Source of the DNA: Sphingomonadales bacterium
Lineage (GTDB): Bacteria > Pseudomonadota > Alphaproteobacteria > Sphingomonadales > Sphingomonadaceae
Reading direction: 5' to 3'
DNA: 41,665 bases
NCBI GenBank assembly: GCA_025351405.1
Contig: JANXVZ010000039.1
Coordinates: 1-41,665, forward strand
Position numbers and translations under genes: made by a program. The notes below the pieces were generated by a model that was not told where the DNA came from, did not search any database, and saw nothing but the letters and a program-made list of their open reading frames with translations. Below, in pieces: positions 1-41,665 of this stretch (within the stretch, counting starts at the first letter, position 1; each line of letters opens with the position of its first letter).

Positions 1-1
1 A

Positions 2-115
2 CCATGCGAGAGCAGCCGGATTTGCATCGAGCTTCCATCAGGCATCAAGCTGCGCATCGACGCCGGCGTTGACACCGACGCCCTTGCCCGGGTGCTGTCG
101 ATCCTGCCGCGATGA
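2..115 (+). CDS. tnpA: IS66 transposase accessory protein TnpA, C-terminal fragment
   Basis: Only the last 37 residues are in the window; the reading frame is open at the left edge. The peptide ends with the pattern SGIKLRIDAGVDTDALARVL, which is characteristic of the C-terminus of the IS66 OrfA/TnpA protein. The stop codon overlaps the tnpB start as ATGA (112-115), which indicates translational coupling. TnpA is required with TnpB for full transposition in this family, but its biochemical role is not well defined. The assignment rests on this short motif and on the position directly before tnpB. Confidence 0.75.
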   Translation, partial: PCESSRICIELPSGIKLRIDAGVDTDALARVLSILPR

Positions 116-459
116 TCCCTTTGCCGGCGACGACGAAGATCTGGCTGGCGTGCGGCGCGACCGATATGCGCAAGGGCTTCGATGGCCTGGCGGTGCTAGT
201 CCAGCAAAGCCTGAAGCAGAGCCCGCATTCGGGGGCGCTGTTCGCCTTTCGTGGCCGGCGCGGCGATCTGATCAAGCTGCTCTGGTATGACGGCCAAGGA
301 CTGTGCCTGTTTTCCAAGCGGATGGATCGTGGTCGCTTCGTCTGGCCGGGTACCGCGACCGAGGCCGTCCACCTGACCCCGGCACAGCTTTCGATGCTGC
401 TTGAAGGCATCGACTGGCGCCGCCCGGAGCGGACTTGGCAGCCTTCTCTAGCCGGTTGA
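112..459 (+). CDS. tnpB: IS66 accessory protein TnpB
   Basis: 115 residues, the usual size for IS66 Orf2 (TnpB). The family signature is clear: a DMRKGFDGLA block near residue 20, then SGALFAFRGRRGD, a KLLWYDGQGLCLF block, and KRMDRGRFVWP. TnpB is needed for IS66 transposition but lacks a DDE catalytic core; its exact function is unknown. The start ATG overlaps the end of tnpA by ATGA coupling. A gap of 72 bases separates it from tnpC. No frameshift or truncation is visible. Confidence 0.93.
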   Translation: MIPLPATTKIWLACGATDMRKGFDGLAVLVQQSLKQSPHSGALFAFRGRRGDLIKLLWYDGQGLCLFSKRMDRGRFVWPGTATEAVHLTPAQLSMLLEGIDWRRPERTWQPSLAG

Positions 460-531
460 TAAAGCACGTATTTACTGGGATTTGCAGGGATTATCCTGGC
501 GATTCCGATGGTGATCTGCTAACAGATTCCA

Positions 532-2112
532 GTGTCAGACGCAGGCATATCCACTCCCGATCGGGACCAGCGGATCGCCGCACTGGAAGCGCTTTTGGCC
601 GAGCGCGATGCCGCCCTTGCCGGTGCTCGCGCCGATATTGCGGCGCGCGATCTGCTCATCGATATGCTGCGCGTCCAGATCGCCCGGCTGAAGCGCATGT
701 CGTTCGGCAAGTCATCCGAGAAGCTGACCCGCGAGATCGCCCAGCTTGAGCTGGCGCTCGAAGAACTCGAGACCGCAGCCGCTACCGTCGCTGGGGATGG
801 CCCGCGCGGCAAGGCCGCCGCCGATCGCACACCGCCGGTTCGATCATTGCCGGCGCACCTGCCACGCCTCGAGATTGTCCATGAACCTGTCTCCGGCACC
901 TGTGCGTGCCCGGCCTGCGGCGGCGCGCTGCGACCCCTCAGCGCCGACGCCGACGAGATGCTCGACGTCGTGCCGGTCAGTTGGCGGGTCGTTCGCCATA
1001 TCCGCCCCAAGTATAGTTGCCGCGCTTGCGAGACCATCGTCCAGGCACCGGCGCCGGTGAAGGCCATCGCCCGCGGCAAGGCAACGTTCGCTACGCTAGC
1101 ACATATCGTCGTCGCCAAGTTCGATCATCATCTCCCACTCTATCGCCAGGCCGAGATGATGGCGGCGCAAGGCATCGATATCGACCGGTCGACCCTGGCA
1201 GGCTGGACCGGCCAGACCGCGGCGCTGCTCGATCCGATCGTTGCCCGCATCCGCGAGCAAGGGCTGACGGCGACCAAGCTTCATACCGACGACACACCGG
1301 TGCCGGTGCTTGATCCCGGCCGCGGGCGCACCGCAACCGGCAGGCTCTGGGTTTATGCCGTCGACGATCGCGCCTCGGGTGCCACAACCCCGCCGCTGGT
1401 GTGGTACGAGTTCACCACCGATCGCACCGGCACCCATCCCCAGAAGCATCTCGCCAACTACGCCGGGTTCCTACAGGCCGATGCCTATGCCGGTTACAAC
1501 CAGCTTTACGACAGCGGCCGGGTCACCGAGGTCGCCTGCTGGGCCCACTTCCGGCGCAAGATCTTCGATATCCACCAGGCCAAGCCGACTGCGCTGACCA
1601 GTGATCTGCTCGATCGCATCGCTGCGCTTTACGTTGTCGAAGCCGATGCGCGTGGGCAGCCACCCGATGTGCGGCGTGCTGCGCGCCAGGACCGATCCGT
1701 CGCTTTGGTTGATGCGCTTCGCGCCGCGCTCGACGACGCCTTGCGGCGCCTGTCGCCCAAGTCCGAGATGGCCAAGGCGATCAGCTATGGCGTCAAGCTG
1801 TGGCCGGCGCTGATGCGGTTCCTCGATGATGGCCGCCTCGAGATCGACAACAACATCGCCGAACGCGCCATCCGCAGCATCGCTGTTGGTCGCCGCAACT
1901 GGCTGTTCGCCGGATCAAGGGTCGGCGGCGAACGCGCCGCCGCCATCTACTCCGTCATCGAGACCTGCAAGGCCAACAAGGTCGACCCGCAGCGCTACAT
2001 CGCCGACGTCACCGCCAAGATCGCCGGCAACTGGCCGGCATCGCGTTGGAATGAGCTCATGCCCTGGAACTGGAAAGCCAGCGCCGACCAGCAGATCGCT
2101 CAAGCCGCCTGA
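532..2112 (+). CDS. tnpC: IS66 family DDE transposase TnpC
   Basis: 526 residues starting at GTG. The N-terminus is a leucine/alanine-rich heptad region (about 12-90, probable coiled coil) holding the family block RLKRMSFGKSSEKL. A zinc-finger-like pair CxxC (CPAC and CRAC, about residues 125-165) follows. The catalytic triad can be assigned: Asp253 or Asp254 in HTDDTPV, Asp317 in DAYAGYN, and Glu444 in NNIAERAIR. Size and motif order match complete IS66 transposases. The start is a GTG in a weak ribosome-binding context; I chose it because it keeps the N-terminal helix and no ATG lies nearby upstream. The protein should cut and join the element's ends. Confidence 0.93.
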   Translation: MSDAGISTPDRDQRIAALEALLAERDAALAGARADIAARDLLIDMLRVQIARLKRMSFGKSSEKLTREIAQLELALEELETAAATVAGDGPRGKAAADRTPPVRSLPAHLPRLEIVHEPVSGTCACPACGGALRPLSADADEMLDVVPVSWRVVRHIRPKYSCRACETIVQAPAPVKAIARGKATFATLAHIVVAKFDHHLPLYRQAEMMAAQGIDIDRSTLAGWTGQTAALLDPIVARIREQGLTATKLHTDDTPVPVLDPGRGRTATGRLWVYAVDDRASGATTPPLVWYEFTTDRTGTHPQKHLANYAGFLQADAYAGYNQLYDSGRVTEVACWAHFRRKIFDIHQAKPTALTSDLLDRIAALYVVEADARGQPPDVRRAARQDRSVALVDALRAALDDALRRLSPKSEMAKAISYGVKLWPALMRFLDDGRLEIDNNIAERAIRSIAVGRRNWLFAGSRVGGERAAAIYSVIETCKANKVDPQRYIADVTAKIAGNWPASRWNELMPWNWKASADQQIAQAA

Positions 2113-2116
2113 CGGC

Positions 2117-2136
2117 GGCCTTCAGACCACGCTTAC
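2117..2136. repeat. Right terminal inverted repeat of the IS66 element
   Basis: Read on the reverse strand from 2136, the sequence starts GTAAGCGTGGTCTGAAGG. The GTAAGCG start is the hallmark of IS66 ends. The repeat begins within 5 bases of the tnpC stop, as usual for a compact IS. The inner boundary is approximate because the left copy is outside the window and cannot be aligned. Confidence 0.65.
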
Positions 2137-2230
2137 CGTGAATAAGCTGGCGGCATGACCGCAGGCGAACATAACGGCATGGCCGTGTGTAGGACAGGCG
2201 CGCGTTTCCACGCCACGTTCGAAGCCGGCG

Positions 2231-2995
2231 CTACAGCGTCATTTCCCAGCCATCATAGCCTGGCTCGACCGTTTCGGGCAGCACGGCTGCGAGCGACGCA
2301 TAATCCATCGATTGGTCCATGTGCGTCAGCACGGCATGGCGCGGGCGATAGTGGCGGATCCAGCCCAGCGTCTGTTCGAGGTGGCTGTGGGTCGGGTGTG
2401 GGTGGCGGCGCAGCGCATCGACGATCCACAGGTCCAGCCCCGCCAGCCCGGCATCGGCACAGGCATCGAGCGCCTTCACATCGGTCGAATATGCCAATGC
2501 ACGGCCGTGGCAATCGATGCGAAACCCGGTCGAATCGATGTTGCCGTGGTTTTGCTCGAAGCCGGTGATGGTCATGGCGCCGACGTGAACGGGTCCGTTC
2601 AAGTCATTGGCGACGCACGTTGCCGGGTAAAACCTTGTGCCTTCGAAGACATAGTCGAAGCGGCGCTTGAGCACGTGCCATGTCGCCGCCGAAGCGTGGC
2701 ATTGCACAGGTTCGCCCATCAGGTGGAAAACCTGGCGCAGATCGTCGATGCCATGGGCGTGGTCGGCGTGATCGTGGGTGATGAACACGGCGTCGAGGCG
2801 TTGGACGTTGGCGCCAAGCAATTGCTCGCGCATATCGGGGCCGGTATCGATGAGGATGGTCTTGCCGGCATGTTCGACAAGCACGGACACGCGGCGCCGG
2901 CGGTTGCGCGGGTTGGCGGGGTCGCAATCGCCCCAGTCATTGCCGATACGCGGCACCCCGCTCGATGTGCCGCTGCCGAGCATCGTCACCTTCAT
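2231..2995 (-). CDS. MBL-fold metallo-hydrolase (PhnP-like)
   Basis: 254 residues with the metallo-beta-lactamase fold. The metal-binding HxHxDH motif is at His74, His76, Asp78 and His79. The N-terminal block LGSGTSSGVPRIG is typical of the PhnP/RNase Z-like subgroup, and a further metal histidine is likely in the late TDVKAL and LTHMD segments. PhnP-type enzymes open phosphoribosyl 1,2-cyclic phosphates; in sphingomonads this gene commonly follows tatD, and its true substrate is not established. It is the last gene of the leftward run: its ATG overlaps the tatD stop by ATGA (2992-2995). The substrate assignment is tentative; the fold is secure. Confidence 0.85.
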   Translation of the reverse strand: MKVTMLGSGTSSGVPRIGNDWGDCDPANPRNRRRRVSVLVEHAGKTILIDTGPDMREQLLGANVQRLDAVFITHDHADHAHGIDDLRQVFHLMGEPVQCHASAATWHVLKRRFDYVFEGTRFYPATCVANDLNGPVHVGAMTITGFEQNHGNIDSTGFRIDCHGRALAYSTDVKALDACADAGLAGLDLWIVDALRRHPHPTHSHLEQTLGWIRHYRPRHAVLTHMDQSMDYASLAAVLPETVEPGYDGWEMTL

Positions 2996-3771
2996 TGCGG
3001 CGGCGTCGCCTTTGAAAACAGCCGGAAGAAATTGGCCGTCGTGGTCGCGGCCAACACCTCGGGCGTAACTCCGCGCAGGTCGGCAAGAAATCGCGCGGTG
3101 TGCGCCACAAAGGCCGGCTCGCAGGTCTTGCCGCGCATCGGCACCGGCGCGAGAAACGGCGCATCGGTTTCCACCAGCAGGCGATCATCGGGGATGGTGA
3201 CGGCGCTGGCTTGCAAGTCCCTAGCGTTCTTGAAGGTCAATATGCCCGAGAGAGAGATGTAGAAACCAAGTGCAAGCGCCTGTTCTGCAAAGGACTGGCT
3301 TGCGGTAAAACAGTGGATGACCCCGTGCAGCGCACCCTGCCCGGCTTCCGATAGCAGTTCCAGCGTATCGGCTTCCGCCTCACGGGTGTGGACGATGATC
3401 GGAAGTCCAGTGGCGCGCGCCGCGGTGATATGGGCGCGGAAACTGGTGCGCTGCCGCTCGCGATCGCTCTTGTCGTAGTAATAATCGAGCCCGGTCTCCC
3501 CGATGCCGATGACACGCGGGTGCGCGGCGGCAGCGACCAGCATCGCGGCATCGGTATCCGGGTGTTGGTCGGCCTCATGCGGGTGGATGCCGATGGTTGC
3601 CCACACATCGGGTTCGGCATCGGCGCGGGCGATGACATCGGGCCATTCCGATCGCTTGGTCGAAATGCCGAGGAAGCCACCGACCCCGGCGCCGCGCGCC
3701 CGCGCCAACACGCCGGCGACATCTTCGCGCAGTCCGGGATAGTTGAGGTGGCAATGGCTGTCGATCAGCAT
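2992..3771 (-). CDS. tatD: TatD family metal-dependent hydrolase
   Basis: 259 residues from the ATG at 3771, the normal length for TatD/YcfH enzymes. The frame stays open further upstream, but the family N-terminus MLIDSHCHLN fixes the start. Metal ligands are visible: His6 and His8 in HCH, Glu92 in GETGLDYY, a histidine in IIVHTRE, one in GVIHCFTAS, and an aspartate in VETDAPFLAP. The family are two-metal TIM-barrel 3'-5' exonucleases/deoxyribonucleases. The start codon shares a base with the metG stop (TGATG), and the stop overlaps the next gene's ATG, so translation is probably coupled. metG-tatD-MBL is a common bacterial order. Confidence 0.93.
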   Translation of the reverse strand: MLIDSHCHLNYPGLREDVAGVLARARGAGVGGFLGISTKRSEWPDVIARADAEPDVWATIGIHPHEADQHPDTDAAMLVAAAAHPRVIGIGETGLDYYYDKSDRERQRTSFRAHITAARATGLPIIVHTREAEADTLELLSEAGQGALHGVIHCFTASQSFAEQALALGFYISLSGILTFKNARDLQASAVTIPDDRLLVETDAPFLAPVPMRGKTCEPAFVAHTARFLADLRGVTPEVLAATTTANFFRLFSKATPPQ

Positions 3772-5303
3772 CAGGCAGCAGCCTCCGTCCAGCGCGGGAA
3801 GACGCCTTGCGGCGACGGCAGTGATGTTGCGCCGGCAACGCGCACAGCCAATGCGTTGAAATCGCGCGCTCCTGCTTCCACCCCCAACTGGTCGAGCAAC
3901 AGCGCGGATGCGGCGGGTATCACCGGCTGGACGAGCAGGACAATCCGCCGCGTCGCATCGAGCGTGGTCGCCAGGACCTTCGCCATTTGCCCAGGATCGG
4001 TCTTTGCCAGCGCCCACGGTGCCGCATCGGCGAAATAGCCATTTGCCAGCGCGACCATCGCCATCACTGCCTCCAGCGCGCGGTGCAGCAGAAGCGCGTC
4101 CATCGCCTTGAAGTAATTGTCGGTCAGTGTCGCCAGGCTGCTGGCGAGCGCGCTCGCCGCGTCGTCGCCGGCCAGTTCTGCCGGCATCGCGCCGTTGCAG
4201 TTCTTTGCCACCATCGACAGCGCCCGCTGCGCCAGATTGCCGATGCCGTTGGCAAGATCGGCATTGGTGCGTTCGACGATGGCCTCGTCGCTGTAGCTGC
4301 CATCCTCGCCGAAGGCGACCTCACGGAGCAGGAACCAGCGCAGCCGATCGACCCCGAAGCGCGCCGCCATCGCCCCCGGATCCACGACATTGCCGACCGA
4401 TTTCGACATCTTCTCACCGCGGTTGAGCACGAAGCCGTGGCCGAATACCGTTTTGGGCAGTGCGAGGCCGGCCGATAACAGGAATGCCGGCCAGTAGATC
4501 GTGTGGAAACGCACCACATCCTTGCCGATGACGTGCAGGTCCGCCGGCCACCATTCGCCGTCGATTCCGCCGGCCCCGGTCAGGTAACTGGCCAGCGCAT
4601 CGACCCAGACGTACATGACATGGCCGGGCGATCCCGGCACCGGCACGCCCCAATCGAAACTGGTGCGCGACATCGACAAATCCGACAGGCCGCCCTCAAC
4701 AAAGCTGCGCATCTCGTTGAAACGGCTTGATGGCTGGATGAATTCCGGGCGTTCTGCATAAAGCTTGAGCAAAGGTTCGGCATAGGCCGAAAGCTTGAAG
4801 AACCAGCTCTCCTCGACCGTCCATTCCACCGGGGTGCCCTGCGGTGACAGCTTCACCGTCTGGCCTTGCGCGTCTTCCGCCGCGATCAATTCCGCTTCAT
4901 CGTAATAAGCTTCGTCGCGGACCGAATACCAGCCTTCATAGCGGCCCAGATAAAGGTCGCCATTGGCCGCCATCCGCTGCCAGAGCGCCTGTGCCACTTG
5001 GTAATGATCGGCATCCGTCGTGCGGATGAAGCGATCGTGGCTGATTCCCAATTGTGCGTCGAGATCGACAAATGCCTCGACCATGCCATCGACATAATGG
5101 CGCGGCGCCACACCGGCTGCACGTGCCGCCTGCGCGATTTTCAGGCCGTGTTCGTCGGTGCCGGTCAGGAACCGGACATCGTCGCCATGCAGGCGGCGAT
5201 AGCGGGCGATGGCATCGGTGGCGATCGCTTCATAGGCATGGCCCATGTGCGGCTTGCCATTCGGATAGGCGATGGCAGTGGTGATGTAGAAAGGCTTGCT
5301 CAT
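3771..5303 (-). CDS. metG: Methionyl-tRNA synthetase
   Basis: 510 residues; attaches methionine to tRNA-Met in the cytoplasm. The class I signatures are the HIGH-type HMGH at 19-22 (within PNGKPHMGH) and KMSKS at 298-302. It is the short form, without the C-terminal EMAP-like tRNA-binding domain of E. coli MetG. The ATG at 5303 is chosen because MSKPFYITTAIAYPNG is the conserved beginning; a longer in-frame start exists but gives an unconserved, arginine-rich extension. It lies 45 bases after holB, in the same direction, inside the long leftward operon. Confidence 0.96.
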   Translation of the reverse strand: MSKPFYITTAIAYPNGKPHMGHAYEAIATDAIARYRRLHGDDVRFLTGTDEHGLKIAQAARAAGVAPRHYVDGMVEAFVDLDAQLGISHDRFIRTTDADHYQVAQALWQRMAANGDLYLGRYEGWYSVRDEAYYDEAELIAAEDAQGQTVKLSPQGTPVEWTVEESWFFKLSAYAEPLLKLYAERPEFIQPSSRFNEMRSFVEGGLSDLSMSRTSFDWGVPVPGSPGHVMYVWVDALASYLTGAGGIDGEWWPADLHVIGKDVVRFHTIYWPAFLLSAGLALPKTVFGHGFVLNRGEKMSKSVGNVVDPGAMAARFGVDRLRWFLLREVAFGEDGSYSDEAIVERTNADLANGIGNLAQRALSMVAKNCNGAMPAELAGDDAASALASSLATLTDNYFKAMDALLLHRALEAVMAMVALANGYFADAAPWALAKTDPGQMAKVLATTLDATRRIVLLVQPVIPAASALLLDQLGVEAGARDFNALAVRVAGATSLPSPQGVFPRWTEAAA

Positions 5304-5348
5304 GGGTCCCCGAATGCGGGAGTTTGCGCTGCGGTGCAACGGCCAGCT

Positions 5349-6293
5349 TCAGTCTGGCGCAGCTTGGGCCATCAATCCTGCGAGTTCGAAAGCGACGGCC
5401 TGCGCCTCGAGCGACAGGGGTTGGGCGCTGGCGGCGAGAACGCTGGCTTTTTCCCATGCCCGGATGGTGCGCGCCAGTGTTGGCCCCGAACGATTTCGTG
5501 CGATATCGGCAAGCATGGCCGGCACCAGGTCGAGCAACGCCTCGTAGCGCGTCGCCGATGCCTTGCCACCGACCGACTTCGATAGCGCAAGTGCGCGCGC
5601 CGGCGCTTCGACGCTGGGCCGCGTGGCGAGTTCGGCGAGTTGCGCCTCCAGCGTCCCAATCCCGGCTTCGGCAAGGCGCAACGCCCGCCCCGGGGCGCCT
5701 TGCGCGATCCGCACCAACGCGGCGCGATCGTCTGGCGGCACCCCCGCCGATGCAACAATTTCGGAGACGTCCATGTCCGACAGCGGCTGGAAGCGCAACG
5801 TCCGGCAGCGCGAACGGATGGTCGGCAGCAGCCGCCCCGGCGAATGGCTGATGAGCAGGAACAGCGTTTGCCGCGGCGGCTCCTCGAGGTTCTTCAGCAG
5901 GGCGTTGGCCGCGTTCTTGTTGAGGTCGTCGGCGCTGTCGATGATGATCACCCGCCAATCGGCAATCGAAGGTGTTTGATTCAGCACCGCCTGCAACTTG
6001 CGGATCTCATCGATGTTGATGATGTTCTGCAGCTTGCCCTTGTCGTTTTCGACACGGACGACGCGCCGGAAATCCGGGTGGCTGCCGGCGTCGACCAGTG
6101 CCGCCGCGGCACTGTCGCGGCCGCCTTCGAACCCGGTCCCCGCCGGACGCCCGGCCAGCAGCCAGATCGCGGCCTGTTCGGCAAACAGCGCCTTGCCGAT
6201 GCCGGCAGGCCCGGTCAGCAGCCAGCCATGGTGCGGGCGGCCGCCCAGTGCTGCGGCCTTGAAATCCTCGACCTGGGCGTCGTGGCCGATCAT
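5349..6293 (-). CDS. holB: DNA polymerase III delta-prime subunit
   Basis: 314 residues. The N-terminal AAA+ module has a P-loop GPAGIGK at 28-34. Further on come SADDLNKNAANALLKNLEEP and FLLISHSP-type blocks, then SRCRTLRF, which are characteristic of clamp-loader delta-prime subunits. It helps load the sliding clamp at the replication fork. The four zinc-binding cysteines found between the P-loop and HPD in E. coli HolB are absent here (the stretch reads DSAAAALVDAGSHPD). The ATG at 6293 overlaps the tmk stop by ATGA; a longer frame reads back into tmk and is not used. tmk-holB is a classical pair. Confidence 0.93.
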   Translation of the reverse strand: MIGHDAQVEDFKAAALGGRPHHGWLLTGPAGIGKALFAEQAAIWLLAGRPAGTGFEGGRDSAAAALVDAGSHPDFRRVVRVENDKGKLQNIINIDEIRKLQAVLNQTPSIADWRVIIIDSADDLNKNAANALLKNLEEPPRQTLFLLISHSPGRLLPTIRSRCRTLRFQPLSDMDVSEIVASAGVPPDDRAALVRIAQGAPGRALRLAEAGIGTLEAQLAELATRPSVEAPARALALSKSVGGKASATRYEALLDLVPAMLADIARNRSGPTLARTIRAWEKASVLAASAQPLSLEAQAVAFELAGLMAQAAPD

Positions 6294-6904
6294 GGCAACA
6301 CCAGTGCGGCGATATCGGCGGCGATGCTGGCAACGTCGCGACCGGCATCGACATCGTGGCACCGCAGCGGCTCCGCACGCGCCAACCCTGCAAAAAAGCC
6401 GGTGACGCGCGCATGAAATTCGGCATCGTGCGCCTCGAAACGCCCCTCGCCGCCCGCCCGCTCGGTCGCCCGCGCCAGGCCCACCGCCGCCGGCAGCGCC
6501 ATCACCAATGTCAGGTCCGGCCACAGGTCGTCGCACGACTTGCGATGCAGGTCGCACAGATCGGCATCGGATATACCCTTGCCTGCCCCCTGATAGGCCC
6601 GGGTCGAATCGACAAAGCGGTCGCAGATGACCCACGCGTCGCGGCCCAGCGCCGGGGCTATCACCCGCGCCACATGATCGGCCCGCGCCGCATTGACGAG
6701 GCATGCTTCCGTCCATGGCAACCAGCGCTGCGGGTCACCGTTGACGAGCAAGCCGCGGATGGCCTCCGCACCCGGTGTCCCGCCCGGTTCGCGGGTCAGC
6801 ACCACCTCATGGCCGGCGGCCCTCAATCGTTCGGCGAGCAATCGTGCCTGGGTGGACTTGCCGCTGCCTTCACCGCCTTCAAAGCTGATGAATCGCCCGG
6901 TCAC
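6290..6904 (-). CDS. tmk: Thymidylate kinase
   Basis: 204 residues, the normal length. It phosphorylates dTMP to dTDP for DNA synthesis. The P-loop is GGEGSGKST at 10-18, followed by the TREPGG substrate motif near 37-42 and the CDRFVDSTRAYQG segment, where DRF is the family's Asp-Arg motif. The start is a GTG at 6904, 10 bases after the dacC stop; the conserved MTGRFISFEGGEG beginning supports it. It overlaps holB by four bases at its end. The arrangement places a nucleotide kinase and a polymerase subunit behind cell-wall genes. Confidence 0.95.
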   Translation of the reverse strand: MTGRFISFEGGEGSGKSTQARLLAERLRAAGHEVVLTREPGGTPGAEAIRGLLVNGDPQRWLPWTEACLVNAARADHVARVIAPALGRDAWVICDRFVDSTRAYQGAGKGISDADLCDLHRKSCDDLWPDLTLVMALPAAVGLARATERAGGEGRFEAHDAEFHARVTGFFAGLARAEPLRCHDVDAGRDVASIAADIAALVLP

Positions 6905-6914
6905 CGGATTGCGG

Positions 6915-8081
6915 TCAAAGGCCGACGAAGTTCTTCAGCTTCGCCCACGCCTGTCCGAAGGCCCCGGCCTTCGCCACCTCGGCACCCGCCACCAGCGGCA
7001 ACACCGCCTCGGGCATGCCCTTTACCGTAACGACGAGGTCGGCGATCTTCTGTCCCTTGGCGATCGGCGCTGCGACCGGGCCCTGGTAGCGGATCTTCAC
7101 CGTCTTTTCGCTGCCGAAGCCGCGCGGAATGGTCAGGCCATAGTTGCGCGGCGCCACCAGCGGCACGGTATCGGCGGCACCCAGCCAGACCTTGGCGCTG
7201 CCCACCGTCTGCCCCGCCTTGACCAGCGGTACACCCTGCCAGGCGGCAAAGCCCCAGTTCATGAAATCGACCGATGAGGACACCCGCTCGTTCCATGACG
7301 ACATTCCCGCCAGCACCATCACGATGCGGCGGCCGTTCTGTTCGGCGGAGCCGGTGAAGCCATAGCCGGCTTCCTCGGTGTGGCCGGTCTTGAGGCCATC
7401 GGCGCCCGGCACCTTGCCCAGGATCGGGTTGCGATTGTCCTGCTTGATGTCGGCACCCGCGCCCAGCGTCTTGCCCCAGGTAAAGTTCGGCGTGGCGTAA
7501 AAGCGCTTGTAGAGGTCGGGGAAGTCCCGGATCGTCGCCTCGGCGATGACCGCGAGATCATGCGCCGTCACATATTCGGCGGGGTCCGGCCAACCGTTGG
7601 TGTTGGCAAAATGCGAGCCCTTCAGGCCCATTTTCTGGGCGGCGCGGTTCATCAGCGCGACGTAATTCTCCTCGGTGCCGCCAAGGCCCTTGCCGAGGGT
7701 GACACAAGCATCGTTGCCGGAAAGCGTGATGATGCCATGCAGCAGGTTCTCGACGCTGACCTGTTCGTTGACCGACAGGAACATCGTCGAGCCCTGCCCG
7801 TGCCACTGCGTCCAGGTTTCCGGCGTCACCATGATCTTCTGGTCGAGCTTGGCCTCGCCGTTCCTGATCATCTGGAAGGCGACATAAACCGTCATCATCT
7901 TGCCCATCGACGCGGGCGGCATCGGCTTGTCGGCATCCTTGGAAAACAGCACCTGCCCGCTCGACAGGTCCTTCATGTACGCATAGGCGGCGGGCGTGTT
8001 GTAGGCAGGTGCCGCGACCTGCGCAGAGGCCGACGAAACGGCAAGGAACGAAAGCGCGGTGGCGAGAAGATATGGACGCAT
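6915..8081 (-). CDS. dacC: D-alanyl-D-alanine carboxypeptidase (PBP5/6 type)
   Basis: 388 residues with a Sec signal peptide of about 20 residues ending SSASAQ. The penicillin-binding motifs are Ser58-x-x-Lys61 (ASMGK), Ser121-Gly-Asn123, and Lys231-Thr-Gly233. It trims the terminal D-alanine from peptidoglycan stem peptides in the periplasm. The C-terminal part matches the PBP5 beta-sandwich domain, and the last residues (AWAKLKNFVGL) could form the amphipathic membrane helix of PBP5/6. dacC, dacA and dacF are equally possible names. It follows rlpA by 32 bases and precedes tmk by 10. Confidence 0.93.
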   Translation of the reverse strand: MRPYLLATALSFLAVSSASAQVAAPAYNTPAAYAYMKDLSSGQVLFSKDADKPMPPASMGKMMTVYVAFQMIRNGEAKLDQKIMVTPETWTQWHGQGSTMFLSVNEQVSVENLLHGIITLSGNDACVTLGKGLGGTEENYVALMNRAAQKMGLKGSHFANTNGWPDPAEYVTAHDLAVIAEATIRDFPDLYKRFYATPNFTWGKTLGAGADIKQDNRNPILGKVPGADGLKTGHTEEAGYGFTGSAEQNGRRIVMVLAGMSSWNERVSSSVDFMNWGFAAWQGVPLVKAGQTVGSAKVWLGAADTVPLVAPRNYGLTIPRGFGSEKTVKIRYQGPVAAPIAKGQKIADLVVTVKGMPEAVLPLVAGAEVAKAGAFGQAWAKLKNFVGL

Positions 8082-8113
8082 GAAGGGGAAACTCTCCGGA
8101 ACGGACGATAAAA

Positions 8114-9037
8114 TCAGCGGCCGGCAGTGGCGGTCACCAGCACGGCTTCGCTGTAACCCGCCGCGCGCACCTGCGCCAGCACGGCGTTGGCGGCGGCATC
8201 GCTGGCATAGGGTCCAAGCCGCATGCGCGTCAGGCCCGATGGGGATTTTTCCGTGACGACGGCGCCGAAAACACCAAGGTAACCCGTCATCCAGGCGATA
8301 CGCCCAGGATCGGTCAGGGCGGCAACCTGGACGAAGCGCTGGCCGGCGACGGGTGCCGGCGAAGGCGCGACGACAGCCGGTCGGGCACCGGCCGGCAGCT
8401 CCACAGCCCGAATCGGCGGGGGTGGTGCATCAACGCCGATTTGCGGCGAAGTGGCCGCGACCGCCTCGATCACGGGCGCCGGTGGCGGCGATGGCGCCGC
8501 CCTCGGTGCGAGGCTGGCAACCGTCGCGGCATCGGGATAGACCCGCCGGACCCGCACCCTCGCCGTCCCCGGGCCGTCCACGCCCAGCAATTGCGCCGAA
8601 CGCCGCGAAAGATCGATGATCCGGCCCGCAACATATGGCCCGCGATCGTTTACCCGCACGGTCAATTTGCGGCCATTGTCGAGGTTTTCGACTTCGACAT
8701 AGCTTGGCAATGGCAGCGTCTTGTGCGCGGCGGTGACGTCGTTCTGGTCGTAGCGTTCGCCATTGGCGGTGCTGAGTGCGTGAAAGCCGGGGCCGTACCA
8801 GCTGGCGATGCCGCGCTCGTCATAACCGCGGTCGTCGGCTGGGTAATACCAGACTCCGAATACCTGGTACGGCTTGCCGATCTTGATGCCGGCCTGGACG
8901 CCGGGGGCGGCGTGGGCGGCGGCTGTTCGCGGCCGCGGCGCCGAATGACCGCAGGCGGTGAGCAGCAAGCCGATCAGCAGCGCCGGGGCAGCGTGCCTAG
9001 CGTATCGCGCCATCGCGCCGGGTCGTTTCCGCTGCAC
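8114..9037 (-). CDS. rlpA: RlpA-like septal lytic transglycosylase lipoprotein
   Basis: 307 residues from a GTG at 9037; an ATG at 9013 (299 residues) is equally plausible and gives a cleaner signal peptide. The lipobox is LLTAC. The double-psi beta-barrel domain includes GIASWYGPGFH, TAAHKTLP and RVNDRGPY, and a proline/alanine-rich linker leads to a C-terminal SPOR domain (about the last 75 residues, from GQRFVQVAAL) that binds denuded glycan at the septum. RlpA cleaves naked glycan strands during daughter-cell separation in Pseudomonas. The start overlaps the 3' end of mltB on either choice. Co-transcription with mltB and dacC fits a role in wall remodelling. Confidence 0.9.
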   Translation of the reverse strand: MQRKRPGAMARYARHAAPALLIGLLLTACGHSAPRPRTAAAHAAPGVQAGIKIGKPYQVFGVWYYPADDRGYDERGIASWYGPGFHALSTANGERYDQNDVTAAHKTLPLPSYVEVENLDNGRKLTVRVNDRGPYVAGRIIDLSRRSAQLLGVDGPGTARVRVRRVYPDAATVASLAPRAAPSPPPAPVIEAVAATSPQIGVDAPPPPIRAVELPAGARPAVVAPSPAPVAGQRFVQVAALTDPGRIAWMTGYLGVFGAVVTEKSPSGLTRMRLGPYASDAAANAVLAQVRAAGYSEAVLVTATAGR

Positions 9038-10154
9038 TCGCCCCGCCCTTTATCGCATCCCCGAGCACGGCAACCGACAGCGCGTAAAAGTTCGAACAGT
9101 TATATTCCATGATGACCCGGTAATTGGCGGTCGCGAGATACGCGCCCTGCCCCGGTCCATCGGGTTCGATCAGCGTGGCCAAGGTGGTATCGGCCGGAAA
9201 CGGCACCATGCTGGTCAGGCCGAATGCCTTCCAGCGGCTGATCGGCAACCAGACGCTGTGTTTCTCGAGCGGCCGCACACAGGTCCGCGGTGCCACCGGG
9301 TTCTTGACCAGTGCGCGGTCGAAGCCTTGTGGAACCGAGACGATCTGCCCCCACGGCAGGCCACGCTGCCAACCCTTGCGCTCGAAATAATTGGCAATCG
9401 AGGCGAGGGTGTCGGGTTCGCTGTTCCAGATGTCTGCATGGCCGTCGCCGTCGCCGTCGACGGCATAGGAAAGATACGATGATGGCAGGAACTGCGGCTG
9501 CCCCATGGCGCCGGCCCAGCTGCCGCGCAAGGCCGAACGCGGTGCCAGGCCCTTGTCGACGATGTTCAGCGCCGCATCGAGCTCTCGGGTAAAAAGCGCC
9601 CGACGCCGCCCTTCCCAGGCCAGTGTCGCCAGGCTGGCGGGCACGTCGAAATCGCCGGTGATCTTGCCATAGGCGGTTTCAAGCCCCCAGATCGCGACGA
9701 CAATATGCGCCGGCACGCCATATCGGGCCTCGATACCGGCAAGCGGCGCCGCCATCCGTGCTGCCGCGGCATTGCCGCCGCTTATCCGCGCCGCGTCGAC
9801 CTGGCGGGCGAGATAGGCATCGAACCGCGCCGGACCAGCCGTGCTGTCGCCGGGTTGGCGACGGTCGAGATCGATGACGCGGTGGATCGGCTGCAATCCA
9901 TTTGTAAACGCTTCGACCGTTGCCGGCGCGACACCCCGCGCCAGCGCCGCACGACGATAGCCGGCAAGCCAGGCGGCAAAGTCACCACTGGCAGGATCGA
10001 TGGCCACCGTCGCTGGCAGCGGCGTTGGCGTGATGACGGGCAGCGGCGATGGTGGCCGCGATGGCGGCGCTGTGGCGACAACGACCGGCGGCGTCGCCGG
10101 CCCCGCGCATCCGGCAATGGCAAGCAGCAACAAGGCAGGCAAATAACGCGACAT
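8997..10154 (-). CDS. mltB: Lytic murein transglycosylase B family lipoprotein
   Basis: 385 residues from the ATG at 10154. The start is set by a classical lipoprotein signal, MSRYLPALLLLAIAGC; an upstream in-frame extension lacks signal features. A proline-rich linker (about 20-55) precedes the GH103/MltB catalytic domain. Glu159 in GLETAYGK is the predicted general acid, and SWAGAMGQPQFLPSSY is the family signature. A C-terminal block around NYRVIMEYNCSNFYALSV is also typical. It cuts the glycan strands of peptidoglycan to leave 1,6-anhydroMurNAc ends. It is the first gene of the eight-gene leftward run; its promoter must lie in 10155-10253, before the divergent tRNA-Ser. Confidence 0.93.
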   Translation of the reverse strand: MSRYLPALLLLAIAGCAGPATPPVVVATAPPSRPPSPLPVITPTPLPATVAIDPASGDFAAWLAGYRRAALARGVAPATVEAFTNGLQPIHRVIDLDRRQPGDSTAGPARFDAYLARQVDAARISGGNAAAARMAAPLAGIEARYGVPAHIVVAIWGLETAYGKITGDFDVPASLATLAWEGRRRALFTRELDAALNIVDKGLAPRSALRGSWAGAMGQPQFLPSSYLSYAVDGDGDGHADIWNSEPDTLASIANYFERKGWQRGLPWGQIVSVPQGFDRALVKNPVAPRTCVRPLEKHSVWLPISRWKAFGLTSMVPFPADTTLATLIEPDGPGQGAYLATANYRVIMEYNCSNFYALSVAVLGDAIKGGASAAETTRRDGAIR

Positions 10155-10253
10155 CCCCCGGTTGATGCCACAGCTTTGACCGTCCGGCCAGCCATTGCCG
10201 ACATCATCCGGGGGTTGCGGCACGCGCCGTCTCCCGGCATGGAACACTCCGCC

Positions 10254-10344
<91 letters not shown>

Positions 10345-10353
10345 CGACGTACC

Positions 10354-13300
10354 TTACAGCAGCTTGTCCAGCTTGACCTTGATGCCGGTGTAGAAATACC
10401 GCCCGACCGCACTGACGGGGTAGGCAAAGCCGGCGGCTATGTCTGGCTGTTGATCGGTAAAGTTGTTGATCCCGCCATAAAACGTGAAGCGGTCCTCGAC
10501 TTCGTAGCTGACCTGTATGTCGTGCTCCCAGCGTTCCTTGTACATGATGTACCTTGGATCGTAGTTGGGGTGCGCCTTTTGCTGGATCTGCGTGTAGCGC
10601 TCGGTCTTGCCCTGCCAGGCGAGGCCGTAGTTGATGGTCAGCGGCCCCTTCATCCAGGTCAGATCGAGATTGCCGCTGTAGTTCGGCCTATAGGTCCGGT
10701 TGCGCTGCTGTTCGGGCACGCCGCCAACGGTGGCGATAAAGGTCAGGTCGTTCAGATATCCGCCGGAAAGCCGGAAATCCAGGACGCCCAGCGCCGGCGA
10801 GATCGGCAGGCGGTAATTGGCGCTGATCTCGAGGCCCGAAGTGGTGAAGGCCGCAACGTTGAGTGTCTGCGTGCGGTAGGAATTGATGAAGCCCGTGGTG
10901 GCTGACCGGGTAAAGCTGTTGCAAAAGACGTTGCTCAGGGTCGGCTGGTCCACGCACAGCTTGAAGACCTCGTTGACGTCGGGCGTGTTGATCGCATTGG
11001 TCAGCTTGATATCGTACCAATCCGCCGTGAAGGAAAATCCGCGCAGGAAGCTGGGGCGCAGCACGATGCCCGCCGTCCAGGTCTTGGCGGTTTCGGCGGA
11101 CAGGTTGGGGTTGCCGCCCGACAGCCCGGGCTGGCTGGTGCTCTGCTTGGGATCGGTCGCCGGGCTGAAGGCCGCGATCTGCGCGGGGGTCAGACCGGCT
11201 GCCGCCAACGCCGCCTTGCAGTTTGCCGCGCGATATTGCGTTCCCTCCGGCAGGAATTGCGGATCGCAAGGGTCGTTGAGGAACGTCTGAACACCCTGCA
11301 ACGGGCTGAAAAGTTCGGTTATGTTGGGGGCGCGGACCGCGCGCGACAGGGTGCCGCGGAAGGTAATGTCCTTGATGGGCGAATAGGCGCCGTCGATCTT
11401 CCAGGTCGTGGTGGCACCGATCGTCGAATAATCGGAATAGCGCACTGCACCGCCGAACGACAGATCCTCGGCAAAGCGGACGTGGGAGAGCAGCGGGATG
11501 TTGACCTCGCCATAAACTTCCTTGACGTCGAACTGGCCGCCGCTCGGCAGCGTCTGGTTGCCGCCGTCGAAGAAGCCGCCCTGCGAGAACGCCGACGGTG
11601 TCGATGCGGTCTTTTCCTTGCGGTATTCGGCGCCGACGGCAAAACGCACCGGGCCGCCGGGCAGCCGGAACAGAAAGCCGAGGTCGCCGGCAAGGGAGCC
11701 CGACACCACCTGCTGCTCGCTATAGTCTCGCGTCACATCGTCGACGAAGACAAAGTTGCGTCCCGCCTGTGAACTGTTGCCATAGCCCAGGATCGAGATC
11801 GGCGAACATTCGCCGGGCTTGAAGCTGAGTGGCGCGCCGGAGACAGGCGCGCCCGTGATGGTGAGGATGCCGGCGTAGTTGTTGGCGTCGATGGTCGTTT
11901 CACCGGGCAGGTTGATCCTGCACGTGGGCTTGCCGGTCGCAGGATCGACCACGGCGTCCACCGCGGCATAATAACGATCCGTCAGCCGGGAATTGCCCGA
12001 TGTCACCACCGAGGACGCCCGGCCATAGACATAGGAGATGTCGTACTTGAGGTTGCCGCTGCGCTCGCCCTCGCTCAGCGTGCCGCTTGCACCGATGACA
12101 CCGCGATAGGTCTCGCGCCTGGCGGTCTGGGTGTTGACCCCAAGGTCGAAGTTGTCGCGGCTGACCAGCGCGCCGATCGGGGCGGCACTGCCAAAGCGCT
12201 GCTGCAGATAATAGTTATCGGGGGTCAGGAATGTGAAAAAGTCGAATGACGGCTGCACGACCGTGAAGGCATCGATGTGGACATATTTGCCCTCGGCGAA
12301 CACCTTGAACGCCGGACTGAAATCATAATGCGCCAGGACGTTGACATTGTGGCGCTTCAGCTGGGGTTCGATGTCGCCGAAATACCCGGCGGTCGGTGTG
12401 TTCGACCGGCTGTTATAGGCGCGACCACCGCTGCCGGGGATCTGGATACCGCGGTCATAGGGTTTGCCGTCGCCGTCGAAATTGGGGACATACTGGAAAC
12501 TGGTCTCACCGGTTTCCGGGTCCAGCACGCCGATGTCGACGGCGCCGTTGGGGGCGCTGTCCGACCAGCTCACATTCGAATAAATCTTGTCATAGGGCAG
12601 CTTGAGGTTGTTCGTCCCATCGGGCAGCGTCGGGTTGTCGACATTGCGCAGCAACTGCAGGTTGGCATAACGATCGCCAAGGTAATCGCGATCGCGCTGG
12701 TTCACCCGGTCCGAAGCATTATATTCATACGCGACCGTGATGTTGCCCCGGTCTTCGTTGAAGTTCTGGCCAAAAACCACCGACCCGAACCGGTTGCCCG
12801 CGTCGCCGCGCTGCGAAATACCCGACTGGAAGTGAGCTAGCAGTCCCTGGAAATTCTGCTTGAGGCGAAAATTGACCACACCCGTCACGCCGTCGGCACC
12901 GTAGATCGCCGAGACACCGCCGGTCAAAATATCGATGCCCTCAACGAGATCCAGGGGAATGGTGTTGATATCGACCGAGTTCTTGCCAGGATAGGCGTTC
13001 ACATGGCGGCGGCCGTCGACAAGAACGAGCGTCCGCTGGGACCCCAGGTTGCGCAGGTCGAGGACACTCGTCCCGACGTTGCCGGCACCCGATGAACCCC
13101 CGTAATTCTGCGAGTTCGAACCGGCATTGGCGCCGTTCACCAGCGACCCGACAAGTGCGGGCGACTGCGTGAGCAACTGGGTGATGTCGGTCGTCCCCCG
13201 CAGTGCAAGCGCCTGAGCGGAAAACGAAGTGACCGGATTGGAAAATTCGATTTCCGGTCGGGCAATCCGGGATCCGGTGACGATGATATCTTCAACCGCC

Positions 13301-13407
13301 GGGTTGGCCGCGTCGTCCTTGGTCTGCGCCACTGCGCTGCTTGCCGCCACAGCCAGCGCAATGATCGATGCACCGGTTGATAAATAAACGCTTATGCTGC
13401 GAACCAT
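10354..13407 (-). CDS. TonB-dependent outer-membrane receptor
   Basis: 1017 residues. A signal peptide of about 28 residues ends ASSAVAQ. A TonB-box-like VEDIIVTGSRI follows, then the plug domain with VLVDGRRHVN, VEGIDILTGGVSAIYGADGVTGVVNF, and the 22-strand barrel with the late block APNITELFSP. The C-terminus ends in KVKLDKLL rather than the usual terminal Phe. It should import a large ligand across the outer membrane using TonB energy. The substrate is unknown: the type with GSRIARPEIE and a long extracellular loop set is highly amplified in sphingomonads, where ligands are usually oligosaccharides, peptides or siderophores. No substrate-linked genes flank it. A purine-rich site (GGGGGGTC) precedes the ATG. 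Confidence 0.93.
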   Translation of the reverse strand: MVRSISVYLSTGASIIALAVAASSAVAQTKDDAANPAVEDIIVTGSRIARPEIEFSNPVTSFSAQALALRGTTDITQLLTQSPALVGSLVNGANAGSNSQNYGGSSGAGNVGTSVLDLRNLGSQRTLVLVDGRRHVNAYPGKNSVDINTIPLDLVEGIDILTGGVSAIYGADGVTGVVNFRLKQNFQGLLAHFQSGISQRGDAGNRFGSVVFGQNFNEDRGNITVAYEYNASDRVNQRDRDYLGDRYANLQLLRNVDNPTLPDGTNNLKLPYDKIYSNVSWSDSAPNGAVDIGVLDPETGETSFQYVPNFDGDGKPYDRGIQIPGSGGRAYNSRSNTPTAGYFGDIEPQLKRHNVNVLAHYDFSPAFKVFAEGKYVHIDAFTVVQPSFDFFTFLTPDNYYLQQRFGSAAPIGALVSRDNFDLGVNTQTARRETYRGVIGASGTLSEGERSGNLKYDISYVYGRASSVVTSGNSRLTDRYYAAVDAVVDPATGKPTCRINLPGETTIDANNYAGILTITGAPVSGAPLSFKPGECSPISILGYGNSSQAGRNFVFVDDVTRDYSEQQVVSGSLAGDLGFLFRLPGGPVRFAVGAEYRKEKTASTPSAFSQGGFFDGGNQTLPSGGQFDVKEVYGEVNIPLLSHVRFAEDLSFGGAVRYSDYSTIGATTTWKIDGAYSPIKDITFRGTLSRAVRAPNITELFSPLQGVQTFLNDPCDPQFLPEGTQYRAANCKAALAAAGLTPAQIAAFSPATDPKQSTSQPGLSGGNPNLSAETAKTWTAGIVLRPSFLRGFSFTADWYDIKLTNAINTPDVNEVFKLCVDQPTLSNVFCNSFTRSATTGFINSYRTQTLNVAAFTTSGLEISANYRLPISPALGVLDFRLSGGYLNDLTFIATVGGVPEQQRNRTYRPNYSGNLDLTWMKGPLTINYGLAWQGKTERYTQIQQKAHPNYDPRYIMYKERWEHDIQVSYEVEDRFTFYGGINNFTDQQPDIAAGFAYPVSAVGRYFYTGIKVKLDKLL

Positions 13408-13838
13408 CGCAAGACCCCCCGATCACACGGGCGGACCCTCCCCCGATTTCACAAGCATGGCGTGGAAACGTTCGATGGCAAGCGGCCAAGTTGCCGCGCC
13501 AAACGTCGCGCGATCACGTGTCACCTTTTTGGCACGATCATGCCGCGTGGCGCTATCGACCGCTGCCCGGAACGACTTGATGACAGCAACCCCGCCATTA
13601 TCTGGTGGCGCGGGAGGAAACAAAGTCGAGCACGCGGCAACGTTCAAAAAAGGAGCATGTATGCGAGTGAGAGTGTGGATTTCCGGCGAGGAGGGTCCCT
13701 CGCGCGATTTTGGCCGATGCGAAGGCGGATTCCGGCGCGCGTCGTCGGGTACGTCGTCGGGTTCGTCGTCAGCTGCGTCGGCGGAAACATCGCGTGACGC
13801 GGATCGCCCCTGGGCAGACGCCCGATCCAGACCGAAAG
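13408..13838. other. Gene-poor spacer between the TonB receptor and tRNA-Leu
   Basis: 431 bases with no well-supported gene. It must hold the upstream region of the leftward TonB receptor. On the forward strand, AAGGAG at 13650-13655 precedes two overlapping ATGs. The one at 13657 would encode 46 residues (to 13797) ending in a hydrophobic VVGYVVGFVVSCVGG segment, but sits too close to the AAGGAG. The one at 13661 is better spaced but reads across the antisense strand of tRNA-Leu. Neither can be called a gene from sequence alone. A GTCGTCGGG-like short repeat lies at about 13740-13775. Confidence 0.5.
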
Positions 13839-13922
13839 TGGTGCCCCTGGCCGGACTCGAACCAGCACGGATCTCTCCATCCGATTTTGAGTCGGACGCG
13901 TCTACCATTCCACCACAGGGGC
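13839..13922 (-). tRNA. tRNA-Leu (anticodon CAA)
   Basis: An 84-base class II tRNA on the reverse strand with encoded CCA (13839-13841). The acceptor stem is GCCCCTG with CAGGGGC, discriminator A. The anticodon stem is TCCGA/TCGGA with loop CTCAAAA, giving CAA for leucine codon UUG. The variable arm TGGAGAGATCC and the T arm GCTGGTTCGAGTCCGGC are well formed. No integrase or direct repeat of the tRNA 3' end was seen nearby, so there is no sign of island insertion here. Confidence 0.97.
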
Positions 13923-14000
13923 ACGCCGGCGCGGGGTAGCCGATTGCTGCGCCGGGTTCAACACGTGTGTTTGGCTGGACAATCGGGCTGAATTGGCGGC

Positions 14001-15308
14001 ATGGCATCTCCGATGCGACCTCCCAGAAAGACCGGCGGCCCCAGTGGTGGCTCAAACGGCGGCGACAATCGCCGTCCGCCGTCCAGCACCGGCGGCAATC
14101 GCCGTCCGACCACATCACAGCGGCGTAGTCCGGGCGGTGCGGACATCACCTCGGGGTTCAACCCGAATGCCGGCGGCAGACCCGTTCGCTCTGCAACGCG
14201 CCCGCCTCGCGACGAAAACGATGCGCCGCAGCGCCCGCGCGCCGCGCCGCGTCCCGCCCAGCGGCGACCCGACCCGGGCCCGGACAGCATCACCACATCC
14301 CGCCGCGAAGCCGAACGTTTCGAACCCAACGCAGCATCGGCAGGTGCCAAGCCGGCGGGCAACCGCCGCTCGCACATCCCCGGCGGTCGATTGCCCAAGA
14401 TTCCCAATAGTGCGCCGCGCGAACTGTCTCGACCGCGCCCCGCCGGCGGGCGCCCACCCCGCCGCAGTGAGCCAGCGGCGTTCAGCGACTTGCCGGCAAC
14501 GGCGCCGACCGGCCGTCGCGGGCGCGGTGAAGCCCGCGTGGCGCAGCGTGAAGCCGCGCGCACCAACACGAATGTTCCCGTCGAGCCGCAGCGCATCGCC
14601 AAGCTGCTGGCCCGCGCCGGCATCGGATCGCGTCGCGACATCGAACGGATGATCGCCGAGGGCAAGGTCGCGCTGGGCGGACAGGTGCTGACAACACCGG
14701 CGATGGTTGTGTCCAGCCTTGATGGCATCACCGTCGAAGGCAATACCGTTGCCGCGCTCGAGCCTTCGCGGCTGTTCCGTTTTCACAAGCCGGCCGGATT
14801 TTTGACGACGGCGCGCGATCCGGGCGGTCGGCCGACGATCATGGATATCCTGCCCCCCGGCCTGCCGCGGGTCGTGCCCGTGGGCCGTCTCGACATGAAC
14901 ACCGAGGGTTTGTTGTTGCTGACGACGGATGGCGCGCTGAAGCGGGCCCTCGAACTGCCCGCCAACGCCGTGCCGCGGCGCTATCGCGTGCGTGCCTATG
15001 GTGAAATTTCGCAACCGGTGGTCGAATCGCTGATCGACGGCCTCACCATCGACGGGATGCGCTATGGACCGATCGATGCGGAAATCGAGCGTCGTACCGG
15101 GCGCAACCTGTGGCTGACGATGACCCTGACCGAAGGCAAGAACCGCGAAATTCGCCGCGTGCTGGAGTTCCTGGGATTGCAGGTGTCGCGGCTCATCCGT
15201 GTTGGCTACGGCGGCATCGAACTGGCCGACCTCGAGCCGCGCGATGCCGACGAAGTTCCCGATGGCGTCGTCGCGAGCTTGCGCAAGCAACTGGCGCGCG
15301 GCAACTAA
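14001..15308 (+). CDS. rluB: RluB/RsuA-type rRNA pseudouridine synthase with long disordered N-terminus
   Basis: 435 residues. The first roughly 194 are Arg/Pro/Gly-rich and probably disordered. An S4 RNA-binding domain follows (from EPQRIAKLLARAGIGSRRD, residue 195). The RsuA/RluB/RluE/RluF catalytic domain has the nucleophile Asp298 in GRLDMNTEGLL and the late signature EGKNREIRRVLEFLG. The enzyme isomerises a uridine in rRNA, 23S U2605 for E. coli RluB; the exact target here is inferred. The basic tail may add RNA affinity. Another ATG at 14013 is possible. rsmD starts 3 bases after its stop, so the pair forms an rRNA-modification operon. Confidence 0.92.
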   Translation: MASPMRPPRKTGGPSGGSNGGDNRRPPSSTGGNRRPTTSQRRSPGGADITSGFNPNAGGRPVRSATRPPRDENDAPQRPRAAPRPAQRRPDPGPDSITTSRREAERFEPNAASAGAKPAGNRRSHIPGGRLPKIPNSAPRELSRPRPAGGRPPRRSEPAAFSDLPATAPTGRRGRGEARVAQREAARTNTNVPVEPQRIAKLLARAGIGSRRDIERMIAEGKVALGGQVLTTPAMVVSSLDGITVEGNTVAALEPSRLFRFHKPAGFLTTARDPGGRPTIMDILPPGLPRVVPVGRLDMNTEGLLLLTTDGALKRALELPANAVPRRYRVRAYGEISQPVVESLIDGLTIDGMRYGPIDAEIERRTGRNLWLTMTLTEGKNREIRRVLEFLGLQVSRLIRVGYGGIELADLEPRDADEVPDGVVASLRKQLARGN

Positions 15309-15311
15309 TCC

Positions 15312-15851
15312 ATGCGCATCATCGCGGGCCAGTGGCGCGGTCGTGCGCTGATTGCACCGGAAGGCGAATCGACCCGGCCCACCGCCGACAGGGTACGCGA
15401 GGCGCTGTTTTCGATGCTTGCCAGCCGCATCGGCAGCTTCGAAGGGCTCCGGGTGCTCGACGGCTTTGCCGGCACCGGCGCGCTTGGCCTCGAGGCATTG
15501 TCACGCGGCGCCGCCCGCGCCGTCTTCGTTGAACGTGACGGCGAAGCGCTGAAGGCATTGAAGGCCAATGTCGCAGCACTGAAGGCACCCGCCGATATCA
15601 TCCCGGCACCGATCGAGAGCCTGGGGCTGGCGCAGGCACCTTGCGACATCATCATGCTCGATCCACCCTATGCGAGCGGCCTGGGCCCAGTGGCGCTGGC
15701 GCGGCTGCAGTTGCAAGGCTGGATCGCGCCTTTCGCCCTTGTTTCGGTCGAAACCGGACGCAAGGAATCGCTCGACAGTGACCTTGAAGTGCTGGCGGTC
15801 CGGGATCATGGCAAGGCGCGTATCCACCTGCTGCGTGCCGGGGGCGCTTGA
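15312..15851 (+). CDS. rsmD: 16S rRNA (guanine-966-N2)-methyltransferase RsmD
   Basis: 179 residues, near the family norm. The start MRIIAGQWRGR is the classical RsmD N-terminus, RPTADRVREALFSML follows, the SAM-binding loop is DGFAGTGALGLEAL, and the catalytic motif is DPPY at 117-120. It methylates G966 of 16S rRNA using S-adenosylmethionine during 30S assembly. It lies 3 bases after the pseudouridine synthase gene, so the two modification enzymes should be co-expressed. Its stop lies 3 bases from the convergent pheA stop, leaving no room for a separate terminator. Confidence 0.96.
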   Translation: MRIIAGQWRGRALIAPEGESTRPTADRVREALFSMLASRIGSFEGLRVLDGFAGTGALGLEALSRGAARAVFVERDGEALKALKANVAALKAPADIIPAPIESLGLAQAPCDIIMLDPPYASGLGPVALARLQLQGWIAPFALVSVETGRKESLDSDLEVLAVRDHGKARIHLLRAGGA

Positions 15852-15854
15852 CCC

Positions 15855-16745
15855 CTATTCGCGCGCTCTTGCCTGAGGATATACGCCCAACACCTTGACC
15901 CATTTGGTATGAAAGGCGAGTTCCTCCATGGCCCGGGCGACGCCGATGTCTGCCGGCGCGCCGACAATTTCGGCATAGAATTCCGCCGCTGAAAAGCTGC
16001 CGTCGCGCAGATAGCTTTCCAGCTTGGTGATATTGACGCCGTTGGTGGCAAAACCGCCCAGCGCCTTGAACAGCGCGGCGGGAACGTTTCGTACCTCGAA
16101 ATTCAGGCTGGTCATCGTCGGGGTTCCCGGCGGCGGGGTGATGCCCTCGCGCGCCAGCACGACAAAGCGTGTCGTGTTATGATCTGCATCCTCAATGCCT
16201 TGTGCGAAGACATTCAGACCATATAGCTCCCCCGCCAATGCAGAAGCGATCGCGCCGACGCTGGCATCGCCCGCCCCGGCCACCGCCGCCGCCGCTGCCG
16301 CCGTATCGAAAAAACTGATGGGCTCGATGCCCCATGACCGAAGGCGGTTGCGAACCTGTCCCAGCGCCTGGGGGTGGCTCATCACCGTTGACAGGGCGCG
16401 TTGCTCGCCGATGCCGAGCAGGCAGTGACGAACGCGCACAAAATGTTCGGCGATGATCGCAAGCCCCGATTCCGGCAGCAGGAAATGGATATCCGCCACC
16501 CGCCCATGAAGCGAATTTTCGATGGGAATGACGGCGCGCCCTGCCCGTCCGCTCTGCACCGCCTCGATGGCATCCTCGAATGCGGCGCACGGCAATGCCG
16601 CCGCGTCCGGGAACAGTTCCCGCACCGCCTGGTGGGAATAGGCACCCGGAGCGCCCTGGAAGGCCACCGCAGCGGGAGGATCCGCAGCGGCCACCGCCGC
16701 CATTCGTGTGACGAGAGCATCGGCAAGGGGTGGATAACTGGTCAT
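15855..16745 (-). CDS. pheA: Prephenate dehydratase
   Basis: 296 residues; a monofunctional enzyme without a chorismate mutase domain. It converts prephenate to phenylpyruvate in phenylalanine synthesis. The N-terminal catalytic region starts at about residue 27 with VAFQGAPGAYSHQA, includes IPIENSLHGRV, and has the catalytic TRF motif at Thr192-Arg193-Phe194. A C-terminal ACT domain (about 205-290) contains KLESYLRDGSF, the likely phenylalanine-sensing site. Feedback inhibition by phenylalanine is expected from the family. It is read leftward, divergent from the cytochrome c gene; the class II DAHP synthase of the same pathway lies elsewhere in the window. Confidence 0.96.
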   Translation of the reverse strand: MTSYPPLADALVTRMAAVAAADPPAAVAFQGAPGAYSHQAVRELFPDAAALPCAAFEDAIEAVQSGRAGRAVIPIENSLHGRVADIHFLLPESGLAIIAEHFVRVRHCLLGIGEQRALSTVMSHPQALGQVRNRLRSWGIEPISFFDTAAAAAAVAGAGDASVGAIASALAGELYGLNVFAQGIEDADHNTTRFVVLAREGITPPPGTPTMTSLNFEVRNVPAALFKALGGFATNGVNITKLESYLRDGSFSAAEFYAEIVGAPADIGVARAMEELAFHTKWVKVLGVYPQARARE

Positions 16746-16862
16746 TGCGAGCGCGACTTAGGCGCGGCAATGCAGCATTGACAAGCGCGAGGCCAACGAC
16801 CGGCCATGCGCCGGCCGACTGTCTGCCGGTCCCACCGTTGTTGCAGCGCGACAAGCAAACCC

Positions 16863-16890
16863 TTGCCGCGCCAGAGGGCCTTGTTATAGG
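16863..16890 (+). promoter_or_regulatory. Candidate sigma-70 promoter for the cytochrome c gene
   Basis: TTGCCG at 16863-16868 and TATAGG at 16885-16890 are separated by 16 bases. They lie about 70 bases before the chosen GTG of the cytochrome gene, in the 213-base divergent gap with pheA. This is a pattern match only. Confidence 0.35.
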
Positions 16891-16958
16891 AGCGCAACGC
16901 ACCGGTGCTGCTGCCCGGCATTTTCGATCCTTCGCCCAATTTTCGCGGGAGCCACGAC

Positions 16959-17573
16959 GTGGACAGTTTCGAGTTCAACAAGATTGCCGGCTGGGCCCTT
17001 GCCGCAGCTGTGACCTTGCTTGGTGTTTCCATCGGTACGACCATGGCCTTCCGCCCGATCAAGCCTGAAAAGCCCGGCTATGTCGTCGAAGGCGTCGAAG
17101 CCGATGCCAGCGCCACAGCCGGACCGGTTGTCGCCGAAAAGCCGATTGCGTTCTATCTCGCCTCCGCCGATGTCGCCAAGGGTGAAGTCGTCTTCAAGAA
17201 GTGCGGCGCTTGCCACAACAATGAAAAGGGCGGTGCCGCCGGTATCGGGCCAAATCTTTATGGCATCGTCGGCAACGTGCATGATCATGCACCCGGCTTT
17301 GCCTATTCCGACGCGCTGATGGCGATGAAGGGCAAGCCCTGGACGTTCGAGGAACTCAACAAGTGGCTGACCAGCCCCAAGGCCTATGCCGCGGGGACCA
17401 AGATGGCCTTTGCCGGCATATCCAAGCCCGAAGAGCGGGCCAATGTGCTGGCGTACCTCAATTCCAAGAGCGACAGCCCATTGCCCCTGCCGGCCGTGCC
17501 GGCTGAAGCTGCAGCGCCTGCTGCTGCACCGGCTGCAGCACCGGCCGCTGCAGCGCCTGCTCCGGCCAAATGA
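16959..17573 (+). CDS. Membrane-anchored class I cytochrome c (CycM-like)
   Basis: 204 residues from a GTG at 16959, which has GGGAG seven bases before it; an ATG at 16905 lacks a site and adds an unconserved stretch. An uncleaved N-terminal anchor (about 8-30) begins FEFNKIAGWALAAAVTLLGVSIG. The heme attachment motif is Cys82-Gly-Ala-Cys85-His86, and Met149 in TKMAF is the likely sixth heme ligand. This matches the cytochrome c552/CycM type that passes electrons between the bc1 complex and the cytochrome c oxidase. The last roughly 35 residues are Ala/Pro repeats, probably a flexible tail. The heme domain would face the periplasm. Confidence 0.93.
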   Translation: MDSFEFNKIAGWALAAAVTLLGVSIGTTMAFRPIKPEKPGYVVEGVEADASATAGPVVAEKPIAFYLASADVAKGEVVFKKCGACHNNEKGGAAGIGPNLYGIVGNVHDHAPGFAYSDALMAMKGKPWTFEELNKWLTSPKAYAAGTKMAFAGISKPEERANVLAYLNSKSDSPLPLPAVPAEAAAPAAAPAAAPAAAAPAPAK

Positions 17574-17591
17574 CGCCCTGCGCTGCGGGTG

Positions 17592-18461
17592 TTATAGCCC
17601 GTAATGCGCCTTGACGATCGCCCAGCCTTCTTCCGCTGTTTCGACGATGTGGAACAGCTTGAGATCCGAGCGTGCGATCACGCCTTCGTCGGCGAGTGCT
17701 TCGAAATTGACCACCCGGCCCCAGAAGTCGCGGCCGTAGAGCAGGATCGGCAACGCCGCGACCTTGCCGGTCTGCACCAGGGTCAACAATTCGAACATCT
17801 CGTCGAAGGTGCCAAAGCCGCCGGGAAAGACCGCAACAGCCTTGGCGCGCATCAGAAAATGCATCTTGCGCAGCGCAAAATAGTGGAACTGAAAGCTCAG
17901 GCCCGGCGTGACATAGGGGTTGGGCACCTGCTCGAACGGCAAGACGATGTTGAGCCCGACAGACGGTGCGCCAACATCGGCCGCGCCGCGGTTGGCGGCC
18001 TCCATGATCGAAGGGCCGCCCCCCGAACAGACGGTGAAGCAGCGATTGTCACCACTGGCATCCTTGCATGAAACCAGCGCCGCCAGTTCACGCGCGACGT
18101 TGTAATAATGCGATTTGGCCACCAGCCGTTCAGCGATCGCCACCGCTTCCGGCGTCTTGGCGGCATCCATCACCCCCTGTGCCTCCTCAGGCGCCGGGAT
18201 GCGGGCCGAGCCGTAAAAGACGAACATCGAATCGATGCCCGCCTCGCCCAAAGCCAGTTCGGCCTTCAGCAGTTCGAGCTGGAAGCGCACCGGGCGCAGA
18301 TCGTCGCGCAACAGGAAATCGGTGTCCTGGAAGGCCAGTGCATAGGCCGGGTGCTCGGTCTGCGGCACGCTGGTGGGCGCATTGGCGACCTTGGCTTCCT
18401 CACGGGCGGTCGGGAACAACCTGTTGGGGTTGTGGAGCGGGGTTGGGGGCGGGTTCATCAT
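17592..18461 (-). CDS. LOG family protein (TIGR00730-like)
   Basis: 289 residues from the first of two adjacent ATGs (18461, 18458). The LOG (lysine decarboxylase-like) Rossmann fold is shown by SGGGPSIMEAANRGA and the signature PGGFGTFDE beginning at Pro213. LOG proteins are cytokinin riboside 5'-phosphate phosphoribohydrolases or nucleotide hydrolases; bacterial long forms such as this are poorly characterised and may act as AMP nucleosidase-like enzymes. A roughly 45-residue extension precedes the domain. The frame stays open upstream but without conserved sequence. It converges with the cytochrome gene and diverges from the SDR gene. Confidence 0.88.
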   Translation of the reverse strand: MMNPPPTPLHNPNRLFPTAREEAKVANAPTSVPQTEHPAYALAFQDTDFLLRDDLRPVRFQLELLKAELALGEAGIDSMFVFYGSARIPAPEEAQGVMDAAKTPEAVAIAERLVAKSHYYNVARELAALVSCKDASGDNRCFTVCSGGGPSIMEAANRGAADVGAPSVGLNIVLPFEQVPNPYVTPGLSFQFHYFALRKMHFLMRAKAVAVFPGGFGTFDEMFELLTLVQTGKVAALPILLYGRDFWGRVVNFEALADEGVIARSDLKLFHIVETAEEGWAIVKAHYGL

Positions 18462-18583
18462 GGGGCTGCGGCTGTTAGCGGCACGGGCCGCAAAAGTCAC
18501 GCGCGGGTCTCGACAGCATCGCCTCGGCAGCGGAGATGGGGCGCGTTGCGACTGCACAAGCAGCGCGATTCGGGGAGATCGAC

Positions 18584-19342
18584 ATGACAGGCATTTCGCG
18601 CGGGCGTGTGGCCGACAAAGTGGCGCTTATCACCGGTGGCGCGCGCGGCATGGGCGCATCGCATGCACGCCGGCTGGTCGCGGAAGGCGCCCGGGTCGTG
18701 CTGGCCGACATACTCGATACCGAGGGCATGGCGCTGGCCGCCGAACTTGGGACCAGCGCCCGCTATATCCACCTCGATGTCACCAACTCCCAGGAATGGG
18801 CTGCAGCGGTCAGTGATGCCGTCGCCGGCTTCGGCGGGCTCCACATACTCGTCAACAATGCCGGCATCTTTGGTGGTGCGCCGCTGCTGGACCATCCCAT
18901 CGACGTTTGGCAGCGCATCATCGAGATCAACTTGACCGGCACGTTCCTCGGCATCCGTGCCGCACTCCCGGCGATGATTGCGTCGAAGGGCGCCTCGATC
19001 ATCAACATCTCGTCGGTGGCGGGGCTTCGCGGCGCCGGCAGCGTCCACGCCTATGTCGCCTCCAAATTCGGCGTGCGCGGGTTGACGAAATCGGTCGCCA
19101 TCGAGGTGGCCCCCCATGGCATCCGGTGCAATTCCATCCATCCCGGCATCATCGACACACCGATGGCGGCCGGGCTGGAGCCCCATCGCTACGACTATCC
19201 TCTTGGTCGGATGGCGCGGCCTGACGAGGTTTCCAGCATGGTGCTGTATCTCGCCAGCGACGAATCGAGTTACTCGACGGGTAGCGAATTCATCGTCGAT
19301 GGCGGACTGACGATGGGCGGCGTCAGCCCGACGCGGGACTGA
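18584..19342 (+). CDS. Short-chain dehydrogenase/reductase
   Basis: 252 residues, the classical SDR length. The cofactor motif is TGGARGMG at 17-24, followed by NNAG, and the catalytic residues are a serine in INISS (about 144) with Tyr157 and Lys161 in YVASK. Asp in LADILD after the second strand suggests NAD(H) preference. The C-terminal VDGG signature is present. Best general resemblance is to 3-alpha(20-beta)-hydroxysteroid dehydrogenase-like and glucose 1-dehydrogenase-like SDRs; the substrate cannot be told. The ATG at 18584 has GGGGAG six bases before it, so upstream in-frame starts are rejected. Confidence 0.92.
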   Translation: MTGISRGRVADKVALITGGARGMGASHARRLVAEGARVVLADILDTEGMALAAELGTSARYIHLDVTNSQEWAAAVSDAVAGFGGLHILVNNAGIFGGAPLLDHPIDVWQRIIEINLTGTFLGIRAALPAMIASKGASIINISSVAGLRGAGSVHAYVASKFGVRGLTKSVAIEVAPHGIRCNSIHPGIIDTPMAAGLEPHRYDYPLGRMARPDEVSSMVLYLASDESSYSTGSEFIVDGGLTMGGVSPTRD

Positions 19343-19359
19343 GGCAAGCCGCCCGCGTC

Positions 19360-19884
19360 CTATTTGGTGCCATCCAGGCTCGGCTCCTGCGGCTCGGTGA
19401 CATCGGTGTCGCGGACCCAGCCTTCGTTCTCCAGCACCAGCCGCTGCACTGCGACTGAGGTGATGTTGGCGTCGAGATCGGGGAGAGCCTCGAAGGCCGA
19501 TGGCCAGCAGCGCAGCAGCTTGTAGGCGAGCACCACCTGCCCTGCCTCGTTATACAGTTCGAGAACGACATCCTTGCGGAAGTCCCTCAGCGAAACCTCG
19601 GCACCTAGCCCCGCGCCGAGGTTCCAGACCTTGTTGGCCCAGTCCTCGAAGGCGGGATCATGGGTGACGCCGCGCTCCAGCGTTATGGCGTCATATTGCG
19701 TTCGCCCCGGAGATTTGCGCGACGTCGAAGGGTCGCCGCCCTCGCGGTGGTTGACGACCTCGGTGCTGCGCTTGAGCGCGCTCACCTTCGAGATGCCGGC
19801 GACATAGCGGCCATCCCACTTTACCCGAAACTTGAAGTTCTTGTACGGATCGAACCGCGTCGCGTTGACGGTGAACTCGGCCAT
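19360..19884 (-). CDS. Contractile-tail tube protein (TIGR02241/gp19-like), orphan
   Basis: 174 residues. The sequence DPYKNFKFRVKWDGRYVAGI, REGGDPSTSRKSPGRTQYD, TLERGVTHD and FEDWANKVWN is the signature of the phage T4 gp19-like tail-region family that forms inner tubes in extracellular contractile injection systems and related phage tails. The late LPDLDANITSVAVQRLVLENEGW block is also typical. The start ATG at 19884 is supported by GGAGGG six bases before it. No sheath, baseplate, LysM, AAA or tail-tip gene is visible on either side: neighbours are an SDR oxidoreductase and serC. It may be a lone remnant, or a member of a scattered system elsewhere. Confidence 0.85.
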   Translation of the reverse strand: MAEFTVNATRFDPYKNFKFRVKWDGRYVAGISKVSALKRSTEVVNHREGGDPSTSRKSPGRTQYDAITLERGVTHDPAFEDWANKVWNLGAGLGAEVSLRDFRKDVVLELYNEAGQVVLAYKLLRCWPSAFEALPDLDANITSVAVQRLVLENEGWVRDTDVTEPQEPSLDGTK

Positions 19885-19982
19885 TGCAGTCCCTCCCGGT
19901 TTGGATTGGGACAGCCAATCTACCGCGATTTTCGTGGCGCTGCGACAGCCTTGACCAAATGCCCCTGCCGGCGAAACGCTGC

Positions 19983-20010
19983 TTGACGCCTCGCGCCACC
20001 TCTCTATGAG
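19983..20010 (+). promoter_or_regulatory. Candidate promoter of the serC-serA operon
   Basis: TTGACG at 19983-19988 and TATGAG at 20005-20010 are 16 bases apart. Transcription would start near 20017 and run straight into the structured leader before serC. The fit to the alphaproteobacterial housekeeping consensus is good, but it is a pattern match. Confidence 0.5.
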
Positions 20011-20011
20011 C

Positions 20012-20061
20012 GGCGGCGGGCCACGCCGCCCCAACGCGGCGCGAGCTCTCTGTGAGGAGAG
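20012..20061 (+). ncRNA. Structured serC leader, candidate serC-motif RNA
   Basis: Two hairpins lie directly before serC. The first is a perfect 7-bp stem, GGCGGCG (20012-20018) with CGCCGCC (20024-20030), closing a GGCCA loop. The second pairs CTCTC (20046-20050) with GAGAG (20057-20061) and so covers the Shine-Dalgarno GGAGAG. A conserved serC leader motif is known from the 5' regions of alphaproteobacterial serC-serA operons; this leader has the right place and shape, but I compared it from memory and did not run a covariance model. Its ligand or mechanism is not known. A switch that frees the ribosome site is the simplest reading. Confidence 0.5.
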
Positions 20062-20064
20062 AAT

Positions 20065-21192
20065 ATGACTGACCGACCTACCGCTCTGCCGGCACGCGCG
20101 CATTTTTCGTCCGGGCCCTGTGCGAAACGACCGGGCTGGGATGCCGCCGCCCTACCGACCAAATCGCTCGGCCGCTCGCATCGTTCGAAGATCGGCAAGG
20201 CACGCCTGGCGCTCGCGATCGACATGACCCGCGAAATCCTCGGCCTCCCCTCCACCCACCGTATCGGCATCGTGCCGGCATCCGACACCGGCGCCTATGA
20301 GATGGCGATGTGGTCATTGCTTGGCGCCCGCCCCGCGACGATGATCGCATGGGAAAGCTTTGGCGAAGGCTGGGTGACCGATGCAGTCAAGCAGTTGAAG
20401 ATCGATTGCGACACGGTCATCGCCCCCTATGGCGAGCTGCCCGATCTGACCCGCATCGACCAGAATCGCGACATCTGTTTTACCTGGAACGGCACCACCT
20501 CGGGCGTTCGTGTTCCCAATGGCGAATGGATCCGTGACGATCGCGAGGGGCTGAACCTTGTCGATGCGACATCGGGCGTGTTCGCGCAGGACATCCCGTG
20601 GGACAAGGTCGATGTGCTGACCTACAGCTGGCAGAAGGTGCTTGGCGGCGAAGGCGGTCATGGCGTCATCATCCTTGGGCCACGCGCCGTCGAACGCCTC
20701 GAAAGCTATACCCCGGCCTGGCCGTTGCCGAAGATTTTCCGGCTGACATCCAAGGGCAAGCTCATCGAGGGCATTTTTTCGGGCGAGACGATCAACACGC
20801 CGTCGATGCTGGCGGTCGAGGACTATATCGACGCGCTGGAATGGTCGAAGTCGATCGGCGGCCTGAACGAACTAATGGCGCGGGCCGATGGCAACGCCGC
20901 CGCACTCAATCGTTGGGTCGAAGCGACGCCGTGGATCGAAAATCTCGCCAAGGTGCCGGCAACGCGCTCCAATACCAGCGTCTGCCTGACCCTGCCGGGT
21001 GCCGACGAATCGGTGCCAAAGGCGATCGCGTCCCTGCTCGAAAAGGAGGGCGCAGCCTTCGATATCGGCGGCTATCGCGATGCGCCTCCCGGCCTGCGGA
21101 TCTGGTGTGGTGCGACGGTCGACACCGCCGATATCGTGGCGCTGACGCACTGGCTCGACTGGGCCCATGCGCAGGTCACAGCCACCGCCTAG
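20065..21192 (+). CDS. serC: Phosphoserine aminotransferase
   Basis: 375 residues, the alphaproteobacterial (Methanosarcina-like) SerC type. It transaminates 3-phosphohydroxypyruvate to phosphoserine with glutamate. The PLP lysine is Lys191 in SWQKVLGGEG; ASDTGAYEMAMW and NGTTSGVRVPNG line the cofactor site, and NTPSMLAVEDY is a further family block. The start ATG follows a strong AGGAGA site inside the leader hairpin. serA, the preceding step of the pathway, lies 117 bases downstream on the same strand, so the two form the serine-synthesis operon. Confidence 0.97.
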   Translation: MTDRPTALPARAHFSSGPCAKRPGWDAAALPTKSLGRSHRSKIGKARLALAIDMTREILGLPSTHRIGIVPASDTGAYEMAMWSLLGARPATMIAWESFGEGWVTDAVKQLKIDCDTVIAPYGELPDLTRIDQNRDICFTWNGTTSGVRVPNGEWIRDDREGLNLVDATSGVFAQDIPWDKVDVLTYSWQKVLGGEGGHGVIILGPRAVERLESYTPAWPLPKIFRLTSKGKLIEGIFSGETINTPSMLAVEDYIDALEWSKSIGGLNELMARADGNAAALNRWVEATPWIENLAKVPATRSNTSVCLTLPGADESVPKAIASLLEKEGAAFDIGGYRDAPPGLRIWCGATVDTADIVALTHWLDWAHAQVTATA

Positions 21193-21267
21193 CCGCCGGC
21201 CATATCCGGCCCCGAGCTGGAAACCCGGTCGCGTCGAATGCCGATTTTACCCGCCCTTACCGGGTGG

Positions 21268-21288
21268 ATGCCGGACCGGGTCCGGCAT
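21268..21288. repeat. REP-like palindrome between serC and serA
   Basis: ATGCCGGACC (21268-21277) and GGTCCGGCAT (21279-21288) are perfect inverted arms around one G; as RNA it would form an 8-bp stem with a CCGGG loop. Such GC-rich palindromes followed by GACG are common scattered intergenic repeats in alphaproteobacteria. It ends 21 bases before the serA ATG, just ahead of the AAGGA ribosome site. It could modulate the serC to serA ratio or stabilise the upstream mRNA. Only one copy was noticed in this window. Confidence 0.6.
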
Positions 21289-21309
21289 GACGAATTAAAG
21301 GAACAGACC

Positions 21310-22887
21310 ATGCCCAAAGTCCTCATTTCCGATCAGATGTCTCCCAAGGCCGCCGAAATCTTTCGTGCCCGCGGCATCGAGGTCGATGAAATTACCGGCC
21401 TCAGCAAGGATGAACTAATCAAGATCATCGGCAATTACGATGGTCTTGCGGTGCGCAGCGCAACCAAGGCCACGAAGGACGTCATCGCCGCCGGTTCCAA
21501 CCTGAAGGTCATCGGCCGCGCCGGCATCGGCGTCGACAATGTCGATATTCCGGCGGCTTCGGCACGCGGCGTCGTTGTCATGAACACGCCCTTCGGCAAT
21601 TCGATCACCACTGCCGAGCACGCCATCGCGCTCATGTTCGCCCTCGCCCGCCAGCTCCCCGAGGCCGATGCGAGCACCCAGGCCGGCAAGTGGGAGAAGA
21701 ACCGCTTCATGGGGGTCGAACTGACCGGCAAGACCCTGGGCCTCATCGGTGCCGGCAATATCGGCAGCATCGTCGCCGATCGCGCCCTCGGACTGAAGAT
21801 GAAGGTCATTGCCTATGACCCCTTCCTGACCGTGGAACGCGCCGAGCATATCGGTATCGAAAAGGTGACGCTCGACGAGTTGCTGGCGCGCGCCGATTTC
21901 ATCACGCTGCATACGCCGCTGACCGATAGCACCCGCAATATCCTGTCGGCAGAGAATCTCGCGAAAACCCGCAAGGGCGTGCGTATCATCAACTGCGCGC
22001 GCGGCGGCCTTATCGACGAAGTGGCGCTGAAGGCCGGGCTCGACAGCGGCCATATCGGCGGCGCGGCTCTCGATGTGTTCGTCGAGGAACCCGCCAAGGC
22101 CTCGCCGCTGTTCGGCACCCCCAACTTCGTCTCGACACCGCATCTTGGCGCATCGACCGACGAAGCCCAGGTCAATGTCGCCATCCAGGTTGCCGAGCAG
22201 ATGTCCGACTTCCTGCTATCGGGCGGCGTCACCAATGCGCTCAACGTGCCGTCGCTCAGCGCCGAGGAAGCACCGCGCCTGCGACCCTACATGCAGCTCG
22301 CCGAGCGGCTTGGTGCACTGGTTGGCCAGCTCGTTACCGATGGCATCCAGGCCGTTACCGTCGAAGTCGAGGGGGCGGCCGCCGAGCTCAACATCAAGCC
22401 GATCACCGCCGCCGTGCTCGCGGGGTTGATGCGGACGCATTCGGACACCGTCAACATGGTCAACGCACCATATCTGGCGCGCGAACGCGATATCGAGATT
22501 GCCGAAGTCCGCCACGAGCGCGAGACCGACTATCATACGTTGGTGCGCGTCACCGTCCGCACGCCGGATGGCGAACGGTCCGTTGCCGGCACCCTGTTCG
22601 GCATGACCAAGCCGCGACTGGTGGAGATTTTCGGCATCAAGGTCGAGGCCGATCTCGCGGGACGGATGTTGTTCATCATCAACGAGGACAAGCCGGGGTT
22701 CATCGGTCGCCTCGGCTCGGCCCTCGGTGAAGCGCAGGTCAACATCGGCACCTTCCATCTCGGTCGCCGCGATTCCGGCGGTGAGGCGGTCCTGTTGCTG
22801 TCGGTCGACGAGGCAATTCCCGACCCGTTGCTTGTGGCGCTGTGCCGCTTGCCAGGTGTCAAGACCGTCAAGGCACTGACCTTCTAG
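21310..22887 (+). CDS. serA: D-3-phosphoglycerate dehydrogenase
   Basis: 525 residues, the long form with an intervening substrate-binding (ASB) domain and a C-terminal ACT domain (from about residue 455, with INEDKPGFIGRLG). It oxidises 3-phosphoglycerate to 3-phosphohydroxypyruvate, the first step of serine synthesis. The NAD motif is GAGNIG at 147-152, ARGGLIDE follows, and the catalytic histidine is His278 in TPHLGAST. ACT domains usually bind serine for feedback inhibition. The ATG at 21310 is preceded by AAAGGAAC; an upstream in-frame ATG at 21238 reads through the palindrome and is rejected. Confidence 0.97.
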   Translation: MPKVLISDQMSPKAAEIFRARGIEVDEITGLSKDELIKIIGNYDGLAVRSATKATKDVIAAGSNLKVIGRAGIGVDNVDIPAASARGVVVMNTPFGNSITTAEHAIALMFALARQLPEADASTQAGKWEKNRFMGVELTGKTLGLIGAGNIGSIVADRALGLKMKVIAYDPFLTVERAEHIGIEKVTLDELLARADFITLHTPLTDSTRNILSAENLAKTRKGVRIINCARGGLIDEVALKAGLDSGHIGGAALDVFVEEPAKASPLFGTPNFVSTPHLGASTDEAQVNVAIQVAEQMSDFLLSGGVTNALNVPSLSAEEAPRLRPYMQLAERLGALVGQLVTDGIQAVTVEVEGAAAELNIKPITAAVLAGLMRTHSDTVNMVNAPYLARERDIEIAEVRHERETDYHTLVRVTVRTPDGERSVAGTLFGMTKPRLVEIFGIKVEADLAGRMLFIINEDKPGFIGRLGSALGEAQVNIGTFHLGRRDSGGEAVLLLSVDEAIPDPLLVALCRLPGVKTVKALTF

Positions 22888-22902
22888 ATTGCCGGCCAGA
22901 GG

Positions 22903-22936
22903 GCAAATCCGCTCCCGCTTGCAGGGGCGGGTTTGC
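22903..22936 (+). terminator. Terminator-like hairpin after serA
   Basis: GCAAATCCGCTCC (22903-22915) pairs with GGGGCGGGTTTGC (22924-22936) over 13 positions, three of them G-U, with an 8-base loop. It starts 16 bases after the serA stop. No clear U-run follows (TGTCTCCCC), so it may be a weak or Rho-assisted terminator, or an mRNA-stabilising stem. Confidence 0.55.
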
Positions 22937-22962
22937 TGTCTCCCCTTCCGCGCCGGACCGGC

Positions 22963-22968
22963 TATAGG
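22963..22968 (+). promoter_or_regulatory. Candidate -10 box giving a nearly leaderless hisZ mRNA
   Basis: TATAGG lies only 7 bases before the hisZ ATG, and no Shine-Dalgarno sequence is visible. A start site at about 22975-22976 would give a leaderless transcript. No convincing -35 box was found at the right spacing, so this is only suggestive. Confidence 0.3.
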
Positions 22969-22975
22969 TGCCAGC

Positions 22976-24145
22976 ATGATTCCACCCGGTCTCCTTCCCG
23001 AAGGCCTGCGCGACCGCCTCCCCCCGGAGGCGGAAGCCGCATCCGTACTTGTCCGCGCCCTCACCGATCGCTTTGCGGCCTGGGGCTATGAACGCGTCCA
23101 GCCGCCGCTGGTCGAATATGAGGAAAGCCTCGGCGCCCGGCTGTTCGGATCGCAGCGCCGCGACCTGCTGCGCTTCACCGATCCCGTCTCGCAGCACACG
23201 CTGGCGCTGCGTTCGGACATGACCGGCCAGGTCGGCCGGATCGCCGTAACGCGCCTCGCCGATCTCGCTCGCCCGCTGCGCCTCAGCTATGCCGGCCGGG
23301 TATTGCGGGTGCGCGGCAGCCAGCTCAGCCCCGAACGTGAAAGCCTGCAGGCCGGCGCCGAATTGATCGGCAGTGACAGCGTCGCCGCCGCCAGCGAAGT
23401 CATCGCGCTGGCCCTTGAGGCGCTGGCTGCGACCGGGCTGCAGCAGCTCAGCATCGACATCACCCTGCCGACCATTGTCGTCGACCTGGTGGCGGCTGGC
23501 TGGCCGCTGGGCCGCGCCAGCCTTGCCGAAGTGCAGGCGCTGCTCGACGGCAAGGATATCGGCGGGCTTGCCGAACTGGGCGCTTCGGCGTTCGAGCCGT
23601 TGATCGCCGCCGCCGGCCCCGCCGAGGCCGCGCTTGCCCGCCTCGCCGCATTGCCGCTGCCCGCTGCGGTGCGGGCCCGGGTCGATGCCATCGCCGGCAT
23701 CGTCGCCACGATCGAAGGCGTTGCCGTCACCCTCGATCCGACCGAGCGCCACGGCTTCGAATACCAGACCTGGATCGGCTTTTCGCTGTTCGGCGCCGGC
23801 CATGTCGGCGAAGTCGGCCGCGGCGGCGCCTATCGCGTCATGCGCCCCACTGGCGCTGATGCTGGCGGCGACGAGGCCGCAGTCGGCTTCTCGCTCTATG
23901 TCGACGGGCTGGTCGATGCCGGGCTGGGCATCGCGCCCGGGCGACGGTTGTTCCTGCCACTCGGCACCCCGCCCGCGACAGCCCGCCGGCTGCGCGCCGA
24001 AGGCTGGGCAACAGTGGCCGGCCTCGACGCCGATGCCGACCCGCTGGCCCTTCGCTGCACGCATCGCTTCGACGGCACCGACGCCCTCAGCCTCCCTGAC
24101 CGGGAGCGGGCAATCAAGGAAGACAAATGCCCAACGTTACCGTGA
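22976..24145 (+). CDS. hisZ: ATP phosphoribosyltransferase regulatory subunit
   Basis: 389 residues, a class II histidyl-tRNA synthetase-like protein lacking the anticodon-binding domain and true aminoacylation motifs. Family blocks include [44 protein letters not shown] and [11 protein letters not shown]. HisZ works with the short HisG to start histidine synthesis and carries the histidine feedback site; hisG is not in this window. The ATG at 22976 gives the normal N-terminus [19 protein letters not shown]; an upstream extension is read from the hairpin and is rejected. The 3' end overlaps purA by 19 bases. The hisZ-purA pairing recurs in sphingomonads as I recall it. Confidence 0.93.
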
Positions 24146-25416
24146 TCGGCGCCCAGTGGGGCGATGAAGGCAAAGGCAAGATCGTCGACTGGCTGAGCGA
24201 GCGCGCCGACGTTGTGGTGCGTTTTCAGGGCGGTCACAACGCCGGCCATACGCTCGTCGTCGGCAACCAGACCTACAAGCTGAGCCTGTTGCCCAGCGGC
24301 ATCGTGCGCGGCACGCTCAGCATCATCGGCAACGGCGTTGTCTTCGATCCCTGGCATTTTCGCGACGAGGTCGCGCGCATCAGCGGCATGGGCGTCGCCA
24401 TTACCCCGGACAACCTGCAGATCGCCGAGCAATGCCCGCTGATCCTGCCGTTGCACCGCGAGCTCGACGGCGCCCGCGAGGATGCGTCCGGCGCCGGCAA
24501 GATCGGCACCACCCGGCGCGGCATCGGCCCCGCCTATGAGGACAAGGCCGGCCGCCGCGCGCTGAGGGTTTGCGATCTCGCGCACCTTGACGAGATCGGG
24601 CCGCAACTCGACCGGCTTCTGGCCCATCACAACGCGCTGCGCTCCGGCTTCGGCATCGCGCCGGTCGATCGCGAAGGACTGATCGCACAATTGACCGAGA
24701 TCGCGCCTTCGGTGCTGCCTTTCGTCCGGCCGGTCTGGACAACGCTTCGCGACGCCAAGGCCAATCGCAAGCGCATATTGTTCGAGGGCGCCCAGGGCGT
24801 GCTCCTCGACGTCGATCATGGCACTTACCCCTTCGTCACCAGCTCGAACGTCGTCGCCGGCCAGGCCGCGGCGGGAAGCGGCATGGGGCCGAACGCCACG
24901 GGCTATGTGCTGGGGATCGTCAAGGCCTACACCACCCGGGTGGGCTCCGGGCCTTTCCCGACCGAGCTTTCCGATGCAACAGGCGAAAAGCTCGGCCAGC
25001 GCGGCCATGAATTCGGCACCGTCACCGGGCGCAAGCGCCGGTGCGGCTGGTTCGACGCCGTCCTCGTTCGCCAGGCCATCGCGGTATCGGGCGTTGCGGG
25101 CATGGCATTGACGAAGCTGGACGTGCTCGATGGCTTTGAAACACTGCACATCTGCACCGGCTATACGCTCGACGGCCGCACCCTCGATCACTTTCCGGCA
25201 CATGCCAGCGACCAGGCCCGGGTCATGCCGATCTATGAGTCGTTCGAAGGCTGGAGTGAATCGACCGCCGGAGCCCGGCGCTGGGCGGACCTGCCGGCAC
25301 AGGCGATCAAGTATATCCGGCGCATCGAGGAGCTGACGGAATGCCCGGTTGCCCTGGTGAGCACCTCGCCCGAACGCGACGACACGATATTGGTGCGTGA
25401 CCCTTTCATGGACTAG
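24127..25416 (+). CDS. purA: Adenylosuccinate synthetase
   Basis: 429 residues, full length. It joins IMP and aspartate using GTP to make adenylosuccinate on the path to AMP. Catalytic Asp13 lies in QWGDEGKGK and His41 in GGHNAGHT, matching E. coli numbering. [16 protein letters not shown] and [19 protein letters not shown] are further signatures. The start overlaps the hisZ end by 19 bases, so its translation may depend on hisZ. Histidine synthesis consumes ATP and releases AICAR back to purine synthesis, which makes co-expression sensible (inference). Confidence 0.97.
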
Positions 25417-25429
25417 GAAGGGCACCACC

Positions 25430-25900
25430 ATGTCAGAGATCACCCTTCAGCCGGCGGCCCGGCACATCGGCCCCATCCTCTGGCAGAATGTTGCCAGCGG
25501 CATGACCGTCGCCGAAGTGCAGTCGGCACGATCCGATGTCGTCGTGAGTTCGGATTCGGATGTGCTGCCCAGCGGCGCCCGGTGCCTGCTGTATATTCCG
25601 GACATGTCGCTGGCTTCGCTGAATTATTTCGTGTTGTTCCATTTCCTCGGCGACAGTCTGGCGCAGGTGACTTTCAAAAGCAGCGGCGGCGCGCGGTTTA
25701 CCGATTTTCGGGCGGTATCGCTGATGCTGCGCGCCAAATACGGTACCGAACTTTCGTCGCGGGAAGCCGCCGACAGCTTGTGCGCAGCCGACTGGATCGC
25801 CCCGAACGGCGTCAACATAAGTGTCCAGTGCAACCCGATTTTGGGCTCCCTCAGCATCAACTACCAGACCCTGCTGGTGACGGACGCGGGCAAGCTCTAG
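25430..25900 (+). CDS. Hypothetical protein downstream of purA
   Basis: 156 residues, not recognised. The ATG at 25430 is preceded by GGAAGGG with good spacing and lies 13 bases after the purA stop, so it is probably co-transcribed. There is no signal peptide and no clear membrane segment. Two central blocks, ARCLLYIPDMSLASLNYFVLFHF and LAQVTFKSSGGARFTDFRAVSLMLRAKYG, have a pattern of alternating hydrophobics typical of a small mixed alpha/beta fold. Two cysteines (near residues 125 and 138) are present. Codon use and GC look like its neighbours, so it is likely a real gene of unknown function. Confidence 0.75.
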   Translation: MSEITLQPAARHIGPILWQNVASGMTVAEVQSARSDVVVSSDSDVLPSGARCLLYIPDMSLASLNYFVLFHFLGDSLAQVTFKSSGGARFTDFRAVSLMLRAKYGTELSSREAADSLCAADWIAPNGVNISVQCNPILGSLSINYQTLLVTDAGKL

Positions 25901-26024
25901 CGGCATATTTATCGATGATGGTCGCGGCACCCCGCCGAGGCTCATCCGATATTTATCGTTCGTAACTTGACTGGACAGACGCAGAGGTTCTTTGTTGACA
26001 ATCCGTTAACAACCTCAGGCCGCA

Positions 26025-26729
26025 ATGTTTTTGCTCGCGCTTGCAGCGTCCTCCTCGCTGGTTTGCCATGCACCCCAGGTCCGCAGCGGTGATTCATTGC
26101 ACTGCGCCGGCGCGGCGGCAGCCCTTCGGCTGTATGGTATCGACACCTCCGCGCCACTCGCCGCCTGCGCCAAACCCGGATCGTGCAGCGCCGGACCTAC
26201 GGCGGCGGCACGCGACCATCTCGCCAACTTGCTGCGCGGCCGCAGCGTTACGTGCAAGCGCGTCGATGGTGGCAGTCGCCGCTATCTCAGGGCCGATTGC
26301 AGCGCCGACGAAATCGACCTGTCCTGCGCGATGGCGCGCGATGGTTACGCGGTGACGCGATTCGCGCTTCCGAATTGTGACCCCAGCCCGGCAACCCGCA
26401 TATTGGTGCTCGACGGCGCGGAAATTCATGTGCCGCCGATCTTGCAACGCTGGTGGCGGGTCATCGCGGGCATTTTCCTCGCCAACATCATCGCCTTTGC
26501 CGCAATGAGCGAGGACAAGCTGCGCGCCGATCGCGGCCGAAAGCGCATATCCGAACTGTTCATGCTGTTGCTGGCTGTGCTCGGTGGCTCCATCGGAACG
26601 GTCGCCGCGCAATTGGGCTATCAACACAAGAAGCACAAGCAGCCCTTTGCAGCCTTGCTGCTGCTCATCGTCGGGGTACAGACCGGCATGGCCGCCGGCG
26701 TCATCGCACTCGAGCTGCTGCGCAGCTAA
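26025..26729 (+). CDS. SNase-like domain fused to a DUF1294 membrane domain
   Basis: 234 residues. The first roughly 120 resemble a staphylococcal-nuclease (thermonuclease-like) domain: ALRLYGIDTSAP, GPTAAARDHLANLLRGRSVTCK, then AMARDGYAVTRF. A signal-like hydrophobic N-terminus precedes it, and it has several cysteines that could pair in the periplasm. The C-terminal part is DUF1294: DKLRADRGRKRISELFMLLLAVLGGSIG followed by the KHKKQP-like basic stretch and two or three membrane helices. The usual YGR nuclease motif is altered to SRRYLRA, so nuclease activity is doubtful. It ends in a 4-base overlap with the convergent TM2 gene. Function unknown. Confidence 0.8.
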   Translation: MFLLALAASSSLVCHAPQVRSGDSLHCAGAAAALRLYGIDTSAPLAACAKPGSCSAGPTAAARDHLANLLRGRSVTCKRVDGGSRRYLRADCSADEIDLSCAMARDGYAVTRFALPNCDPSPATRILVLDGAEIHVPPILQRWWRVIAGIFLANIIAFAAMSEDKLRADRGRKRISELFMLLLAVLGGSIGTVAAQLGYQHKKHKQPFAALLLLIVGVQTGMAAGVIALELLRS

Positions 26730-27163
26730 AGGCCGAGCGTTGCAGCCAGCCGCGCGTTGAAGCGCTGCACCAATCCCGGCACCAGCACGATGTCGACGAG
26801 CCACCAGGCCCAGGCTGCACCGCGCAATATCTGCCCCAGCAAGGCCAGCACGCCGCCGTTGGCGCTGCTGGTAACGCTGGTCATCTGGCTGAAACCGAAT
26901 GCGTCCTGATAGTGTTCGGTGACCGTGTTGGCGCCCGCGAAGAAACCGACGCCGAGCAATACCCAGCCGCCGAGGTGCAGCGCAAGCAACCACCAACCCG
27001 TCCGCCCTGCGCGGGTGTAAAATCGATGCGCCCCGAACAATCCAAGGAAAAACCACAACAGATAGGCGATCCCGATCGAGCAGCGTCCTGCCTCATAGCG
27101 GCCGAGCGCCGGCACGGGCGGCAGGCCCGGTTGCAGATTTGAACTGGTGTCCCGGCTGGTCAT
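26726..27163 (-). CDS. TM2 domain-containing membrane protein
   Basis: 145 residues. The TM2 motif is clear: a first helix IGIAYLLWFFLGLFGAHRFY, a short loop with RAGRTG, and a second helix WWLLALHLGGWVLLGVGF. A further hydrophobic stretch near AWWLVDIVLVPGLV suggests a third helix. The FLGLFGAHRFY core is diagnostic of the family. Its biochemical role is unknown. It converges on the DUF1294 gene (stops overlap) and diverges from gor, sharing the 153-base gap 27164-27316. Confidence 0.88.
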   Translation of the reverse strand: MTSRDTSSNLQPGLPPVPALGRYEAGRCSIGIAYLLWFFLGLFGAHRFYTRAGRTGWWLLALHLGGWVLLGVGFFAGANTVTEHYQDAFGFSQMTSVTSSANGGVLALLGQILRGAAWAWWLVDIVLVPGLVQRFNARLAATLGL

Positions 27164-27316
27164 GTCTCACCATAGCGCCGAAATCGCTGGTCGTCGTGCA
27201 ATCTTGTCGACGCGGTTTCGCGCAAAATCGATGGACGTGACGGTCCAAATCGATTGGTTTTCATCGACCAACGTCCCTACATGGCACCCTACACACCCTT
27301 TGGGAATCCAACGCAC

Positions 27317-28657
27317 ATGTCCGGCTACGATCATGATCTTTTTGTTATCGGCGCCGGCTCCGGCGGTGTACGTGCCTCCCGCATCGCTGCGGGCCATGGT
27401 GCCAACGTCGGGGTGGCAGAAGAGTTCAGGGTGGGCGGCACCTGCGTCATCCGCGGCTGCGTGCCCAAGAAGCTGCTGGTCTATGGCGCCCATTTTGCCG
27501 AGGATCTCGTCGATGCCAAGCGCTTCGGATGGCAAATCGACAGTCGCCAATTCGCCTGGCCGGTGCTGCGCGACAATGTCCTCGCCGAGGTGGACCGGCT
27601 CAATGGAATCTATCATGAAACACTGGAAAACCATAAGGTTAAGCTTTATCCTTCGCGTGCCACCTTCATCGATGCCCATACGCTCGATGTCGGCGGTGAG
27701 CGCGTAACCGCCAGGCACATCCTTGTTGCCACCGGAGCGCGGCCTTTGGTGCCCGATCTGCCGGGCGCGGAATTCGGCATCACATCCAACGAGGTCTTCC
27801 ACCTCGAGGCACTTCCCAAGCGACTGGTCATCGCCGGAGGTGGCTATATCGCAAATGAATTCGCCGGCGTTTTCAACGAATTCGGTGTCGACGTGACCCT
27901 CATCAACCGCAGCGCCGACATTCTGCGCAGCTGGGATCCTGCCTTGCGGGATCGCCTCCTCCAGATCTCGTTGGCAAAGGGTATCAACTTCAAGTTCAAC
28001 TGCAGCTTTGAACGCATTGAAAAGACAGACGCCGGACTTCGTATTCACTTGAAGGAGGGTGATCCGATCGAGACCGACATGCTGCTCTGGGCCGTCGGTC
28101 GCCGTCCCAATGTCGAAGGGCTCGGCCTGGATGCTGCGGGCGTTGCCCTTAACGAGATGGGCGCCATTGCAGTCAACGAAGACAGCGCCACCAATGTCGA
28201 CAACATCCATGCGGTGGGGGACGTCACGGATCGTATCCAGTTGACCCCTATCGCAATCCGCGAAGGCCATGCCTTTGCCGACAGCATTTTCGGCAACAAG
28301 CCCTGGCGCGTCGATTACAATTGCGTTCCCAGCGCGGTTTTCTCCAATCCACCGCTCGGTTCTGTCGGGATGACCGAAGCGCAGGCGCGCAACAAATTGG
28401 GCCAGGTCAAGGTTTTCACGTCCGATTTCAGGCCGATGCGCAATGTTCTTGCCGGTCGTAACGAGCGTGCGCTTTACAAGCTGATCGTCGATGCCAGCAC
28501 CGACCGGGTTGTCGGCGCCCATATGATCGGCCCCGATGCGCCAGAAGTGCTGCAGGCCGTGGCGATCGCGATCAAGGCCGGGCTCACCAAGGCACAATTC
28601 GACGACACGGTCGCACTCCACCCGACAATGAGCGAAGAGCTTGTTTTGATGCGTTGA
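27317..28657 (+). CDS. gor: Glutathione-disulfide reductase
   Basis: 446 residues of the pyridine nucleotide-disulfide oxidoreductase family. The FAD motif is GAGSGG at 12-17, the redox pair is Cys43 and Cys48 in GGTCVIRGCVPKK, the NADPH domain begins at VIAGGGYIANEFA, and the C-terminal His is in HPTMSEELV. It reduces oxidised glutathione with NADPH in the cytoplasm. The ATG at 27317 gives the typical MSGYDHDLFVIGAG start; an earlier in-frame ATG at 27254 adds an unconserved stretch. It diverges from the TM2 gene and is followed 45 bases later by the DAHP synthase gene. Confidence 0.94.
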   Translation: MSGYDHDLFVIGAGSGGVRASRIAAGHGANVGVAEEFRVGGTCVIRGCVPKKLLVYGAHFAEDLVDAKRFGWQIDSRQFAWPVLRDNVLAEVDRLNGIYHETLENHKVKLYPSRATFIDAHTLDVGGERVTARHILVATGARPLVPDLPGAEFGITSNEVFHLEALPKRLVIAGGGYIANEFAGVFNEFGVDVTLINRSADILRSWDPALRDRLLQISLAKGINFKFNCSFERIEKTDAGLRIHLKEGDPIETDMLLWAVGRRPNVEGLGLDAAGVALNEMGAIAVNEDSATNVDNIHAVGDVTDRIQLTPIAIREGHAFADSIFGNKPWRVDYNCVPSAVFSNPPLGSVGMTEAQARNKLGQVKVFTSDFRPMRNVLAGRNERALYKLIVDASTDRVVGAHMIGPDAPEVLQAVAIAIKAGLTKAQFDDTVALHPTMSEELVLMR

Positions 28658-28702
28658 GCGCGCCTGTCTTGAAATTTTTGTGTGAAAGCGCCAGAAGGCC
28701 CC

Positions 28703-30082
28703 ATGAAAAACAACCACAACTGGACCCCGCACAGCTGGCGCGCCCATGAGGCACGGCAATTGCCGACCTATCCGGATGCTGCCGCGCTGGCGGCCGTCGA
28801 GGCCGAACTGAAGTCTTACCCGCCGCTGGTCTTCGCCGGCGAGGCGCGTGACCTGACCGACCAGTTGGCCGACGTCGAGGCCGGCAAGGCCTTTTTGCTC
28901 CAGGGCGGCGATTGCGCCGAGAGCTTTGCCGAGTTCCACCCCAACAACATTCGCGACACCTTCCGTGTCCTGTTGCAAATGGCGGTGGTGCTGACCTTTG
29001 CCTCCAAGATGCCGGTGGTGAAGGTCGGGCGCATGGCCGGGCAATTCGCCAAGCCGCGGTCGGGCGATTTCGAGGAGCAGGATGGGGTATCCCTGCCGAG
29101 CTATCGTGGCGACAACGTCAACGACATGGCCTTCACCGCTGAAGCAAGAACGCCGAACCCGCAGAAGATGTTGCGCGGTTATCTTCAGTCTGCGGCGACG
29201 CTCAACCTGCTGCGCGCCTTTGCCAGCGGCGGCTACGCCAATCTTCACCAGGTCCACAAATGGAACCTTGATTTCACCGGGCGTTCGCTTTGGTCGGACC
29301 AATACCGCCAGCTTGCCGATCGCATCGGCGAGGCCCTCGACTTCATGGCGGCATGCGGAATTTCCCCCGAAACCGTACCGCAGTTGAAGGGCACCAGCTT
29401 CTTCACCAGCCACGAGGCTTTGCTGCTCGGCTATGAGCAGGCGATGACCAGGCAGGACAGCCTGACCGGCGATTGGTACGACACATCGGCGCATATGCTG
29501 TGGATAGGCGACCGGACCCGTTTTGCCGGGTCGGCACATGTCGAGTTTCTGCGTGGCGTCGGCAATCCGCTGGGCCTGAAATGCGGCCCAACCACCGAAC
29601 CCGATGACTTGATCCGCCTGCTCGACACGCTCAACCCGGACAATATCCCCGGACGCACGACACTGATCACCCGCTTCGGCCATGACAAGGTCGAATCGAA
29701 CCTGCCGCGCCTCATCCGCGCCGTGCAGAAGGAAGGCCGTCGGGTCATCTGGTCGTGCGACCCCATGCACGGCAATACCATCAAGGCAGTCGGTGGTTTG
29801 AAGACCCGGCCGTTCGATCGTATCCTCAGCGAGGTAAAGAGCGTTTTTGCCGTTCATCGCGCCGAGGGCAGCCATGCCGGCGGCATCCATGTGGAGATGA
29901 CGGGGCAGAATGTCACCGAATGCACCGGCGGAGCAATTGCGATCACCGATGAGGGCCTGGCTGACCGCTATCAGACACAGTGCGATCCGCGGCTCAACGC
30001 CAGCCAAAGCCTCGAACTGGCATTCCTGATCGCCGAGGCGTTGAAAGCGGAACGCGACGCGCGGCCGGCACAAGCAGCCTGA
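28703..30082 (+). CDS. aroG: Class II 3-deoxy-7-phosphoheptulonate synthase (DAHP synthase)
   Basis: 459 residues of the class II (plant/Mycobacterium-like) type. It condenses phosphoenolpyruvate with erythrose 4-phosphate, the entry step of aromatic amino acid synthesis. Signatures are [48 protein letters not shown] and the late metal site [10 protein letters not shown]. The start ATG at 28703 is preceded by AGAAGG; a GTG at 28682 is weaker. gor lies 45 bases upstream on the same strand, so a shared transcript is possible. Class II enzymes are often feedback-regulated, but no regulatory domain can be read here. Confidence 0.95.
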
Positions 30083-30090
30083 AGCACGCC

Positions 30091-30119
30091 TTGACGCAGC
30101 GGGGCACGCCGCCTATCGG
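30091..30119 (+). promoter_or_regulatory. Candidate promoter of tRNA-Glu
   Basis: TTGACG at 30091-30096 and TATCGG at 30114-30119 are separated by 17 bases, 35 bases before the tRNA. Transcription would begin near 30126. Good spacing and a near-consensus -35 support it; no discriminator test was possible. Confidence 0.45.
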
Positions 30120-30154
30120 CTTGCTTCGCGTGCGGAAGCAGTTGTTCGCAACAC

Positions 30155-30229
30155 GGCCCCTTCGTCTAGCGGTTAGGACGTCGCCCTCTCACGGCGAAAG
30201 CACGAGTTCGATTCTCGTAGGGGTCACCA
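30155..30229 (+). tRNA. tRNA-Glu (anticodon CUC)
   Basis: A 75-base tRNA with encoded CCA (30227-30229). The acceptor stem GGCCCCT pairs with AGGGGTC, including one G-T pair, and the discriminator is A. The anticodon stem is TCGCC/GGCGA with loop CTCTCAC, giving CTC. The T loop GTTCGATTC is normal. It sits between the DAHP synthase and patatin genes, on the same strand as both. Confidence 0.97.
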
Positions 30230-30353
30230 CGCCGGGCGTTTTCCAGCGTTGCACCGACGATATAGCCATATCGTTGCTATCCCGTTCAGTACCGATAACA
30301 TGACGGCTCGAATCGTGACCTTTGGCCGACAACGAAAATCGGGGGATGTTGCC

Positions 30354-32636
30354 ATGGCCGAACGCAGCCGGATTGCGTCGCAATCGATATGCATATTGGC
30401 GCGATTGCCGGCGATCTGCCTTGGGCTGCTGGCGGCGCTGGCGGCCGGCCCGACCCTTGCTTCTGACCCTCTCGCACCGGGCGTAACCCCGGTCATACCC
30501 GTTTTCAGCAGTGCCGGGCGGCCCCGGATCGGTCTTGTGCTGGGCGGCGGCGGGGCCAAGGGCTTTGCGCACATCGGTGTCATCGAGGAGCTTGAGCGCC
30601 GTCACATTCCGATCGACGTCATCGCCGGCACAAGCATGGGTGCCGTTGTCGGCAGCATGTATGCGATGGGGAGTGATTCCGAAGGTATCAAGGGTATCGC
30701 CCGCAACATCGATTGGGTGACCGTCTTCAACGACAGCCCCCGCCGAAGCGATCTGTCGTTCCGCCGAAAAACCGAAAATCGCGACATCCTGCTCAATTAT
30801 CGGCTCGGACTCGAAAACGGCAAGCCGGTGCTGCCGCAGGGTGTCCTTGGCGGGCAAAAGCTGTTTGCAACGGTACAGGCCCTGATGGCGCCGTGGCGGG
30901 CGACGGAGAATTTCGACAACCTGCCGATCCCGTTTCGCGCGGTGGCGACCAATATCGTGACCGGCGAGCCAGTGCCGATGGGCAGCGGCAATCTTTCGAC
31001 CGCCGTATTCGCCAGCATGTCCATTCCCGCGGCATTCCCGCCGCTGCAGCGCGAGGGGTTGCTGCTGGTCGACGGCGGTATCTCCAACAATTTGCCCGTC
31101 AGCGTCGCGCGCGCCATGGGGGTCGACATCGTCATCGTCGTCGATGTTGGGGAGCCACCGGCACCTGCGGAGAAAATCACAAGCGCAATCAACGTATTCA
31201 ACCAGATGCAGTTGCTTCTCGGCTATGATGCCGTCCGTCGGCAGCGCGCATCGCTTGCCGGTCGCGATGTGCTGATCGAGCCTGACATCGACGGCCTTTC
31301 GGCGGCCGGCTTCGACAAACTCGAACTCGGTATCCAGCGCGGCCGGGACGCTGCCATCAAGGTTGCCGACAAGCTGGCGCCACTCGCGGTCAGCGACGGG
31401 GCATGGGCGACTTACATTGCCGAGCGCAGGGCTCGCAGTCACCCTGCCCCGATCCGCATTGACAAGGTGCAAATCGTCAACGATTCGACTGTCGATACCG
31501 ACGATATCGCCAAACTTGTCACGACGCGACCCGGCGACACCCTCGACGGCGGTGCGTTGGCCACGCAAGTCGCCAACGTCTATGCACTCGATGAATTCGA
31601 TCGTGTCGACTATCATGTCGACCTGTTGCCGGGCGAAAATATCCTGGTTTTCAATACCAGGGGCATTCGCGGATCATCCAAATACTTCCAGACGGGGCTG
31701 ATCCTTGCCAGCGACTTTGGCAAATCCGCAACCTTCGACCTCGCCTTTGGCTATACCGACCGTAACTTTCTTGGAACAGGAGCGGAATGGCGGGGTTTTG
31801 CCCGCGTCGGCAACGACGTGTTGTTCGATGCCAGTCTTTACAAGCAGTTCGGCAAATTCTTTGTCGAGCCCATCGTCTTTTTCGAGCGGGAATCGACGCT
31901 GGTTACCCAGCTTGGCTCCACGCTGGACAACCAGCGCCTGCAGATCGCCCGCGGCGGTGCAGGGATCGATGGCGGAATGGTGTTCGGAAATTGGGGGGAA
32001 TTGCGCGTCGGTGCACGGCTGGGCGGTGTCAACCCGATCGAAGGCGATTTTACCAGCAATCTCCCGGGCGGCTGGAACCGCGATGTGGACTGGCGGATAG
32101 GCTTCACCCTCGACACGCTTGATTCACAGACGTTCCCGCGCACCGGCTCGTTCGCGGCCGTCCAGTATATCGACCATGTTACGGCGCTGGGCGGACGCTT
32201 TACCCGCAACAATCTCACCCTCAATGTTCAAAAGCCGTTTAGCCTTGGTCGCGCCACCGTTGTCCTGGGGGTTCGCGCCGGAACAACGTCAAAGGCAAGC
32301 AACGACTTCATCGGGGATTATCAGCTCGGCGGCTTTCTGAATCTGTCAGGGCTGCCGCGCAACTCGTTGATCGGGCCGCAATTGCTGCTGGGCCGCGCGG
32401 TGGGTTTCTACCGGTTGAGCGACAAGGCGCCGATCCTCGACCTGCCGATCTATATCGGCGGATCGCTGGAAGCCGGCAATGTCTGGGACTTCCGCTCCGA
32501 CATTTCCCTAGGCAGCTTGCGAACCTCGGCCAGCGCTTTTGTCGCTGCCGATACGATCATCGGTCCGGTGTGGCTGGCCTTTGGCCAAAGCGGCAGCAAA
32601 AGCTCGATCTATCTTGTCATCGGCAGGGTTTTCTAG
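30354..32636 (+). CDS. Patatin-like phospholipase with POTRA and outer-membrane beta-barrel (type Vd autotransporter)
   Basis: 760 residues. A signal peptide (about 1-37, ending PTLASD) leads to a patatin domain: oxyanion loop GGGGAKG at 64-70, nucleophile Ser94 in GTSMG, and catalytic Asp240 in DGG. A POTRA-like segment (about 363-435, IDKVQIVNDSTVDTDD to VDYHVD) and a bacterial surface antigen-type barrel follow, ending with a terminal phenylalanine (VIGRVF). This is the design of PlpD of Pseudomonas, a type Vd secreted lipase/phospholipase. The ATG at 30354 has GGGGGA upstream; earlier in-frame ATGs lack one. The catalytic domain could be displayed on the surface or released. Substrate is inferred, not shown. 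Confidence 0.93.
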   Translation: MAERSRIASQSICILARLPAICLGLLAALAAGPTLASDPLAPGVTPVIPVFSSAGRPRIGLVLGGGGAKGFAHIGVIEELERRHIPIDVIAGTSMGAVVGSMYAMGSDSEGIKGIARNIDWVTVFNDSPRRSDLSFRRKTENRDILLNYRLGLENGKPVLPQGVLGGQKLFATVQALMAPWRATENFDNLPIPFRAVATNIVTGEPVPMGSGNLSTAVFASMSIPAAFPPLQREGLLLVDGGISNNLPVSVARAMGVDIVIVVDVGEPPAPAEKITSAINVFNQMQLLLGYDAVRRQRASLAGRDVLIEPDIDGLSAAGFDKLELGIQRGRDAAIKVADKLAPLAVSDGAWATYIAERRARSHPAPIRIDKVQIVNDSTVDTDDIAKLVTTRPGDTLDGGALATQVANVYALDEFDRVDYHVDLLPGENILVFNTRGIRGSSKYFQTGLILASDFGKSATFDLAFGYTDRNFLGTGAEWRGFARVGNDVLFDASLYKQFGKFFVEPIVFFERESTLVTQLGSTLDNQRLQIARGGAGIDGGMVFGNWGELRVGARLGGVNPIEGDFTSNLPGGWNRDVDWRIGFTLDTLDSQTFPRTGSFAAVQYIDHVTALGGRFTRNNLTLNVQKPFSLGRATVVLGVRAGTTSKASNDFIGDYQLGGFLNLSGLPRNSLIGPQLLLGRAVGFYRLSDKAPILDLPIYIGGSLEAGNVWDFRSDISLGSLRTSASAFVAADTIIGPVWLAFGQSGSKSSIYLVIGRVF

Positions 32637-32638
32637 GG

Positions 32639-34528
32639 CTATTTGACGGCCAATTCCATGGCAACCTTGTCGCCCCGAGCCCTGGCACCGGTCGCTGTCG
32701 AGATAAAAATGCGCGTTGGGTCGAGGGGTGTTTCCCCCGGCCTTTCCGCCAGCAACAGTTCCTTGACGGCCTGTGCCCTTGCCTGGCCGAGTGCGGCAAG
32801 TTCGGCATCGGACGGCAGGAATTTGGGTCGCAGCTGCGTTTCCAGCCATTTGGCCTGTGACGCTGCTGCGGCCGCCTTCGCGTCCCTCCCTGCAAAGATC
32901 CCGGCCTTGCTGACCGTGTCGCCGAGGAATTCCGGGGTCTTGCCGATCTTCGATTTGTAAAGCGTCCGCAACCGGTCGGCGCGTTCGCTATCCGTGAGCG
33001 CAAGATAGTCGCCACGGCTCTTTCCAGCCGCAAGCACTGCCATCTGCAGGCCGTGCGTTGCCAGCGCCTCGGCATCTTCGCGGACACCGCCCCCGGCCGG
33101 TATGTCGAGCTTTATCTCGGGCCTTGCGCCAAGGCCCTTGGCCAACGCCGCAAGGCTGGTGGCGGCTTCGGGCACCAGCACTGCCGAGCCGGGTGAAAAT
33201 TCGACAAACTGGGCCTTTTCGCCACCTTCGAACATCGATCCGATCAGTGCGAACGGCGCCGTGACGATCTTGGTCAGCACGTTGCCGACAACCTTCCAGA
33301 TCAGGGGCCAGACCCGGAATGATGGATCGTCGAGCGTGCCACCGACCGGCAGGTCAAGATCGATGACGCCATGGCGGTCCTTCAACAACGATGTCGCCAG
33401 GCGGATCGGCAACGACACTTTTTGCTTGCTGTCTGTTGCCTCTCCCCAGGTCAGCTGGTCGAAGACAACATGGTGTTGCGCGTCGAGCTTGCGCGCGAGG
33501 ATCTTGTAGTGGAACTCGGTCGAAAGCTTGCCACGCGCGATCGCGTAGCCGGCGAAGCGTCCGGAATACGGGTTGAAGACAGGAAGCTCGATGTTGCTGA
33601 AGCGGGCCGTGATATCGGTATTGGCGTCATAGGCGAACGCGTTGGCGCGACCGGTGATGGTGACCGGCGCGAAGCGATCGACGACATAACCCTTCAGGTT
33701 GAACGCAGCCTGGCTGCCCGCTTTCGTGGAAAGCCCGGTTATACTGCCGGAAAATCCCTGGATTGCGGCGGAAAAGTTCGGCTCGATCGACAGGTCGCTG
33801 AACGCGATGGTGCCACGCTTGAATATCACGCGATCTATGCTGATCGGCAACAGCGCACCGGCGGCGGCGGCCGTCTTGCTGATCGGCGCCGAGACCGTGA
33901 TTGCGGACCTGGTTGCCGGACCGGCCCGCACCGGCTGAACGGCGGCAACACCGGCGTCGCCGCCGATTGCCGCCACGACGTTGAGCTGCGAATTGCGCTC
34001 GACAGTGACGTGCGAGACGGCACGGTCGAAGCTGGCTTGGCGGATCGCAAGCCTGTTCGGCATGCCGTCATACCGGATGCCGAGAACGTCGAGCCGCGCC
34101 CATTGCAGCAATGCGCCACCGCCGGTCGCTTCGGCAACATCGAGGTTGGCGATACTGGCATCGCCGCGAAAATCGGGTTGAATACCGCTGCGGCCGGAAA
34201 CGATATTCAGTTGCCCCTTGGCGCCCAGCACCCCATCCTTGATGCGCACCCGTGGCAACGGCGCCGACAATGGCAGGACGTCGGTCAGCTTCAGTCCGGC
34301 AAGGTCGATGGCAAGATCGGCATTGCCGGCCGCTGGAGAGACCGTACCGCGTGCCGAGAAGCGTGCGGAGCGGTTGATGCCGGTACGGAAGTCGATCGTG
34401 ACCGGCGCTGCCAGGCGCTGGTCGACCGGGCCAATGGCCAAGTGCAGTGGCGACAGGTCGATTGTGGTGGGCTGCGGACGCGCGGCAGTGAGTTTGATTG
34501 CTGCATTATCGAGCGTTGCTCCGGACAC
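32639..34528 (-). CDS. DUF748 (AsmA-like) protein, C-terminal part after an in-frame stop
   Basis: 629 residues from a GTG at 34528. It is the downstream half of a DUF748 protein: it lies in the same reading frame as the upstream piece and is separated by just one TAA and one ACC codon. It contains the DUF748 core (FSDLSIEPNFSAAIQGF, ARFSNIELPVFNPYSGRFAGY and the block LDLPVGGTLDDPSF) and a C-terminal OmpA-like region (VEFSPGSAVL). Proteins of this class are large, mostly periplasmic, anchored by one helix, and resemble the bridge-like lipid-transfer AsmA group. Without the N-terminal anchor this half would have no export signal, so it is probably non-functional unless readthrough occurs. Confidence 0.75.
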   Translation of the reverse strand: MSGATLDNAAIKLTAARPQPTTIDLSPLHLAIGPVDQRLAAPVTIDFRTGINRSARFSARGTVSPAAGNADLAIDLAGLKLTDVLPLSAPLPRVRIKDGVLGAKGQLNIVSGRSGIQPDFRGDASIANLDVAEATGGGALLQWARLDVLGIRYDGMPNRLAIRQASFDRAVSHVTVERNSQLNVVAAIGGDAGVAAVQPVRAGPATRSAITVSAPISKTAAAAGALLPISIDRVIFKRGTIAFSDLSIEPNFSAAIQGFSGSITGLSTKAGSQAAFNLKGYVVDRFAPVTITGRANAFAYDANTDITARFSNIELPVFNPYSGRFAGYAIARGKLSTEFHYKILARKLDAQHHVVFDQLTWGEATDSKQKVSLPIRLATSLLKDRHGVIDLDLPVGGTLDDPSFRVWPLIWKVVGNVLTKIVTAPFALIGSMFEGGEKAQFVEFSPGSAVLVPEAATSLAALAKGLGARPEIKLDIPAGGGVREDAEALATHGLQMAVLAAGKSRGDYLALTDSERADRLRTLYKSKIGKTPEFLGDTVSKAGIFAGRDAKAAAAASQAKWLETQLRPKFLPSDAELAALGQARAQAVKELLLAERPGETPLDPTRIFISTATGARARGDKVAMELAVK

Positions 34529-34531
34529 GGT

Positions 34532-34534
34532 TTA
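34532..34534 (-). other. In-frame TAA interrupting the DUF748 gene
   Basis: The coding strand reads CAC TAA ACC GTG TCC here. The frame is conserved before and after, and both sides show DUF748-type sequence (GPTWH before, TVSGATLDN after). One base change, for example TAC to TAA, would explain it. It could be a real pseudogene mutation or a sequencing/assembly error. Confidence 0.8.
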
Positions 34535-35899
34535 GTGCCACGTCGGTCCGGCGGCGGATGCAGGCCCGGCGAATTGCAAGGGATAGAGCCCGGGAATCCT
34601 GATCCGGTGGTCGATGCCGATCTGCGCCGCCGTTTGCATGCCCTTGGCGACAACCTGCCCGATATGGCCGGTATGATCTGCCAGTCGCAGCCAGCTCGGC
34701 GCAACATCGAGACTGGCAAGAACTATGCTTCCGGGCCTCGGGCCGCGCCCCTTCAGGGCTACTCCGGCGAGCGACAGTGCGCCGATATAGGCCGTGCCGG
34801 TCTTGAGGGCGTAACGCGAAGGCTGCAGCGTCACGCCATCCAGGACGAGCGTTTCCCCCGCCGGCCGCGTTATCCCGATGCCGGTCGCGGTGACGGTGCC
34901 ATGCGCAACGGCATCGCCGGCAAGCGTTATCTGCGTCGGTGCGAGGTTGAGCGACTGGACCCGCATCACGTCACCGGTAGGCAGCCGCACCGCCGCATCG
35001 GCAAGGGCGAGGCGCGATAGATCAGCGCGAAACTGCATCGATGGTGCAGGCACGCCATCGCCGGCTCCAGCCCCGACCCCGGCCCTGGCAACGGCAACGG
35101 GCACGGCAAAGCGATAATTGCCGGCCAGCGACAAGGCGCCATCGCTTGCGATCACCGGCAGGAGCGCATCGGCGAGTTTGGTGATCGTTGCCAGCTTCAA
35201 GCCGCCGATGCTGAACTGTCCTGTCGATGCCAGTGGCGCCATGCCGATCGTCCCGGCCCAGTGGAAGCGTTCGCCCGCTTCGCTGCAGGCGTCGAACCGG
35301 AACCCAGCGGCACTGGTTGCGACCGTCGAAAAATCCCTCAGCGCGAACGTGACGGGGTCGGTTTGCTCATGGCGCGGCAGGCTTCCGCGATCATCGGTGA
35401 AACGCACGCGGCCGCCACGGACGTCGAGGTTGCCGATCCATAGCTGGGGAACCGGCGAGCCATCGTCGACCGGCACCAGTTCCGCCGGATTGACCGAGCC
35501 ATCCTTGCGCAAGACAAGGTCGACCGCCGGCGCTTCGACGCTTACGGAGTCGAGCTGCGGCGACAGTTTCCACAGGGACGAAATACTGGCATCGACGACG
35601 AGATGCTCGATCGCAACCAGCGGGACACCCGGCGCGGCGCGATCGGCAATTGCGATTTTGCGTATGTCGAGGGTGAGGTTCCACGGATCAAAGCCGATGG
35701 TCCCTATCGCCATCTGCTTGTTCTTCAGGTTTTTCCCAACCCATCCCTGGCCCGCTGAACGAACCAGCCCCGGCACGGCGAGGTAGGCCGCCGCTATCAC
35801 CGATACGAACAGCGCCGCCGCCAGCAATGGCACCCAGATCAACGGCCGGCGCCGCGACTTACTCCCCCAACCGGCTCCCGACCATATTTCTGGCGGCAC
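34532..35899 (-). CDS. DUF748 (AsmA-like) protein, N-terminal part ending at an in-frame stop
   Basis: 455 residues. A cytoplasmic basic stretch (SKSRRRP) precedes one transmembrane helix (about 20-43, LIWVPLLAAALFVSVIAAAYL). The periplasmic region follows, with FDPWNLTLDIRKIAI and GSVNPAELVP typical of the family. The protein stops at ...GPTWH, while homologues continue for some 600 more residues; the same frame continues right past the TAA. The start is a GTG at 35899 with no strong ribosome site; no better start was seen. It lies 41 bases after the mcr stop on the same strand, so mcr transcripts could run into it. With the downstream piece it covers 1086 codons, the usual family size. Confidence 0.75.
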   Translation of the reverse strand: MPPEIWSGAGWGSKSRRRPLIWVPLLAAALFVSVIAAAYLAVPGLVRSAGQGWVGKNLKNKQMAIGTIGFDPWNLTLDIRKIAIADRAAPGVPLVAIEHLVVDASISSLWKLSPQLDSVSVEAPAVDLVLRKDGSVNPAELVPVDDGSPVPQLWIGNLDVRGGRVRFTDDRGSLPRHEQTDPVTFALRDFSTVATSAAGFRFDACSEAGERFHWAGTIGMAPLASTGQFSIGGLKLATITKLADALLPVIASDGALSLAGNYRFAVPVAVARAGVGAGAGDGVPAPSMQFRADLSRLALADAAVRLPTGDVMRVQSLNLAPTQITLAGDAVAHGTVTATGIGITRPAGETLVLDGVTLQPSRYALKTGTAYIGALSLAGVALKGRGPRPGSIVLASLDVAPSWLRLADHTGHIGQVVAKGMQTAAQIGIDHRIRIPGLYPLQFAGPASAAGPTWH

Positions 35900-35940
35900 A
35901 ATCTCGTTTCGGCAAGGGAAAGATCGCCGCTACACCCCGG

Positions 35941-38900
35941 TCACACCGTGATCGCCATACCGCGGTAAATTCGGGCACGGTAACGCGAATCCTCGGCGTC
36001 GGGCAGCGGTGCGCCGGCCAGCAATACCGCGCGGGCAAAGCGCTTTACCTCCTCGTCATGCTCGGCCTGATTGCGCGGCTCCTCCGAACGAACGCGGCGC
36101 GTGAGGTTGATCTGGTTGACCGGCACATCATGGACGAGGCGCTCGTTCTCGACAGCGATGGTCGCAGTGAAAGCGTGCAATGTCGTCTTGCAGAAGTTGG
36201 CGAGCGCAAAGGCCGGACCGCCGGCCGCCGATCCCAATTGCCCCATCGGCACATCGGGCGAAACCAGCACCAACTGGCAACCATCGAACAGCGAAACCTT
36301 GCGGGCGACACGGAAATGATGGGTCAGGTTTGTTTCGACGACATCGGCAAAGCCGGCCGGGTCGAGCGGCCGCGGCCCATCGAACAGCGCATCGGGCAAC
36401 GGCTTGAAGGGCGTCGAAACGATGGTCGTCGGCTGGCCCCAGTTGCCGAGTGCAGCGTCGAGCGTCGCCTCGATTGCGTCACCGACGGCAAGCATCTCGA
36501 CACGTCCATCGCCGCTGCCACCGATGGCCTTGGCGAGCGCCTTGCCGCCGGCGGATGTATGCGTGAGCAGCACAACCCGCGCGACATTGCAGGCGAGGAA
36601 TTGCCGGGCGCTTTCCGCGAGATAATCGGTCAGGTGTTCGCCGATCAACCACACCGTCTTGCCGGCCATCTGGTCGAGGCGTTCCTGCTTGGGGCTGCCG
36701 AACAGTTCGCGCTCGGTTGTCGAGCGTTCCACGTTCAGGCCGCCTGATGGCATGAAGGTCTCACCCGAAACGGCGCGATCGGCGAGGAAGAACACCGTCG
36801 CCTGCGCAACATCGCCTTCGGTTGGCATCTTGCCGAGATGGAGCTGCGACAACACCCCATTCCTGACCTTGGCCGCCTCGCGGGCGATCTGGGCCGCGGG
36901 GAGCCATGGCTGGTCATCGGGCGGAATGCGCAGCAACCAATCGGTATCGGGCCGGGATTGCCAATCCGGGGCATTCAGAAAATAGCCGCCAAGCCGCAGT
37001 CGCCGCACCAGCTTTGCCGCCAGCACGGGCGTCAGCAGGAAACGATCCCAGCAGCAACTTTCGTCGCCCTCGCGCGCTGCCGCCAAAGCCAGTTCGCGCA
37101 GCTCGGCGGGCACCGACTTGTCGTGTGCGAGCTGGACCGTGTCGTTGCGGGCAAGGCGGGACAACAGGCCTTCGACCTTCTCGCCGCGCCGCAGTGCCTT
37201 GATGGTGGCGGCATGGACGGCATTCAACCGCTTGTTCTCGAGGATCAAACGTCCACGCCGTTCGAAAAGCCCGGGTTTGCCGCCCAGACCGGCGAGGCGG
37301 TCGCCATCGACGGGGCCGGGCGCGATGGCGTTGATCTGGATTTCAGGGCCGAGGTGTCGCGCCATGCTCTCCACCATGGCGCGCTGTCCGGATTTGGACA
37401 CGGCATAGTCGGTGCGGTTGGGATAGCTCACCGCCAGATATTTTTCGCCGCCGAAATAGCTGGACACATTGAGGATATAGCCGGACCCCTGCGCCTTCAT
37501 CATCGGCACGACCATGTGCATCAGGGCATAGTTGGAAATCAGATTGGCGTCCTGCGTACGCCGCCACGCCGCGACGTCCATATCGACGGCCATCTCCTCG
37601 GCACCCGAGACACCGGCATTGTTGATCAGATAGTCGATCCGGCCAAAGGCCTTGATGGTTTCATCGACAGCGCGTTGCAGGCTGGAGACATCGGCGACGT
37701 CGATATCGGCCAGCGTCCGCACCCGGCGCTCGACGCCCGAAAAGCCGACATCTTCAAGCTCGCCGACAATGCGTTCGCGCGCGGCCGACAGCTCGCTTTC
37801 GCGGCGCGCAACCATCATCACCTTTGCGCCCGCCAGCGCCAGCAATCGCGCCACCTGGCCGCCGATTCCCGCCGAACCGCCGGTGATCAGCGCCACCTTG
37901 CCGAGGTGCAGCCCGGTAAGGTTTTCAGACGTGCCGACCATGGCCTTGCGCGCGCCGGTGGCCTCGCCGATCGATTCGGGCAAATACAGGTTGATCGGCT
38001 TGATACGGCGTTCCTTCAGCAGGATCCGCGCCACCTGGCCTGCGGCAAACGACAGGCTTTCAGGCTCTGCATTGGTGTAGCGAACGATCTGGTTGCCCCA
38101 TTCCGCCTTGTCACGCCGCTTGTGTGCCAGCGCGACAACCGATTCATCGCGCCAGATGCGGATGAGTTCTTCCAGCGCGGCGCGCAGGACATTGGCATAG
38201 ACATCGCCGGCCCCGTCGCTGCCATTCGACACGAAGACAAAGCGCGGGTCGTGCAGCAGGCCCGGTGTTCGCGCCCAGTAGCGGCTGAGCGTCCTCGCCA
38301 CCGCGATATTCGCTTCCAGCTCGTCGTCGACAAAACGTTCGACGTCGGCATCGGGCGCATCCGCCAGCGCACCGCTGAAATAGCCCTGTGGCCGCGTTGG
38401 CAGCACCAGCGCACCGGTCAGGGGCGCATGGTCGGCGGTGAACTGCGCCAGCACGGCATCCATGACGACATGATCGTGCCGGGGGAAATGTTCGACATGG
38501 ATCCGCTCGGGGTTCGCCCCCAAACGCTCCCGCGCGGCATCGGCGCTGGCCTCGCTGTGAAAGCCGAGCAGGACCAGCGCCCCACAATCGGCGTGGACGC
38601 GCGCATAGGCGATGGCATCGTCGACCTGGCTGCCGGCCGAAACCAGCACGGCGAGGCCGGCGCCATCGATGGAACGCATCGTGGGCCGCGACAGATAGGT
38701 CGAACGCGATTCCTGGTGAACCGCCATGCCATGGGTCACCTCGAAATCATGGCCGCTGAATGCCGCCGATTCATCGGAGCCCAGGAACACGCAGGTGTTG
38801 GCGATATCGGCAGGCGTCGGAAAGGTCTTGGCTTTGCCGGCGCCATCCACGGCGCGTTCAAGCGCCATCAGGTCGAAGAAATGATTGGCAGTCGCCCCCG

Positions 38901-39603
38901 GCGCATCGCCGCGCAAGCCGTCCATGGCGGCAAAGACGTTGCGGATACGCTCGCTGGCGATTGGCCCCGGAAACAGCAAATTGACGCGGATCCCGTTGCC
39001 GCCAAGTTCCAGCGCCATCTCGCGCGACAAGGAATTGAGCGCCGCCTTGGGCACGGTATAGGCAGCGCGGGCGTAATATTCGGTGCGACTGAAGATTGTG
39101 GACACGTTGATGATCGAGCCACCGGGCCCCATCGAGGCCGCAGCCGCGCGCACCATGTTCCAGGCGACAACCATGATATTGCGCGCCGCGTCGCCCACGG
39201 TTTCCGTGTCGGTGCTGCCAGCGTCCCGCAGCGCCTTGAGGTCGGCGGCGCTGAGCGGCAGGTTGTCGAGTGGCTGTTTGGGTCCGGCGGAACCCGCGTT
39301 GTTGACAAGGATGTCGATATGCCCGTGCCTCGCCACGGCTTCGGCGACACCGGCGCGGACCGACTCCGCATTGGCCCCGTCGATGACGACAATGCTCGCC
39401 TGGCTGTCCGGCGCGCCGGTATCCGCGAGTGCCGCCAGACGCGCCGCCTCGGTGCGTTCGGGGTCGCGGCCGGACAGCACGACCGTTGCCCCTTCCTCGA
39501 GATAGCGGCGTACGATCGACTGGCCGAGGTTGCCCGCAGCGCCGGTTATCAGGGCGACCTTGCCGGCAAGGCGGGGCGGACGAGGAGAAGCGGTCTTTGC
39601 CAT
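35941..39603 (-). CDS. mcr: Bifunctional malonyl-CoA reductase
   Basis: 1220 residues, matching the roughly 1220 of the Chloroflexus enzyme. It is built from two SDR halves. The N-half has TGAAGNLG at 20-27 and Tyr182/Lys186 (YTVPK); by homology it reduces malonate semialdehyde to 3-hydroxypropionate. The C-half has TGGSAGIG from Thr574 and Tyr733/Lys737 (YAVSK), and reduces malonyl-CoA to malonate semialdehyde. Each half also has an extra degenerate SDR segment. Both cofactor and catalytic motifs look intact. The ATG at 39603 (MAKTASPRPP, preceded by GAAGG) is preferred over an in-frame start inside pcs. It begins 10 bases after the pcs stop. NADPH use is expected; cytosolic. Confidence 0.93.
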   Translation of the reverse strand: MAKTASPRPPRLAGKVALITGAAGNLGQSIVRRYLEEGATVVLSGRDPERTEAARLAALADTGAPDSQASIVVIDGANAESVRAGVAEAVARHGHIDILVNNAGSAGPKQPLDNLPLSAADLKALRDAGSTDTETVGDAARNIMVVAWNMVRAAAASMGPGGSIINVSTIFSRTEYYARAAYTVPKAALNSLSREMALELGGNGIRVNLLFPGPIASERIRNVFAAMDGLRGDAPGATANHFFDLMALERAVDGAGKAKTFPTPADIANTCVFLGSDESAAFSGHDFEVTHGMAVHQESRSTYLSRPTMRSIDGAGLAVLVSAGSQVDDAIAYARVHADCGALVLLGFHSEASADAARERLGANPERIHVEHFPRHDHVVMDAVLAQFTADHAPLTGALVLPTRPQGYFSGALADAPDADVERFVDDELEANIAVARTLSRYWARTPGLLHDPRFVFVSNGSDGAGDVYANVLRAALEELIRIWRDESVVALAHKRRDKAEWGNQIVRYTNAEPESLSFAAGQVARILLKERRIKPINLYLPESIGEATGARKAMVGTSENLTGLHLGKVALITGGSAGIGGQVARLLALAGAKVMMVARRESELSAARERIVGELEDVGFSGVERRVRTLADIDVADVSSLQRAVDETIKAFGRIDYLINNAGVSGAEEMAVDMDVAAWRRTQDANLISNYALMHMVVPMMKAQGSGYILNVSSYFGGEKYLAVSYPNRTDYAVSKSGQRAMVESMARHLGPEIQINAIAPGPVDGDRLAGLGGKPGLFERRGRLILENKRLNAVHAATIKALRRGEKVEGLLSRLARNDTVQLAHDKSVPAELRELALAAAREGDESCCWDRFLLTPVLAAKLVRRLRLGGYFLNAPDWQSRPDTDWLLRIPPDDQPWLPAAQIAREAAKVRNGVLSQLHLGKMPTEGDVAQATVFFLADRAVSGETFMPSGGLNVERSTTERELFGSPKQERLDQMAGKTVWLIGEHLTDYLAESARQFLACNVARVVLLTHTSAGGKALAKAIGGSGDGRVEMLAVGDAIEATLDAALGNWGQPTTIVSTPFKPLPDALFDGPRPLDPAGFADVVETNLTHHFRVARKVSLFDGCQLVLVSPDVPMGQLGSAAGGPAFALANFCKTTLHAFTATIAVENERLVHDVPVNQINLTRRVRSEEPRNQAEHDEEVKRFARAVLLAGAPLPDAEDSRYRARIYRGMAITV

Positions 39604-39613
39604 GGTCCGGCCT

Positions 39614-41665
39614 TCAATTTGCGTTTGCAGGTTGGGCGGCCGCGGCAGCCCAGGCTTCATAAAGCTCGTCGCGGCTGCGCAGGCCCGGTACGGGCAGCGC
39701 GTGGTTGACGATATAGGTCGCGCCGGAATGACGGTTGTCCCACATCGCCTGGTGCGCTTCGGGCAGATCCTGCCACGCCACCACCGTCGGCTCGGTGACG
39801 TCGAGCATTCCGGCCGCAACCATGTCGTTCATGCGCGTCACCTCATAGGCGTTGCACAGGTGCGTGCCGAGGATCTCCGCCGTCGGCATGATGATCCGCC
39901 GCTGCCGCGTCCAGACCTGGGGAGCGTAGAAATTGTAGCGCTGACCCGTCATGTCCTCGGCATAGACGACGCGGCCGGTGAAGGGTTTGACCAGCGCCGT
40001 TGTCACGCCGAGCGTGTCTTGCCCGGCACGTTCCAGAACGATATCGGGCGCACCCCGGGGGTTATCGGGCGAACGCAACAATTTCCCGACCGCCGAGCCA
40101 AACGGCTTCAGGGTCTTGTCCTGGAAATCGCGCACCGCCTCGCGGAACCGCTCGATATCGTCCCGCGCCACGGGCAGGCGCGGCATGGTATCGGGCCAAT
40201 CGAAGTTGGCGCCTTCGCGGCGCTTGATGTCCTCCAGGCTGACGACCCCCGCGACGGCGTCTTCGAAACCCAGCGACTGGATGAATTCGCGCTGGCCGTT
40301 GGTGGTCGTCACGACGACCGTCCGCGCCCCGATACCGCGTGCCGCCTCGATCATCTCCAGGCCCAGCGGATCGGCAAGCGCCGATGAATTGGGGCCGTAA
40401 AAAATCAGCACCGCCTCCCCGCCGCGTGCCCCCGCCTTGCGCAGCATTGCCTCGGGTGACGCCGCACCGGCCTTGCCCATGAAGCTCAGATGATACCCCG
40501 ATGATGCGCCATAGAACGCCAGCTTGCCGCCTTCCGCCAGCAACTGGAATGATCGCGGGAAGGATGTTTCACCAGCATGGCTGACGGCAAAGTCCGCCAG
40601 CTTGCCGTTGTTCAGGCGGCGGTACTCGTCCACCAGTCCCTGCCCTGCAGCTTCCCAGGCACGCGATGCGTCCGCACCATCGGGAACCGGAGTGTAGAGA
40701 CCGGCAAAGCGCGGATCGGTGCGGTCGATGGAGCCGACGGCCCCCTTCAATGCGACGAACTCGGCGCGGGCCGGGCTCGATACCAACCCGGTGACGTTGA
40801 GCCCGCTGGCCTTGGCGGACTTCAGCGCGTCCAGCCCGGTGCCGGTGGCGGAGCCTTCGATAAAGATGGAGCTGCCACCGGTGATCTGCAGCGTGGTGAA
40901 CAGGCAACGCACGATCGTACCAAGATTGAGGATGTAGCTGCCTGCCTGTTCCAGCGTCAGGTCCCCGGGCACGGCATGGAGCTGGGGCGCCTGCACGTTG
41001 AGGAATTGCGCATGGCTACCGGTCTTGGTTTCATAACCCTGGATTGAAAAGTCGGCGAACATCGGGTCGCGCCCTGCCGCCGGGCTGAGCAAGTCGGATG
41101 TTCCGGAATAGACCGCCACCAGGTCGCCGACTTTCAGCCGACCTTCCGACCGCGCTTCCGACCCAAGCGCTGCAATCAGCGCAAGGCCGCCAGACCCGGT
41201 GATCTGCACATCCTCCTCATGGCCATCGAACGGCGACACGGGGATTCCGGTCAGCGCCCAGATGTCGTTGAAATTGACCTCGGACGTCAGCAGATAGACC
41301 AATGCCTCGTTCGGCTCGGGCGTCGGCACCGGCACGATCAGTTCCCGCTCATGGCTGGCAGGCTGGCCGAAGCGGGGTGCCCCGGTATCGGCATCACGGG
41401 CAATGCCAAAGGCATATTGATGCCCCGGAATGGCCGTGACGCCGGGGAAAAACGCGGCACCGCGCGGCAATAGATCGCCGGCCGCCTCGAGACGCTCGGC
41501 GCGCGGGGCATGCTCGGCATCGATATAGACACCATCGCGGCGCACCGAGAGTGGCGGGCTTTTCTTGTCGAGAAATTCGCGGATGCCGGTCTTGCCGCCT
41601 TCGGGATCGACGACCGCCTCGGCGAACAATTGCGCCTCGCGTTCAAGCCCGGCGGCCATCCCCTG
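39614..41665 (-). CDS. pcs: Propionyl-CoA synthase, C-terminal part (partial at window edge)
   Basis: 683 residues are visible and the frame stays open at the right edge; the full Chloroflexus protein has about 1820. The first stretch (about 41540-41665) is the end of an enoyl-CoA hydratase domain: GLEREAQLFAEAVVDPE, then GKTGIREFLDKKSPP. The rest is an acryloyl-CoA reductase domain of the medium-chain reductase family, with EVNFNDIWALTG, the NADP-binding region around IFIEGSATGTGLDA (about 40810-40870) and the late HLCNAYEV block. The hydratase-reductase order is what distinguishes propionyl-CoA synthase from crotonyl-CoA reductase. The missing part should carry the acyl-CoA synthetase domain. 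It converts 3-hydroxypropionate to propionyl-CoA through sequestered acryloyl-CoA. Confidence 0.9.
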   Translation of the reverse strand, partial: QGMAAGLEREAQLFAEAVVDPEGGKTGIREFLDKKSPPLSVRRDGVYIDAEHAPRAERLEAAGDLLPRGAAFFPGVTAIPGHQYAFGIARDADTGAPRFGQPASHERELIVPVPTPEPNEALVYLLTSEVNFNDIWALTGIPVSPFDGHEEDVQITGSGGLALIAALGSEARSEGRLKVGDLVAVYSGTSDLLSPAAGRDPMFADFSIQGYETKTGSHAQFLNVQAPQLHAVPGDLTLEQAGSYILNLGTIVRCLFTTLQITGGSSIFIEGSATGTGLDALKSAKASGLNVTGLVSSPARAEFVALKGAVGSIDRTDPRFAGLYTPVPDGADASRAWEAAGQGLVDEYRRLNNGKLADFAVSHAGETSFPRSFQLLAEGGKLAFYGASSGYHLSFMGKAGAASPEAMLRKAGARGGEAVLIFYGPNSSALADPLGLEMIEAARGIGARTVVVTTTNGQREFIQSLGFEDAVAGVVSLEDIKRREGANFDWPDTMPRLPVARDDIERFREAVRDFQDKTLKPFGSAVGKLLRSPDNPRGAPDIVLERAGQDTLGVTTALVKPFTGRVVYAEDMTGQRYNFYAPQVWTRQRRIIMPTAEILGTHLCNAYEVTRMNDMVAAGMLDVTEPTVVAWQDLPEAHQAMWDNRHSGATYIVNHALPVPGLRSRDELYEAWAAAAAQPANAN

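Follow-up and report, generated by a model that had tools for sequence, protein, structure and literature searches.

The pairing of pcs, for propionyl-CoA synthase (PCS), with mcr, for malonyl-CoA reductase (MCR), is of a known kind, and both enzymes as well as part of their link to phototrophy are already in print. The reactions of MCR and PCS are established at family level. Described proteins with which the locus can be compared are 6k8s and 6k8v, which we take to be the bifunctional MCR of Porphyrobacter dokdonensis, 8hi4, presumably the bifunctional MCR of Roseiflexus castenholzii, and 6eqo, which we assume to be the PCS of Erythrobacter sp. NAP1. The ligase domain of the Erythrobacter PCS has been used to activate 3-hydroxypropionate, according to an excerpt of PMC11599936.

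The window, that is the whole analysed stretch of 41,665 nucleotides from a Sphingomonadales bacterium, carries a complete mcr gene (35,941–39,603, minus strand), identified by ORF reading and structure-chain alignment, which starts with ATG and encodes 1220 amino acids. Residues 11–1220 of the protein align with the 8hi4 chain (1154 bits), and 6k8s and 6k8v align with it as two halves. Both copies of the YxxRxxYxxxK motif are intact, YYARAAYTVPK in the N-terminal half (residues 176–186; 39,046–39,078, minus strand) and YPNRTDYAVSK in the C-terminal half (residues 727–737; 37,393–37,425, minus strand); the motifs are named in the excerpted text of PMC10470521, where the quoted Roseiflexus MCR motifs match both of them. 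Nearly full-length alignment and two shared Y-K motifs are thus what the window MCR has in common with the enzymes of P. dokdonensis and R. castenholzii, and with both halves and both active sites present it is a bifunctional malonyl-CoA reductase by family, with predicted NADPH-dependent activity.

The 3´ part of pcs (39,614–41,665, minus strand), which comprises the linker and the reductase domain by alignment to 6eqo, is cut by the contig end. Its stop codon (39,616–39,614) is separated from the mcr start by 10 bp (39,604–39,613, minus strand). Counted from an internal methionine this part is 681 amino acids long, and its residues 1–675 are collinear with residues 1171–1844 of 6eqo (1100 bits); for mcr as well as pcs the alignment scores are high enough to exclude a chance match. 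The upstream part is found on contig C31 (G000:C31:2–3772, minus strand), encodes 1257 amino acids aligned to 6eqo residues 26–1266 and contains AMP-binding, AMP-binding_C and ECH domains (Pfam). It is placed there by the end of the window (41,371–41,665), which overlaps C31:1–295 with 285 of 295 bases identical, and from this overlap we infer that both parts form one chain. Together the two overlapping parts hold the synthetase, hydratase and reductase domains of a propionyl-CoA synthase, collinear with the Erythrobacter enzyme over residues 26–1844 and in the same domain order; no architectural difference was seen, the gene of the window genome being split over two contigs.

An earlier note, made from the window's letters, had described a full-length bifunctional mcr 10 bases after pcs with both SDR active sites intact, and in this it was right. 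It had also assigned hydratase and reductase domains to the pcs part in the window; the reductase domain is indeed there, but the enoyl-CoA hydratase match lies only on C31 (residues 894–1086 of that part), and the window part gave no Pfam match to this domain at E values up to 0.001. An upstream pcs part without acyl-CoA synthetase, named in the note as a refutation, did not turn up, as the domains on C31 show. The observation is therefore partly confirmed, and its interpretation (identity, order, intactness and sphingomonad origin) is supported.

The closest named kin are Sandarakinorhabdus. Six Sandarakinorhabdus-like loci (L051–L056, three of which, L052, L053 and L056, are on record under the name Sandarakinorhabdus) show 74–84% identity to the window mcr in the best segment, and in all six the pair adjoins genes of an exosortase-type polysaccharide cluster, as in the window. 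Six of seven genomes drawn from the window's genus contain the pair, G252 being without both genes, and strains of Sandarakinorhabdus, Porphyrobacter, Erythrobacter and Blastomonas have it in their genomes too. Of the 75 named loci, 56 have pcs immediately 5´ of mcr with 11–316 bp between the matches, in hosts that range from sphingomonads to Halieaceae and Myxococcota; in 17 pcs was not seen beside mcr in the available flank and in two the order is reversed. A Roseiflexus bin (L087) has mcr before pcs, whereas the window has pcs before mcr. In an MCR tree of 47 rows, calculated with a quick method without mixture model and including the frameshifted L117 and L119 on long branches, betaproteobacterial records are neighbours of the sphingomonad MCRs, and those of Myxococcota fall among the gammaproteobacterial ones, a placement that suggests horizontal transfer, provided that the bins are clean. 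Spread of mcr by plasmids was rejected as a route, since 72,556 plasmid records gave no MCR match at E 1e-50.

The genomic context of the pair is phototrophic. A search for photosynthesis genes, proposed in the earlier note, revealed pufLM, bchZ, bchY, bchX and bchC on contig C23, so that the window genome has the reaction-centre and bacteriochlorophyll genes of an anoxygenic phototroph. Among 298 genomes of its family, pcs and mcr occur in an identical set of 30, and pcs without mcr was never found at the thresholds used. Reaction-centre genes above the cut-off were present in 28 of the 30 pair genomes (not in G022 and G190) versus 27 of the 268 without the pair (Fisher P = 8e-22, kinship ignored); counted by genus, the figures are 10 of 11 versus 17 of 85 (P = 7e-6, kinship likewise ignored). 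G118, with a reaction-centre match of E 7e-4 below the family's cut-off, was left out of the counts. In a second family, that of G326, the contrast in photosynthesis genes is 44 of 46 with the pair versus 18 of 94 without it, again ignoring kinship; here G386 and G408 gave no bch match. A bch gene was found in 45 of 50 further mcr genomes (none in G313, G321, G341, G342 and G346), 13 of which are also counted in the G326 family, and in 32 of 37 once these are removed. Where pair and photosynthesis genes share a contig, they are 45–214 kb apart in nine of 14 genomes and more than 400 kb apart in five, in a set picked by eye that includes non-independent genomes of the same genus, and we draw no conclusion on co-location from these distances. 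In the genomes searched, most occurrences of pcs–mcr coincide with photosynthesis genes of the bacteriochlorophyll type, a strong genomic link. The statement of the earlier note that the pair is rare rather than unknown holds in its second half; "rare" is better replaced by patchy and phototroph-linked. Phototrophy does not require the pair, since it is absent from 27 of the 55 reaction-centre-bearing family genomes.

The explanation we favour, and consider rather probable from gene content, is that the operon-like pair of this anoxygenic phototroph, Sandarakinorhabdus or a close relative, would be used for light-coupled co-assimilation of acetyl-CoA and two CO2 into succinyl-CoA. Acetyl-CoA carboxylase would act before the pair, MCR would reduce malonyl-CoA to 3-hydroxypropionate with two NADPH, and PCS would activate the product with ATP and CoA, dehydrate it to acryloyl-CoA and reduce this with NADPH to propionyl-CoA, from which propionyl-CoA carboxylase and methylmalonyl-CoA mutase would lead on. 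Acetyl-CoA, two bicarbonate, reductant and ATP would thereby yield succinyl-CoA. The direction, the carboxylase steps and the payment by photophosphorylation are our inference; if photophosphorylation pays, the pair would not support autotrophy but co-assimilation of CO2, and would also take up reductant. The mutase, which the earlier note had also suggested looking for, is represented at family level, as required for conversion of propionyl-CoA to succinyl-CoA, by a gene with PF01642 and B12-binding matches split over the contig ends of C39 and C13; PF01642 also includes other acyl-CoA mutases. The scan of ten proteins encoded near the two mutase fragments found no carboxylase. Counting against co-assimilation, propionyl-CoA carboxylase was the only bicycle marker not detected in phototroph-rich Microcystis communities, according to the excerpted text of PMC11089705.

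The mutase was rejected as a discriminator because it is nearly universal and hence gives no contrast, with PF01642 matches in 77 of 80 genomes (29 of 30 with the pair, G219 being the one without a match, all 27 with reaction centre and no pair, and 21 of 23 others). A simple replacement of isocitrate lyase by the pair, in which case genomes with the pair should lack the lyase, was rejected as well: the isocitrate lyase family (PF00463) is matched in 257 of the 298 family genomes and in 29 of the 30 pair genomes, all except G256 (82% complete), and thus there is no clear anaplerotic gap for the pair to fill. The match in the window genome is at family level (E 4e-19), and the weakly matching gene of G022 lies above the curated isocitrate lyase cut-off.

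Of the other explanations, consumption of 3-hydroxypropionate or acrylate from outside the cell, for instance from DMSP or algal exudates, survives best. PCS would then be the main enzyme and alone would turn 3-hydroxypropionate into propionyl-CoA, with MCR recovering or balancing the pool; the mutase family gene is in line with this, and non-autotrophic use of bicycle enzymes on organic substrates has been proposed for Actinobacteriota in the excerpted text of PMC9802188. However, the family lacks any pcs without mcr at our thresholds, and substrate catabolism does not predict that the pair tracks phototrophy, so we regard this explanation as unlikely. Slightly less likely still is that the pair acts mainly as an electron sink in the light with incidental carbon gain. 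The association with phototrophy and the known stoichiometry of three NADPH per acetyl-CoA would fit. Against it, oxygen is available to aerobes as electron acceptor, the reaction-centre-bearing relatives without the pair manage without such a sink, and sequence cannot separate this explanation from co-assimilation.

With the Chloroflexaceae 3-hydroxypropionate bicycle the window genome shares the mcr and pcs steps, and the mutase family gene is present; it differs in its isocitrate lyase family match and in that 2-methylfumaryl-CoA isomerase was not found at E 1e-40. Its six class III CoA-transferases reach at most about 32% identity to three reference isomerases (blastp against the CoA-transferases of three reference genomes). 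The bicycle therefore looks open here, an absence that is not absolute since the genome is 98% complete. None of the 30 sphingomonads has an isomerase homologue of at least 60% identity; five have homologues of 45–48%, of which the two scanned (G020 and G260) reach 336 and 273 bits, where the cut-off is 725 bits, and neither mcl nor mch was found at the loci of G020, G214 and G260 (tblastn, E 1e-8). Outside the sphingomonads, a homologue of at least 60% identity is present in 13 of 80 genomes from other mcr lineages (the query genome counted among them), with Burkholderiales, Chloroflexales, Myxococcota and Rhodopila among the record titles, and mcl and mch homologues lie near it in the five clusters read (G306, G312, G301, G315 and G336); the excerpt of PMC9802188 likewise reports complete sets for Burkholderiales that are predicted to be photosynthetic. 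Although the key enzymes are present, a complete, Chloroflexus-like autotrophic bicycle with re-assimilation of glyoxylate is very improbable for the window genome.

Aerobic anoxygenic phototrophs are usually viewed as light-assisted heterotrophs. More broadly, and here we see the chances as even, pcs–mcr may be an accessory module that accompanies bacteriochlorophyll phototrophy in different phyla and was passed on horizontally: an open half-cycle paid for by light, which would let photoheterotrophs make C4 units out of acetyl-CoA plus two CO2, would be retained by users of light but disappear along with the photosynthesis genes, and would be completed to autotrophy only in some lineages. Since the pair occurs mostly with bacteriochlorophyll photosynthesis genes its role is testable, and its presence in strain genomes of the four genera named above would allow a direct genetic and isotope test of this CO2 route.

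The window comprises all of contig C46 (41,665 bp) of a 3.02-Mb genome that is in 48 contigs and 98% complete. On its minus strand lies a complete mcr gene (39603-35941), encoding a bifunctional malonyl-CoA reductase (MCR) of 1220 amino acids and located 10 bases downstream of the 3´ part of pcs, the propionyl-CoA synthase (PCS) gene, as described in the earlier note. Residues 11-1220 align to the solved chain 8hi4, and the protein was also aligned to 8hjw and to 6k8s and 6k8v, which we take to be the Porphyrobacter enzyme. The motifs YYARAAYTVPK in the N-terminal half and YPNRTDYAVSK in the C-terminal half are both present, confirming that both SDR active sites are intact; motifs of this type match those reported for Roseiflexus MCR in the available excerpt of PMC10470521. 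Among the MCR rows examined, the N-terminal motif was found in 47 of 47 and the C-terminal one in 45 of 47, the two misses being due to frameshifts. These two are mcr of Sphingomonas psychrolutea (L117:10001-13659, with 20 in-frame stops) and mcr of a gammaproteobacterial bin (L119:10001-13653, with 17); either decay or sequencing error would account for the frameshifts.

Upstream of mcr on the minus strand, the pcs frame is truncated by the end of the contig, and the part in the window aligns to residues 1171-1844 of 6eqo, presumably the PCS of Erythrobacter sp. NAP1. The proposal that the window holds the hydratase and reductase domains of PCS stands for the reductase domain but not for the hydratase core, which sits outside the window on C31, another contig of the same genome. 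The initial 96 residues of the window part were found again on C31 with 99% identity, and the two contig ends share an overlap of 295 bp (window:41371-41665) with 285 identical bases and 10 mismatches, showing that the contig break lies within pcs at a site of small sequence variation; the mismatches point to variation between strains within the assembly. The C31 part (1257 amino acids, aligned to 6eqo residues 26-1266) contains AMP-binding, AMP-binding_C and enoyl-CoA hydratase domains, so that the acyl-CoA synthetase domain, on which the earlier note had made its reading depend, is present upstream. Both part lengths minus the overlap, with the parts kept separate, give about 1842 amino acids versus 1850 in 6eqo. 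The ligase domain of the Erythrobacter sp. NAP1 enzyme activates 3-hydroxypropionate, according to an excerpt of PMC11599936.

Among the matches listed (named genomes, best 80 of 538), the closest MCR was from an alphaproteobacterium metagenome bin (84%), followed by Sandarakinorhabdus cyanobacteriorum, S. rubra, S. oryzae and two more bins (74-75%). In all six of these loci (L051-L056), pcs adjoins at least one gene of the polysaccharide cluster found on C31, whose members there were assigned by score to WcaJ-type sugar transferase and exosortase V; the remaining named loci examined (L057-L125) gave no such match at E 1e-15. A polysaccharide cluster with exosortase V adjoins pcs at L012:5191-11834. 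Contig C23 of the window genome carries a group of pufM, pufL, bchZ, bchY, bchX and bchC, every one above its curated cut-off, and the organism is therefore, judged by gene content, an anoxygenic phototroph. Together with these photosynthesis genes, the search recommended earlier recovered a methylmalonyl-CoA mutase family gene with a B12-binding domain, split over contig ends. In the relative G219 (99% complete), which has pcs-mcr and reaction-centre genes, a PF01642 mutase match was not found, and propionyl-CoA may be routed elsewhere.

The window's family was represented by 298 evenly drawn genomes, with cut-offs of E 1e-100 for MCR and E 1e-60 for PCS and with PF00124 over cut-off for the type II reaction centre. 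MCR and PCS were each found in 30 genomes, the identical 30, and reaction-centre genes in 55 (excluding a 56th match under the cut-off, G118). Reaction-centre genes are present in 28/30 genomes with the pair versus 27/268 without (Fisher p 8e-22) and, when one positive drawn member suffices for its genus, in 10/11 genera with the pair versus 17/85 without (p 7e-6); these counts are uncorrected for common descent, and the bins behind the co-occurrence counts here and below are possibly incomplete or mixed. The two pair genomes without reaction-centre genes are 67% (G022) and 88% (G190) complete. About half of the phototrophic relatives in the family are without the pair. Six of the seven genomes sampled within the window's genus combine the pair with reaction-centre genes, and one (G252) has neither. 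Each of four genomes of genus g7 (G006, G100, G162, G211) has two loci with reaction-centre matches, four matches in all rather than two, and likely carries a second puf copy. An isocitrate lyase family gene was found alongside the pair in 29 of the 30 genomes, so the pair is not a simple substitute for the isocitrate lyase route.

A second family, 140 genomes around HTCC2080 (G326), has MCR in 46, mostly titled Halieaceae, and a BchZ-profile match in 62. Such matches occur in 44/46 genomes with MCR versus 18/94 without (p 2e-19); nine of the 62 are weak and BchB-like (three of them confirmed as BchB), and counting BchZ alone gives 38/46 versus 15/94 (p 2e-14), both uncorrected for common descent. 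Across phyla, we used the best 80 of 538 confirmed mcr stretches, of which 75 (L051-L125) were taken as MCR, and examined the genomes of 50, leaving out 25 sphingomonad-looking ones. In this sample a bch gene was found in 45/50 (uncorrected for common descent): BchZ over cut-off in 34, under it but long or fragmentary in seven, and confirmed BchB alone in four. No match was found in G313, G321, G341, G342 or G346; the MCR of G346 is just 33% identical. Thirteen of the 50 are also in the second family, and without these 32/37 are bch-positive. The positive records are titled, among others, Chloroflexales, Thermochlorobacter, Chlorobiales, Chloracidobacterium, Myxococcota, Gemmatimonadaceae and Burkholderiales. 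One mcr locus with a BchZ gene in its genome is titled Klebsiella pneumoniae MAG (L077), a bin that is most likely misnamed.

In 56 of the 75 named mcr loci pcs is located immediately 5´ of mcr on the same strand, with 11-316 bp between the matches, as in 27/29 loci of the window's family, some of which belong to both sets. Two of the 75 have mcr first (L087, L124), and in 17, pcs was not seen beside mcr in the flanks, which are short in several. Flanks without pcs include those of L089, L092, L093, L109, L115, L085 and L086, titled Chlorobiota kin, Chloracidobacterium and two Chloroflexales, where pcs may be located elsewhere in the genome.

The enzymes are already known and the association with phototrophy is known in part, as prior reports and our literature search show. 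In the excerpts available, bicycle gene sets are reported for Gemmatimonadota and for Burkholderiales with predicted photosynthesis (PMC9802188), and anoxygenic photosynthesis is associated at trait level with the 3-hydroxypropionate cycle, with a Sandarakinorhabdus bin named as potential mixotroph (PMC10239486). For Microcystis aggregates, an apparently incomplete bicycle with propionyl-CoA carboxylase undetected is described in aerobic anoxygenic phototrophs (PMC11089705), and a further excerpt notes that the TCA cycle could be replenished by these steps (PMC8307300). A genome-level count of pcs-mcr versus bch genes was not found in the literature searched, which left most subscription journals outside its scope.

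Whether the bicycle is closed was addressed with the 2-methylfumaryl-CoA isomerase gene of a Burkholderiales mcr genome (G306) as query. The Roseiflexus (G312) homologue is 74% identical to it and scores 852 bits against the isomerase model (cut-off 725), and in both genomes the gene adjoins HpcH/HpaI and MaoC-type genes. Among 80 mcr genomes (30 sphingomonads and the 50 named-locus genomes from the best 80 of 538), 19 had matches at E 1e-40, 13 with at least 60% identity (query genome included) and six with 45-49%. With this query, no homologue was found in the 98% complete window genome at E 1e-40 and none of at least 60% in the 30 sphingomonads, five of which have homologues of 45-48%. Three of the six weak homologues (G020, G260, G318) score 336, 273 and 371 bits, all below the isomerase cut-off, and neither mcl nor mch was found at the loci read around four (these three and G214); those of G020 and G214 contain another CoA-transferase (33-35%). 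New here are the counts of the pair against bch and reaction-centre genes and the open-cycle test, and since the isomerase was found neither in the window genome nor at 60% in its relatives, gene content suggests that the bicycle in this organism likely extends as a half-cycle to succinyl-CoA.
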